The notes under the pieces were generated by a model. It worked only from the letters and a program-made list of their open reading frames with translations. It searched no databases and was not told where the DNA came from. Source: a bacterium (GTDB lineage Bacteria > UBP14 > UBA6098 > 4484-93). From it: a stretch of 36,029 nucleotides of DNA. This document shows, one piece after another, positions 1 through 36,029 of this stretch (within the stretch, counting starts at the first letter, position 1; the number at the start of each line of letters is the position of its first letter). The stretch is taken from contig JAGGUN010000052.1 of NCBI GenBank assembly GCA_021158465.1, positions 66,160 through 102,188 of the forward strand. Direction: 5' to 3'. A program made the translations under genes and the position numbers.

Positions 1-524
1 CTATTCTTCCAGACCCGGATGCAGATTACGAGCAGGTCATAGATATCGATGCCTCCACAATTCCACCTATGGTCGCCAAGCCGCATACGGTGGACAATGT
101 CTCCCCTGTCGACGATGTAGAAGGGATAAAAATAGACCAGGTATTCTTTGGCACCTGCACAAACGGCAGGGTCGAGGACTTCGAGATAGCAGCAAGGATA
201 CTGAGAGGGAAAAAGGTGGCAAGATCCGTTCGGGTACTTGCATTCCCGGCATCCAGAAAAGTCCTGCTTGAGCTTGTTAAAAGGGGGATATATGAGACAC
301 TGGTTGAATCAGGTGTAGTTATGATGAATCCTGGATGTGGTCCCTGCCTTGGGGCACACGAGGGGGTATTAGCCGACGGCGAGCTCTGCCTATCGACCGC
401 CAACAGGAATTTCAAGGGTAGAATGGGTAACCCGGAATCATCCATATACCTCGCTTCGCCGGCGACCGCAGCAGCAAGCGCAATAACAGGGGTTATAACC
501 AACCCACAGGAGATGAGAAGATGA
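1..524 (+). CDS. leuC: 3-isopropylmalate dehydratase / homoaconitase-type large subunit, 3' part
   Basis: This is the C-terminal part of an aconitase-superfamily large subunit; the reading frame is open to the left edge, so the start lies outside the window. With its small subunit it would isomerise 2-isopropylmalate (leucine pathway) or a related hydroxy-acid using a 4Fe-4S cluster. The cluster ligands are visible: one Cys in the FFGTCTNGR motif and two in NPGCGPC. The [13 protein letters not shown] segment, which contacts substrate in this family, and the closing [14 protein letters not shown] block are intact. It overlaps leuD by 4 bases (ATGA), so the subunits are probably translationally coupled. 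LeuC, homoaconitase and methylmalate-type enzymes cannot be separated from this fragment. Confidence 0.93.
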
Positions 525-1021
525 GGATAAAGGGTCGAGTGTGGAAATACGGCGACAATGTAAATACCGATGTCATCTTCCCAGGGAAGTACACATACTC
601 GATATTCGATGAGGGGGAAATGGCAAAACATGCGCTCGAGGATCTCGACCCAAGCTTTTCTAAGGATGTAAAAGCAGGCGACATTATCGTTGCCGGGAAG
701 AATTTCGGGTGTGGCTCATCCAGGGAACAAGCTGCTATCTGCCTGAAAGCCGCGGGCGTTAGCGCAGTAGTGGCAAAATCATTCGCAAGGATATTCTTCC
801 GAAACGCCATAAACGCTGGGCTCTGGGCTATTACAAACGACAAAGTTCAGGATATGGTCGAAAAATGGGATACTGTTGAGATCGACCTCGAGAAGGGAGA
901 AATTATAGTATGTGACAGGCGCCTCCGTTTCCAACCATACCCCGAGCAGATCAAAAAGATTATCGAAGCAGGAGGACTTATCCCTTATATCAAATCAAGC
1001 ACCAAAAGGAGAAGACAATGA
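521..1021 (+). CDS. leuD: 3-isopropylmalate dehydratase / homoaconitase-type small subunit
   Basis: The swivelling small subunit that pairs with the upstream large subunit; 166 aa is typical of the short LeuD/HacB type rather than the roughly 200-aa E. coli form. It shows the [11 protein letters not shown]-terminal motif, the GCGSSREQA substrate-binding motif around residues 66-74 and the [14 protein letters not shown] segment. The loop that reads YLRT or YLVY in characterised homoaconitase or isopropylmalate isomerase small subunits appears here as YTYS, so substrate preference is uncertain. The start overlaps the leuC stop. The gene ends 4 bases inside accB (ATGA), placing a branched-chain or lysine-type isomerase in one transcript with acetyl-CoA carboxylase genes. 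Confidence 0.93.
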
Positions 1022-1467
1022 ACCTCAAGAACATACAAAAGCTCATAAAGCTGGTAGAAGAAAGCGATATTGGAGAGATAGAAATAAGCTACTTTATGGG
1101 GAGGAGGATACGGATATCGAAGCATCCTAAGGCTGCTCCACAACCGCAAGAAAGGAGAGAAGAAAAGGTGGAAGAGAAACCTGCTCCTCCACCAGAAATA
1201 GATGAGAACATCGAGGAAAAGGAAGGGCTTGTTTCGATAAGTGCACCCATTGTTGGGACATTCTACCGGGCACCGGCACCGGACGCCGAGCCTTATGTCA
1301 AGGTCGGAGACCACATAGAGGAAGACACGGTCGTCTGCATCATCGAGGCAATGAAACTCTTTAACGAGATAAAAGCAGAGATAAGAGGAACAATAAAGCA
1401 GATCCTCGTGGAGAACGGTCAACCAGTGGAATACGGTCAAACACTCTTTCTGGTGGAACCTGACTGA
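1018..1467 (+). CDS. accB: biotin carboxyl carrier protein of acetyl-CoA carboxylase
   Basis: Carries the covalently bound biotin that shuttles carboxyl groups from biotin carboxylase (AccC) to the carboxyltransferase in the first step of fatty-acid synthesis. It is 149 aa. The N-terminal segment ([12 protein letters not shown] followed by EIEISYF) is the usual AccB start. A Pro/Glu-rich linker occupies roughly residues 40-72. The C-terminal biotinyl domain has the EAMKLFNEI motif with the biotinylated lysine at K113. The start overlaps the leuD stop. accC, its direct partner, is not adjacent: a pilT-like gene lies between them, which is unusual. Confidence 0.96.
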
Positions 1468-1482
1468 TAAAAGGGAGGGAAT

Positions 1483-2625
1483 ATGTATAATTTGCTGGAG
1501 CTTTTAAGATTTATGCAAGAGAAGGAAGCCTCTGACCTGCACCTAAGAGTCGGGATGCCGCCGATATACAGGATAAACGGAGAACTCGTCAGGGTGGGAA
1601 CAGAACTGGTCACCCAGGAGGATATGCAAAAGATGGTATCCCGCATCCTTACTCCCAATCAAAGAGAAACCTTCGAGAGGGAGTATGAACTTGACTTCGC
1701 ACTCTCCGTGTCAAAGATAGGTAGGTTCAGGGTGAACCTGTTCAAACAGAGGGGAACATACGGACTTGCGCTCCGCTCGGTAAAGATGGTGATCCCCTCG
1801 TTTAAGGAGCTGAATCTGCCAAAAACTATGGAGAGGATAGCCGAGAACAGAAGGGGACTGGTTTTGGTTACCGGTATTACCGGGAGCGGAAAAAGCACAA
1901 CATTAGCCTCCATTATAGACTACATCAACTCAACAAGAGCAGTGAATATCCTAACTATCGAAGACCCGATCGAATATGTCCACAGAAACAAGAAGAGCGT
2001 CATAGGACAGAGAGAGATAGGTTCAGACACGCTCTCGTTCTCGTCCGCCTTGAGACACGCACTGAGAGAGGATCCGGATGTCATCCTCATCGGTGAGATA
2101 AGGGATGCTGAGTCAATGCAGATAGCGCTCTCTGCTGCGGACACAGGACACCTCGTTCTCTCTACCTTGCACACGCTCGACTCTGTCCAGACAATATATA
2201 GAATCCTCTCCTTCTTCCCACCCTACCAACACCAAGAGGTCAGGTTGCTCCTCTCAACAACACTAAAGGCGATAATTTCCCAGAGGCTCATCCCACGCTC
2301 CGATATGCCAGGAAGGGTGCCAGCTGTGGAGATACTCATAGGAACCCCTGCTATCTGTTCACGCATCATCGATCCAGAGAAAACATCGGAGATAAAAGAC
2401 CTGATAGCAGAAGGTGCAGTTCAGTATGGAATGCAAACATTCGACCAGTCGTTGATGTGGCTCTACCGTCAAGGAAAGATATCGCTCGAGACTGCCCTAC
2501 AAAACGCATCCAACCCTGACGACTTCAAGCTGAGGGTAGCTGGTATCGTCGGAGGCGCCGATAGAGGCTGGAAAGAGTTCGAAATAGAGAAGAAAGAGGA
2601 AACACAAGAAACAGAGAAGAAATGA
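1483..2625 (+). CDS. pilT: PilT-type twitching/retraction ATPase
   Basis: A hexameric secretion-superfamily ATPase of the type IV pilus retraction class; 380 aa. The N-terminal PAS-like region contains [12 protein letters not shown]. Walker A is GITGSGKST at residues 131-139 (K137). An Asp box (DPIEYVH), a Walker B region ([12 protein letters not shown]) and the His box (LSTLHT) follow. The C-terminal GMQTFDQSL motif is characteristic of PilT rather than PilB. A good ribosome binding site (GGGAGG) precedes the ATG. The gene overlaps accC by 4 bases. No other pilus genes are visible, so its place between accB and accC is odd. It could drive pilus retraction or serve another secretion-type function. 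Confidence 0.93.
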
Positions 2626-3974
2626 TAAAAAAACTCCTCATCGCCAATCGAGGAGAAATCGCACTGAGAGTGATAAGAGCCTGCAAAGAGCTCGGAATCA
2701 CATCCGTTGCAGTTTTCTCCGAAGCAGACAAAAACGCACTTCACACCATGTTTGCAGACGAGAGTATCTGCATCGGGAAGGCAGAATCGACCAAAAGCTA
2801 CCTCGACCCAAGGCAGGTTATATCCGCTGCTGTGATAAGCGGAGCCGATGGCATACACCCAGGATACGGATTCCTCGCCGAAAACCCGGACTTCGCCGAG
2901 ATGTGCGCCTCACATAATATAAAGTTCGTCGGGCCTGAGCAGAATATGATAAGAACTATGGGAAACAAATCCGAGGCAAAAAGGATTATGAAAAACTCGG
3001 ATATCCCCGTCATCCCAGGAAGTGAGGGGATCGTAACAGACGAGAAAGAGGCTCTGCTCATTGCTGAGGAGATAGGCTTCCCCATCTTGATAAAGGCAAC
3101 CGCTGGAGGCGGCGGAAAGGGAATGAGGCTCGTAAGGGAGAAGAAAGAGTTCCACGAGGCGTTTATAACAGCCCAAGCAGAAGCACAAAAGGCGTTCAAT
3201 AACCCAGGGGTTTACCTCGAAAAGTTCATCGAAAATCCGCATCACATTGAGGTCCAACTCCTCGCCGACTCACACGGAAACATCATCGCCTTCCCCGAAA
3301 GAGAATGCTCCATCCAACGAAGACACCAGAAACTGGTGGAGGAATCTCCATCACCTGTCGTTGATAAGAAGCTAAGAAATAGATTGCAGGAGGCTGCAAT
3401 AAAGGCTGCCAAAAGTATAGGATACGAGAGCGCAGGAACAATCGAATTCCTCCTGGATAACGATGAAAACTTCTACTTCATGGAGATGAACACCAGAATC
3501 CAAGTCGAACACCCGATAACAGAGACAATAACAGGGGTCGACCTCGTGAAGGAACAGATAAAAATTGCTATGGGGGAAAAACTATCATACACTCAGGACA
3601 AGATACCGACCCGCGGACACGCTATCGAATGCCGAATAAATGCAGAAGACCCAGAGAACAACTTTGCACCTTCTCCAGGGCTCATTGACGGATTTCACCT
3701 ACCAGGAGGACCAGGTATCAGGGTGGATAGCCATATCTATGCAGGATACATTGTACCCCCCCACTACGATTCCCTCATCGCAAAGCTCATCAGTTGGGGA
3801 AATAACCGCCAGGAAGCGATAGAAAGAATGAAACGCGCACTGGACGAGTTCATAATATCAGGCATTAAAACAACTATACCGTTGCACAAAGCCGTTATGA
3901 ACGATGAGAGGTTCCTTAAAGGAAACTACAACACCTCATTCCTTGAAGTGTACCTGAAAGGAGAACCTGCTTGA
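2622..3974 (+). CDS. accC: biotin carboxylase subunit of acetyl-CoA carboxylase
   Basis: ATP-grasp enzyme that carboxylates biotin on AccB using bicarbonate and ATP; cytosolic; 450 aa, the normal length. It begins with the family signature [17 protein letters not shown]. The GGGGKGMR glycine loop (ATP lid), the [14 protein letters not shown] substrate motif and the [14 protein letters not shown] catalytic segment are all present, followed by the biotin carboxylase C-terminal domain. It overlaps pilT upstream (ATGA). Its TGA stop overlaps the TTG start of the histidine kinase gene. Pyruvate or propionyl-CoA carboxylase subunits are similar, but accB in the same operon favours acetyl-CoA carboxylase. 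Confidence 0.95.
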
Positions 3975-6520
3975 GGTTAAAAAACTATATCCTCATTACC
4001 GCCGTCATCATAGGGATATTGAGCATATTTTATATGGGATATGTCCTGAAAAGCGTAAGAGAACGAGCTATCTCTACATTCTCCTCTGTCCAGATGACTT
4101 CATCGAGAGGCGCTGCCATCGGCATCGAAAGATACACCAACGGGATAATGAAGGACCTCCGCTACACTGTGAGAAACTATCCAGAACTCTACAAAAACCC
4201 ACGGGAAAGAAGAAAAGCCCTCAAGACGCTCTGGGACATAGGAGAAGGAGAATATATCTCCTGCTCCTTCGTGAACAAAGACGGGATACTTACGGCAACA
4301 TATCCACCAGAGTACTCAAGCGTGGAGGGAACAGACATCTCGTATCAGACACATATAAAAGAGATAAAAAGAGAGCATAAACCCACGGTATCCGACCCAA
4401 TAAGAGCTGTCCAAGGGTTCGAGGCTCTCATATTCCACCACCCTATATTCTCACCAGATTCAAACTTCGAAGGCTCAATCGCCGCTCTTATCCCCTTCAA
4501 GACCATATCAGAAAAGTTTATAACACCTATGTACAAACGAGGGATTCAGTCCATCTTCATCGTGAATCAAAGGGGAACTGTAATAGAGGCTCCCGACACA
4601 CAGATGGTAGGGGAACATTATAAAAACAGCCGGTTCTTTCAATCTATCGCTGACAAAGACAAGACCTTACTGGAAACAGCCCTCAAAGGAGCAAGTGGAA
4701 CAGCGGTTATCTCCGATACCACAGGTCACAAGTTTATCGTCGCATACGCACCCATCAAAATAAACAGATATCTCTGGGAGGTATTTGCAGTCAGCTCACA
4801 GGATGCCGCACTTGCACCGATCAAAAAGATAATACACTACGGCATCGGATGGCTGGTTACCTTACTTGCCATATACTTTGTCATCTCACTTATAATAATC
4901 GAGCTTTATAAGCACATAAGCATTACCGAGGAGAGAGCCAAGATAATAAGCCTGCTTGAGGAAGAAATCTTGGCAAGAACAGCCTCACTATCCAAGACGA
5001 CAGGATTCTTGAACAACATCCTCGAGAACTCCATCGAATACGGGATCATCTCTCTCAACGAGGATGGAGAAATCGTTATCTGGAACAAGGGAATGGAAAA
5101 TATCACAGGGTATTCAAAGGATGAAATAACCAGTGCCGCTACCTCTGACCTTCCCAAAGAGTTTCAGAAACTCTTCGAAATCGCAAACTCCGTCAGCAAG
5201 AAGCACAAACCTTGGAAAGGAGAATGCGAGCTTGTAGCAAAAAATGGTGATAACATTACCTGCGAAGTAACTGTGAGCAATATCACCGACTCTGGGGGAA
5301 AAGAATACGGAGTCCTCGTGCTTATGAGGAATATCACTCAGGAAAAGAAGCTTAAAGAAAAGATAAGGCAGTATACAGAGAATCTCGAGCGTCTCGTTGC
5401 AGAAAGGACAAAGGAACTCGCCGAGAGTGAAGAAAAATATCGTGCACTGTTTGAAAAAGCACAGATAGGTGTCCTTGTTCATACAAACGGTATCGTTGAG
5501 GCTGCTAATCCAGCGATGTGTGAGATGGCTGGAATAGACGCTGAAACAGCCATCGGAATGTCTATCTTCGATTTCATCCCATACGAAGAGGACAGAGAAA
5601 AGGTCAGGGAAGGAATGAAGAAAAGGCTCTCGGGAGAACCCGTCTCCGCATACACCATCAGGATAAGAAAAACAACAGGCGAACTCTTCTACGGCTCCAT
5701 CAACGCAAGCCTCATCTCTCCGGCTGAAAAGAGATTCTTGGTCAATGTTGTCGATGTCTCCAGGGATGTTGAATTAGAGAAGGAAAGAAAAAGGGCACAG
5801 GAGCAATTATGGCAGGCATCAAAGCTCGCCTCCATAGGAGAACTTGCCGCAGGAATTGCTCATGAGATTAACAACCCACTTATGGGCATCATTAACTACG
5901 CTCAACTCATCGCAGACGAGCTAACAGAAGGTTCTGAGGCAAAGCGGTTTGTTAACGGGATAATAACCGAGGGAAAACAGATAGCCTCAACCATCCGAAA
6001 CCTGCTGTTATTCGCACGCCAGGAAAAACAAGATTTTTCCCCAGAAGAGATTACCGATGTAATCGAATCTTCTCTATCACTTGTAGAACGCCAGCTTGAA
6101 AAAGACGGAATTACCATTATACGGGAGTTCCAGGATAACCTACCCTTAGTAAACATCAAAAGCAACCGGATAAAAGAGGTGTTCGTGAACATACTCTCAA
6201 ACGCCAGATACGCCCTAAACGAAAAATACCCGCTACCCGATGAAAACAAGATCATAAAGATACATACGGATACCATCACCGAAGACGGGGAAAAGAAGGT
6301 AAGGGTACAGTTCTATGATTCGGGGACTGGAATAAAGAACGAGGATATTCCAAAGCTGTTCGACCCGTTCTTTACCACGAAGAAAGGAGGCGAGGGAACA
6401 GGTCTCGGTCTCTCCATAAGCTACGGCATTATCAAGGAACACAAAGGAAATATCGAGGTCGAAAGCGTCTATGGGGTCTATACCGTGGTTAGTATCACCC
6501 TACCAGTAGCAAGGGCGTAA
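3971..6520 (+). CDS. membrane sensor histidine kinase with periplasmic sensor and two PAS domains
   Basis: An 849-aa hybrid-length but non-hybrid kinase. Layout: transmembrane helix at about 6-26, a large extracytoplasmic sensor of double-Cache character (about 30-285), a second helix at about 291-313, PAS 1 (about 346-460), a coiled coil, PAS 2 (about 490-605), HisKA with the phospho-acceptor H631 in [10 protein letters not shown], and a C-terminal HATPase with its N box ([10 protein letters not shown]) and glycine boxes (DSGTGI, GTGLGLS). The start is TTG overlapping the accC stop, supported by AAAGGAG just upstream. No response regulator is encoded in the window, so its partner is elsewhere. 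The ligand is unknown. The HisKA sequence resembles NtrB/AtoS-type kinases that often pair with sigma54 activators; that is inference. Confidence 0.92.
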
Positions 6521-6528
6521 ATTTTTAC

Positions 6529-6556
6529 TTGATTTCACCCCATTTTCGCTTATAAT
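6529..6556 (+). promoter_or_regulatory. sigma70-like promoter for the rpsF operon
   Basis: TTGATT (6529-6534) and a perfect TATAAT (6551-6556) are separated by 16 bases in the only long gap of the first 17 kb. The predicted transcript would start near 6563 and carry a leader of roughly 65-70 bases before rpsF. Confidence 0.7.
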
Positions 6557-6572
6557 GAATGGTTGATTTTCC

Positions 6573-6622
6573 CCTATTCTATTCCGGACGGTGAATAGGA
6601 TCATCTAAAGTCCGAAGGGAGG
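6573..6622 (+). promoter_or_regulatory. structured rpsF leader, candidate S6:S18 autoregulatory RNA
   Basis: CCTATTC (6573-6579) is perfectly complementary to GAATAGG (6593-6599). Inside that loop, CGGAC (6585-6589) is complementary to GTCCG (6610-6614), which sits just before the ribosome binding site GGGAGG (6617-6622) and the TTG start at 6631. The two helices interleave, as in an H-type pseudoknot. rpsF leaders in many bacteria contain an RNA element with an exposed CCG that is bound by the S6:S18 pair, and the second helix here includes a CCG. The pairings are seen directly; the pseudoknot and its function are inferred. Confidence 0.5.
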
Positions 6623-6630
6623 CAATAAAG

Positions 6631-6984
6631 TTGAAGAGAACCTACGAACTGGTGGTTATCACTCCCCCACACCTTGAGACCGATGAGCGAGAGGCTCTCC
6701 TTGAAAAGATTCGGGGCTACATCTCATCCAGCAACGGAAAGATTATAGGAGAAGAGGACTGGGGGCTGAGAAAATTCTGTTACCCTATCAAAAGGTCCGA
6801 CAGCGGATACTACACGCTGTTTGTCTTCGATGGGAAGGAAACATCCCCGAAAAGGATAGATGAAAGCCTTCGACTCAACGAGAATGTCCTAAGACACCTT
6901 ATTGTCCATAGGGAAAAACCCTACTCACCGTCGCCAATGGCACCAAAACCAGAGGAGCCCGATGAAGAAGCGGAAGAAAGCTAA
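6631..6984 (+). CDS. rpsF: 30S ribosomal protein S6
   Basis: Small-subunit protein that binds the central domain of 16S rRNA as a dimer with S18. It is 117 aa and begins with [12 protein letters not shown]. The body shows the S6 pattern [14 protein letters not shown] and ends in an acidic tail ([10 protein letters not shown]). It starts with TTG, read as fMet, eight bases after GGGAGG; no ATG with a better ribosome binding site is available. The 3' end overlaps rpsR by 23 bases. There is no ssb gene between rpsF and rpsR, unlike many bacteria. Confidence 0.96.
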
Positions 6985-7222
6985 AGCCAAAAAAGGTCAG
7001 GAGACAAAGAGGAGGAAACCCTGCCGGTTCTGCCAGGACCCGTCTTTAGAAATAGACTACAAAAACATTGAACTCCTGAGACAGTTCGTCTCCGAGAGGG
7101 GGAAGATTAAGGCTCGCAGGGTTACAGGCACCTGTGCCAAACATCAGAGGAAACTCGCCATCGCTATAAAGAGAGCCCGCTTCCTTGGTCTACTCCCCTA
7201 CCATGTCTATGTCTATAGGTGA
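6962..7222 (+). CDS. rpsR: 30S ribosomal protein S18, zinc-ribbon type
   Basis: Forms the S6:S18 pair on 16S rRNA; 86 aa from the ATG at 6962. A longer in-frame start at 6902 would add 20 residues read from inside rpsF and is not favoured. AGAGGAG lies just upstream of 6962. The basic N-terminus leads into the conserved core [17 protein letters not shown] and [14 protein letters not shown]. Four putative zinc ligands are present, C21, C24, C58 and H61, marking the zinc-binding (C+) form of S18. Confidence 0.95.
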
Positions 7223-8117
7223 ACCAAAGGGAATTTACGCCGCCTTCATACTCAGTATGCTATTGCCAGTCCTATACGCAGCAGGAGTAGGTGGTAGTAT
7301 AGGGGTGGTGATATGGGAGATAGCGGGAACAACAGCATTCACCATATCAAGCCATTTTATGGGAATAAAATCAGCGGTCGGCATCCTACCAATTATGGTT
7401 GCCATACCGTTCTCCGGATTCTTTGACTATGTCTACCTTCCACTCCTGAACATATTTGTAATCGGCTTCGCTATGGGGATATACACAAGGATGTCAAGCA
7501 AGCCCAAAGCCATCATACTTACGGGTGTTGCTTCTGCAGCGGTCGGGGTCGCCGTATTCGCTGGAGATTTCTCACTCCGCCTGACGGGAATTAGAGAACT
7601 TGCGAAATCAGAGCTCCTGTCCGTCGTCTCTTACCCACAGGAAATGGAAAAAATTGCCTCAAGGGCTGTAGAGATCACAACAGAAAGCTTGCCCGCAATC
7701 TTCATATTCTCATCCATCATAAAGGTGATCCTGGTTTATTACTTGGCATCAAAGCTCGTAAGCTCACTCAAACCACTACCGAAACTTGCAAAATGGCATC
7801 TGCCAGTATGGACCCTCATCGTCCCTGTAACAGGAGTAACCCTCATCTCATCCGGATACGATAGCATTATCCACATCATATCAGAGAATATACTTGTGTT
7901 CTCACTCCTCCTATTCGCTATGGGAGGTGTGTTCTTTCTGGAATCCATCTTTGAGAGAAGGAATGTGGCAGTGATCAGCCGAGCCATCGGATACGTTGTT
8001 ATGCTCTTTTTGCAGGGGATATTCATCCCTATCCTGGCATTGGTCGGAATAAGCGATACCGCATTCAACCTCAGAAAACTCACAAAAGGAGAAGAAGATG
8101 AAGGTGATACTGCTTGA
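7203..8117 (+). CDS. polytopic membrane protein, YybS/DUF2232-like
   Basis: About 304 aa, almost all hydrophobic, with roughly eight predicted membrane segments and short charged loops. Position between rpsR and rplI matches the YybS (DUF2232) family found there in several phyla; sequence similarity to that family is plausible but not proven by eye. The start is uncertain: ATG at 7203 or 7209 both lie inside the rpsR end, TTG at 7185 is possible, and none has a strong ribosome binding site, so coupling to rpsR translation is likely. The 3' end overlaps rplI by 20 bases. Its biochemical role is unknown. Confidence 0.72.
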
Positions 8118-8544
8118 GCGGGTACCAAAGCTTGGTGATGTGGGCGATGTTGTCACCACAAAGGATGGCTACGCCCGAAACTACCTCGTCCCGAAAGGGC
8201 TCGCTATACCAGCAACCAAGAAGAACCTCAAACAGATTGAAAAGATTAAACGCTTCAAGGCAGGGATTGAGGAGAAGAAACGCGCCCGACTGCAGGATGT
8301 TGCTGAAAAACTGGAGAATACTTCCTGTGAGATTGTCGTTAATGTGGACGAGGAAGACCATCTGTTCGGTTCGGTCACGGCAGGTATGATTGCAGAGGCA
8401 ATAAACAAACAGGGGTTTGCTATCGACAAGAAGCAGATACAGCTGGACGAGCCGATAAACTCCCTCGGAATCTATTATGTTACCGTAAACCTCCACAGGG
8501 AGATCCAAGCAAAGCTTAAGGTATGGGTTCTTAAGAGCGAGTAA
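8098..8544 (+). CDS. rplI: 50S ribosomal protein L9
   Basis: Large-subunit protein with two globular domains joined by a long helix; 148 aa, normal length. The N-terminal rRNA-binding domain carries [23 protein letters not shown] (seen as two adjacent motifs) and the NYLVPKGLAIPAT signature. The lysine-rich connecting helix follows, then the C-terminal domain with HLFGSVTAGMIAEAI. The start lies within the end of the preceding membrane-protein gene, with AAAGGAGAAG as ribosome binding site. Confidence 0.97.
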   Translation: MKVILLERVPKLGDVGDVVTTKDGYARNYLVPKGLAIPATKKNLKQIEKIKRFKAGIEEKKRARLQDVAEKLENTSCEIVVNVDEEDHLFGSVTAGMIAEAINKQGFAIDKKQIQLDEPINSLGIYYVTVNLHREIQAKLKVWVLKSE

Positions 8545-8545
8545 T

Positions 8546-9205
8546 ATGGCGATATTTTACAGACTACTATTAGCCCACCTTCTGGCAGATTTTCCACTAC
8601 AGACAAGGGAGCTGTATAGTTTGAGGTCTAAGGGGATAATAGGTGTTCTACCCCATGGGGGCGTCTTTCTCTCCACCGCATTCTTTGTTCTCTTCCCTTA
8701 CTGGGATGTGCCTGTATATCTCTTGCTGATACTTGCGCTTGCGCTTTCGCATGTTGCTGTGGATTATGCAAAGGTAAAGCTCGAATCGAGGAGGAAGGAT
8801 TCTGCACTCCTCTTCTTCGGCGACCAAGGGATACACATCCTCCTGCTCTTCATCGGCAGTCTCGTTGTTCCACCTATACCAGATAAAGGGATGGTCAAGT
8901 TCGAGCTGTTATGTTTGGCTGTCTTTGTTATATGGGTTCTCCCATACATTGAGCATTACCTCAGGGTTGCAAGAGTGAGCAATGTCTCTGTGGGGTTCAT
9001 CCGCCTTGGGATATTCGAGAGGGGAATGTTCTTTCTTGGTGTAATCATCTCAGGGTGGTATCTCTTGCTTATACCGGTAGGCGTCTTACCGAGGATATGG
9101 AGAGCCTTAAACATACCGGGGACAAAATTTCCACTGCTCGATTGGCTGATAGCCCTGGGAGCAACTGCCCTCGGGAAGAAGGTGATACTCGGGTTCTTAG
9201 TCTAA
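8546..9205 (+). CDS. DUF3307 family membrane protein
   Basis: 219 aa with about six hydrophobic segments. The opening RLLLAHLLADFPLQT and the internal HVAVDYAK and FFGDQGIHILLL motifs are hallmarks of the DUF3307 family, whose conserved Asp, His and Gln residues lie within or next to membrane helices. Function is unknown. The ATG comes one base after the rplI stop, so it probably depends on ribosomes leaving rplI. Base use is richer in G and T than in flanking plus-strand genes, as expected for a membrane protein, so this alone does not show transfer. Confidence 0.8.
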   Translation: MAIFYRLLLAHLLADFPLQTRELYSLRSKGIIGVLPHGGVFLSTAFFVLFPYWDVPVYLLLILALALSHVAVDYAKVKLESRRKDSALLFFGDQGIHILLLFIGSLVVPPIPDKGMVKFELLCLAVFVIWVLPYIEHYLRVARVSNVSVGFIRLGIFERGMFFLGVIISGWYLLLIPVGVLPRIWRALNIPGTKFPLLDWLIALGATALGKKVILGFLV

Positions 9206-9220
9206 AAAGAGAGGTAGGAT

Positions 9221-9676
9221 ATGCTTCCTGCTCAGGTAAGAATGCTTGCTTTTGACATCAAGGCAAATACGCCTGTTATCGTACTGGAGGTTGGAAAGAA
9301 CAGTATTGTTCCTATCTGGATTGGAACAGCCGAGGCGAGGGCAATTGCTATGGCGCTTGCAGGACTAAAACCAGTCCGTCCAATGAGCCATGACCTTATA
9401 AAGGAGATAGTAGAAGGGCTTGATGCAAAGCTCGAGCGGGTGGTCATAACCGGGATCAGAGAGGATATCTACTACGCCTTGCTACACATAAACCAGCAAG
9501 ACAAGACTATAGTCATTGACGCGAGACCATCCGATTCCATTGCACTTGCACTGAGAACCAACTCGCCCATCTTCGTGAGCGATGATATTCCTGTCGTCGA
9601 AGAGACAGAAGAGAACAAACTGTTTCTCGAGCTCAAAAATAGGCTAAGAACTATAAGACCCGAGGATATAGCGTAA
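9221..9676 (+). CDS. bifunctional nuclease (BFN/DUF151) family protein
   Basis: 151 aa. It has the family features PVIVLEVGKNSIVPIWIG near the N-terminus, the EARAIAMAL segment, HDLIKEIVEGL and the ARPSDSIALALRTNSPIFV motif. Plant and bacterial members have been reported to cleave RNA and DNA, and Thermotoga TM0160 is the structural prototype; the cellular role in bacteria is unclear. A purine-rich ribosome binding site (GAGAGGTAGG) precedes the ATG. It sits in the same close-packed run as the ribosomal genes upstream. Confidence 0.88.
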   Translation: MLPAQVRMLAFDIKANTPVIVLEVGKNSIVPIWIGTAEARAIAMALAGLKPVRPMSHDLIKEIVEGLDAKLERVVITGIREDIYYALLHINQQDKTIVIDARPSDSIALALRTNSPIFVSDDIPVVEETEENKLFLELKNRLRTIRPEDIA

Positions 9677-9685
9677 GGGAGAAGT

Positions 9686-10189
9686 ATGCCGATTATAAGC
9701 TTCGGTGGGAAAACACCTGTGATAGAAAAAGGGGCTTTTGTCGCAGAAAATGCAACACTCATCGGCGATGTCGTCGTACGAAAGGGTGCCAGCATCTGGT
9801 TTGGTGCCGTTCTGAGAGGAGACATAAATAGGATCGAAATTGGTGAATACACCAGCATCCAAGATAACTCCGTTCTGCATGTGGACTATGAGAAGCCAGT
9901 CATAGTAGGAAACTATGTCACCGTTGGACACAACGCTATTCTGCACGGATGCACCATAGAGGATTTCTGCCTCGTCGGAATGGGCGCTGTTGTACTCGAT
10001 GGGGCAAGGGTAAAGAGAGGCTCCGTAGTTGCAGCAGGAGCAGTCGTTAGAGAACATTCAACCGTTCCACAACTTACACTCGTCGCTGGCATCCCCGCAG
10101 CGGAAAAGAAGAGATTCGATGAGAATATAATAGAACACCTAAGGCAACATGCAGAGGAATATGCCAAGCTGGCTAAGAAATACATGTAG
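9686..10189 (+). CDS. gamma-carbonic-anhydrase-like hexapeptide-repeat protein
   Basis: 167-aa left-handed beta-helix protein, with repeated hexapeptides running from about residue 10 to 140 and a C-terminal helix. The three zinc-ligand histidines of gamma-carbonic anhydrases are present: H65, H82 and H87 (in VLHVD and VGHNAILHGC). These trimeric proteins bind a metal at subunit interfaces. Many members (YrdA, PaaY, CaiE-like) show weak or no carbonic anhydrase activity, or act as thioesterases, so the reaction is not certain. A good ribosome binding site (AAGGGAGAAG) precedes the ATG. The end overlaps the next gene by 41 bases. Confidence 0.9.
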   Translation: MPIISFGGKTPVIEKGAFVAENATLIGDVVVRKGASIWFGAVLRGDINRIEIGEYTSIQDNSVLHVDYEKPVIVGNYVTVGHNAILHGCTIEDFCLVGMGAVVLDGARVKRGSVVAAGAVVREHSTVPQLTLVAGIPAAEKKRFDENIIEHLRQHAEEYAKLAKKYM

Positions 10190-11954
10190 TGTTACCCTTC
10201 TTTTCCTGACAGTTGCATCCGCCCTTGCTGCTGACACGGACAAAACGCGCTTCGAGTCCGCTTTGGCTCTCTACAGGAGAGGTTCATATGGTGAGGCTCA
10301 AGCAGCGTTCAAGTCCATTTCAAAAAGCATCTCATCTCCGTACACCCATAAGGCAACCTTTCTCTACGCATATATAGCGTACAAAACCGAAAACTATCCA
10401 GAGGCTCTCCGCTGGTTCGAGGATTTCGTCTCATCCGGAAAGGAGCCAGAATACCTTCCATACGCTCACTTCTTCCTCGGAAACTTGTATTTCTTCCGAA
10501 AGGAATATCCAAGAGCAGCAATAGAGTATGGGCTCGCCTACTCACTAACCGACAAGCCTACCCTCTGCTCAGCCGCGAAGACAGCACTCGAGAGAATCCT
10601 GTGGGGGTATTTAACACTGCGCCAGCTACAAACACTCTCGCGACAGCCACTCAGCAAATTCTGTGAGGAGGAGGTTGCATACTTTCTCACCAAGCGCTAC
10701 AGACATGCAAACAAGAAGGCAAAGGCTTTAGGAGAGGCAAAATCATACCTTGCCCACTTCCCTCGAGGCGCTCATAGGGAAAAGGTGGAACAGCTTGCCA
10801 AGGAGCTCGAAGAGGAGCTCAAGCAGAACATAGTCATAGGTGTGCTCGTGCCGACATCAGGAAAGTATAAACCATACGGCAAGAAAATCCTGAAAGGCGT
10901 AAAGCTCGCCGCCAAGGAAGCAAAAAGAAAATGGGGGCTGAATATACTCCTCTCCGTTAAGGATACCAAAGGTGATCCGCTCATCGCTGCAGACGCCGCC
11001 CGCGAGCTAATCTCCGAGGATATGCCGATAGGCATCGTGGGACCACTAAGGAGCGAATGCGCTGTGGCTGTGGCAGCCTTCGCACAGGCAGAGAAGGTAC
11101 CGCTTATAATACCAACCGCCACCAGAGACGGGCTGGCAAGCATCGGAGAATACATCTTCCAGCTGGCGACAAGCCCGGAAATAGGCGGAAGAAATATCGC
11201 ATTGTTTGCTGTCGATTCCCTCAAGCTCAAACGGTTCGTTGCAATCGGACCAGACGACATCTGCGGAATGGGGATACTCGATATATTCGAGAAAACCGTG
11301 ACCTCACACGGCGGAGAAATTGTCGCCAAGGAGACATTCTCCGAGGGCGAAATAGACCTGAAACCGCAGTTTATGCGACTGAGAGAGCCGTTTATGCCGG
11401 AACTAAAGAGATTGCTTACAAAGGTCGATTCCACAGATACCATCTTCCACAAGAAAAACGGCAAACTGAAGGAAGAGGAAGAATGGCCCATCTTCGTCGA
11501 TGGAATATTCGCGCCAGTGTATTCCGACCAGATACAGACCGTGCTACCAACAATAGCAGCCTTCCACATGAACGGAACCGTTATCGGGGCGAACGGATGG
11601 CAAGAAGAAGATGTACTCGAATATGCCGCAGGATACCACGACTCGCTCTACTTTATTCCACATGACTTCTTCGTCGACGCTGACAATCCAAAATGGAAAA
11701 GCTTCAAGAAGGGCTACGAGAAACTATACAACGAAGAGGCAGACAAAATAGCAAGCCAGGGATACGACGCTCTATCCATAATCGCGGACGGAATCCATAA
11801 AGGAGCTGTCTCTCACCTACTCATTGTGGACTATATCTCCGGGCTCCGTGAATACAACGGCGCATCAGGGAAGATCCTGTTCAATCGCTACGGCGCAAAC
11901 GAATATACCCCTATACTCAAACTAGACGCAGGAAAGATCATCAAGGTGAAATAG
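10149..11954 (+). CDS. exported TPR protein fused to a periplasmic-binding-protein domain
   Basis: About 601 aa. A signal peptide (hydrophobic VTLLFLTVASALAA) is followed by tetratricopeptide-like repeats (about 35-130 and on to 220) and then, from about residue 227 (NIVIGVLVPTSGKY), a type 1 periplasmic-binding domain of the branched-chain amino-acid (LivJ) class with the GIVGPLRSECAVAVA signature. The domain order resembles LpoA, the outer-membrane activator of penicillin-binding protein 1A, but LpoA is a lipoprotein and no lipobox is seen here. No ABC transporter is nearby. The start may be 10149 or 10161; both have only weak ribosome binding sites. Confidence 0.85.
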   Translation: MQRNMPSWLRNTCSVTLLFLTVASALAADTDKTRFESALALYRRGSYGEAQAAFKSISKSISSPYTHKATFLYAYIAYKTENYPEALRWFEDFVSSGKEPEYLPYAHFFLGNLYFFRKEYPRAAIEYGLAYSLTDKPTLCSAAKTALERILWGYLTLRQLQTLSRQPLSKFCEEEVAYFLTKRYRHANKKAKALGEAKSYLAHFPRGAHREKVEQLAKELEEELKQNIVIGVLVPTSGKYKPYGKKILKGVKLAAKEAKRKWGLNILLSVKDTKGDPLIAADAARELISEDMPIGIVGPLRSECAVAVAAFAQAEKVPLIIPTATRDGLASIGEYIFQLATSPEIGGRNIALFAVDSLKLKRFVAIGPDDICGMGILDIFEKTVTSHGGEIVAKETFSEGEIDLKPQFMRLREPFMPELKRLLTKVDSTDTIFHKKNGKLKEEEEWPIFVDGIFAPVYSDQIQTVLPTIAAFHMNGTVIGANGWQEEDVLEYAAGYHDSLYFIPHDFFVDADNPKWKSFKKGYEKLYNEEADKIASQGYDALSIIADGIHKGAVSHLLIVDYISGLREYNGASGKILFNRYGANEYTPILKLDAGKIIKVK

Positions 11955-11963
11955 AAGAGAAAG

Positions 11964-12167
11964 ATGAAAAAAGAGAATGACGCTATAACCGTTATTATGG
12001 ATGGGAAAAAGGTCAAGATAACCTACAAGCAGCTTGTCCTAACAAACAACTTAACGCTACAGGCACTCATAACGCTCCTGGTGAAAAAGGGGATTGTATC
12101 CCCTGAGGAACTCTTAACAGAACTACAATCAAAGGAGAAGGAAAGATTAAAAGAACCAGAAGATTGA
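11964..12167 (+). CDS. small conserved-looking hypothetical protein, 67 aa
   Basis: Not recognised. A 67-aa protein with an N-terminal half of alternating charged and hydrophobic residues (ITVIMDGKKVKITYK) followed by a helix and the segment LVKKGIVSPEELLTELQ. That segment resembles the short helix-turn found in many small proteins of otherwise unrelated kind. The tail is Lys/Glu-rich. The purine-rich stretch GAAGAGAAAG precedes the ATG. It lies 9 bases after the previous gene and 4 bases before the next. Codon use and tight spacing argue that it is real. Confidence 0.65.
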   Translation: MKKENDAITVIMDGKKVKITYKQLVLTNNLTLQALITLLVKKGIVSPEELLTELQSKEKERLKEPED

Positions 12168-12171
12168 GAGG

Positions 12172-12582
12172 ATGGAAAAGGAATCTATCGAGTGGGTATT
12201 CTTCCCGATAAAGGAAAGACCTGAAAAGGGTGTAATAGGGGTTCTTATCCTTCTGTTTGTCTTCTTCTTCTCCACCTGGTATATGGAAAACATCGCTTTT
12301 GGGGGAATATTTAGCCTTGTTGCATTCCTCTCACTTTTGAACCTATTCTTCCCAACAAGGTTCACCTTAACAAAGGACGGGGTGAAGAAAAGGCTTATCG
12401 GGATAGTGCAGTTCAAAGAATGGAAGCATTTCAAATCATTCTACCCAGACAAGAACGGTGTACTCTTGAGCCCATTCAAATCGACCTCCTGGCTCGAGAA
12501 TTTCCGAGGGATGTACCTTAACTTCTCCGGAAATAGAGAAGAAGTGATTGAGTTCGTCAAAGCACATATAAAGGAAGATTGA
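12172..12582 (+). CDS. small membrane protein of unknown function, 136 aa
   Basis: Not recognised. Two hydrophobic helices (about 21-38 and 42-60) are followed by a soluble C-terminal domain rich in beta-strand pattern (RFTLTKDGVKKRLIG, then FKEWKHFKSFY). This two-helix hairpin plus beta domain resembles bacterial PH-like (YcxB/YdbT-type) membrane proteins; that is a fold guess only. It lies between two other small unknown genes ahead of the GlmL-family gene and is spaced like an operon member. Confidence 0.65.
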   Translation: MEKESIEWVFFPIKERPEKGVIGVLILLFVFFFSTWYMENIAFGGIFSLVAFLSLLNLFFPTRFTLTKDGVKKRLIGIVQFKEWKHFKSFYPDKNGVLLSPFKSTSWLENFRGMYLNFSGNREEVIEFVKAHIKED

Positions 12583-12583
12583 T

Positions 12584-12967
12584 ATGTTCCCATACTACCA
12601 CCGTTTCAACGAAGAGGATTGGAAGCGTGAGATGACCGATGAGCTTGTTCCCGAGGAGCTTGGCGTCCTAAGGAAGATAGCAAAGAAGGTTGTCGAGTGG
12701 AAGATGACCGTGCCTGCGATACTTATGCTTGAGATGTCAAGACCAGTCAACTTCGTGTCGAGTCAACTCCTACTCTTCCTTGAACCATATGTCCAGCTGT
12801 TCCTAACGGGTAAGGATTTCGCCCTCTTCCGAAGCGCACTCTCAAAAAGAGAATCGATAGAAAAATTGCTTGAATTTATCGAAGAAGAGGATAATATAAA
12901 GAAGGTCGAAGAGGAGAAAAGAAAGAAACGGGGGAAAAGATGCCAGTCAGAAAACCAGAAGATATAA
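12584..12967 (+). CDS. hypothetical helical protein, 127 aa
   Basis: Not recognised. A mostly helical cytosolic protein. The centre (AILMLEMSRPVNFVSSQLLLFLEPYVQLF) contains a conserved-looking amphipathic region, and the C-terminal third (IEKLLEFIEEEDNIKKVEEEKRKKR read in parts) is a highly charged helix, possibly a coiled coil. It starts one base after the previous stop and overlaps the GlmL-family gene by 28 bases, suggesting a functional link to that ATPase. Confidence 0.68.
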   Translation: MFPYYHRFNEEDWKREMTDELVPEELGVLRKIAKKVVEWKMTVPAILMLEMSRPVNFVSSQLLLFLEPYVQLFLTGKDFALFRSALSKRESIEKLLEFIEEEDNIKKVEEEKRKKRGKRCQSENQKI

Positions 12968-14766
12968 GGGTTATTGTGGCAACAGATTGCGGAAGCACAA
13001 CTACCAAGGCAATCCTCATAGAAGAACACGAGGGTGAGTACAGGCTCATCGTTCGAGGGGAAGCACCAACAACAGTCGAGGCACCGTTCGAGGATGTAAC
13101 AATGGGTGTTCTGAACGCCATCTCTGAGGTAACCGATCTGACAGGACGGAAGCTCATAGACGAAAGCGGGCAGATTATCCGCCCAGCAAGAAACGAGAAA
13201 GAAGGAACAGACATCTATGTTTCCACCTCGTCAGCAGGCGGCGGGCTCCAGATGATGGTGGCAGGTGTTGTCAGAACAATGACAGCAGAATCCGCCGAAA
13301 GGGCAGCCCTCGGCGCCGGCGCCATCGTCATGGATGTTATAGCATCAAACGATAAGAGGCTACCACACGAGCAGATAGAACGGATAAGACGACTCCGCCC
13401 CGATATGATCCTACTATCCGGCGGGGTAGACGGCGGAACAACAACCCACGTAGCCGAACTCGCAGAGATCATCGCAGCCGCCGACCCAAAACCACGACTC
13501 GGGCATAGCTATAAACTCCCTGTGATATACGCAGGAAATAAGGACGCAAGGGAGATCGTTAAAAATACCCTAAGGGATAAGGTCGAGTTGTCCATCGAGG
13601 AAAATATAAGACCTGTGCTCGAAAAGGAAAACCTTGGACCCGCGAGAGAGAAGATACACGAGCTCTTTATGGAGCATGTTATGGCACAGGCGCCAGGCTA
13701 TCCCAAACTTATGAGCTGGACAGATGCACCGATTATGCCAACACCAGGAGCGGTAGGGAAGATAATGAAAACGATCGCTGACCTCGAACATATCGAGATA
13801 GTCGGCGTCGATATCGGCGGTGCAACAACCGACATATTCAGCGTCTTCCAAGGGGTATTCAATCGAACCGTGTCTGCAAACCTTGGAATGAGCTACTCTA
13901 TATCCAATGTCTTCAAGGCAGCTGGACTCGCCAATGTCCAGAGATGGATACCGTTCCATCTGGATGAGCGTGAGGTGCGAAACCGCATCAAGAACAAGAT
14001 GATACGCCCCACAACCATCCCCCAAACCTTAAATGACCTTGTCTTCGAGCAGGCAGTGGCAAGAGAGGCTCTTAGACTTGCATTTATCCAGCATAAGTCG
14101 TTCGCAACAAGGCTCAAAGGTGTGCAGACAGCACGAACAATATCCGAGGCGTTTGAGCAGGAACAGGCAGAAACCATCGTCAATATGATGACGCTCGATA
14201 TGCTCATAGGCTCAGGTGGAGTACTCTCACACGCACCAAGAAGAGCTCAAGCCGCTCTCATGCTCATCGACAGCTTCCAGCCCGAGGGGATAACACGACT
14301 CGCAGTCGACTCCATATTTATGATGCCACAGCTCGGTGTGCTCTCCGTTGTCCACCCGAAAGCAGCAACGGAGGTATTCGAAAAGGATTGCTTGATACAC
14401 CTTGGCACCTGCATCGCCCCAGCAGGACAAACAAACAGAGAGAAACCTATCCTTACCTACCGGTTCGAACTCCCCGACGGAAGGGTAGAGGAAGGAGAAC
14501 TGCTCTATGGTGAGATGAAGAAGTTCACACTTGCTGTCGGCGAGAAGGCAAAAGCAAAACTAAAACCAGCAAGAGGGTTCGACCTCGGGCAAGGAAAAGG
14601 AGAAGAAGTCAACTGCGAGGTATCAGGTGGCGTGGTCGGTCTAATCCTTGACGGTAGAGGAAGACCGCTCCTCCTACCCGAAGACAAGGATGAAAGAGTA
14701 CAAAAACTCGTCGAATGGTACCGGGCAATTGATATATACCCCGAAAAAGTCTATAGGATGAAATAA
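12940..14766 (+). CDS. GlmL/MutL-family ASKHA ATPase
   Basis: 608 aa. It carries the actin-like (ASKHA) phosphate motifs: VATDCGSTTTKAILI at the N-terminus, STSSAGGGLQMMV, ILLSGGVDGGTTTH and VGVDIGGATTDIFSV. This pattern is that of the GlmL family, named from the gene between the two subunits of clostridial glutamate mutase and thought to be a chaperone or reactivase for B12-dependent mutases. No cobalamin-dependent mutase is in this window. The family is also found without one. Two small genes lie directly upstream with overlaps. dnaX follows 1 base after its stop, so it shares a transcript with DNA-replication genes. Confidence 0.85.
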   Translation: MPVRKPEDIRVIVATDCGSTTTKAILIEEHEGEYRLIVRGEAPTTVEAPFEDVTMGVLNAISEVTDLTGRKLIDESGQIIRPARNEKEGTDIYVSTSSAGGGLQMMVAGVVRTMTAESAERAALGAGAIVMDVIASNDKRLPHEQIERIRRLRPDMILLSGGVDGGTTTHVAELAEIIAAADPKPRLGHSYKLPVIYAGNKDAREIVKNTLRDKVELSIEENIRPVLEKENLGPAREKIHELFMEHVMAQAPGYPKLMSWTDAPIMPTPGAVGKIMKTIADLEHIEIVGVDIGGATTDIFSVFQGVFNRTVSANLGMSYSISNVFKAAGLANVQRWIPFHLDEREVRNRIKNKMIRPTTIPQTLNDLVFEQAVAREALRLAFIQHKSFATRLKGVQTARTISEAFEQEQAETIVNMMTLDMLIGSGGVLSHAPRRAQAALMLIDSFQPEGITRLAVDSIFMMPQLGVLSVVHPKAATEVFEKDCLIHLGTCIAPAGQTNREKPILTYRFELPDGRVEEGELLYGEMKKFTLAVGEKAKAKLKPARGFDLGQGKGEEVNCEVSGGVVGLILDGRGRPLLLPEDKDERVQKLVEWYRAIDIYPEKVYRMK

Positions 14767-14767
14767 A

Positions 14768-16249
14768 ATGTCATACCTCGTCCTCGCAAGAAAATGGAGA
14801 CCACAAAGGTTCGAGGAAGTCGTTGGACAGAAGCACATAACACAAACGCTCACAAACGCCATCCTCAAGAACCGGGTTGCCCATGCATACCTGTTTGCAG
14901 GTCCAAGAGGTGTCGGAAAGACAACAACAGCCAGGATCCTCGCTAAAGCATTAAACTGTGAAGAGGGACCAACCCCTACACCATGCAACAGATGCATCCC
15001 CTGCCGCGAGATTACGGAATCGAGAAGCCCTGATGTTATAGAAATCGATGGAGCAAGCAATCGAGGAATAGACGATGTTAAAGCGCTCCGCGAGAGGGTC
15101 CAATATGCACCACAGGGACGCTTTCGAATCTTCATCATCGATGAGGTGCATATGCTCACCAGAGAAGCGTTCAACGCACTCCTAAAAACACTCGAGGAAC
15201 CACCAGATAATGTTGTCTTCATCTTCGCAACAACAGAACCACACAAACTCCCTCCAACTATCCTATCAAGATGCCAGAGGTTCGATTTCAAAAGGCTACC
15301 TATGAAGCTTGTAAAGGAAAAGATCACGAATATCGCCGAAAATGAAGGGAAACCGCTGTCCGAGAAGGCAGCTATCACTATTGCCAAGCACGCCAACGGA
15401 GGAATGAGAGATGCCCTCTCCGCCCTCGACCAGATACTCGCATATTCAAAAGAAAAGACCATCACAGAGGAAGATGTATTCAATGTTATAGGTATCCTAC
15501 CACAGGAAATATATCTCAAACTCATCGAACATATATTCCTCAAACGGACAAAAGAGGCAATATCCCTTCTCAAAGAGACCATCCTCCGCGGCGCCGACCC
15601 AAAAGAGATAGCCAGAGGCTTATTAGACGAGATGAGAAATATCCTCCTCGCCAAGCTCAATGTCGATATCTCCGAAGAGATTGCAGAGGAACTTATTCCA
15701 AAGGTAAAAGAGCTCGCAGGAAAGAAAAACTTAGAAGACCTCTACCGTGCCTTCAACATACTGCTCTCATCAAACCAGAAGATGAAATACTCCCCTAACC
15801 CCATGTATGTTCTCGAGGAGGAGATGGTAAAGCTCTCAAGACTGGAATCGGTCGTACTAATAGAGGATCTCATAAAGGGAGTCAAGGCACCCGAATGGGT
15901 CGAACCCCCCGCACCGAAAGATGAAGAGATATCGGAGGTGGATAGGTTTCTTAGACTCCTGAAGGAAAAAGACAGCCAGGCATGGGGAATCATTAGGCAA
16001 GCAAGGATCTTAGCGAAAAAGGAACAGATAAGTATCGAATTCTCGGAGAGGGACAAAGCCAACCTTAACTACATCCAGAAAACCCCCGAACACCAACAGG
16101 CAATCAACTATGCAAAGAACCAGATATTCGGTGAAAAAATTCCTCTGAAGTATACCATAAAACAGGAGAAGGAAAACAGAGTGGAGACCATCCCAGAATC
16201 CGTCCAGAAGATAGCACTAATGTTCAAAGCAAAGAGGTTCAACGGATGA
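14768..16249 (+). CDS. dnaX: DNA polymerase III subunit gamma/tau
   Basis: Clamp-loader ATPase; 493 aa. The N-terminal signature LARKWRPQRFEEVVGQ is intact. Walker A GPRGVGKT is at 45-52, the zinc ligands are C64, C73, C76 and C79, Walker B is DEVHML, and the sensor 1 and SRC (LSRCQRFDF) motifs follow. The C-terminal region after about 370 is shorter than E. coli tau, so the protein is nearer a single gamma-like form. I saw no E. coli-like slippery heptamer plus hairpin. It is followed by ybaB (4-base overlap) and recR in the classic dnaX-ybaB-recR order. Confidence 0.96.
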   Translation: MSYLVLARKWRPQRFEEVVGQKHITQTLTNAILKNRVAHAYLFAGPRGVGKTTTARILAKALNCEEGPTPTPCNRCIPCREITESRSPDVIEIDGASNRGIDDVKALRERVQYAPQGRFRIFIIDEVHMLTREAFNALLKTLEEPPDNVVFIFATTEPHKLPPTILSRCQRFDFKRLPMKLVKEKITNIAENEGKPLSEKAAITIAKHANGGMRDALSALDQILAYSKEKTITEEDVFNVIGILPQEIYLKLIEHIFLKRTKEAISLLKETILRGADPKEIARGLLDEMRNILLAKLNVDISEEIAEELIPKVKELAGKKNLEDLYRAFNILLSSNQKMKYSPNPMYVLEEEMVKLSRLESVVLIEDLIKGVKAPEWVEPPAPKDEEISEVDRFLRLLKEKDSQAWGIIRQARILAKKEQISIEFSERDKANLNYIQKTPEHQQAINYAKNQIFGEKIPLKYTIKQEKENRVETIPESVQKIALMFKAKRFNG

Positions 16250-16563
16250 AGATTACCGAACTTATGAAGGCTCTCTCTGGAATGAAACAAAAACTTGAGG
16301 AACTCCAGGAAAAGCTGGCGGATATTACTGTCAAAGGGACATCCGGCGGAGGTGTTGTGAAGGTGACCGCCAACTGCAAACAGGAGCTACTCGATATAAA
16401 GCTCGATCCGTCACTCTTCGACCCACCAGACAGGGAACTCATAGAAGACCTTGTGATCGCAGCAGTGAACGATGCAATAAAAAAGAGTACAGAAAAAGCT
16501 GCAGAACAGTTCTCGAGTGTACTCGGCGGGATCGACCCATCAATCCTGAAAGGGCTACTATGA
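16246..16563 (+). CDS. YbaB/EbfC family nucleoid-associated protein
   Basis: Small DNA-binding dimer, 105 aa. It has the N-terminal helix rich in Lys/Glu (GMKQKLEELQEKLAD) and the family motif GTSGGGVVKVTANCKQELLDIKLDPSL, visible as contiguous pieces. The C-terminal helix includes DLVIAAVNDAIKKS. It binds DNA and coats the nucleoid in E. coli and Borrelia. Position between dnaX and recR with overlaps on both sides is the standard arrangement. Confidence 0.94.
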   Translation: MKITELMKALSGMKQKLEELQEKLADITVKGTSGGGVVKVTANCKQELLDIKLDPSLFDPPDRELIEDLVIAAVNDAIKKSTEKAAEQFSSVLGGIDPSILKGLL

Positions 16564-17165
16564 GCGCTTATCCGAAGGTTGTCGAGGAGGCTATCGACCT
16601 CTTCCGAAGGTTCCCCGGCATCGGGACAAAAACGGCAAAAAGGCTCGTCCTTTTCCTCCTAAAACAGGACAAAACATTCGTCGAAACCTTCGCCAACAAG
16701 CTCACCGAGATGAAAGAAACAGTTCACCCCTGTCCCATCTGCTTCAACATAACGGATGAAAAGATCTGCCACATCTGTGCATCAGACACACGGGATAAGA
16801 CCAAGATATGCGTTGTAGAGGAAACAGGGGACCTCATCGCTATCGAAAGCACAGGAAAATACAATGGGGTCTACCATGTCCTGGGTGGCGTTATATCACC
16901 GATGAGAGGAGTCGAGCCGGGAGACCTCCATATCGACGAACTCCTCAACAGGATCACAAAAGCAGAACCAAGGATAGAGGAGATTATAATCGCCACCAAT
17001 CCCAATGTTGAGGGGGATACAACCGCACTCTATCTCGAGAACAAGCTAAAACCACTGGGAATCCTCATAACAAGGATAGCACGGGGACTCCCACAGGGTG
17101 GGGACCTAAAGTATGCCGACTCGAAAACCCTGGCAAAAGCAATAGAAAACAGAAGACCAGAGTAA
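16560..17165 (+). CDS. recR: recombination protein RecR
   Basis: Acts with RecF/RecO in loading RecA at gaps; 201 aa, normal. It contains a helix-hairpin-helix (RFPGIGTKTAKRL), a four-Cys zinc finger (C58, C61, C70, C73) and a Toprim domain starting ICVVEETGDLIAIE with HVLGGVISP. It starts 4 bases before the ybaB stop. The stop lies 6 bases from the stop of the convergent DUF362 gene, and no terminator is visible between them. Confidence 0.96.
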   Translation: MSAYPKVVEEAIDLFRRFPGIGTKTAKRLVLFLLKQDKTFVETFANKLTEMKETVHPCPICFNITDEKICHICASDTRDKTKICVVEETGDLIAIESTGKYNGVYHVLGGVISPMRGVEPGDLHIDELLNRITKAEPRIEEIIIATNPNVEGDTTALYLENKLKPLGILITRIARGLPQGGDLKYADSKTLAKAIENRRPE

Positions 17166-17171
17166 TACCCT

Positions 17172-18302
17172 TCAATTGGAGATAAGCCTGGCAAGCGGAC
17201 TCATCCTAAGCTCGATCGCATCCTCCGGACACATCTCATGACAGCATAGACAGAGAATGCACTTCTTGTAATCCCAGATCGGAACCTCCCTACCAGCTGA
17301 TATCGCGTTCACAGGACAAGCAGAGGCACACACAAGGCAGTTCTTGCACCTACCAACAACAGGAGTAGGTCTAACCCGAACAAGCGGTGCAAGAAGCCTC
17401 GGCAAAAAAGGGGGAATAAAACCGTAAAACGATGTCGATGGCTTTTTGAAGTTGTGGATGTAAGACCCGTCGAGGCTATCACCAACTATCTCAATCCTGT
17501 CGAGATCCGTTTCACCGAGCCCGAACCGCTTCGCCCACTTGTATGTGGGAACACGGGATTTCTTATAACCTGCTACAGTCAAGGCGACCGTATCAACCGC
17601 TACACCATCGGTCGATACAAAAAGCTTCCCATAACGGCGAAGTTCCCCTGAGGCAGGACCATTACCTTCCATTACTGTAACCGCATCCATCACAACGAGA
17701 TGCGGCTTGACAACCGAATAAAGAGCAGCCAACATCCTGCCAAACTCATCAGGGAGGGGAAACCTCTTATGCCCCTCCGTCTTGCCAAGACCAGGTATAA
17801 CACCATACATATTCTTGACCGCACCGGTGAAGGAGGCAAAAGAGTGGCTCTTAAACCTCGGAATATCCACTATGACATCGAAGTCGAAGACAGCGCTCGA
17901 TATGGAGAATCGAAAACCAAAAGCCTCCTTCACTCTGATACCAGATGTCTCAAAGTTGACAAGCTCAACACCCTTGCTTCTTGCAACATCGAGCATACCG
18001 GTATTCTTCCAGACCCTCTCAACCCCCCTGTATGCTGCTCCCGAACTGTCACCTATAGCAGGAATAGCACCATATTCACGGACAATGTCAATGAGTGCTG
18101 ACACAACAGCAGGATGCGTTGTTATCCCACGCTCCGGGGGCTTCGCAGAAAGCAGATTCGGCTTCAGAAGAACACGCTTGCCCCGGGAAATTATATCACC
18201 TACACCACCTATAAGTTCAATGCCCCTCTTAACAGCACCATAAACATCCGCATAGCTCGGCGAACTAACTATGGCAACCCGCACTACCTTAGCAGTTCCC
18301 AT
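17172..18302 (-). CDS. DUF362 protein with two 4Fe-4S clusters
   Basis: 376 aa. The N-terminal 300 residues form a DUF362 domain (LLKPNLLSAKPPERGITTHP, then DIPRFKSHSFASFTGAVKNMYG as separate blocks). A ferredoxin-like tail holds two CxxCxxCxxxCP cluster motifs (CKNCLVCASACP and CILCLCCHEMCP). Such proteins are common in anaerobes and their reaction is unknown, although an oxidoreductase role is likely. The start ATG has GAGG close upstream and overlaps the 218-aa gene by 19 bases. It is the last gene of the folD operon and ends against recR. Confidence 0.88.
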   Translation of the reverse strand: MGTAKVVRVAIVSSPSYADVYGAVKRGIELIGGVGDIISRGKRVLLKPNLLSAKPPERGITTHPAVVSALIDIVREYGAIPAIGDSSGAAYRGVERVWKNTGMLDVARSKGVELVNFETSGIRVKEAFGFRFSISSAVFDFDVIVDIPRFKSHSFASFTGAVKNMYGVIPGLGKTEGHKRFPLPDEFGRMLAALYSVVKPHLVVMDAVTVMEGNGPASGELRRYGKLFVSTDGVAVDTVALTVAGYKKSRVPTYKWAKRFGLGETDLDRIEIVGDSLDGSYIHNFKKPSTSFYGFIPPFLPRLLAPLVRVRPTPVVGRCKNCLVCASACPVNAISAGREVPIWDYKKCILCLCCHEMCPEDAIELRMSPLARLISN

Positions 18303-18940
18303 GCCTCAAGATACCTTTTATACTTGCTGTTCCTCTGGTAGTTAGAGCGTAGTGTGAGAAGAGATAATCCCTTTATCTCCTCGTAAGGAATTATGTAAAC
18401 TGGGAAATTATGCTTCGGGTCGTCGAGGACAAACACACAGAAGTCACACTCCCGCCTCGGAACAGCAAAGCGATAATAGTAGGATGGTTGCCTGCCACGA
18501 GGAAAATGATAAACGGTGCAACTCGCAGAACCAGCAATGTGAACCAGCTTACCGTTCACATAAACATCCACAAAGGAAGAACCACCCGACAAAAAACTAA
18601 CCGAAAAGGAGCGAAGCCTTAACCTTTCCACAACAAAGTTGACATAAGAAAGCCTCTTGTAGCTCCGTTTTTTACCCTCCAGAAGGCAGCGGATAAGCTC
18701 GGACTCGATATCAAAAACGCCAGAAGCAAGCTTCCTCATACGCCTCGCCCTCGCAACATCCGAATAGCTCCCACCAAAAAACGACCGATAAAGCATCTCC
18801 GCGTTCTGACGACTGAAACCAAAATGCCGACCAATCGCCTCAAGCGTCTCCAGGTTATTTACCATCTCCTTGAACTTCTTAAAACCACCTTTCGACCTAT
18901 ACTTCTTGTCAAAACGGCTTATCTTCTGCTCTAAATCCAT
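18284..18940 (-). CDS. hypothetical protein, N-terminal HTH-like and C-terminal beta-rich domain
   Basis: Not recognised; 218 aa. The N-terminal part is basic and contains a helix-turn-helix-like segment at about 32-56 (LEAIGRHFGFSRQNAEML). The C-terminal part (about 110-195) alternates hydrophobic strands with charged turns (FVDVYVNGKLVHIAG, YYRFAVPRRECDFCVFVL, VYIIPYEEI). This layout resembles small HTH-plus-nuclease-fold proteins, but no clear catalytic D-(D/E)xK set can be pointed to. Ribosome binding site AGGAGG precedes the ATG. It overlaps folD by 32 bases upstream and DUF362 by 19 downstream. Confidence 0.72.
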   Translation of the reverse strand: MDLEQKISRFDKKYRSKGGFKKFKEMVNNLETLEAIGRHFGFSRQNAEMLYRSFFGGSYSDVARARRMRKLASGVFDIESELIRCLLEGKKRSYKRLSYVNFVVERLRLRSFSVSFLSGGSSFVDVYVNGKLVHIAGSASCTVYHFPRGRQPSYYYRFAVPRRECDFCVFVLDDPKHNFPVYIIPYEEIKGLSLLTLRSNYQRNSKYKRYLEAWELLR

Positions 18941-19790
18941 CCGAACCTCCTGAAAGCAAGCAGTAAGAATAATATGCGTTCAGAAATATCGCAGAACTTG
19001 TAACAACACCGACCCCTCCAGGGACAGGCGTAACAGCTGATGCCTTCCCCACAACAGACTCCGTGTCCACATCACCCGTCAACCTCCCATCAACATAATT
19101 TGTCCCTACATCAATAACAACACTGCCTTCCTTAATATGCTCGCCTGTGACAAGATGAGGCTTGCCCACGGCAGAAATAACAACATCGGCACGGGAAAGC
19201 AAAATATTAAGGTTACGGCTCTTCGAGTGAGCAAGCGTAACCGTGGCATCCCCAAGATCTCCACCCCGAATAGAAAGCATACTTGCAAGAGGCTTGCCAA
19301 CCGTCAGACTCCTCCCAACAACAAGAACCTCGCGACCGGAAACAGGTATCCTGTAATAATCGAGTATCTTCAGAACAGCAAGCACCGTAGCAGGAACAAA
19401 TCGAGGTGAACCCGAAAAAAGCCTGCCAAGGTTATCATAACTCACACAATCGACATCCTTCAACGGAGATATTACACCCCTGATATAAGAGAAATCAACC
19501 CCTCTGGGAACAGGCTCCTCAACAATTATCGAGCTTACCTCTGGGTCTGCGTTGAGCTTCTCTATGCAGGAAATAAAGCCGTCGGTGTCGATATCTTCGG
19601 GAAGATGTATCTCACGGAAGGAGATACCAAGCGATGAGGCTTTCTTCGTCTTGCTCCGAAGATAGGACATCATCGATGGGTCATCTGTGGATACCACAGC
19701 AACAAGGGTTATCCCCTTCCCTGCGATACGGGACCGAAGGAAGGAATCTATACCCTCAGCCACTGGGGAACCGCGAAGTATATCCGTCAT
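18909..19790 (-). CDS. folD: FolD-like methylenetetrahydrofolate dehydrogenase/cyclohydrolase, divergent
   Basis: Interconverts methylene- and 10-formyl-tetrahydrofolate in one-carbon metabolism; 293 aa from the ATG at 19790, chosen because GTGGAG lies just upstream (a 33-base longer start has no ribosome binding site). The substrate-site Y43 and K47 fall in SYLRSKTKKA. KDVDC, the NADP-loop GRSLTVGKPLASML, ADVVISAVGKP and TPVPGGVG follow. Two deviations stand out: the usual VQLPLP block reads VEEPVP, so the Gln that partners the catalytic Lys is Glu, and GGVGPMT is GGVGVVT. Activity may be altered. It heads a three-gene overlapping operon. Confidence 0.88.
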   Translation of the reverse strand: MTDILRGSPVAEGIDSFLRSRIAGKGITLVAVVSTDDPSMMSYLRSKTKKASSLGISFREIHLPEDIDTDGFISCIEKLNADPEVSSIIVEEPVPRGVDFSYIRGVISPLKDVDCVSYDNLGRLFSGSPRFVPATVLAVLKILDYYRIPVSGREVLVVGRSLTVGKPLASMLSIRGGDLGDATVTLAHSKSRNLNILLSRADVVISAVGKPHLVTGEHIKEGSVVIDVGTNYVDGRLTGDVDTESVVGKASAVTPVPGGVGVVTSSAIFLNAYYSYCLLSGGSDGFRAEDKPF

Positions 19791-19812
19791 AGCCACTCCA
19801 CAAAACGAGTGG

Positions 19813-19842
19813 ACAATAAACATTATTATCTCAATTTGTCAA
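19813..19842 (-). promoter_or_regulatory. promoter for folD operon
   Basis: On the minus strand TTGACA (19837-19842) and TATTGT (19813-19818) are 18 bases apart, just upstream of folD and downstream of the epimerase-like gene. The predicted leader is about 15-20 bases and includes the folD ribosome binding site. Confidence 0.5.
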
Positions 19843-19850
19843 GGATTTCT

Positions 19851-20792
19851 TTATTCGTGGTAGTCTTCATAGAAGAGCTGCGACATCTCCTCGAAAAATT
19901 CATCACCGGTGAGCCTGTGAAGCTGGAGAAGCTGGCTGATATGCATCAGGTGATACTTTGGTTCCTGGTTCCTGAACTTCAGGCAATAGTAGCTAATATC
20001 ACCGGGAACTCTGAAATCGTTTAGATAATGCTTTATAGTCGTCATAGATGCAAGGAAAAGTCTTCTTGCTGTGGGGTTCTGCGTGGCAAGATAATACTCG
20101 TATAGACCAAAGCTTGCAGTTATAAAGCCGTTCAGGACATGGCTCGGCTCATCCGCCGGGTATTCCTCTATCCAGAAATAGCCGAGGTTATCGACAGTGG
20201 TAATCCAGACAGGAGATTGCTCCTTAAAGGTCAGGAAACTCACAAAAGTTCTATCAGCAAGCTCGAGATAATGCTTGTTCCCTGTGAAATTGTATAGCCT
20301 GACAAATAAAAGCAGAGCCTCACCCTGGGTTATACCGGAATACCATGGTGGAGAGAGTAGATCCGAAAAGAAGTTTACCTCAAATGAGTAAGGGAAATAT
20401 AACGCTCCGTTATGCTCGTCTGCTATCTCCTCCAGCTTTCTGGCGTGTGCCTCCGCACGCTGAAGGTAGTACTCATCCCCTGTCGAATAATAGAACGCAA
20501 CGAATATAATCCCCATCTCATCGAGAACAAGAGGATGTAGAACAGTATCCCCACGATACACAAATAAATAGATGCTATCCTCACCCATCGGATAGTCAAG
20601 CTCATCCAGTATCGACTCGGAGTAGTGGGTTCGTGGGAGCTGGTCAAACGGGAGAACATTTATGTCAAAATAATCTATATTAAAACCGGGATCCACCTGT
20701 GGCTCGGTCGGCGACATGTCACAAGAAAACCCTGCAAAACCAACAAGTGCAAGAAATAGGAGATAAACCCACCGCCACCTGAATTTATTCAT
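19851..20792 (-). CDS. D-glucuronyl C5-epimerase C-terminal-domain-like exported protein (copy 2)
   Basis: 313 aa. A hydrophobic N-terminus (YLLFLALVGFAGFSC) suggests export, with a Cys placed as in a weak lipobox. The rest matches the glucuronyl C5-epimerase C-terminal (GLCE) (alpha/alpha)-toroid pattern: PPWYSGITQGEALLLFVRLY, GYFWIEEYP, VLNGFITASFGLYEYYL, then YHLMHISQLLQLHRLTGD, listed as separate blocks. The family acts on uronic-acid polymers, or in bacteria is of undefined substrate. Ribosome binding site GGGAGG precedes the ATG at 20792. It overlaps the upstream paralog by 8 bases. Both proteins end in the same sequence (EEMSQLF, EDYHE). Confidence 0.8.
   Translation of the reverse strand: MNKFRWRWVYLLFLALVGFAGFSCDMSPTEPQVDPGFNIDYFDINVLPFDQLPRTHYSESILDELDYPMGEDSIYLFVYRGDTVLHPLVLDEMGIIFVAFYYSTGDEYYLQRAEAHARKLEEIADEHNGALYFPYSFEVNFFSDLLSPPWYSGITQGEALLLFVRLYNFTGNKHYLELADRTFVSFLTFKEQSPVWITTVDNLGYFWIEEYPADEPSHVLNGFITASFGLYEYYLATQNPTARRLFLASMTTIKHYLNDFRVPGDISYYCLKFRNQEPKYHLMHISQLLQLHRLTGDEFFEEMSQLFYEDYHE
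19871..19910. repeat. 40-bp direct repeat, copy A
   Basis: Lies in the 3' end of copy 2 of the epimerase-like pair. It is identical to copy B at 39 of 40 bases by eye and encodes the shared GDEFFEEMSQLF tail region. Confidence 0.85.
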
Positions 20793-21705
20793 GGTAATCC
20801 TCCCAGAAGAGCTGCGACATCTCCTCGAAGAATTCATCACCGGTCATAAGGTAAAGCTTGTGGAGTTGGTCTATGTGAACAAGATGATACTTACGACTCT
20901 GCGCCCTGTGCCTCAGGCAATAATAACTGTATCCTCCAGGACAGCGAAAATCGGGAATATACCGTTTCAGTGTCGTGAAGGAGGCAAGGAGGATATTTCT
21001 GGCATCACTATTTCCGGTCAAGAGGTAATACTCGTATATCCCATAAACGGCATAGATAAAACCGTTCAAGGTATGATTAAGCTCCTCCATAGGGTATTCC
21101 TCTATCCAGAAGTATCCTAAACTGTCCACGGCAACAACCCACACATCGGATTGCCCCCTGAAGATGGAAAAGCTTGAGAATATCTCATCCGCTACCATAA
21201 GATACCTTCTGTCTCCTGTCTCATTGTAAAGTCTCACAAAAAGCTGAAGAGCCTCTCCTTGAGCCAGTCCAGAATACCAGGGAGCATACATCGTCTGTGT
21301 TGTATCACCATGCAGAGGGAAATCAAACGGGTAAGGGTAAAAAGGAACACCGCAAGAGTATCTCATTATCTCCTGCAGCTTGTTCGCATGCTTTCTCGAC
21401 CAATTGAGGTAGTATTCATTTCCCGTTGAGTGATAGATGTCGAGCAGGATAAGCCCAATCTGTGCAAGAAAAACAGGATGATAATAAACCCCACCGTGGG
21501 AGTTATCCATATAAACGCTGTCATCATCAACAGGATAAGCACGGTACGCCGAAGACTCGGGGAAACCCGTGAACGAAAGGGAATCATAAGGTAGCGAGAC
21601 AATATCAAACTGCTCCACACGATACCAGACACCTTCCGTGGGAGCATCAGAACCCCTGCCGCAGGAAAGAAAAAGCAGAGCAGATACTAAAATTCCCTTC
21701 CTCAC
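20785..21705 (-). CDS. D-glucuronyl C5-epimerase C-terminal-domain-like lipoprotein (copy 1)
   Basis: 306 aa, starting at GTG with AAGGA upstream. The N-terminus is a typical lipoprotein signal (LVSALLFLSC, Cys lipidated). It has the same toroid motifs as copy 2: APWYSGLAQGEALQLFVRLY, GYFWIEEYP, TLNGFIYAVYGIYEYYLLTG and YHLVHIDQLHKLYLMTGD. The two proteins are tandem paralogs, moderately diverged except at their ends. As membrane-anchored carbohydrate-acting proteins they may process a surface polysaccharide. No glycosyltransferase or polymer locus is adjacent, and the enzyme activity is not certain. Confidence 0.82.
   Translation of the reverse strand: MRKGILVSALLFLSCGRGSDAPTEGVWYRVEQFDIVSLPYDSLSFTGFPESSAYRAYPVDDDSVYMDNSHGGVYYHPVFLAQIGLILLDIYHSTGNEYYLNWSRKHANKLQEIMRYSCGVPFYPYPFDFPLHGDTTQTMYAPWYSGLAQGEALQLFVRLYNETGDRRYLMVADEIFSSFSIFRGQSDVWVVAVDSLGYFWIEEYPMEELNHTLNGFIYAVYGIYEYYLLTGNSDARNILLASFTTLKRYIPDFRCPGGYSYYCLRHRAQSRKYHLVHIDQLHKLYLMTGDEFFEEMSQLFWEDYHE
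20805..20844. repeat. 40-bp direct repeat, copy B
   Basis: Lies in the 3' end of copy 1 of the epimerase-like pair, 934 bases from copy A, in the same orientation. The flanking DNA of the two genes is far less similar. Confidence 0.85.
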
Positions 21706-21758
21706 AATCAGTCCTTCTTCCCTTTAGATGATTTGTTCTTCAAAAACCAAAAGAAAAA

Positions 21759-22757
21759 CTAAACAATGGATTTATGGAGGTGAGCCTTCGCCTTCAGCTT
21801 GGCAATCTCAAGGGCAATCTCAGGCATCTTCTTATTTATCTTGCTCTTTATCGTGCATATCATCCAGCAGCCATTTTTGCAATTATCCACCATAACCCTC
21901 GCCCGCTCTGCCTTAGCCGAGTTCCAGATATCCTCCCACGGAGTATCCTTTATGTTGCCGATAGGGACAGGAAGAATATGGCAGGGATACACATTCCCTT
22001 TCGGGTCGAGATAGAAAAATCCTCGCGCCGCATCACATTTCCAGTCCTTGCCTGTGCCAAGTGCATACTCGAGCAGCCCCTTCTCAAACCAGCCCCTGAA
22101 TATCCGCTTGATGTTCCAGCTGGTCATCTCCGAACGGATAAGATGGTTAAACTGACACGAAAGCTCCTCATCCCGGTTGCTAAGAAGCCTGCTCTTGTCT
22201 CTGCCAAAGTATATCTCGGAATCGGTAGCAACGGATATCGAGAACTCAACACCGAGTTCATTTGCAAGCTCATACACGCTCGATATCTCAGGGATGTTCT
22301 GGTCAACAACCGTCATCGCTATCCCAAGGTCACGAACACCCACAGACTTAAGCCCCTCAACCGTCCGCATCGCACGGTCAAAAAAGCCCGGAACCCCACG
22401 AATATCATCATGGGTCTCCCTTAACCCATCGATGGAAATCCTAACAGCAGCATTCTTTGAAAACCTCAGTATCTGCCTCATATCGTCGATGGTCTTCCCC
22501 GTCAAGCTACCGTTGGATGAGATAACAAAACGGGGCGAAGAAACCTTATGCATCTCATAGATAACATCTACAAGATCCTCTCTTATGAACGGCTCTCCGC
22601 CTGTGATGTTAACATCGACAAGGTTCCTCGGCAAGTTCCTATAATCCCTTGGGGCAAGTTCAGGAGAGTGTGGGGGGTTTTTCCAGATATCACATATCTT
22701 ACAGCGAGCATTACACTTGTAGGTAACAGCTACAATCGCCACTTTCGGTGGGTTCAT
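21759..22757 (-). CDS. radical SAM protein with C-terminal SPASM-like cysteines
   Basis: 332 aa from the ATG at 22757, which has GGAGG five to six bases upstream; a longer frame would run into the tRNA-Gly gene and is rejected. The radical SAM cluster motif is C15-x3-C19-x2-C22 (CNARCKIC), followed by NITGGEP. C-terminal cysteines (DWKCDAARG, YPCHILPVPIGN, NCKNGCWMIC) indicate an auxiliary Fe-S site as in SPASM/twitch proteins. Such proteins modify peptides or small molecules; no target peptide is obvious nearby. It is the first gene after tRNA-Gly and is likely cotranscribed with it. Confidence 0.88.
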   Translation of the reverse strand: MNPPKVAIVAVTYKCNARCKICDIWKNPPHSPELAPRDYRNLPRNLVDVNITGGEPFIREDLVDVIYEMHKVSSPRFVISSNGSLTGKTIDDMRQILRFSKNAAVRISIDGLRETHDDIRGVPGFFDRAMRTVEGLKSVGVRDLGIAMTVVDQNIPEISSVYELANELGVEFSISVATDSEIYFGRDKSRLLSNRDEELSCQFNHLIRSEMTSWNIKRIFRGWFEKGLLEYALGTGKDWKCDAARGFFYLDPKGNVYPCHILPVPIGNIKDTPWEDIWNSAKAERARVMVDNCKNGCWMICTIKSKINKKMPEIALEIAKLKAKAHLHKSIV

Positions 22758-22773
22758 CCATTCCTCCAGTTCA

Positions 22774-22846
22774 AGCGGGAGACGGGACTCGAACCCGCGA
22801 CCAACAGCTTGGAAGGCTGTGACTCTACCAACTGAGTTACTCCCGC
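22774..22846 (-). tRNA. tRNA-Gly (anticodon TCC)
   Basis: The minus strand folds as a 73-base cloverleaf: acceptor GCGGGAG/CTCCCGC, anticodon loop CTTCCAA, and T loop GTTCGAG. The discriminator base is T and no CCA is encoded. The 3' end is 16 bases before the radical SAM start codon. Confidence 0.95.
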
Positions 22847-22867
22847 ACAAAACAATCTATTTTGCTC

Positions 22868-22896
22868 AAAATAATAAGTTAACTCAACAATGTCAA
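22868..22896 (-). promoter_or_regulatory. promoter before tRNA-Gly
   Basis: TTGACA (22891-22896) and TATTTT (22868-22873), 17 bases apart, lie in the gap between tRNA-Tyr and tRNA-Gly. tRNA-Gly and the radical SAM gene could therefore be expressed apart from the two upstream tRNAs. Confidence 0.5.
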
Positions 22897-22912
22897 GAAC
22901 TTTATTAGCATC

Positions 22913-22994
22913 TGGTGAGGGGAGGATTCGAACCTCCGAAGGCTGAGCCGGCAGATTTACAGTCTGCTCCCTTTGACCACTCGGGAACCTCACC
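22913..22994 (-). tRNA. tRNA-Tyr (anticodon GTA)
   Basis: 82-base tRNA with a long variable arm. The acceptor is GGTGAGG/CCTCACC, the anticodon loop is CTGTAAA and the T loop is GTTCGAA. No CCA is encoded. The 3' end is 66 bases upstream of tRNA-Gly. Confidence 0.95.
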
Positions 22995-23007
22995 ATACTT
23001 CCACTCA

Positions 23008-23080
23008 AGCTGGCGGAGGGACTTGAACCCCCGACCGGCTGATTACAAATCAGCTGCTCTACCAACTGAGCTACGCCAGC
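23008..23080 (-). tRNA. tRNA-Thr (anticodon TGT)
   Basis: 73-base cloverleaf with acceptor GCTGGCG/CGCCAGC, anticodon loop TTTGTAA and T loop GTTCAAG. The discriminator is T and no CCA is encoded. It is the first tRNA of the Thr-Tyr-Gly cluster, 13 bases before tRNA-Tyr. Confidence 0.95.
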
Positions 23081-23092
23081 AGACTTGTTTTC

Positions 23093-23120
23093 AATATAAA
23101 GATTATGCCGTTATTGTCAA
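23093..23120 (-). promoter_or_regulatory. promoter for the Thr-Tyr-Gly tRNA cluster
   Basis: Minus-strand TTGACA (23115-23120), 16-base spacer, TATATT (23093-23098), ending 12 bases before the 5' end of tRNA-Thr. It has the same hexamers and spacing as the promoter of the tRNA-Lys/tmRNA unit. Confidence 0.75.
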
Positions 23121-23131
23121 CAAAATTTCTG

Positions 23132-23620
23132 CTAAAACTTATACCCTATCCTTCTCAGGAAATCGTGTCGCCATTTCCTGTCAGCTTCACCCTCGACACC
23201 AACAGGAGCAGATCCATCTATCACACCGAGTATCGCTCCTCCGTCACCAGAGCGAGCAACAACAACTCTCACGGGGTTAGCTGTCGCACAGAAAATGTTT
23301 ACGACCTCAGGAACATCTTTCAAACGGGTAAGGATATTTATCGGATACGCATTGCGCAGAAGTATCACAAGTGAATGCCCCGCCGAAATACGCTTGATAT
23401 TCTCAACCGCGGCATCGATAAGCTCGGTATCGTTCCCCTCGTAGCGGATAAGGCGAGCACCAGAAGCTTCCGAAAAGCCGATGCCAAACTTCGCATCGGG
23501 AACCGTGTTCACTATCGCCTCACAAACATCCTCAACCGTCTTTATGAAATGCGCTTGAGCAAGGATAACATTTGCACCATCAGGGAGAAGTAACTTCACC
23601 TCTTCTATCTCAAGAGCCAT
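23132..23620 (-). CDS. adenosine-specific kinase family protein
   Basis: 162 aa from the ATG at 23620, chosen for AAAGGAGG just upstream; an earlier in-frame start would translate the promoter region. It matches the small archaeal/bacterial adenosine-specific-kinase family (PF04008 type): ALEIEEVKLLLPDGANVILAQAHFIKTVEDV at the start, KFGIGFSEASG in the middle, ending DGSAPVGVEGEADRKWRHDFLR, given as adjacent pieces. The function in bacteria is poorly known and the kinase name rests on a structural and ligand assignment. It stands alone between RNA genes. Confidence 0.82.
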   Translation of the reverse strand: MALEIEEVKLLLPDGANVILAQAHFIKTVEDVCEAIVNTVPDAKFGIGFSEASGARLIRYEGNDTELIDAAVENIKRISAGHSLVILLRNAYPINILTRLKDVPEVVNIFCATANPVRVVVARSGDGGAILGVIDGSAPVGVEGEADRKWRHDFLRRIGYKF

Positions 23621-23639
23621 CCTAATTCCTCCTTTGTTA

Positions 23640-23668
23640 TAAATATAAAAAATAGAAAAAATTATCAA
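23640..23668 (-). promoter_or_regulatory. possible promoter for the adenosine-specific-kinase-family gene
   Basis: TTGATA (23663-23668) and TATTTA (23640-23645), 17 bases apart, in a very A/T-rich gap. The leader would be about 12 bases and contain the ribosome binding site AAAGGAGG. The -10 match is weak. Confidence 0.35.
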
Positions 23669-23689
23669 GGGCAATTAAAAAAATATTGA

Positions 23690-23812
23690 AATAAGTTCGG
23701 ATTCGACAAGACAGAGATAACGACAGAGCTTGGTATCGCAGCTACCTTCACTGGACCAAAGGAAACAACAGCTGGTATGCACGACCCAAGCTTACCATTT
23801 GAAATGATATAA
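23690..23812 (+). pseudogene. orphan coding remnant, 40 codons with stop but no start
   Basis: An open plus-strand frame bounded on the left by TGA at 23687 and ending in TAA at 23810. It reads NKFGFDKTEITTELG, then IAATFTGPKETTAG, then MHDPSLPFEMI. It looks protein-like, with alternating strand-type residues, but has no start codon or ribosome binding site before an internal ATG eleven codons from the end. It lies in the gap between the kinase-family gene and the 3' end of ssrA, so it is probably the tail of a deleted gene. I do not recognise the family. Confidence 0.45.
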
Positions 23813-23848
23813 TTAGGATGGAAACAGTTCAATGAATGGATAATCTAC

Positions 23849-24197
23849 TGGAGGCGGCGGGAGTCGAACCCGCGTCCGATGAAGCCCCAAAAAGCCTTCC
23901 TACGAGCGTAGCCAATCCTTTATTTTTCGCCGGATATGCCCCCGATTGGCAGGGTTCCTATCCGGTATAACCTGCTTATCTCATCCCTCCATCCGCAGGT
24001 AAGAAAGAGGGAAGTCCTCAGGTTTTTCGGCGCCCTGGATGCCCTCCCCTGAGGAGCGGATGGCAACCGGACGGCAGCATTTAAGCTGCTAACGCCAAAT
24101 TAGCGTCGTTTCTTTTTCTCTGTGTGTTTAACGAGGACACAGAACCTCGGCTCGCAGACTTCTTCGGCACATTCACCGTCGAGACCCGTTCGCCCCC
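23849..24197 (-). ncRNA. ssrA: tmRNA (ssrA)
   Basis: Transfer-messenger RNA that frees stalled ribosomes and tags their products; 349 bases. The 5' GGGGGCG pairs with the 3' CGCCTCC before a discriminator A, the T loop GTTCGACTC is present, and no CCA is encoded. The tag frame ends in ANLALAA and TAA (stop at 24081-24083). The likely tag is TQRKRNDANLALAA, with its first codon at 24123-24125 after TTAAAC; the exact resume codon is inferred. SmpB is not in the window. The 5' end is only 7 bases from tRNA-Lys(CTT), so both come from one precursor. Confidence 0.93.
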
Positions 24198-24204
24198 AAG
24201 ATAT

Positions 24205-24278
24205 TGCCCCATGAAGGACTCGAACCTTCGACCCACTGATTAAGAGTCAGTTGCTCTACCAAACTGAGCTAATGGGGC
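24205..24278 (-). tRNA. tRNA-Lys (anticodon CTT)
   Basis: 74-base cloverleaf with acceptor GCCCCAT/ATGGGGC, anticodon loop CTCTTAA, T loop GTTCGAG, discriminator A and no encoded CCA. Confidence 0.95.
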
Positions 24279-24298
24279 ATCTTTCTTCCTTTATCAAG

Positions 24299-24371
24299 TG
24301 AGGGTGGAAGGACTTGAACCTTCGGCCCACGGCTTAAAAAGCCGTTGCTCTACCACCTGAGCTACACCCCC
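24299..24371 (-). tRNA. tRNA-Lys (anticodon TTT)
   Basis: 73-base cloverleaf with acceptor GGGGGTG/CACCCTC (one G-U pair), anticodon loop TTTTTAA, T loop GTTCAAG, discriminator A and no encoded CCA. It lies 20 bases upstream of the second tRNA-Lys. Confidence 0.95.
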
Positions 24372-24385
24372 TCAAAGCAATCTAA

Positions 24386-24413
24386 AATATATCGAAATCG
24401 CCCAGATTGTCAA
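24386..24413 (-). promoter_or_regulatory. promoter for tRNA-Lys, tRNA-Lys, tmRNA unit
   Basis: Minus-strand TTGACA (24408-24413), 16-base spacer, TATATT (24386-24391), ending 14 bases before tRNA-Lys(TTT). No further promoter is seen before ssrA. Confidence 0.75.
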
Positions 24414-24433
24414 GAATAATTCTCCGATTTTAC

Positions 24434-24461
24434 TTGACATCAGTTTGACAAAAGATAAATT
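24434..24461 (+). promoter_or_regulatory. promoter for class V aminotransferase gene
   Basis: TTGACA (24434-24439), 16-base spacer, TAAATT (24456-24461), divergent from the tRNA-Lys promoter with 20 bases between the two -35 boxes. The leader would be about 35 bases. Confidence 0.6.
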
Positions 24462-24501
24462 TTTGAAGCTCAACTAAAATCCCATAAGGAAGGAGGTGAA
24501 A

Positions 24502-25566
24502 ATGCGCTTGAAACTTTTTATTCCAGGACCAACCGAGGTCAGAGATGAGGTGCTCAGATCTATGGCAAATCCTGCTATCGGACACCGCTCAAAACAGTTC
24601 TCAGAACTCTACGCAAGGGTTCAGCCGAAACTCCAGAAGGTGCTTTACACAAAGAATATCGTCTTTATCTCCACATCGTCATCAACCGGGCTTATGGAAG
24701 CAGCTGTCAGGAACTGCTCAAACAAGAGGATCGCAAGCTTCATCTGCGGAGCGTTCTCTAATAGATGGCATCAAATAGCCGTCGCAAACGGCAAGGAGGC
24801 TGATAGATACGAGGTAGAATGGGGAAAACCTATTACTCCCGAGATGGTTGATTCTGCCCTTTCTACGGGGAAATACGACGCGATCACGCTCGTCCACAAC
24901 GAAACATCGGTCGGGCTTATGAACCCACTCGAGGAAATCGCCGAGGTGATGAAGAAGTATCCCGATGTTATGTTCCTCGTTGATTCTGTCTCATCGATGA
25001 TGGGTGTGAAGATCGAAACGGATAAGCTGGGAATAGATGTTCTGCTTGCCGGCGTCCAGAAAGCCTTGGCACTACCACCAGGACTCGCTGTTGCATCCGT
25101 ATCAGAGAAAGCATTGAAAAAGGCAGAAACAGTCGAGAACAGGGGATACTATTTCGACTTCCTAACATTCCTCAAATATCACAACAAGAACCAGACACCG
25201 ACAACGCCAAGCATACCGCACATCTACGCACTCGACCTCCAGTTGGACAGGATACTTGAAGAGGGACTGGAGACTCGTTTCGCAAGACACCACGAAATGG
25301 CTGAATATACAAGAAACTGGGCAAAGAAGCATTTTGCATTATTCCCCGAACCTGGATACGAATCGGAAACACTCACCTGCATCAAGAACACAAGAGGCGT
25401 GAGCATCGCCGAGCTGAACGAAGAACTCAGCAAAAGAGGAATGACTATCTCCAACGGATATGGAAAGATGAAGGAGAAAACATTCCGAATCGCTCATATG
25501 GGAGACCTGACAATAGGTGAGGTAAAGGCGCTGACAGCAAATATCGAGGATATTCTCGGACTGTAA
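24502..25566 (+). CDS. class V aminotransferase, alanine-glyoxylate/serine-pyruvate type
   Basis: PLP-dependent enzyme of the small-molecule aminotransferase class V; 354 aa from the ATG at 24502. The GTG at 24496 lies inside the ribosome binding site AAGGAGGTG and is not used. The opening FIPGPTEVRDEVL and IGHRSKQF are family signatures. The PLP lysine is K187 in AGVQKALALPPG. HNETSVGLMNPL and VDSVSSMMGVK bind cofactor and substrate. Likely reactions include serine or alanine with glyoxylate or pyruvate, but phosphoserine or 2-aminoethylphosphonate relatives cannot be excluded. A lipoprotein gene follows 10 bases later. Confidence 0.9.
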   Translation: MRLKLFIPGPTEVRDEVLRSMANPAIGHRSKQFSELYARVQPKLQKVLYTKNIVFISTSSSTGLMEAAVRNCSNKRIASFICGAFSNRWHQIAVANGKEADRYEVEWGKPITPEMVDSALSTGKYDAITLVHNETSVGLMNPLEEIAEVMKKYPDVMFLVDSVSSMMGVKIETDKLGIDVLLAGVQKALALPPGLAVASVSEKALKKAETVENRGYYFDFLTFLKYHNKNQTPTTPSIPHIYALDLQLDRILEEGLETRFARHHEMAEYTRNWAKKHFALFPEPGYESETLTCIKNTRGVSIAELNEELSKRGMTISNGYGKMKEKTFRIAHMGDLTIGEVKALTANIEDILGL

Positions 25567-25576
25567 CCCAGCAGAT

Positions 25577-26128
25577 ATGAATCAGATCTTGTCCCTCTTT
25601 CTTGCCCTGAGTCTATTACTTTCATCCTGCCAAAAGAAGGAAAAGGAGGTTCCGTCAGAGTATCACCTAAGGGTACTCGGTCCTATCTCAGAGATCCAGC
25701 CAAAGGAGTACGGAGTTCGGGCAAATGCAATCCTCACCTCAAAACTGGGGAACAAATTCGCTGAGGCAAAAAGCGGTGCCGGGGTGCTTGTCATTCTCCC
25801 AACCACAAAAGGCGGGAAACTGACCTTTTCTGCATATACCTATGTTCCAAAAGGGAAGAGCCCAAAACTGGAAACAAGGGTAGCGGTTTTTCTGGGAGTG
25901 GCAAGAGGTCCTAAGACCGAAGTAGGTAGAAAGCTATCCGAGACAAATCTTACCCTGCTCTCCGAGAATCCGTCCGTACTCGAGCTTGGAGAAGGAGGAG
26001 CCATAGTTCCTCAAACAGCACGAGAGATTACTGTTGATATTCCGAAGGGTGTTTTCAGGCTCATTGTACTCTCAGACGGCAACGCCGCAACGACCAATTT
26101 CACCTTCTACCCCGCAGAACAAGGCTGA
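25577..26128 (+). CDS. lipoprotein of unknown function, 183 aa
   Basis: The N-terminal signal ends in a clear lipobox (LSLLLSSC, lipidated Cys at residue 18), followed by a charged spacer (QKKEKE). The mature part is beta-rich with repeated Gly/Lys turns (GVLVILPTTKGGKLTF, YTYVPKGKSPKLE). I do not recognise the family. The ribosome binding site is weak, so translation may depend on the upstream aminotransferase gene. The stop faces the amidase gene with 32 bases between, and no clear terminator. Confidence 0.78.
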   Translation: MNQILSLFLALSLLLSSCQKKEKEVPSEYHLRVLGPISEIQPKEYGVRANAILTSKLGNKFAEAKSGAGVLVILPTTKGGKLTFSAYTYVPKGKSPKLETRVAVFLGVARGPKTEVGRKLSETNLTLLSENPSVLELGEGGAIVPQTAREITVDIPKGVFRLIVLSDGNAATTNFTFYPAEQG

Positions 26129-26160
26129 TATCCAACCTACAAGGGAAAAGCAAGCTGTTT

Positions 26161-27225
26161 TTACTTCACCCTTTCCCTGAAGATTCTTAGACCCTTTGCA
26201 ATAGATTCGGCAATCCTGCTCTGAAAGGCGGATGTCCTGAGTAGTCTTTCCTCCTTTGGGTTGGAGATGAATGCCGTCTCAACAAGGACAGACGGCATAA
26301 ACGCACCAACAAGAACATAGAACCCAGCCTGTGATACTCCTCGTCTCCTTAGATGGGGAAGCTCCTCACCCACCGCCTCGTCGATACAGGTAGCAAGCTC
26401 GTTACTCTCGTATAAGAACTCATTCTGTATCATCTTCGTGATGATGAACTGAAGGTCATCCAGATTATCGGTAGGTGGATTGTCCTCCAGGAGAAGAACG
26501 GAGTTCTCAAGTTGTTCAGCTGCCCGTGCCTCATCGGTCTTCGCCACCGAGAGAAAGAATACCTCAAACCCCTCGGAACTCCTCCGCTTTGACCCGTTGC
26601 AGTGAATCGATATAAATATATCCCCGTGAAGCCTGTTTGCCATCTCACTCCGCTCGGATAGTGGAAGAAACCTGTCATCCTCACGGGTGAGATAAACCTC
26701 CCAGCCATCCTTCTCGAGAATAGGCTTGAGCTTACGAGCTATGGAAATGGTTATATCCTTCTCGTATGTCCCCAACGGTCCTATCGCACCCGGGTCCTTC
26801 CCTCCATGCCCAGGGTCGATTATAACCCGCTTGAAATCAAACTTCTTTTGAACAGGCGTTGTATCTCTCGGTTTGACCTCAGTTTCCTCAGATAGATTGT
26901 AACCCTTCGACGCCAAAAGCTCAAAAAAACCCTCCTTGGGCAGAAATATATCACCAGCATAGAAGACAGCATGGGATTTAAGCTCGTATGTTTCCCCGTT
27001 GAAAACAACGAATTCACTGCCAAGCGTCACAATGAGCGTGTCGGGACGCGAGCCAAAGATGAATACCCCTTTCTGCTTAAAGTGCGACCAGAAGCAACGC
27101 AGTCCAAAGGGCTCAAGACAATGGGAAGCAGCAACAAACTCCTCCCCATCAATAAGGACAGTATTCAACGAGGCAGCAGAGACTAACGCAGGGATGAGCA
27201 GCATCAGAAGGATGAACCTCTTCAT
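26161..27225 (-). CDS. N-acetylmuramoyl-L-alanine amidase (Amidase_3)
   Basis: Zinc hydrolase that cuts the amide between MurNAc and the stem peptide, acting outside the inner membrane. 354 aa with a signal peptide (FILLMLLIPALVSA). Residues about 20-125 form a domain I do not recognise, and the catalytic domain begins near 132. Metal and catalytic residues are visible in DPGHGGKDPGA, TYEKDI, SIHCN and VETAFISN. An insertion with EQLENSVLLLEDN is typical of AmiA/C-type regulation. It overlaps ridA by 4 bases (ATGA). Confidence 0.93.
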   Translation of the reverse strand: MKRFILLMLLIPALVSAASLNTVLIDGEEFVAASHCLEPFGLRCFWSHFKQKGVFIFGSRPDTLIVTLGSEFVVFNGETYELKSHAVFYAGDIFLPKEGFFELLASKGYNLSEETEVKPRDTTPVQKKFDFKRVIIDPGHGGKDPGAIGPLGTYEKDITISIARKLKPILEKDGWEVYLTREDDRFLPLSERSEMANRLHGDIFISIHCNGSKRRSSEGFEVFFLSVAKTDEARAAEQLENSVLLLEDNPPTDNLDDLQFIITKMIQNEFLYESNELATCIDEAVGEELPHLRRRGVSQAGFYVLVGAFMPSVLVETAFISNPKEERLLRTSAFQSRIAESIAKGLRIFRERVK

Positions 27226-27581
27226 ATCCTTGCAATCGCCTCTACTTCAATTCTTGCACCCTTCGGCAGGGATGAGACCTCGACCACTGCCCTTGCCGGT
27301 TTATGCGAGCCGAAGAGATATTCATATACAGAATTCACCACAGGGAAATTGGCAATATCGGTCAGGAAAACCGTGGTCTTGACAACAGATGCTGAACCAC
27401 CTCCCGCTGCTCTAACGATGGTAAGAACGTTTGCAAGAGCCTGTCTCACCTCCTCCTCAAATGAGGATGGTTTGGGTTCTATCCCCAGTTGCCCCGAGAC
27501 AAAAAGAAGCCCTTCAGAAAGAACTGCTTGACTATAATGCCCGAGAGCCTGTGGAGCATCAGCCGTGCTTATAAATTTCAT
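27222..27581 (-). CDS. ridA: RidA family enamine/imine deaminase
   Basis: Hydrolyses reactive 2-aminoacrylate-type enamines from PLP enzymes; trimeric and cytosolic. 119 aa from the ATG at 27581 (GGGAGG upstream; the GTG six bases earlier is less likely). It has GHYSQAVLSEGLLFVSGQLG, the ANVLTIVRAAGG helix, VVKTTVFLTDI and the closing motif PARAVVEVSSLPKGARIEVEAIA, seen in pieces. The Arg of the PARA motif, which binds substrate carboxylate, is present. Confidence 0.94.
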   Translation of the reverse strand: MKFISTADAPQALGHYSQAVLSEGLLFVSGQLGIEPKPSSFEEEVRQALANVLTIVRAAGGGSASVVKTTVFLTDIANFPVVNSVYEYLFGSHKPARAVVEVSSLPKGARIEVEAIARI

Positions 27582-27594
27582 CGGCACTCCTCCC

Positions 27595-28116
27595 TCAGTC
27601 TACATCGTACTTTACAACAGAGAAAAATGGCACATTAGCAATTTTCTCCCTGCCAGCAAGAGGTGTAAGCTCTATCAAACAGGATATTTCGTATATCCTA
27701 CCGCCAAGGCGCTCAATGAGGTTCATCGCTGCCCGCAATGTCCCACCGGTGGCGATGAGGTCGTCGAACAGAACCACACGCTCGCCAGGAGAGATTGCGT
27801 CTTTATGTATCTCCATATAATCCGTTCCATATTCGAGCTCGTATGACTCTTCTATCGTTTCAGCCGGGAGCTTGCCCTTCTTTCGAATAGGAACAAATCC
27901 GATCCCGAGAGCATAAGCTATCGCCGAGCCAAAGATAAAACCCCTCGCCTCAATGCCGACAATCTTAGAGATACCCTTCCCACGGTACCGCTCAACAAAC
28001 AGGTCAACAGCAGAGCGAAACACCTCGCCATTCCCAACAAGCGTCGTTATGTCCCTGAAAAGTATCCCCTTGCGCGGGAAATCAGGAATTGTGCGAATGT
28101 AGTCAGAATAATCCAT
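27595..28116 (-). CDS. apt: adenine phosphoribosyltransferase
   Basis: Purine salvage enzyme converting adenine and PRPP to AMP; 173 aa, normal. N-terminal IRTIPDFPRKGILFRDIT is the Apt signature. GIEARGFIFGSAIA binds PRPP and base, and the PRPP loop is VVLFDDLIATGGTLRAA. Ribosome binding site AAAGGAG lies four bases before the ATG. It is third in the operon after the LOG-family and acylphosphatase genes. Confidence 0.96.
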   Translation of the reverse strand: MDYSDYIRTIPDFPRKGILFRDITTLVGNGEVFRSAVDLFVERYRGKGISKIVGIEARGFIFGSAIAYALGIGFVPIRKKGKLPAETIEESYELEYGTDYMEIHKDAISPGERVVLFDDLIATGGTLRAAMNLIERLGGRIYEISCLIELTPLAGREKIANVPFFSVVKYDVD

Positions 28117-28126
28117 CCTTCTCCTT

Positions 28127-28408
28127 TCAAAACCTCACCTCGAACGAATCGAACTCACCCGTCGGCTCACCAAAAGAGACGACAACATCCTTTACCCAAG
28201 CAGAACGAGGGCCAATCCTCAACTGCTTGATAAGCTCGTTCAACAAGCCACGCTCACCCTCAACAACCACCTCGACATCACCCGTGGGAAGGTTGCGAAC
28301 ATATCCTTCTGTGATGTTTAAGCGACGGGCATTCACAAGAACAAAGTGGCGAAAGCCAACCCCCTGAACAATCCCCTTAACCAAGATATTTGCCCTTACC
28401 CGTTTCAT
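28127..28408 (-). CDS. acyP: acylphosphatase
   Basis: Small enzyme (93 aa) that hydrolyses acyl phosphates. The phosphate-binding loop GIVQGVGFRHFV carries the essential Arg, and the catalytic Asn is in GYVRNLPTGDVEVV. Five beta-strands and two helices fit the ferredoxin-like fold. The ATG overlaps the LOG-family stop (ATGA). Confidence 0.95.
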   Translation of the reverse strand: MKRVRANILVKGIVQGVGFRHFVLVNARRLNITEGYVRNLPTGDVEVVVEGERGLLNELIKQLRIGPRSAWVKDVVVSFGEPTGEFDSFEVRF

Positions 28409-28866
28409 CTGAGAACCGAGTATATGTAATCCATCGCCTCCTGTGCAGTCTCAAAAGGGCGAACTCCCGGAATATCCCAGGTGGAGATACCAGCAACCGT
28501 CCTCCCAAGACGGAGAGCCGCCGCAATCTCTGTGAGCGTTCCATACTTCCCATCGATAGCAACCAAAGCATCAGATGTGTTCACTATAATGAAGTTGCGA
28601 GCCTCGCCTATATTTGTCGCAATAGGAAAATCGATATAAGGGTTAGCAGTTCCTGGGTCAGACGACGGAAGTATCCCTATGGTTATTCCGCCTGCTGATT
28701 TTGCTCCACGAGCCGCTGCCTCCATCACCCCACCAAGACCACCACAAACGAGGATGTCGCCGTTTTCGGCTATTATCCTGCCGAGCTTCTCCGCCTTACG
28801 AAGAAGACCCTTCGTAGCAGAGCTACCACCAATAACACCTATCCGATGCTTGTGTGAAAAATCCAT
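28405..28866 (-). CDS. LOG/SLOG (TIGR00725-like) family protein
   Basis: Rossmann-like nucleotide-binding protein of the SLOG superfamily; 153 aa from the ATG at 28866. Motifs: IGVIGGSSA, LVCGGLGGVMEAAARGAKSAGG (two pieces), TIGILPSSDPGTANPYID and the KYGTLTEIAAAL signature (cf. PGGxGTxxE). Close relatives include cytokinin-activating LOG enzymes and molybdenum-cofactor carrier proteins, but TIGR00725-type members have no settled function. Longer starts at 28884/28887 would place the start between the -35 and -10 boxes, so 28866 is preferred. No ribosome binding site is seen. Confidence 0.85.
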   Translation of the reverse strand: MDFSHKHRIGVIGGSSATKGLLRKAEKLGRIIAENGDILVCGGLGGVMEAAARGAKSAGGITIGILPSSDPGTANPYIDFPIATNIGEARNFIIVNTSDALVAIDGKYGTLTEIAAALRLGRTVAGISTWDIPGVRPFETAQEAMDYIYSVLR

Positions 28867-28874
28867 CGAAGCTA

Positions 28875-28903
28875 AAAATAGCATCAAAAATCGTAATTGT
28901 CAA
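28875..28903 (-). promoter_or_regulatory. promoter for LOG-acyP-apt-ridA-amidase operon, likely leaderless
   Basis: TTGACA (28898-28903), 17-base spacer, TATTTT (28875-28880), then 8 bases to the ATG at 28866 with no Shine-Dalgarno. The -35 box overlaps the stop codon region of the upstream rqcH-like gene. Confidence 0.65.
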
Positions 28904-30438
28904 CTATGAAAATCGGGTTTTCTCGGCTCAACGAGAATAGTCTTGTACCTCACAAGAACAACCTTTCCTCCAACGGCTGACTTTGTCCTGTGGACCCACT
29001 TCCGCTTCGTGTATGCCACCTCAACAGTCGAAAATGTGCGACCCTTTGAGAAGTAAGCAGCAATTGATGCAACACGCTCAATCGTCCTACGAGGAACATC
29101 CTTGCCGTTCGTCTTGAGTATCAGATGAGAGCCAGGGATGTTGTGCGCATGAAAAAACATATCCTCCTTCCCGCCGATGGAGAAGGTAACATAATAGTTC
29201 TCCTTCGCCGAGCGACCAACAAACAACTCAAACCCATCTACAACAAAGCGATAAAACGGCTTTCTCGACGGCTGGGAATGTGGCATCAGAGATCCAGATG
29301 CAGACTCACCCTCCGCTACCTCATTCAGTGAGAATTCGATACGACGCTCAAGCTCCTCGATGCGAGATTTCACCTTCCCTAACCCACGCCGGAAGCGTCT
29401 CGCAAGTGAAAAATAGCGCTCAATGTTCCTCTGAAGCGGAACGGATGGATCAAGCTCAATCTCTACCGTCTTATCATCCGAATAAAGCGAAGGGAAGACA
29501 ACCTTTCTTGCATCCCTCGGAATATCCATCCTGTGAACGCTGAGTAGTTCCGCCTTTTCCTGAAGAAGTCGCCACTTGCTGAGATGCTCAATCTGTGAGC
29601 GAAGTGAACGAAGCGCACGCTCGATATAAGCCCTTTTCGGAGAAAAGGTTCTCTTGTGTCTCTTCAAATACTCGAGGAAGCCCGGCTCAAACGCGAAGCG
29701 AATCGCCTCATTTATGTCAACAAAACCGCTCGCTCGTGCAGGAGCAAACAGATCGAGAGGAAAAACAGAAACATAGCTACCATCAACGACAGACGGTGTT
29801 AGCTCAAGATGACATGCCTTCTCAAGAAGAAGCGAAGCACACTCCCCAAAAGAAGATGAGAGCTTCCTGCTTTCGGATAAAATGAATTCAAGCTCAAGCG
29901 GGTGAAAGAGCTCCTTTCTCTTCTCAAGCATCCGCGGTGAAGCGGAGAGGAGATTGAACGGGACAATCGGCTCAGGCTCGTGGTATGGAAATCCTGGGAA
30001 CACAGGTCGCACCAGCCCAGCAGAACGCTGTCTGAGAGAAGAGAGTATCCGACCATTCTCAACCAGAACAAGGTTCGCCTGACTGCCAAGAAGTTCAATA
30101 TAAACGGTTATCTTGCGGACTGATAACCCCTTCCTAACGGCAGTATCCAGCCTAAGCACCCTATCACCAGGAAGACAGGAAACAGACTCAACAACCCCAC
30201 CCTCTATGCACTTTATCCACCCTTCACGGAAAGGATGAGGCGATGATTCGCCCCTCAGATATACAGAGACAAAACGAACAGGAGAGTATATAAAACGAAG
30301 GCAGCCTCCACTGGAAAGGTAAATATCGAGGCAGTGAGACAGGACCTTGCCACCCGTCACCCGTGCACCCAGAACCTCCCCAGAGAGAAACGAGGCAAAT
30401 ACAGCCGCAACCTTTATATCGAAACAAGGAGGAGACAT
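28900..30438 (-). CDS. rqcH: RqcH/NFACT family ribosome quality-control factor
   Basis: 512 aa, shorter than the usual 550-570. The family recruits tRNA-Ala to add alanine tails to stalled chains on split 50S subunits. NFACT-N carries the conserved Asp-Arg (PGDRVLRLDT) and ELLGSQANLVLV. A helix-hairpin-helix and coiled-coil region occupies the middle (about 250-370). The NFACT-R domain shows FHAHNIPGSHLIL and VEVAYTKRKWVH. The start has no ribosome binding site; a weak promoter ends 6 bases upstream. The name is by family; fibronectin-binding protein is an older label. Confidence 0.9.
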   Translation of the reverse strand: MSPPCFDIKVAAVFASFLSGEVLGARVTGGKVLSHCLDIYLSSGGCLRFIYSPVRFVSVYLRGESSPHPFREGWIKCIEGGVVESVSCLPGDRVLRLDTAVRKGLSVRKITVYIELLGSQANLVLVENGRILSSLRQRSAGLVRPVFPGFPYHEPEPIVPFNLLSASPRMLEKRKELFHPLELEFILSESRKLSSSFGECASLLLEKACHLELTPSVVDGSYVSVFPLDLFAPARASGFVDINEAIRFAFEPGFLEYLKRHKRTFSPKRAYIERALRSLRSQIEHLSKWRLLQEKAELLSVHRMDIPRDARKVVFPSLYSDDKTVEIELDPSVPLQRNIERYFSLARRFRRGLGKVKSRIEELERRIEFSLNEVAEGESASGSLMPHSQPSRKPFYRFVVDGFELFVGRSAKENYYVTFSIGGKEDMFFHAHNIPGSHLILKTNGKDVPRRTIERVASIAAYFSKGRTFSTVEVAYTKRKWVHRTKSAVGGKVVLVRYKTILVEPRKPDFHS

Positions 30439-30444
30439 CCGTTA

Positions 30445-30472
30445 AAAATAGTTTGACACAACGGGAAACCAA
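30445..30472 (-). promoter_or_regulatory. weak promoter before the rqcH-like gene
   Basis: TTGGTT (30467-30472), 16-base spacer, TATTTT (30445-30450), six bases from the ATG. It overlaps the divergent promoter of the DUF5683 gene; only the -10 is convincing. Confidence 0.35.
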
Positions 30473-30481
30473 GCATAATTT
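30453..30481 (+). promoter_or_regulatory. promoter for DUF5683 gene, likely leaderless
   Basis: TTGACA (30453-30458) with TAATTT (30476-30481) at 17 bases, or CATAAT (30474-30479) at 15. The ATG follows at 30488 with no ribosome binding site, so the transcript probably begins at or beside the start codon. Confidence 0.6.
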
Positions 30482-30487
30482 TACCTT

Positions 30488-30982
30488 ATGAGAAAATTTA
30501 TGCTATTTTTCGTTTTGATAATCCTTCTACCGGAGGCTCTCTTGCCCCAGGACACAACATCTTCAATCCCCGCGAAAAACTCGACAAAAGCATTATTATT
30601 AAGCCTGATCCTCCCAGGAGCAGGGCAGGTCTATAACGGAGAATATATAAAGGCAGGAGCGTTTGCCACAGCAGTTTCCGCCTTTGCCTACGGAAGCTTC
30701 TATGAAAATAACCAGGCATCAAAGCTACTCGACAAACGGGAACTATACAGCGAAGGGTCAAGCGAATATCTCGAGCTGAAGGAACGGTTCAACAATCACA
30801 TATACAGAAGGAACCAGTATATCTGGTTATGGGTCGGCACAACCATATTGGCGGGTTTAGATGCATACATCGAGGCAGAGCTCTTCAACTTCGACACACA
30901 TCTCGAAATGAAAGAACCAGTGGTCACCTTCTATCTCTCGCTCCCATTAGCTGGGAAACATAAACCGCTCGAAGCTCCTTGA
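30488..30982 (+). CDS. DUF5683-like small membrane protein
   Basis: 164 aa. A signal peptide (FFVLIILLPEALLPQ) is followed by the family-type motif KALLLSLILPGAGQVYNGEYIKAG (seen as two pieces), a second hydrophobic stretch (FATAVSAFAYGSF) and a third (YIWLWVGTTILAGLDAYIEAELF). This pattern is that of DUF5683 proteins, common in Bacteroidota and relatives; their role is unknown. It is a single-gene unit with its own promoter. Its last 59 bases overlap the 3' end of the DUF4416 gene on the other strand. Confidence 0.8.
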   Translation: MRKFMLFFVLIILLPEALLPQDTTSSIPAKNSTKALLLSLILPGAGQVYNGEYIKAGAFATAVSAFAYGSFYENNQASKLLDKRELYSEGSSEYLELKERFNNHIYRRNQYIWLWVGTTILAGLDAYIEAELFNFDTHLEMKEPVVTFYLSLPLAGKHKPLEAP

Positions 30983-31466
30983 AGAAACTAAGAGCAACAT
31001 CGCATCTGTAGTCGGGGTATGTCCACGGCAGGGGTTCAAACCGACCGCGGTGATACATAAGCTCAATCTCAGCGTGGATACCACTGCCAAGATAAACCCT
31101 CTGAGGTGCAAACTTCGCTGAGGCAAGAACAACATTCAAAAGGGTCAGCACTCCAGGGTCGATATTGACAACCCTACTACCACCGACGGACAAACATTCC
31201 TCAACAGAGTTAGTGAAAAGCTTGGCATCTGCAAGCCTACCATAATCGAAGAGGTTTTTGAAGGAAACCCACAGACGCCAAAGCGGAGCCCCCATCTCCT
31301 GCTCATAATAGTCGGTGAAATCAAAAGGGATAACAGAAGAGAGTCTCTCAATCTCGCCAAACTCAGAAGATAAACGCGGTAGCACAGATGAAAGGTTCTT
31401 CTCCGGCTCGAAAACTATCAGCCCAACAAAGAGCTTCACAGGATCAGGGAAGAAAGGTTTTGCCAT
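30924..31466 (-). CDS. DUF4416 family protein
   Basis: 180 aa. It matches DUF4416 in order: VKLFVGLIVF, a PFDFTDYYEQEMGAPLWR block, KLFTNSVEECL, RVVNIDPGVLTLLNVVLASAKF and TYPDYR (long ones seen in pieces). The family is found mainly in anaerobes and its function is unknown. It is the last gene of the glcD-like operon; its ATG overlaps the preceding stop by one base (TGATG). The C-terminus is encoded opposite the DUF5683 C-terminus. Confidence 0.88.
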   Translation of the reverse strand: MAKPFFPDPVKLFVGLIVFEPEKNLSSVLPRLSSEFGEIERLSSVIPFDFTDYYEQEMGAPLWRLWVSFKNLFDYGRLADAKLFTNSVEECLSVGGSRVVNIDPGVLTLLNVVLASAKFAPQRVYLGSGIHAEIELMYHRGRFEPLPWTYPDYRCDVALSFFKELRAVYVSQLMGARDRR

Positions 31467-32551
31467 CAGCTTACCTCAAACGGAACCCCGACGGATTCTC
31501 CGATGGAAACAAGTGTTTTAACCACCTTTTCCGGGAGCAAAATGCCCTCGATAGCTCTTTTCTCCGCTTCCTCGAACTCCTTCTCGCCGTGAATGTATAT
31601 CCGCCCAGCTCCAACCTGTCTGGGAGAGTTTTTCAACATATCGATAAGCCGCCTCATCCTCGACTTAAACTCATCAACGGGCATAATCATACGGATATCC
31701 AAGGCAGCGAGGAAATGCCCAACATTGTGATGTGAAGAATCAGGAGAGCCTACATCAAGTCCAAAGGCGGCACCGGAGAGAACGCCAGAGAGGATATCAA
31801 CGAGCATCGCAAGACCATACCCTTTATGCCCGCCAAGCTCCTCCTTATCACCACCGAGCGGGAGCAAACCACCTTGCCTCCTCGAACGGATTGAGTCAAG
31901 AACAAAAGCAGGGTCAACCGCAGGTCTGCCATCAGCATCCACACACCAGCCAACCGGCATCACCCTCGAAAGACGCTCATACACCTCCACCCTGCCAGAG
32001 GTTATAACACTCGTCGCCATATCCAGAACAAACGGATAGCGCCACCCTGTAGGGACAGCAACACTTATCGGGTTTGTCCCGAGAACAGCCCGGCGGGAAA
32101 ATGTGTGAACGACAAGCGGTCTGGCATTGGTCATACAAATACCTATCATACCCTCCGAAAGAGGCTTCATAGCATAATATCCTGCTATACCAAAATGATT
32201 GCTATCCCTGACGAACGACAACCCAACACCAGATACCCTCGCTTTCTCTATCGCCTGCTCCATTGCAAAGTTAGCCGCCACCTGACCAAGACCGTTCCCT
32301 CCGCTTATGACCGAGACTGTCGGCGTACTTACAAGAACGGAAGGATGCGCCCTGGGGTCTATCTTGCCCGAACGGATACCATCGACATAACGGGAAAGTC
32401 GACCTATGCCGTGCGACGCAATCCCTCGAAGATCAGCAGTAATAAGCACATCTGCAAACCTATCAGAATCAGGCTCACTCACACCCAAGGAGAGCATTAC
32501 ACGCTTAGCAAAGTCGAAAAGATACTTATCTGAATACCTCCCAGCACTCAA
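31466..32551 (-). CDS. Ldh_2 family NAD(P)-dependent 2-hydroxyacid dehydrogenase
   Basis: 361 aa of the malate/L-sulfolactate/ureidoglycolate dehydrogenase family, which is unrelated to classical lactate dehydrogenases. Signatures: DLRGIASHGIGRLSRYV near the N-terminus (catalytic His), VRDSNHFGIAGYYA (second His), GTNPISVAVPT, and GGHKGYGLAMLVDILSG. The substrate cannot be read from sequence. The operon with a GlcD-like oxidase and Fe-S protein points to a 2-hydroxyacid such as lactate, malate or glycolate. It overlaps its neighbour upstream by 4 bases. Confidence 0.9.
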   Translation of the reverse strand: MSAGRYSDKYLFDFAKRVMLSLGVSEPDSDRFADVLITADLRGIASHGIGRLSRYVDGIRSGKIDPRAHPSVLVSTPTVSVISGGNGLGQVAANFAMEQAIEKARVSGVGLSFVRDSNHFGIAGYYAMKPLSEGMIGICMTNARPLVVHTFSRRAVLGTNPISVAVPTGWRYPFVLDMATSVITSGRVEVYERLSRVMPVGWCVDADGRPAVDPAFVLDSIRSRRQGGLLPLGGDKEELGGHKGYGLAMLVDILSGVLSGAAFGLDVGSPDSSHHNVGHFLAALDIRMIMPVDEFKSRMRRLIDMLKNSPRQVGAGRIYIHGEKEFEEAEKRAIEGILLPEKVVKTLVSIGESVGVPFEVS

Positions 32552-33447
32552 CCTTCCATAACCTCCCGATGTATAAAATCGATTATGTGATAGGAACGCA
32601 CATCAGGGAAAAGAGAACGAAAAACCGCCAAATTATGAAACGACTCAAAAACGAGTGTATCCCTTCCTGCATCTCGGATAACCCTTTCAAAAATGAGGCG
32701 AACCATACCAGAATCCTGCTGGAAAACTGATAAAAGGTCACCGGGGGAGGGAATTTGCCTATCAACCACAACAAGCCCCAAAGACCTACTTGCCTCCTCT
32801 TGAAGAAAAACTGCATTGGCAGGCAATCTAACAGGAAAGATGTTTTCAAAAAAGGATAAAAAATACTTTATCCCAGCAACCTTTCTAAGAGAGATATACG
32901 CCGAAGAACAGACAACATAAAATCCTGTTCTCTCCTTCACCGGTGAGCGTATCTTGCCACCCCTAAACCAATCGTGATAGTTACAGCAGGCATCGACTAT
33001 CGCAAAAGGGATATCGAGGTGAGCGAGAAGCTCCGTCAACCTCTCAAGTGTATCACCGAAGTTATCGACAACCAGACAGCCAGGGAAAAGGAGAACCGAA
33101 CCGTTGCCTCTTGACATCTTCCCCTTATACACTTCTCCCTTGTAGTCGATGCCGAAGTCAGAGAGCGAAAAACGGGAACGGGATTCATTCCTCACAAAAA
33201 ATTTCTCCCTGACTTTGTGAACCACCTCAACTATATCCAACCCAACGGGACAGACAAGGTTGCATAGGTAACAATCGGTGCAGGAAAGAAAGGGTTTTAC
33301 AACATCAGGTGTGGCAGAAATCCTATCAGAGAGGAGCTCTTCTCCGAGGAGATACCTTCCTCTGGGTGAAAAGAGCTCATTACCACAGACCCTGTATGTC
33401 GGACAGACAGGATTACACTTGCCACATCGAACACATCTCTCACTCAT
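32548..33447 (-). CDS. GlcF-like (Fe-S) oxidoreductase subunit, short form
   Basis: 299 aa from the ATG at 33447, which overlaps the FAD-oxidase stop by 8 bases. Two N-terminal 4Fe-4S motifs (CVRCGKCNPVCP and CTDCYLCNLVCP) are followed by a first CCG domain (LFPGC with VDACCNYHDW). GlcF/LutA/HdrD-type proteins normally carry a second CCG domain; the region from about 190 to the end lacks one and holds only a divergent remainder. It probably passes electrons from the FAD subunit to a quinone or other carrier. At about 300 residues it is roughly 100 shorter than GlcF. Confidence 0.85.
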   Translation of the reverse strand: MSERCVRCGKCNPVCPTYRVCGNELFSPRGRYLLGEELLSDRISATPDVVKPFLSCTDCYLCNLVCPVGLDIVEVVHKVREKFFVRNESRSRFSLSDFGIDYKGEVYKGKMSRGNGSVLLFPGCLVVDNFGDTLERLTELLAHLDIPFAIVDACCNYHDWFRGGKIRSPVKERTGFYVVCSSAYISLRKVAGIKYFLSFFENIFPVRLPANAVFLQEEASRSLGLVVVDRQIPSPGDLLSVFQQDSGMVRLIFERVIRDAGRDTLVFESFHNLAVFRSLFPDVRSYHIIDFIHREVMEG

Positions 33448-34792
33448 CAAATATCTTCCCCGGGTTGAGGATTCCGCGAGGATCAAGTATGCGCTTCAAC
33501 TTCCTCTGAAGCCTGATGGACTCCTCTGATAGATAAATGTTAAGAAACCGCTTCTTTGCGATACCAACTCCATGCTCACCGGAGAGAGCACCCCCAAGCG
33601 AAACAGTTTTCCTAAACAGTGCCTCAAGCAGCTGCTCAAGCTCCCTTTCGGGGAACAACTCATCATAGCAGATGTTAACATGGAGGTTACCATCCCCGGC
33701 ATGCCCAAAGCTGAAAATCTTGACTGGAAACTCATCAGGGAGATTCTCGAGGAACTGCAACATCTCAGGAACAGAAGCAGGCGGGACGACTATATCCTCG
33801 CTCACTCCACAGGCACAATTTGCCCGAATAATAGGGGAGATATTCCGGCGAATATCCCATAGACGCTCACGCTCAGCCTCATCCCGGGCAACGAAAAAAC
33901 TCACCCCACTGAACGAGGAAAGCATCAAATCAAGCAGTCGCCTCGGCTCATCACCAAAACCATCAAATTCAATAAGAATAAGATACCTCGTCTCCGGCGG
34001 AAGTGGCAACTGAAACTCCCTCATCAGAACGGGAACAATGTTCTTGCCAATAAGCTCGCAAGCAGAAGCAGAAATAGAGCGGATAGTTGATGCAAGACGA
34101 CGAATGGAAGAGAGGTCAGGAAAACCGACAAGGGCTGTTGCATAAGCCTCAGGAGCAGGAATCAGCTTAAGCACCGCACGGGTTATCACTCCCAGTGTCC
34201 CCTCGCTGCCAACAAATATATCGCGAAGATCGTAGCCCGTGACATTCTTGTATAGCTTATCGGCGAAAGATATCACCTCTCCCGTCGGCAGAACAACCTC
34301 AAGCCCAAGGAGATAATCCGCCGTTACACCGTACTTGACCGCATGGATACCGCCTGCGTTCTCCGCAATATTTCCACCGATGGTCGAGAACGCATAGGAC
34401 GCCGGGTCAGGAGGATAATATAACCCAAACCTTGCTACATAGCTCTTTATATCCCCTGTAATTGCCCCTGGCTCGACGGTAAGCGTGAGATTCTCACAGT
34501 CAAGCTCAAGGATATGGTTCATACGCTCAAGCGACAGAACTACACCACCTTCCACAGGGACGCTTCCCCCCGTTTGACCCGTGCCAGCCCCTCTCGGCAC
34601 AACAGGGAACCCCTCCTCTGTCGCAAGGGAGAGAAGACGCGATACATCATCGGAATTCACAGGGAAAACAACTGCATCAGGAGTCCGTTCAAACTTGGCA
34701 TCGTACGAATAGACAAAAAGCAACCCAGTCTCATCAGAAAACCTATCGCCAAATATCTCCCGAAGGGAAAGCTTCGCACTGTGGGACATCAT
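33440..34792 (-). CDS. GlcD-like FAD-linked oxidase
   Basis: 450 aa from ATG at 34792 (a second ATG follows directly). It is a VAO/PCMH-fold flavoprotein oxidising a 2-hydroxyacid such as D-lactate or glycolate. FAD-binding residues lie in VVPRGAGTGQTGGSVP and SFTIGGNIAENAGG-like text (here STIGGNIAENAGGIHAVKYG in parts). The C-terminal domain has FGHAGDGNLHVN and LSGEHGVGIAKK with metal and substrate His residues. No ribosome binding site is seen; a TTGACA promoter ends 8 bases before the ATG. It heads a four-gene operon with the Fe-S protein, Ldh_2 and DUF4416. Confidence 0.92.
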   Translation of the reverse strand: MMSHSAKLSLREIFGDRFSDETGLLFVYSYDAKFERTPDAVVFPVNSDDVSRLLSLATEEGFPVVPRGAGTGQTGGSVPVEGGVVLSLERMNHILELDCENLTLTVEPGAITGDIKSYVARFGLYYPPDPASYAFSTIGGNIAENAGGIHAVKYGVTADYLLGLEVVLPTGEVISFADKLYKNVTGYDLRDIFVGSEGTLGVITRAVLKLIPAPEAYATALVGFPDLSSIRRLASTIRSISASACELIGKNIVPVLMREFQLPLPPETRYLILIEFDGFGDEPRRLLDLMLSSFSGVSFFVARDEAERERLWDIRRNISPIIRANCACGVSEDIVVPPASVPEMLQFLENLPDEFPVKIFSFGHAGDGNLHVNICYDELFPERELEQLLEALFRKTVSLGGALSGEHGVGIAKKRFLNIYLSEESIRLQRKLKRILDPRGILNPGKIFDE

Positions 34793-34800
34793 ACGAAACA

Positions 34801-34828
34801 AAGTTAAGAGCAAATCCACAAATGTCAA
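34801..34828 (-). promoter_or_regulatory. promoter for GlcD-like operon, likely leaderless
   Basis: TTGACA (34823-34828), 16-base spacer, TAACTT (34801-34806), then 8 bases to ATG-ATG (34792, 34789). No Shine-Dalgarno is present. Confidence 0.55.
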
Positions 34829-34844
34829 CAAAAAACCCCACAGA

Positions 34845-34871
34845 ATAAAAAGGGGAGCCTGAAGGCTCCCC
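34845..34871 (-). terminator. rho-independent terminator of the sorting-domain gene
   Basis: An 8-bp perfect stem, GGGGAGCC (34852-34859) and GGCTCCCC (34864-34871), with a 4-base loop, followed on the minus strand by TTTTTATT. It lies 26 bases after the stop of the gene at the right edge and stops read-through into the GlcD-like operon. Confidence 0.92.
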
Positions 34872-34896
34872 CAAATACCCCTGATAACGGCTCGGG

Positions 34897-36029
34897 CTAC
34901 TTCATAAGCAGCACCTTCCTCACGGCACTGAAACTGCCCGCCCGCATCCTGTAGAGATACACTCCAGAGGAAACAGGGACACCCGAATCATCATTGCCAT
35001 CCCAGACGATACTATGCACTCCAGCCGGATACTTACCCTCAGCAAGTGTTCTGACACGCTCACCAAGGATATTGTAGACCTCGAGTGTCAGCTCGCTCTC
35101 CTTTGGAAGCTCGAACCTTATCGCTGTCGCTGAATTGAACGGATTAGGACGAGGATCGTCAAGGGCAAACCTACTCGGTAAGCCACCAACTACCAACTTA
35201 TAACTGCCAGCAGGAACCAAGACCCTACCATCGAGAGAGATTATCTCCCCATCCTTCTCGAGTGAAACAGCGAGATTACCTGCCGCGGAGACAACAGCCT
35301 TCTCCGTAAGCACAAGCTCACAATCATAGCCAGATGGAACTGCGATGTATCTTCCCTCACCATCTGTCAGGTAGGCATCGGGAACAGCCGGTGGAACAGG
35401 CGGCATAAGGAGCGGCTCACCAGATTCTGCCAGCATAAGGCTAAGTGAGAACTCACCGAAGTTCACCGAAATCTCCAACAAAGAGGAAATCTCCTCAAAT
35501 GGACGAACCTTGGTAATCGGATGGTTCCCAAGTGTGAGTAGCGCCTCGGAGCGGGAAGCGAGGAAATAACCTTTGCCAGGCTCAACAGTGTGTGAAGGAT
35601 AATATGCCCCTTCAGCATAGTTGTAAAGGATGCCATCATAGAGTGCATCCTCGGGAACGACATCCGGTGCGGTGAAATCATCGTTGTTATAGACACTCCC
35701 AATCAGGTTCCAGCCGGAGTGAAGCTCGATATCCACCGTTCTCACCGGTGAGCCCCAGAGAGTGTAGCTGACCTCATCGAGCCATAGACCAAGATAACCT
35801 TTGCCTGGCTCAGGGGTTGTCTCGCGGACATAAGTGCATTCCACAGGGTCATACCAGTAGACATCAACAACATCAGGGAATAGCTCGGAGAATGTCCAAC
35901 CGGGTAGCTCAACAGGTAGCGAGAACATATTCCAGCCAGGAATAAATGCAATCTCGAACGGAACAAGACCGGTGCGGTCATAAGATATAACAAGCGTATC
36001 GTTGTCCAAGAAATGATAGCTGTTGACAA
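34897..36029 (-). CDS. secreted protein with FlgD/Por-type C-terminal sorting-like domain, 5' end missing
   Basis: At least 377 aa; the frame is open to the window edge, so a TTG at 36009 is not the real start. Two tandem modules each begin with a Gly-Trp-Asn motif (PGWNMFSLPVE and SGWNLIGSVY) and end in PGKGYLG or PGKGYFLAS. A beta-rich region follows (about 190-280 of the visible part). The C-terminal 85 residues begin PNPFNSATAIRFELP and hold VYNILGERVRTL, WDGNDDSGVPVSSGVYLYR and a basic tail, the type A sorting / FlgD Ig-like fold common in FCB-group and candidate-phylum secreted proteins. Export is inferred. Confidence 0.88.
   Translation of the reverse strand, partial: VNSYHFLDNDTLVISYDRTGLVPFEIAFIPGWNMFSLPVELPGWTFSELFPDVVDVYWYDPVECTYVRETTPEPGKGYLGLWLDEVSYTLWGSPVRTVDIELHSGWNLIGSVYNNDDFTAPDVVPEDALYDGILYNYAEGAYYPSHTVEPGKGYFLASRSEALLTLGNHPITKVRPFEEISSLLEISVNFGEFSLSLMLAESGEPLLMPPVPPAVPDAYLTDGEGRYIAVPSGYDCELVLTEKAVVSAAGNLAVSLEKDGEIISLDGRVLVPAGSYKLVVGGLPSRFALDDPRPNPFNSATAIRFELPKESELTLEVYNILGERVRTLAEGKYPAGVHSIVWDGNDDSGVPVSSGVYLYRMRAGSFSAVRKVLLMK

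Follow-up and report, generated by a model that had tools for sequence, protein, structure and literature searches.

Does the short leader of rpsF in this window (the whole 36,029-nucleotide stretch of DNA analysed) close the ribosome binding site as a pseudoknot, as a first-pass annotation proposed, or does it belong to a known class of leaders bound by ribosomal proteins S6 and S18? We favor the second reading, with a probability of about 0.86. The architecture of the leader, its counterpart in the nearest relative, a covariance-model match and the residues retained in S18 all point, at the level of sequence, to a member of the S6:S18-binding RpsF leader; by analogy with the known leaders, S6:S18 would bind it and repress its own operon. 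The pseudoknot is not supported, and the leader is in all likelihood an unremarkable S6:S18 leader that the current Rfam model fails to reach.

The rpsF operon and its leader

Pfam searches confirmed the gene order proposed earlier, with rpsF followed by rpsR, a membrane protein gene carrying DUF2232 and rplI in overlapping frames, and the leader directly 5' of rpsF (Table 1). rpsF begins with TTG here and in the congener, the two species known in the genus. Both hexamers of a promoter-like site upstream are identical in the congener, and their position predicts a transcription start at about 6562-6565 and hence a leader of about 66 nt before the TTG at 6631. When aligned with E. coli S18, the stretch AIKRAR of the window protein retains residues equivalent to K60 and R63, two residues of E. 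coli S18 that touch the conserved cytosines of the leader (PMC4647458). Elsewhere in the window, five tRNA genes are clustered with a tmRNA gene on the minus strand (22774-24371).

Table 1. Genes of the operon and predicted elements of the rpsF leader, in window coordinates.
Feature	Position	Strand	Details
Promoter-like site TTGATT-16 nt-TATAAT	6529..6556	+	10/12 consensus matches
H1 5' strand CCCU	6572..6575	+	pairs with AGGG 6616-6619 in the R3 alignment
H2 5' strand AUUCUAUUC	6576..6584	+	9 pairs with 6593-6601
H2 loop CGGACGGU, 8 nt	6585..6592	+	contains the 5' strand of helix B
H2 3' strand GAAUAGGAU	6593..6601	+	R3 alignment
3' bulge CAUCUAAAGUCCGA	6602..6615	+	putative S18-contact CCG at 6612-6614, one base 5' of the H1 3' strand
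Shine-Dalgarno sequence AGGGAGG	6616..6622	+	6616-6619 is the H1 3' strand
rpsF (S6)	6631..6984	+	PF01250, E 1.6e-25; TTG start
rpsR (S18)	6962..7222	+	PF01084, E 1.1e-28; overlaps rpsF
DUF2232 membrane protein gene	7209..8117	+	PF09991; overlaps rpsR
rplI (L9)	8098..8544	+	PF03948 and PF01281; overlaps the DUF2232 gene

Competing folds in the window and its congener

The four strings from which the pseudoknot had been drawn lie exactly where the first-pass annotation located them. CCTATTC (6573-6579) and GAATAGG (6593-6599) form helix A, CGGAC (6585-6589) and GTCCG (6610-6614) form helix B, the two perfect helices interleave as described, and GTCCG ends one to two bases 5' of AGGGAGG. Because TATTC occurs in tandem (CCTATTCTATTCC), GAATAGG can pair in two registers, and helix A is an out-of-register version of a longer nested hairpin, H2, which has nine pairs versus seven in helix A. 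H2 directly adjoins a second helix, H1, within the leader (about 6563-6630), and a U-rich run at 6568-6570 would be able to extend H1 across the remaining Shine-Dalgarno sequence. Helix B is the loop of the nested hairpin paired with the 3' bulge; among shuffled loops of the same composition, 3.5% form at least five Watson-Crick pairs with the bulge. Other rpsF leaders show no enrichment of such complementarity (at least four pairs in 5 of 38, with 6.6 expected), and we rejected loop-bulge pairing as a general feature of rpsF leaders.

The sole congener among the 17 genomes of the phylum is candidate division Zixibacteria bacterium 4484_93, and with a single congener formal covariation inside the genus is impossible. 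The two leaders are identical at 61 of 68 positions, compared with 24 of 36 four-fold sites of rpsF, which suggests selection on the leader. Within the element the congener has lost one C from a run of Cs and carries C6589A, G6599A and C6605A, whereas GUCCGA (6610-6615) is unchanged. All 13 pairs of H1 and H2 are kept (4/4 and 9/9, respectively), G6599A converting a U.G pair of H2 into U-A. The same substitution turns the end pair of helix A into C-A, and C6589A turns that of helix B into A-G, both uncompensated. The first-pass annotation had named a lack of compensatory changes in relatives as refuting the pseudoknot, and the one congener compared shows that lack. Furthermore, the minimum-energy fold of the congener RNA is H1 plus H2, with pair probabilities of 0.94-1.00. 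Two sequences are insufficient for formal covariation, yet the direction of change between them clearly favors H1/H2 over the pseudoknot.

Nearest-neighbor folding of the window RNA gave a less simple picture. The ensemble of nested folds assigned helix B a probability of about 0.95 and helix A only 0.01. Helix B thus speaks for an H-type pseudoknot that closes the ribosome binding site, as does the perfection of both helices. Against it stand the low probability of helix A (in the ensemble of nested folds), the broken end pairs in a congener that keeps H1/H2, the lack of enrichment in the 38 other leaders, and the fact that such a fold would occupy the CCG read by S18 in known leaders. As a working fold it is therefore very unlikely, and the pairing most likely arose by chance and is not maintained in the nearest relative. 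The idea of an S6:S18-type leader with a meaningful CCG probably stands; its placement inside a helix probably does not, for in the known motif the CCG is unpaired in the 3' bulge.

The lowest predicted energy belongs to a third fold, in which helix B encloses a nested GGUGA/UCAUC helix and hides the CCG (-15.1 kcal/mol, against -12.9 for the H2 fold and -11.9 for the helix-A fold). A species-specific two-state leader could be built on it, with the free RNA burying the CCG in CGGAC/GUCCG and GGUGA/UCAUC until S6:S18 remodels it to H1/H2, and its advantage of about 2.2 kcal/mol over the H2 fold is what recommends this reading. That gap, however, is near the uncertainty of energy predictions of this kind, the window RNA gains no stability over shuffled sequences (z 0.46), and C6589A and C6605A remove an end pair from each of the two alternative helices in the congener, where H1/H2 dominates. 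Nor do the folds make an on/off pair, because both pair the Shine-Dalgarno sequence. We regard a two-state leader as very unlikely. The preference for the third fold is nonetheless the main weak point of the case for H1/H2, although a bound protein could plausibly supply the difference of about 2 kcal/mol.

Covariance models of rpsF leaders

We read the rpsF leaders of about 110 genomes and built three covariance models, R1 to R3, with the window and its congener in the training set of none. The architecture predicted for the window leader recurs in E. coli, Bacilli and many other genomes, where a CCUU-like strand precedes a hairpin, and a bulge with (A/G/U)CC at its end leads into AAGGAGG. 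R1 came from a MAFFT alignment in which H2 was misaligned, and matched the window leader in a shifted register (15.6 bits, E 0.079). R2 used 16 leaders of one bulge length with loops trimmed, and placed the leader only sixth (11.4 bits). R3, refined to 37 members, keeps the hairpin and the bulge properly aligned and underlies our verdict; being the third model tried, it carries a freedom of choice.

In the 36-kb window R3 ranked the rpsF leader first (18.9 bits, E 0.0036; next site 14.0 bits), and E fell to 1.1e-5 when the search was restricted to the 112-base leader. All three models gave the congener a good score (22.4 and 19.2 bits with the two earlier ones; 26.6 bits, E 2.8e-5, with R3), and R3 gave it the same H1/H2 pairing as the window. 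Over the whole 2-Mb genome three places score higher, leaving the rpsF leader at E 0.2; because R3 is not specific genome-wide, the case depends in part on where the site lies, in front of rpsF. One site with a higher score than the rpsF leader (L130, G000:C36:81999-82033; 24.1 bits) matches only in H1 and CCAAAAGGAGG; this brief match falls where another, unrelated reading frame begins, and we take it to be chance.

Across the 37 leaders 95.7% of cells are paired, and there are 83 two-sided changes versus 20.6 in shuffles, a strong covariation, though one biased by a choice of seeds on structure. The CC of the window bulge (6612-6613) aligns with CC in all 37. At the first pair of H2, 33 leaders have G-C, three C-G and one G-U, where the window has A-U. 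A stretch of 16 nt, AAAGUCCGAAGGGAGG, recurs identically in the rpsF leader of one unrelated genome (L079/G157). Full shuffling matched the motif descriptor score of the window leader in 2 of 3000 cases and that of the congener in none of 3000; with the 3' part held fixed, the counts were 73 and 1 of 3000, respectively.

The public model is of less help. The Rfam match suggested earlier as a check did not materialize, RF02893 giving none in the window leader at its gathering score or even at E 10. This model finds the E. coli leader at 110 bits, yet it detects none of the motif-bearing rpsF leaders at 12 loci from Bacilli and other groups. It is too narrow to decide on the window leader, because it misses motif-bearing leaders in other phyla, and appears too narrow in general.

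These comparisons also bear on whether there is a regulatory structure at all. An ordinary short leader, conserved for its promoter and ribosome binding site, would be in keeping with a window RNA that folds no better than shuffles, with the weak R1 and R2 scores, and with two families of the same class, f2 and f3, whose rpsF leaders show no S6:S18-type structure when read and searched with R3. Such a leader would not, however, be expected to match R3 with identical pairing in two species, to be conserved well above the four-fold sites, or to preserve pairing at its H2 substitution, and we give this reading very little credence.

Proposed control and comparison with known leaders

Work in E. 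coli has shown that the RpsF leader represses translation, S6:S18 blocking initiation at rpsF, and the effect was validated in vivo (PMC4647458). For the window leader we infer protein binding and repression from studies of E. coli and B. subtilis. An excess of S6 and S18 over 16S rRNA would let the S6:S18 pair bind where H1 meets H2, by way of the CC(G) in the 3' bulge, and stabilize H1, so that the Shine-Dalgarno sequence would be held paired and translation of rpsF would stop. The overlapping frames would then carry the shutdown to the three genes that follow, rpsR, the DUF2232 gene and rplI. Membership in the S6:S18 family would place a feedback switch of ribosomal proteins, validated in other bacteria, in a lineage related to the little-studied Zixibacteria. 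Such leaders escape the current Rfam model in several phyla. The analysis further corrects a tempting but misleading pseudoknot reading, which arose from the tandem TATTC repeat.

Another family of the same class, f4, has a different and strongly conserved three-helix rpsF leader (L003, L005, L008 and L025, in genomes G009, G007, G004 and G011). Its elements run in the order GAAC, a hairpin GGCAU..AUGCC, a hairpin CCAUC..GAUGG, UCCA plus one base, GUUC and the Shine-Dalgarno sequence. Among the four sequences one pair shows a two-sided change and three pairs a one-sided change, and R3 found no match to this leader. Possibly it represents a rearranged S6:S18 leader in which the CC still lies beside the closing helix.

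The RpsF leader, or S6:S18 complex-binding motif (Rfam RF02893), was reportedly described by Matelska in 2013, Fu in 2014 and Babina in 2015. Like it, the window leader precedes rpsF in an operon with rpsR and rplI, has an H1 that includes the Shine-Dalgarno strand with H2 adjacent, and bears a 3' bulge with CC(G) just 5' of the H1 strand; the cytosine-contacting residues of S18 are likewise retained. Unlike it, H2 opens with A-U and U-A where the usual first pair is G-C (a feature that is not defining), the bulge is 2-3 nt longer, the leader falls below detection by the Rfam model, and the operon contains a DUF2232 gene and lacks priB or ssb. A second comparison is offered by the S6:S18 r-leader candidate of Chlorobi, reported in 2020 among 20 novel ribosomal leader candidates, which is restricted to Chlorobi and described as unlike the rRNA site (PMC7247131). 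The window leader shares with that candidate a proposed control of rpsF by S6:S18, but differs from it in having the CCG of the widespread motif.
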